The notes under the pieces were generated by a model, which ran no database searches, was not told where the DNA came from, and saw only the letters and a list, made by a program, of their open reading frames with translations. A stretch of 8,740 bases of DNA. It comes from Pseudomonadota bacterium. Its GTDB lineage: Bacteria; Pseudomonadota; Alphaproteobacteria; Rhizobiales; Hyphomicrobiaceae. Below are positions 1-8,740 of the stretch, piece after piece. The stretch lies in NCBI GenBank assembly GCA_021813195.1, contig JAKALI010000141.1, forward strand, positions 1-8,740, given 5' to 3'. Numbering within the stretch: position 1 is the stretch's first letter; each line of letters begins with the position of its first letter. A program made the translations under genes and the position numbers.

Positions 1-2
1 AC

Positions 3-83
3 ACAACCCTGGGGCTACAACCGCCGACCGTCTACAAACGTGCCGGCATCTTCGAACCCCGATCCGTTCGTGCGATCAATTGA
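3..83 (+). CDS. possible 3' end of a plus-strand gene entering from the left
   Basis: An open plus-strand frame enters the window and stops with TGA at 81-83. The 26 visible residues include a P-T-V-Y-K-R-A-G-I-F stretch that could be the end of a helix-turn-helix, but this is too short to assign. Third codon positions are G or C in roughly two thirds of codons, which is suggestive only. It would converge on the leftward operon. It could equally be a chance open frame; I do not recognise the protein. Confidence 0.2.
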   Translation, partial: TTLGLQPPTVYKRAGIFEPRSVRAIN

Positions 84-290
84 CGCGTCAAACTGGATGA
101 AAAATGGGGGACCAGGCCCACCGCCCGTTTGTCTGCTTAGAAACGGAGAACGGACGGGGGGACCCTCACAATCACTTCGCGAATGTCGATCGAGCATCGA
201 GTGGGCGTAAACAAGCGCGCCGCGTCACGCATCGTGCACGTGCTCAGAGGAATCCGTAGCGCGTGACGGTGTGTCGAACAAGAAGCGTCA
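84..290. other. intergenic spacer downstream of the leftward operon
   Basis: I see no gene here. The sequence GGGGGACC occurs twice (about 107-114 and 156-163), and there is a 9-pair stem (124-132 with 150-158, two G-U pairs when read as plus-strand RNA) around a 17-base loop. The stem is not followed by a T-run, so I do not call it a terminator. A terminator for the minus-strand operon would be expected left of 291, but no convincing hairpin plus T-tract on that strand was found. Confidence 0.3.
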
Positions 291-1595
291 TCAGCTAAGG
301 CGCGCTTTTGTCAAGAGGCCTCGACAATGCGACGATATGTCAGGTGCGGTAATGTGGCGCTCCCATTGTGAAGCCAGTGCGGCGAAGTTATCAAGGGTCA
401 AAGAGAGTGTGGCAGAATCGGCTGACGCCAGTCTTGCGGACGCCTCGCGAAACACAGCAGAAAGCTCTCGCAGTCGTACGCGCACTAACGTGGAGCGCGA
501 ATGGCGCGCGAGCTTGTCGAGGTCGTGGCTTGTGCACTCTAACACAAAGAGTCGTTCACTAAGCCGCGAGGCAATCAATGCAGTCGAAGCAGCGAGGCGT
601 TTGGTAAAGCGGTGAATGTCTGCAGCTGAGTCATCGCCCCACAGGCTGCTGGCGACGTCGAACAGGACCTCACCCACCTCCTGTTGAACCAGGGCCTGAA
701 CCCCGATTGACCGACCTTTCCGTGGAGCGTGCACAACGGCTGTCTCGGCCTGTCGAAGTACTTGCTCCGAGGGGCCGAGCATAAGCAGCCAGAGCCAGTC
801 CTCATTATAGATGCGGAAGAACGGTCGATTGCGAATTGATGATGGTCGGGTTACGAGGAAGCCGGTGCTCAATCCGCCAGGTCCTCGACGACCAAGGTCG
901 GCTCGCAGTAGGCCGACATGCTCGACGATCATCGGAAACGCCCCGTGCGACCAAGCCACGCTCAGCTGCGCCAGTTCGGGGTAGTGATCGAAACCGAAGC
1001 CGATACGCACGTGGTCACGAATGGACTGATCCGATATGCCCACGAATCGTGTGCCAGCCGCAAGGACCTGTGGGTCCCTCATCAGGCCCAAGGCTTCTTG
1101 CACGCCGAACTCCGGACGCGTACCAGAATCAATTGTAAGGAACTCTGCAGTCGAAGCCTCGACCTCCGTGGCACTCAAGACCATATCATCGTCAACCCAC
1201 ACGATCAGGTCGTCTGGGTCTACCATCGCAGAGGCCAGAAGGGAAAGACAGTTGCGACTTGCGGCGGCGTCCCATTCCGGAGTGCCCGGTGAACGAAAGA
1301 GGCCGAGAAACGACGGTGATGTACTTGCGTTACGGATGATAGATATGATCGACTCATGCATGTCAGAATCGACCACATAGACGGCTACACCAACTTCCGA
1401 GCATCGGAATACCGGTGGAATCGAGAGCGACGAAGCACCGGTCGAATCGTCAAGAATGATCCACGCAACTGCGGACGGTGTCTTACTCCATCTTACAAAG
1501 TGCCCGATCGAACGATCAAGCGCCTGGAGCTCGGATGGGCGGTTGCGGCTACACGTAAGGAACACAAGCCGAGTCGCGTTGACTGACGATCTCAT
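291..1595 (-). CDS. GT-A fold (family 2-like) glycosyltransferase
   Basis: 434 residues, ATG start 6 bases after the stop of the upstream gene, last gene of the operon. The N-terminus has the beta-strand expected of a nucleotide-sugar binding GT-A fold (VFLTCSRNRP, residues 11-20), followed by an I-L-D-D segment (47-50), an A-S-R-N helix (112-115) as in GT2 enzymes, and a DxD-like metal/UDP-sugar motif V-D-D-D-M (134-138). A glycine-rich GPGGLSTGF segment (238-246) precedes Y-N-E-D-W (263-267), where the E-D pair is placed like the catalytic base of inverting GT2 enzymes. There is no signal peptide or membrane segment, so the enzyme is presumably cytoplasmic. Residues about 325-434 form a mainly helical extension with no function I recognise. 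Donor and acceptor cannot be told from sequence; context suggests it glycosylates, or uses a sugar modified by, the upstream carrier/acyltransferase genes. Fold call is firm, substrate unknown. Confidence 0.75.
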   Translation of the reverse strand: MRSSVNATRLVFLTCSRNRPSELQALDRSIGHFVRWSKTPSAVAWIILDDSTGASSLSIPPVFRCSEVGVAVYVVDSDMHESIISIIRNASTSPSFLGLFRSPGTPEWDAAASRNCLSLLASAMVDPDDLIVWVDDDMVLSATEVEASTAEFLTIDSGTRPEFGVQEALGLMRDPQVLAAGTRFVGISDQSIRDHVRIGFGFDHYPELAQLSVAWSHGAFPMIVEHVGLLRADLGRRGPGGLSTGFLVTRPSSIRNRPFFRIYNEDWLWLLMLGPSEQVLRQAETAVVHAPRKGRSIGVQALVQQEVGEVLFDVASSLWGDDSAADIHRFTKRLAASTALIASRLSERLFVLECTSHDLDKLARHSRSTLVRVRLRELSAVFREASARLASADSATLSLTLDNFAALASQWERHITAPDISSHCRGLLTKARLS

Positions 1596-1601
1596 TGTTG
1601 G

Positions 1602-2738
1602 TCAGCGCTTCGAAATGTGCCTGCGAAGTACCCTCGGGCAGTGAACAGCCCCAGCGACCGTAACCTCGACCGGAAAACAGGCTTCAAACGAGGGATTCGC
1701 TCTAAGGCCACCCCCGAGCGTCTGCCTGAGAACTTCGCCATTGTCTCGTGCTGTCGCATGGTCCGAAAAGGCGAGTGCCGCGCCGAGAGTGCCGGAGGTG
1801 TAGACGCCGCAGACTACGATTACAGTGCGGTCTGGATTGAACGGGTTGGGAGCCCGCAAGAAGTACCCATAGTCAACCTCTAGGCGCCCAGTGGAATCGA
1901 ACTGCGGCACATACTCTCGCTTCTTGAAAAATGCTCTATCGCAGTCGCTGCCGTATGAAATTGCTGCGTCAGTGAGACGAAGGACGTCGCGGCAGACATG
2001 ATTGCCGGTACCATTGGGATCACCAGGACCACCGATGACCACCAGGTCGCCGTGAAGCGCCTCCGTCGGGACGGCATCAGACGCGAAGCGATCCACTCGC
2101 GAGTGTGGAAAGGAGCGCGAGAGAAAGGTGGCGACTTCGAATAGGGCATCACGGTCTTCGAGGCCGTCGATGAACAGGTAATTCGCTTCATCGCGAGAAG
2201 CGAAGCGTGATCGCTCTGTTTCGGGAGCGCACACCAGCGTAATCACACTCGGATTGTACGCGAACCAGTTTCGGCTATTTGTGCGCGAACGCCCGACGTG
2301 AGATCCGTGGACATCCTTGACGGCCTGTGCAATCCGCGTTGCGGCAACGCGAACGAGCGCCGCCGGGGAGGCGTACTCGCCAACCAACGTATCGACAACG
2401 TCTGACGGTAGCTTGGTGCCGGCCTTCATCATGGTCACGCACGGCCGATTGAGTGCCGTCAGGTAACCGAGTTCAAATAGCACATTTGGTCGCGTCCCAG
2501 TCAGGTCGAAGATGCCGATGCTGCATTCTTCGAGCTCCTGTCGCACGATGCCTGGCAGTCCTTTGCCGTATTCCCTCGAAACAAAGAATGGGAGCAGAGT
2601 GACGCTCAACCCTGAGCGGTGCAGCTCAGTTGTCGCGCGTTTGCAGGCAGAGGTGATCGCGCGCCGAAATGCGGTAACCCCGCCCTCGTAGTGTCTGTCC
2701 CCAAAAGGATGGCCGACAAAGATCCGAAGCTCCGTCAT
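1602..2738 (-). CDS. two-domain TIR-like / nucleoside-deoxyribosyltransferase-like protein
   Basis: 378 residues; its ATG overlaps the stop of the acyltransferase gene (ATGA at 2738-2735), so translation is probably coupled. The N-terminal domain (about 1-145) has an R-I-F-V-G-H-P-F strand (5-12), then I-F-D-L-T-G-T-R-P-N-V-L-F-E-L-G-Y (76-92). This D-L-T-x-x-x-P-N-V-x-x-E-L-G pattern is that of the TIR-like and nucleoside 2-deoxyribosyltransferase-like families, with Glu89 at the catalytic glutamate position. Such domains bind or cleave nucleotides such as NAD or nucleosides. The C-terminal domain (about 160-378) carries D-L-V-V-I-G-G-P-G-D-P-N (231-242), D-Y-G-Y-F-L-R-A-P-N-P-F-N-P (289-302) and G-V-Y-T-S-G-T-L-G-A-A (311-321); it looks like a coherent conserved domain, but I cannot name it. 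No membrane segment. It could be a nucleotide-cleaving effector, a regulator sensing a nucleotide, or an enzyme acting on a nucleotide-linked intermediate. N-domain family is fairly sure; role is open. Confidence 0.7.
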   Translation of the reverse strand: MTELRIFVGHPFGDRHYEGGVTAFRRAITSACKRATTELHRSGLSVTLLPFFVSREYGKGLPGIVRQELEECSIGIFDLTGTRPNVLFELGYLTALNRPCVTMMKAGTKLPSDVVDTLVGEYASPAALVRVAATRIAQAVKDVHGSHVGRSRTNSRNWFAYNPSVITLVCAPETERSRFASRDEANYLFIDGLEDRDALFEVATFLSRSFPHSRVDRFASDAVPTEALHGDLVVIGGPGDPNGTGNHVCRDVLRLTDAAISYGSDCDRAFFKKREYVPQFDSTGRLEVDYGYFLRAPNPFNPDRTVIVVCGVYTSGTLGAALAFSDHATARDNGEVLRQTLGGGLRANPSFEACFPVEVTVAGAVHCPRVLRRHISKR

Positions 2739-3400
2739 AGACGCTCGTACTCACCGAACGAAGTAGCGTCGGGCAAGCGTCGCGGAGAGAGGATGCCGCG
2801 CCAGGCCGATACAGGCGAGAGCCGCCCGCGGTAAAGCACCTGAAACGCGGGCACGTCGCAACGGACGATTTCCCCAGCAGCCACATACGACCGTTCTCCG
2901 ATCTCGATTCCGCCCAGAATTAGCGCATCTTGGCCGACCACAGCTCCCTTCCGAATGATCGGAGAGGGTTGCACAAGCGTGTCCCAGTCAGCGACGGTGC
3001 CCCCGTGGCGGTAGCTGTGCGCCATAGTGCCCATAAACGTGACGTCATCCTCAAGCACGGCACGGTCGTCGACGTTTCCACCCACAATACACCGAGCGCC
3101 GATGTGACACTGATCGAAGACGTGAATGCCGTACAGTAAGCGAGTATCGACGCCGATGACTGATCCCGAGCCCACGCGGCAGAAGTGGTCAAGCGAGACT
3201 CGGGCCGCGAGTTGAGCACCGTCCTCTATCACGCAATGAGCGCCGATCACGACGCCATCACCGATTGAAGTGGGAGCAGACGGCCGCGCCGTCGCGGGGT
3301 ATCCTACACAACTGCCAGCGCCGACGGAAACCGCGGCGCCCCACGATACGTCAGCTGCTACAAAAGCAGGAGTGCCGATGGCGGTAAAGAGGTCAGGCAC
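2735..3400 (-). CDS. left-handed beta-helix (hexapeptide) acyltransferase
   Basis: 221 residues from a GTG start at 3400. I chose this over the longer frame from 3526 because the extra 42 residues lie inside the hydrolase gene, and the GTG has a GAGG six bases upstream and overlaps the hydrolase stop by 8 bases. Residues about 15-180 are imperfect hexapeptide turns ([I/V]-G-x-x-x-x, e.g. S-I-G-D-G-V-V-I-G-A, I-G-V-D-T-R, H-I-G-A-R-C-I-V-G-G), the signature of trimeric LbetaH transferases that move acetyl or acyl groups from CoA or carrier protein to sugars or amines. M-A-H-S-Y-R-H (126-132) offers the likely catalytic histidine (His128), followed by a loop with W-D-T-L, typical of sugar acyltransferases. 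The C-terminal tail after about 185 is non-repetitive. Located next to a carrier protein, it is a good candidate for transferring the carrier-bound acyl group to a sugar. Could alternatively use acetyl-CoA. Confidence 0.8.
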   Translation of the reverse strand: MPDLFTAIGTPAFVAADVSWGAAVSVGAGSCVGYPATARPSAPTSIGDGVVIGAHCVIEDGAQLAARVSLDHFCRVGSGSVIGVDTRLLYGIHVFDQCHIGARCIVGGNVDDRAVLEDDVTFMGTMAHSYRHGGTVADWDTLVQPSPIIRKGAVVGQDALILGGIEIGERSYVAAGEIVRCDVPAFQVLYRGRLSPVSAWRGILSPRRLPDATSFGEYERL

Positions 3401-4199
3401 GAAGGACCTCGCGGCATTGTTGTTCAATATGCGCGAACACGAGTCCGTAGTTAGCCATAGTTCCTGGAGAGGTGCCGTCGAGATCGCCAGGGCTAACGAA
3501 GCCGTGGTCGGCATTCGGTACTTCAATCAATGATGCCAGAGGAGTGAGTGAAATCACGCGACGCGATTGCGCGATCGGCACATCTCGGTCTTCCACGCCG
3601 TGTATGATGACGATTGGAAAAGTCGACGACTTCAGGGCACCAGTCACGTCGATAATAGAGATATCGTTGACTAACGGACGCGCGAGCCGGAGGACTGAGT
3701 AATCGAAGAAGCCCTGCGATGCTAAGTTCTGCCGCCAGTCTCCACAGGTCTTGTCGATGTCTGCGAGATAGTCCAGAACCGGAGCGCATAAGAAGAGCTT
3801 AGCGGGCTTGGAGGTAAGCGCAGAAGCCCACGCTGCAGTGACGCCGCCGCTGAAACTCACGGCGAAGATGAACGTGGGTAAAGCTGGATCGGGGAAATGC
3901 GAAAGCAGGTGTTCATATGCTGCGTTGACATCGTTAATGATGCCACCAAGCGAGAGGTCAGTGGCCGGTATACCAGAGGACGCGCCATGGCATCGGTAAT
4001 CGAAGCGAAGACTCGCGATGCCCAGAGTGCGCAGGTGCTCTGAAAGCTGTGTGAAGAAGCCCCACTCCTCACGGTCCGCGGTCATGCCATGGACTAGAAT
4101 GGCACGACCATTGAGCGTGCCGGTCGGCGTTGTGACGGTTCCTTCCAAGACCAGACCGTCAAAACTCGTGAAAGTCGCGGTGTCGGAATCGGTAATCAT
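3393..4199 (-). CDS. alpha/beta hydrolase (thioesterase/esterase-like)
   Basis: 268 residues from ATG at 4199, preceded by GAAGGA three bases away. The same frame opens at 4316, but the extra 39 residues overlap the carrier-protein gene, so the shorter start is preferred; the carrier gene then ends 13 bases upstream. The fold is visible: oxyanion-type L-V-H-G-M (35-39), F-D-Y-R-C-H-G (66-72), nucleophile elbow F-A-V-S-F-S-G-G (112-119) with Ser115, H-G-V-E-D (200-204) giving the acid Asp204, and A-D-H-G-F (230-234) with His232. The elbow is A-x-S-x-S rather than the usual G-x-S-x-G, a mild oddity. No signal peptide, so it is probably cytosolic. The family includes esterases, acyl-peptidases and type II-like thioesterases; placed directly after a carrier protein, an editing or releasing thioesterase is the most natural role, but an acyltransferase or independent esterase remains possible. 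Confidence 0.75.
   Translation of the reverse strand: MITDSDTATFTSFDGLVLEGTVTTPTGTLNGRAILVHGMTADREEWGFFTQLSEHLRTLGIASLRFDYRCHGASSGIPATDLSLGGIINDVNAAYEHLLSHFPDPALPTFIFAVSFSGGVTAAWASALTSKPAKLFLCAPVLDYLADIDKTCGDWRQNLASQGFFDYSVLRLARPLVNDISIIDVTGALKSSTFPIVIIHGVEDRDVPIAQSRRVISLTPLASLIEVPNADHGFVSPGDLDGTSPGTMANYGLVFAHIEQQCREVLRA
3407..3410 (-). promoter_or_regulatory. ribosome binding site deciding the acyltransferase start
   Basis: GAGG on the minus strand, six bases before GTG at 3400. It lies inside the last codons of the hydrolase gene and supports the shorter, GTG-started acyltransferase over the frame opening at 3526. Confidence 0.5.
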
Positions 4200-4202
4200 T
4201 GT

Positions 4203-4208
4203 TCCTTC
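4203..4208 (-). promoter_or_regulatory. ribosome binding site deciding the hydrolase start
   Basis: GAAGGA on the minus strand ends three bases before ATG at 4199. It is the strongest Shine-Dalgarno match in the operon and favours the 268-residue hydrolase over the longer frame opening inside the carrier gene. It falls in the short stretch after the carrier-protein stop. Confidence 0.55.
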
Positions 4209-4212
4209 GCTG

Positions 4213-4461
4213 TCAGCGGTGGTCAGTGCGTGGAGCGCCATGCTGTGCGCATAATGCGGCGATCGCCTTAACTGACGAGTACTGAAGAACGGCTGAATCA
4301 TCAATCGAAATGTCAAGACGTTCTTCCAGCGCCAGAATGACGTGCACCTGTGCCAAGCTGTCCCATGCGGGGTGGTGATTGAGCGCCGCTTGTTCGTCGA
4401 CCTCCTCGGGACGGACGCCCAAGGCTGACGCTACGATGCTGATGGCGAAGTCATTGCTCAC
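4213..4461 (-). CDS. stand-alone acyl/peptidyl carrier protein
   Basis: 82 residues, the usual length of a free carrier protein. It starts at GTG, sharing GTGA with the stop of the adenylating enzyme gene, so the two are translationally coupled. The four-helix carrier pattern is clear, with H-P-A-W-D-S-L-A-Q-V (30-39); Ser35 of D-S-L is the 4'-phosphopantetheine attachment site. The following helix I-L-A-L-E-E-R-L-D-I-S-I (42-53) is the classical recognition helix with its acidic E-E pair. It needs a phosphopantetheinyl transferase from elsewhere; none is in the window. Its partner for loading is certainly the adjacent adenylating enzyme by position; hydrolase and LbetaH acyltransferase downstream are likely users of the loaded form. 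The W-D-S-L form resembles carriers of surface-glycan and small-molecule clusters more than fatty-acid ACP. Confidence 0.88.
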   Translation of the reverse strand: MSNDFAISIVASALGVRPEEVDEQAALNHHPAWDSLAQVHVILALEERLDISIDDSAVLQYSSVKAIAALCAQHGAPRTDHR

Positions 4462-5930
4462 GAATCACCACCGCTAAGAAGTGTGACAAGTTCCGCATAG
4501 TTCACTTTGCCGCTCGATAGTCGGGGGAAGGAGTCGACTAACAGAATCTGGCTTGGCACGGCGTGATCAGGTAGGTGCTGTCGCGTGAGCTGGCGGAGAG
4601 TCACGTCATTGTGCTTGTCGATGCCACGCACCGCAGCGATAAGGCGACCCTGGTGGACGAATGCATGGGCTTCCGTTACACCCAGTTGCATGAGAGTGGC
4701 TTCGATCTCGCCTAGCTCAAGGCGGTGGCCGCGGATCTTTACTTGGGAATCCAGCCGACCCGCGAAGTACCAATTCGACTCGATGACGCGAATTTGGTCC
4801 CCTGTGAGGAAGGCTGGTTTCGGTCCAATTGGAGTCTGCACGGTCGTGAAGCGCGCGTCTTCAGCGGCACTGGCGCCGAGATAGCCCGCCCCGATATTGT
4901 CGCCAGCTATAATCATCTCGAATGTCTGGTCGACGGCTGGCGAACCGTTAGGTGCAAGGAGTACTTGCCAGCCCGGAATCGGCCTGCCAATCGCCGCACT
5001 TCCATGACACGCAGTCTTATAAGACTGGCACGTGAACTCCTGAAACGTGCAGAACAGGGTACCCTCAGTTGGACCGTACGTATTGAAGAGTCGAAGATCA
5101 GCGCACCTCGAAAACAAGATTGCCACGTGGTGCTCGTAAAGCGGCTCGCCGCAGAAGGACGCAAGTCGGAGCGACTTCAGCGTGTGTGAGTGCTTGGGTG
5201 CTTGTTCGACGATTGCAGGAATCAACGATGGCACCGAGTGCCAGATTGTGATGCGCTCCCGATCAATGAAGCGGCCCGGAAGTAAGCGGTCAGCCGCCTT
5301 GACGACTGGCACGAGCGTACTGCCGCTCAATAGTGCTCCCAAGATGTCCACAATACTGAGATCAAAACCAAGACGTGAGAATTGGGCCCAGCGATCTTCG
5401 GGGCCGGGAGCAAATGCGTCCCGCAGCCAATCAAAGAACGGCGATAGCGATCTTGTTCGTATCAGCACCCCTTTTGGCCGACCAGTCGACCCTGACGTGA
5501 AGATGACATATGCAATATCTGCGGCGGTCTCGATGGAACTAGATGGTTCTGTGCTCCGAGATTCCCCTGGCGAGAGGGTGCGAATCCCGGTCGTCCAAGT
5601 GGTCGCGGAATCGATGCAGATGATGTCCGGGTGGAACGTGTCGACGATCGCGCGGAGCCTTGATTCTGGTAGCGAGTTGTCGACTGGACAATAAGTGCGC
5701 CCAGCGAGGTAACATCCGAGCTGAGCTGCGTAGGCATCCGCACCCTGAGGCAAGGCAAGGAGGACGCGTCCTTCGCGACTTACCGATCGAAAGGCTCCAG
5801 CATACCTCGTAGCAAGCTCATAGAGAGCTGCGTAGGAAAGCGCTCCGTTCGCGTCATCGACCGCGACTCTGTCGGGGGCAGCTCGTGCGACGTGGCGGAT
5901 CCGTAAGCCGATCGGATTGTGCACGTTCAT
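4458..5930 (-). CDS. stand-alone DltA-like amino-acid adenylating enzyme (AMP-binding)
   Basis: 490 residues, first gene of the operon; it would activate a carboxylic acid, most likely an amino acid, with ATP and load it on the carrier protein downstream. Core motifs are all present: A3 Y-V-I-F-T-S-G-S-T-G-R-P-K-G (141-154), A4 F-D-L-S (189-192), A5 N-T-Y-G-P-T-E-G-T (283-291), A7 F-L-T-G-D (374-378), A8 G-R-L-D-S-Q-V-K-I-R-G-H-R-L-E-L-G-E-I-E (391-410) and A10 with catalytic Lys475 (L-S-S-G-K). Length and the pieces W-H-S-V-P-S (230-235), F-C-G-E (259-262) and F-N-T-Y-G-P-T-E (282-289) match the DltA/free-standing type rather than a multidomain NRPS. By eye against GrsA, the pocket reads about D-L-V-H-S-C-T-L-F-K: the Asp that binds an alpha-amino group is kept, but the rest differs from D-Ala DltA, so the substrate is unknown. 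ATG at 5930 has a weak GGGA 7 bases upstream. Confidence 0.88.
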   Translation of the reverse strand: MNVHNPIGLRIRHVARAAPDRVAVDDANGALSYAALYELATRYAGAFRSVSREGRVLLALPQGADAYAAQLGCYLAGRTYCPVDNSLPESRLRAIVDTFHPDIICIDSATTWTTGIRTLSPGESRSTEPSSSIETAADIAYVIFTSGSTGRPKGVLIRTRSLSPFFDWLRDAFAPGPEDRWAQFSRLGFDLSIVDILGALLSGSTLVPVVKAADRLLPGRFIDRERITIWHSVPSLIPAIVEQAPKHSHTLKSLRLASFCGEPLYEHHVAILFSRCADLRLFNTYGPTEGTLFCTFQEFTCQSYKTACHGSAAIGRPIPGWQVLLAPNGSPAVDQTFEMIIAGDNIGAGYLGASAAEDARFTTVQTPIGPKPAFLTGDQIRVIESNWYFAGRLDSQVKIRGHRLELGEIEATLMQLGVTEAHAFVHQGRLIAAVRGIDKHNDVTLRQLTRQHLPDHAVPSQILLVDSFPRLSSGKVNYAELVTLLSGGDS

Positions 5931-5964
5931 TTAGTAATCCCGCCGATTTGATCGAAGTCGCGTC

Positions 5965-5970
5965 ATAGTA
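5965..5970 (-). promoter_or_regulatory. possible -10 box of the leftward operon
   Basis: TACTAT on the minus strand, about 35 bases upstream of the ATG at 5930, fits a TAnnnT -10 element and would give a leader of some 25-30 bases. The nearest TTGAC-like -35 (5997-6002) is 26 bases away, too far for a standard sigma-70-type promoter, so either another -35 is used or the match is chance. Confidence 0.3.
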
Positions 5971-6162
5971 GGTATGGCTGCGTTCCCGCGGGCACGCGTC
6001 AAGTGGCTAATCAATAGGCAGTCGCCTTCGCCGACCCGCCAGACTAATAGGCGTACTGGCGTTCGACTTCGAGCTGCTCCGGAGTTCTTGACAGCGGCAG
6101 CCTTGCGGCTCCAGCGGACGCAGTTGGCACCGCGGGTTTGGTTTTTCCCTCTCTAGGCGATC

Positions 6163-6219
6163 AGTTCCGTGCGATGTTCTGCACGTTCTGCTAAATGTCA
6201 ATGTGGCAATGTGTTACAC
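6163..6219. repeat. short direct repeats and a 9-base palindrome
   Basis: GTTCTGC occurs at 6176-6182 and 6185-6191 (9-base period), with an imperfect copy GTTCCGTGC at 6163-6171. CAATGTG follows at 6199-6205 and 6207-6213 (8-base period), and the second runs into the palindrome GTGTTACAC (6211-6219). The lower G+C here than on both sides and the position between divergent units suit operator sites, but no family of regulator is recognised. Confidence 0.35.
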
Positions 6220-6443
6220 CACGACTGAAGTTCGGTAAGTCGTGAGGAAGTTCTCATGTGGCGCCTGTCCCCCAGGGGGGCCGAGGGGCTGCCAAGCGTG
6301 AACTGAGAGGTGCTCGCTTCGGCGAGTGTCCGGAGCGAGGCGGCCCGGCTCAGCAAGTCGACGGTCACCCTGACGACGACGTCCATCTTGGCGGGCAAGT
6401 TCTTCCGCCATACGGTCTCCTTTGTCAGGTTCTGGAATGGCAA
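6198..6443 (-). pseudogene. gene remnant of unknown function
   Basis: A minus-strand frame ending with TGA at 6198-6200 shows strong G/C at third codon positions from about 6450 down to about 6258 (roughly nine of ten codons), then loses it. It has only a TTG at 6443 as possible start and is closed upstream by TAG at 6498-6500. The visible protein contains W-R-K-N-L-P-A-K-M-D-V-V-V-R-V and L-G-S-P-S-A-P-L-G-D-R-R; I do not recognise it. It overlaps the first bases of the rightward gene. Most likely a broken piece left when the two blocks were joined; a short real gene starting at TTG 6443 or ATG 6386 is the alternative. Confidence 0.35.
6310..6329. other. hairpin with UUCG tetraloop
   Basis: CTCGC (6313-6317), TTCG, GCGAG (6322-6326) form a perfect five-pair stem capped by the very stable C(UUCG)G loop when read as plus-strand RNA, extendable by G-U pairs. 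It sits about 110 bases before the rightward gene and lacks a T-run, so it is not a standard terminator. It could be a leader structure or just a by-product of the coding remnant. Confidence 0.3.
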
Positions 6444-8740
6444 GTCGTCGCGGGAATCTCCAGCCAGCGCATCGAGGGTACCGATACCAGGACATCGCTA
6501 CAGCATACGTCCTCGTCCGAGGGCTGGTCGACCGTTTCGATGAAGTAGTGGTCGACCGAAAGCAGGTCGACGACGACCGCATCGACGACCTTGAGGTGCG
6601 AGCCAACGGGCGACGGCTAAGGCAGCAGTTCAAGTCAAGCCAGAGCGCCACGCGCCCACTCTCTGAGGACGATTTTGTCGGCTCGGGCTCAAGCCTACGC
6701 ATCGACCGCCTAGTGCTGACGTACGTTCGGGCGGGTGTTTCGCCGGCTGACGAATACCGCCTCTGCGCCACTTGGACGCCGCCGGCGGGTGACAGTCCTC
6801 TGGCTGGACGCTTAGAGCCGGTCGCGGCAACTCCAACTCTGGCAGGCTGGCCAGCCCGTTGCTTCCGGCTGCGTGGCGAGGCGATCTGGCCAACAAATGG
6901 CTCACCGGTCTGGGCGCCCCTTACAACATACGCGTTGTCGGGTGCTGAGTTTGGGCGTGGGGAGTTTCTCGCGTTCTGCGAGCACTTCGTAATCGAATTG
7001 GACCTACCAGTCGCGTCAGCCGATCTGACGGCACCAGGTCCGCTCGAGCGTGCGCTAGTCGAGGAGTTGGCAGACCGTGTCGGTGTCGGACGCTACCCGA
7101 ACCATGGACGCGCCCCGGCCGACGTAGCGGCACTCGCGATTTCGCTCGCCAATCTGGCGCGTACGCAGGCGGCGTCGCTCACTCCGGCGGATGTCGAGCG
7201 CGACCTGGACATCCGTGTGGACTTTGGACGGATCGCGCAGTCATTTCCGCTCGACAGAGCGATCTTCCACGACAGGCCCACGTTCCGCCGGGGTCTACGC
7301 GAGGCCGCACTCGCCGGAGCGCACCAGCTGGTGGTCGCACCGCCGGGCGCCGGCAAGTCATGGGAGCTTACGCGACTCGCTGACGAGCTTCGGGACGCGG
7401 GCGCAGTCGTGGCTCGGCATTACTGTTACCTGGAGCCGGGCGATAACCTCGTTGAGCGTCGGGTCACCACGGATGTGTTCTTCGGCAATCTGCTCGCCGA
7501 GCTGGTCGACGCCGAGCCCGCGCTGCGAGGCTCAGGAGGCGCTCGGTACGCCGCGGGCATCACGGAGCTCGAGGCTGCGCTGACCAGCGCGGCGGTCCTC
7601 GGCCGGCCTGTTGTCCTCATCGTAGACGGGCTTGATCACATCGCACGGGTCCGCGCGGACGCCCGGGGACTCGCCAGTGAGGAGACAGACATCGTGGAGC
7701 GGCTGGCGACGCTCAACGTTCCGACGGGTGTCGCAGTCGTAATCGGTTCGCAGCCTGGCGAACACCTCGACCCTCTTCATACCCGGTGGAGGAGCGTGCT
7801 CGTCACACGTCCGCTGCCCACCTGGTCGTCGCCCGACGTTGAGGCACTGGCCGACCGCCACGGGGTGTCACGCGCGCTTGTCGCGGTCGGCATGGACGAT
7901 CACCACGTCGCCCTCACCCGAAGAACACTCGCGGACCGGGCTGACGGGAATCCACTGTACACCCGCTACTTGGCGCTCGGGCTCGTGACAGGGGTACAGG
8001 ACGGGACGATCGCCTCGCCCATCGACTGGATAGAAGGGGCCCCGGCCATTTCTGGTGACATCGCGGTCTACTATGCGCACCTATACCGGACCGCGAGCTC
8101 CCAGGCGCAGGCCATCGCCGACTTGCTAGGTGTGATCGACTTCGCGGTTACCGAAAGCGAATTGCGCGAGATGCTTCCGGCATTGGTCGGCGCTTGGATA
8201 CCACTCGCTCTCACGCGACTCACACCGATTCTTTCCTCGGCTACTGGGCAAGGCGGCGTCCGTGTCTTTCATGAAAGCTTTCGGCGGTTCATGACACAGG
8301 AGCTTGCGCGCCAAGGTCGGTCGCCAGCTGATGCGCTCGCGCCCGTCATCAACTGGCTCGAGGAGCGCGGGTTCTTCTGTGATGCAAAAGCGTATCGGTT
8401 CCTGCTGCCCGCGTTGCGGCGAGCCGGGCGTGGTGACAGCGCACTCGCGCGCGTGAGCGTCACCTTCGTATCGGACAGCATAGCGCAGGCACACCCGATC
8501 GACGCAATCCAGCGGAACTTGGCACTTGCCGCCGATGTCGCCGCCGAGGTTCGTGACTGGCCGGCGCTCGTCCGCTGCGTCGAACTTCACCGCTCGGCAT
8601 ACACCTGCTTTGATGACGCACAGAACACTTGGCACGACTTCTGGGCGACATACCTCGCGCTGTTCGGTCCCACGGCGCTGGCCGAACGCCTGCTATTTGA
8701 CGGACGACCCACGCAGTCCCGCACGCACGGACTCTACGCG
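6437..8740 (+). CDS. Avs-like defence protein: Cap4-like nuclease fused to STAND NTPase (3' end beyond window)
   Basis: 768 residues are visible from ATG at 6437; no stop before the right edge. ATG is the first good start after an in-frame stop at 6371, with a weak AGG seven bases before it. Residues 1-110 look like a Cap4/DUF4297-type PD-(D/E)XK DNA nuclease: G-Y-R-Y-Q (14-18), acidic D-D-D (45-47) and I-D-D-L-E-V (49-54), then Q-Q-F-K (63-66) where the Q-x-K carries the catalytic lysine. A linker of about 170 residues leads to the STAND core: Walker A A-P-P-G-A-G-K-S (301-308), Walker B V-V-L-I-V-D-G-L-D-H (392-401), sensor-like V-I-G-S-Q-P (435-440), D-G-N-P-L-Y (503-508) and V-F-H-E-S-F-R-R-F (610-618) of a winged-helix-like region. 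From about 640 the chain is helical, probably the start of a repeat sensor. Known members recognise phage proteins, oligomerise and cut DNA. Target here is unseen. G/C-rich codons contrast with the leftward operon. Confidence 0.85.
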   Translation, partial: MASRRGNLQPAHRGYRYQDIATAYVLVRGLVDRFDEVVVDRKQVDDDRIDDLEVRANGRRLRQQFKSSQSATRPLSEDDFVGSGSSLRIDRLVLTYVRAGVSPADEYRLCATWTPPAGDSPLAGRLEPVAATPTLAGWPARCFRLRGEAIWPTNGSPVWAPLTTYALSGAEFGRGEFLAFCEHFVIELDLPVASADLTAPGPLERALVEELADRVGVGRYPNHGRAPADVAALAISLANLARTQAASLTPADVERDLDIRVDFGRIAQSFPLDRAIFHDRPTFRRGLREAALAGAHQLVVAPPGAGKSWELTRLADELRDAGAVVARHYCYLEPGDNLVERRVTTDVFFGNLLAELVDAEPALRGSGGARYAAGITELEAALTSAAVLGRPVVLIVDGLDHIARVRADARGLASEETDIVERLATLNVPTGVAVVIGSQPGEHLDPLHTRWRSVLVTRPLPTWSSPDVEALADRHGVSRALVAVGMDDHHVALTRRTLADRADGNPLYTRYLALGLVTGVQDGTIASPIDWIEGAPAISGDIAVYYAHLYRTASSQAQAIADLLGVIDFAVTESELREMLPALVGAWIPLALTRLTPILSSATGQGGVRVFHESFRRFMTQELARQGRSPADALAPVINWLEERGFFCDAKAYRFLLPALRRAGRGDSALARVSVTFVSDSIAQAHPIDAIQRNLALAADVAAEVRDWPALVRCVELHRSAYTCFDDAQNTWHDFWATYLALFGPTALAERLLFDGRPTQSRTHGLYA

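Follow-up and report, generated by a model that had tools for sequence, protein, structure and literature searches.

The constant element of a six-gene cassette found in the window (the whole 8,740-nucleotide stretch analysed) is the C-terminal domain (Cdom) of the protein described in an earlier note as TIR-like. Conserved among the relatives of the cassette are the gene set, the active-site residues, a linkage of Cdom to glycosyltransferase and acyltransferase genes, and an exchange of output domains in which the TIR glutamate is lost alongside a CHAT domain. The reading we prefer, with a probability of roughly 0.4, is a set of genes that would make a signal and sense it, with a TIR domain as output. 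Searches of the open-access literature, preprints aside, returned no description of this gene set or of the TIR fusion with this C-terminal domain, which the earlier note had already taken to be undescribed.

Gene content of the window

Six minus-strand open reading frames were confirmed where the earlier note had placed them:

4458..5930, minus strand, adenylation enzyme (A), free-standing, DltA-like but below the DltA cut-off (Pfam, subfamily models)
4213..4461, minus strand, carrier protein (PP-binding; Pfam), with the phosphopantetheine serine in WDSL
3393..4199, minus strand, alpha/beta-hydrolase (Pfam), start from homologues, presumed Ser/Asp/His triad
2735..3400, minus strand, LbH (hexapeptide-repeat) acyltransferase (Pfam), GTG start from homologues
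1602..2738, minus strand, TIR-Cdom protein, N-terminal TIR/NDT-fold domain (aa ~1-145, Glu89) and C-terminal sensor-like Cdom (aa ~155-378)
291..1595, minus strand, glycosyltransferase-like protein (GT), GT-A type motifs DDS, DDD and YNEDW

The gene order is A-carrier-hydrolase-LbH-TIR/Cdom-GT. Two starts were chosen from the ends of homologues: ATG 4199 over TTG 4316 of the ORF list for the hydrolase, and GTG 3400 over TTG 3526 for LbH. With these starts, A and carrier overlap by 4 bp, carrier and hydrolase are 13 bp apart, hydrolase and LbH overlap by 8 bp, LbH and TIR-Cdom overlap by 4 bp, and TIR-Cdom and GT are separated by 6 bp. The genes thus form one unit, as had been proposed, with overlaps of 4-8 bp and gaps of 6-13 bp.

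The cassette in other genomes

A pattern scan of an 84,980-genome collection with the TIR-Cdom alignment A1 gave five loci, L001-L005. L001 (Chitinophagaceae) and L002 (Bacteroidales) have the order GT-hydrolase-LbH-TIR/Cdom-A-carrier. L003 (Flavobacteriales) has the same order minus the leading GT, which is found farther along on the opposite strand as two fragments that flank transposase genes. In L005 (Planctomycetota) the order is carrier-GT-hydrolase-LbH-Cdom; the contig ends within the carrier gene, and A is not on it. As the order differs between the window and these loci, the gene set is kept and its order permuted, and the presence of the same families together in L001, L002, L003 and L005, and of three of them in L004, argues that the grouping in the window is not due to chance.

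L004 (Pseudonocardiales) consists of hydrolase-LbH-TIR/Cdom plus a different GT, an adjoining GT2. No A or carrier gene was found within the 21 kb examined, and the A domains of the genome are generic (best 196 bits, versus 851-916 for cassette members). A and carrier were accordingly rejected as obligatory parts. L004 also carries a GT4 and another GT2 7.5-9 kb beyond the cassette. The lack of A and carrier, together with further GT genes within 10 kb, counts against the signalling interpretation.

Enzymes of the cassette

The combination of carrier chemistry, GT and acyltransferase in one operon, noted earlier from the sequence, is backed by Pfam matches, motifs and the homologous loci; catalytic residues of the carrier, hydrolase, GT and TIR were assigned by eye on alignments. 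The A protein belongs to PF00501 (AMP-binding, 7e-57). It scores under the cut-offs of the DltA models (212 bits against 476, and 194 against 560), and near but under that of the amino-acid adenylation domain TIGR01733 (299 bits against 317, in an alignment that spans almost the entire model). It is predicted to load an amino acid onto the carrier. The A proteins of L001-L003 are 36-37% identical to that of the window, and all four are identical, by eye on the alignment, at nine positions that determine amino-acid choice in GrsA. This common pattern suggests one conserved substrate; read by eye with the GrsA positions, it fits none that can be named. The carrier matches PP-binding (1e-8), with its serine (WDS) in 5/5 aligned loci. 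The hydrolase (fold match 3e-13) keeps its presumed triad S116/D205/H233, in the numbering of the first alignment row, in 6/6 loci. The LbH protein (hexapeptide, 9e-13) is NeuD-like. No Pfam match beyond chance was found for the window GT; weak GT2/TAGT matches were obtained for two homologues, and columns RN, DDD and YNED are common to the family (DDD in 5/5 aligned loci).

Some of these similarities fit modification of a surface glycan, in which activated acyl or aminoacyl groups would be put on a cell-surface sugar, Cdom proteins would report on the glycan and their HTH types would regulate genes. The A protein and the hydrolase are weakly akin to the exosortase-A-associated AMP ligase TIGR03098 (117.6 of 592 bits) and hydrolase TIGR03100 (21 of 168 bits), and the NeuD-like LbH, the extra GTs of L004, a Cdom fold like those of BcsB and an S-layer anchor, and the abundance of HTH-Cdom proteins with GT (see below) point the same way. 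We regard this as unlikely, since TIR and CHAT outputs would be unusual for glycan decoration and a reading by eye of the ORFs listed for the other loci brought up no capsule or O-antigen cluster.

The TIR-like domain and Cdom

The N-terminal domain of the window protein has only weak Pfam matches (Nuc_deoxyrib_tr 5e-4, CAP12-TIR 2e-3), both below cut-off; against PF05014 it scores 20.7 bits, where the gathering score is 28.8, and 10/25 TIR-type members match this family at E <= 0.1. In 21/25 homologues the TIR domain matches the PADLOC model PDLC00733 ('Effector, TIR'), a model attributed to CBASS. The predicted structure of the TIR-Cdom protein (pLDDT 87) has an N-domain that matches STING-TIR, plant TIR and NDT folds. 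In this model the domain has the TIR fold with the catalytic Glu of bacterial TIR NADases, and it may cleave NAD+. NDT/MilB N-glycosidases align to it as well as TIRs do, or better, which counts against the signalling interpretation.

The fold of Cdom resembles BcsB, the N-domains of GHs and an S-layer wall anchor (Foldseek best E 1e-3), a similarity by which a link to carbohydrate may be proposed. No SAVED match to Cdom was found in profile searches, PADLOC included, of the window protein and its relatives. A search with Cdom by itself gave at least 1722 proteins at E <= 1e-6, and many of the named ones among the matches listed are HTH regulators of Nonomuraea and its kin.

Cdom without a recognised TIR domain

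Whole-genome searches with A1 gave 3/395 genomes in the class of genome G001, 1/294 in the phylum of G005 and 10/394 in the class of G004, query genomes included. Ten new genomes from these searches carry Cdom without a recognised TIR. L090 (genome G320) has the order GT-hydrolase-LbH-Cdom, and its Cdom protein begins, by eye, with a transmembrane helix. Beside the Cdom gene is the remnant of a ligase gene with an L-amino acid ligase C-terminal domain (LAL_C2, 1e-15), a second hint of possible amino-acid activation. In L095 (G1029), a protein of unknown N-terminal part fused to Cdom is encoded with a GT25, facing LbH-hydrolase. The same arrangement is seen in L087 (G779), the one locus entered through LbH rather than through Cdom, which lies near FxLD lanthipeptide genes. 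In eight actinobacterial genomes, HTH-Cdom is accompanied by a GNAT, which Pfam confirmed in 8/8 loci, and by a GT of the window family; HTH was above cut-off in 4/5 proteins tested.

Whether the TIR-like gene is always kept had been raised as a check. It is not: GT, hydrolase and LbH accompany a TIR-less Cdom protein in L090, L087 and L095, and GT and GNAT are paired with HTH-Cdom in the actinobacteria, so that TIR was rejected as an obligatory element and does not hold as a fixed partner. The HTH-Cdom versions point to gene regulation, and this counts against reading the signalling set as immunity.

All 17 Cdom loci, which hold 21 Cdom genes, contain an acyltransferase, either LbH or GNAT, and 16 of the 17 contain a GT from one of two recurring families (GTy or GT25), the exception being L004 with its GT2. 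Most of the GT and acyltransferase genes in these loci are rows of the models used, GNATs are common genes, and the counts are not independent because the actinobacterial loci are related. A GT model built from the window and L001-L005 alone nonetheless already picked up the GTs of L088-L092 and L096-L099 (L090 and actinobacterial GTs, E 4e-10 to 3e-28). In the reverse direction, a search starting from GT found the family in 5/346 genomes, 5/5 beside Cdom (2 of the 5 not query rows), and one starting from LbH in 4/541, 4/4 beside Cdom (1 of the 4 not a query row). A search with the GT alignment found no GT of the window family in G004, where Cdom is present. These reverse tests mainly show that the GT and LbH families were not found in genomes lacking Cdom; as the top 4-12 candidates were scored per genome (sometimes up to 14, or fewer), such absences are not firm.

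According to the earlier note, the finding that would speak against it was a regular occurrence of A, carrier and acyltransferase genes in ordinary clusters for capsule or antibiotic synthesis that lack the TIR-like protein. This was not seen: of the 541 genomes, LbH was found in four, beside Cdom in each, three of the four being query rows. L087 with its lanthipeptide neighbours and L004 with its extra GTs lean toward the ordinary-cluster case, but both keep Cdom.

Exchange of output domains

The L005 protein continues beyond Cdom into a CHAT (caspase-like) domain (PF12770 1e-9; PADLOC SAVED_CHAT 1e-6), and its Cdom-CHAT part as query gave at least 159 proteins. Of the 120 matches listed, the 107 with a length of >= 560 aa entered an alignment together with L005 and 25 TIR-type proteins, and the other 13, all shorter, were omitted. 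The TIR Glu (Glu89) is kept in 24/25 TIR-type proteins and in 1/108 CHAT-type proteins (P0204), among the matches listed plus L005. Among the matches listed, the CHAT His is present in 106/107 (one gap) and the Cys in 107/107. Columns W158, D195, D197, G236, N246, G311, G316 and N333 of Cdom are invariant in the aligned TIR- and CHAT-types among the matches listed. In a tree of 62 Cdoms, with L087 left out, the CHAT-type forms one clade (SH-aLRT 99) inside a poorly resolved group with TIR-types; the place of the transmembrane and L095 rows is unsure due to very long branches. The pattern is thus one of a putatively active TIR or a putatively active CHAT domain, not both. Two proteins depart from it and count against the signalling interpretation: TIR-type P0025, with Gln in place of the Glu and no CHAT domain, and P0204, where the aligned Glu occurs together with CHAT.

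The distribution of the Glu also bears on a small natural-product pathway as an explanation, whereby a MilB-like N-glycosidase would free a base, the GT would re-glycosylate it and A, carrier and LbH would acylate or aminoacylate the product to a peptidyl-nucleoside-like metabolite. We consider this quite improbable: the Glu is lost in 107/108 CHAT-type relatives (among the matches listed plus L005), L090, L087, L095 and the HTH types keep GT and acyltransferase but have no such N-domain, and no exporter was found among the seven window proteins scanned. Output swapping and the tight linkage to GT and acyltransferase would also be expected of a toxin and its protection, where modification of Cdom by these enzymes restrains a TIR or CHAT toxin that is freed when the modification is lost. 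This appears highly doubtful, as it leaves the free-standing A and carrier unexplained and accounts less simply for HTH outputs.

Genomic neighbourhood and mobile elements

The suspicion of a defence role raised in the earlier note stands in part. The matches of the TIR domain to the PADLOC TIR effector model (21/25) and of the CHAT variant to SAVED_CHAT favor it, and the neighbouring genes are suggestive only. The window neighbour at 6437-8740, a divergent gene for an ATPase, matches Avs1b in part; among the window genes this match is confined to the neighbour, and the six cassette genes did not qualify as parts of an Avs system. L095 adjoins the type I RM genes HsdM and HsdS, and L002 an SLFN/AlbA_2 gene. 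L001 has an AAA_11/AAA_12 helicase ~3 kb before its GT gene that matches PADLOC MkoA over the helicase half and may be a general helicase. Two L004 neighbours and one L005 neighbour gave no PADLOC match. PADLOC was run on 10 neighbour or fusion proteins.

No match to the TIR-Cdom protein was found in plasmid and phage collections. In the plasmid collection, LbH (L001 copy as query, E <= 1e-15) and the window GT had no match, and an HTH-Cdom query had a single short one that covered 17% of it. In IMG/VR, 46 loci matched the TIR-Cdom alignment in the TIR region only, LbH had two weak relatives and GT none; with matches so confined, nothing indicates that phages carry the cassette.

Proposed mechanism

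Cdom stays while its partner varies (TIR, protease, DNA-binding, membrane), and we read it as a probable sensor with exchangeable outputs, like SAVED in TIR-SAVED and SAVED-CHAT proteins (PMC11229360). As the constant companions of Cdom, GT and acyltransferase are the leading candidates to produce or modify the Cdom ligand; in the TIR/CHAT class, A and carrier would supply it with an amino acid. Under the preferred reading, A would activate the amino acid and load the carrier, the hydrolase and LbH would transfer or tailor the acyl group, and the GT would build the sugar part, so that the amino acid would end up attached to a sugar. The (amino)acylated sugar would be made or altered on a trigger such as infection and bound by Cdom, and binding would turn on the fused output. 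In the window this would be a TIR NADase or nucleotide N-glycosidase, leading to a growth stop; in relatives, its place would be taken by a CHAT protease or by a domain that binds DNA. Cdom as sensor, the cassette enzymes as makers of the ligand, the TIR domain as NADase and the link to defence are the presumptive parts of this scheme. The ligase remnant of L090 with LAL_C2, in favor of the scheme, and the GT neighbours of L004, against it, about offset each other.

A wider and more doubtful proposal is that the cassette represents a new class of immune or stress signalling, in which the messenger is an aminoacylated or acylated sugar, not a nucleotide, and a carbohydrate-type sensor swaps TIR, CHAT-protease and transcription-factor outputs. 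If true, bacteria would draw the messenger of an alarm pathway from amino-acid and sugar chemistry, not from cyclic nucleotides or NAD derivatives, and an unnamed domain of at least 1722 proteins would be defined as a sensor that pairs with TIR and CHAT, both known from SAVED effectors. Even without a defence role, Cdom, its tie to GT and acyltransferase, and the TIR-or-CHAT pattern offer a route to the function of many unannotated proteins.

Comparison with known systems

In TIR-SAVED and SAVED-CHAT proteins of CBASS and type III CRISPR, a ligand-sensing domain has TIR or a CHAT protease as its fusion partner (PMC11229360). The cassette relatives likewise match the PADLOC TIR effector and SAVED_CHAT models, and the outputs are those of CBASS effectors (TIR by PDLC00733 in 21/25; CHAT in L005 and relatives). 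However, the sensor-like fold here is of the BcsB/S-layer/GH-N type, a GT, acyltransferases and carrier chemistry are co-encoded, and no CBASS CD-NTase was found among the window proteins (Pfam, PADLOC). Thoeris is a TIR defence in which the amino-acid conjugate His-ADPR can be the signal (PMC11204291). Here, by contrast, the presumed sensor and TIR are parts of one protein, and the chemistry of amino acids would belong to synthesis; models for ThsA (SIR2-SLOG or macro) and ThsB had no match in the seven window proteins. MilB, DNPH1 and nucleoside 2-deoxyribosyltransferases share the N-domain fold and the conserved Glu, whereas here the domain is fused to Cdom and the CHAT class can do without the Glu. 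As in DltA/DltC and other free-standing A-carrier pairs, adenylation enzyme and carrier are separate, with 212 bits to the DltA subfamily model; however, A falls below the 476 cut-off, the partners differ and DltB and DltD are absent from the window. The exosortase-A-associated AMP ligase and hydrolase are distant kin of the window A and hydrolase, far below cut-offs, and no exosortase match was found among the window proteins. Since the cassette belongs fully to none of the CBASS, Thoeris, Dlt or NDT systems, we rate it as a new kind of system, with somewhat less than even confidence in the proposed mechanism.

Genes flanking the cassette and its relatives

In the window, the cassette has an ATPase gene as its neighbour:

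Window 6437-8740 (+): divergent STAND-like AAA ATPase gene, extending past the window end

The product matches AAA_16 weakly and Avs1b partially. By eye, its first ~250 aa resemble a Cap4/Mrr-type nuclease, with no Pfam match in this N-terminal part.

Other genes were noted at related loci, which belong to Chitinophagaceae (L001), Flavobacteriales (L003), Pseudonocardiales (L004) and Planctomycetota (L005), or carry a Cdom protein without TIR (L087, L090):

L001 14680-15756: radical SAM protein, downstream of the cassette
L003 12811-15045: cassette glycosyltransferase gene, in two pieces
L004 18645-20756: two additional glycosyltransferase genes, near the actinobacterial cassette
L005 4650-5852: unrecognised 400-aa gene; the Cdom-CHAT gene overlaps it with its end
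L087 1520-7319: FxLD-system methyltransferase and LanC-like genes, adjoining the Cdom/LbH/hydrolase locus
L090 9753-10383: broken ligase remnant, directly after the TM-Cdom gene

The L001 radical SAM protein is matched moderately by PADLOC prokaryotic viperin models, and the two L003 glycosyltransferase pieces are separated by transposase genes (rve, HTH_Tnp_1; 13220-14354). The L005 product, without a significant match in Pfam or NCBIfam, is possibly a substrate or partner of the protease. The L090 remnant retains an L-amino acid ligase C-terminal domain, and the ligase perhaps once stood in for the adenylation enzyme. The neighbour of the L087 locus is a lanthipeptide cluster; its FxLD-system methyltransferase scores above the cut-off. 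The LanC-like assignment was made by eye. One additional L004 glycosyltransferase matches 'GT4-conflict' at 28.9 bits (Pfam cut-off 26), with ordinary GT4 models scoring higher.

Actinobacterial HTH-Cdom neighbourhoods

In four actinobacterial loci (L088, L089, L098, L099), HTH-Cdom genes are paired and converge on each other, enclosing GT and GNAT genes; adenosine deaminase and amidohydrolase genes adjoin them (L088 by Pfam, the others by eye). In L092 (Pfam) and L097 (by eye), isochorismatase-family and nicotinate phosphoribosyltransferase genes lie near HTH-Cdom, GT and GNAT; these two genes represent NAD salvage. The isochorismatase-family gene appears nicotinamidase-like by eye.
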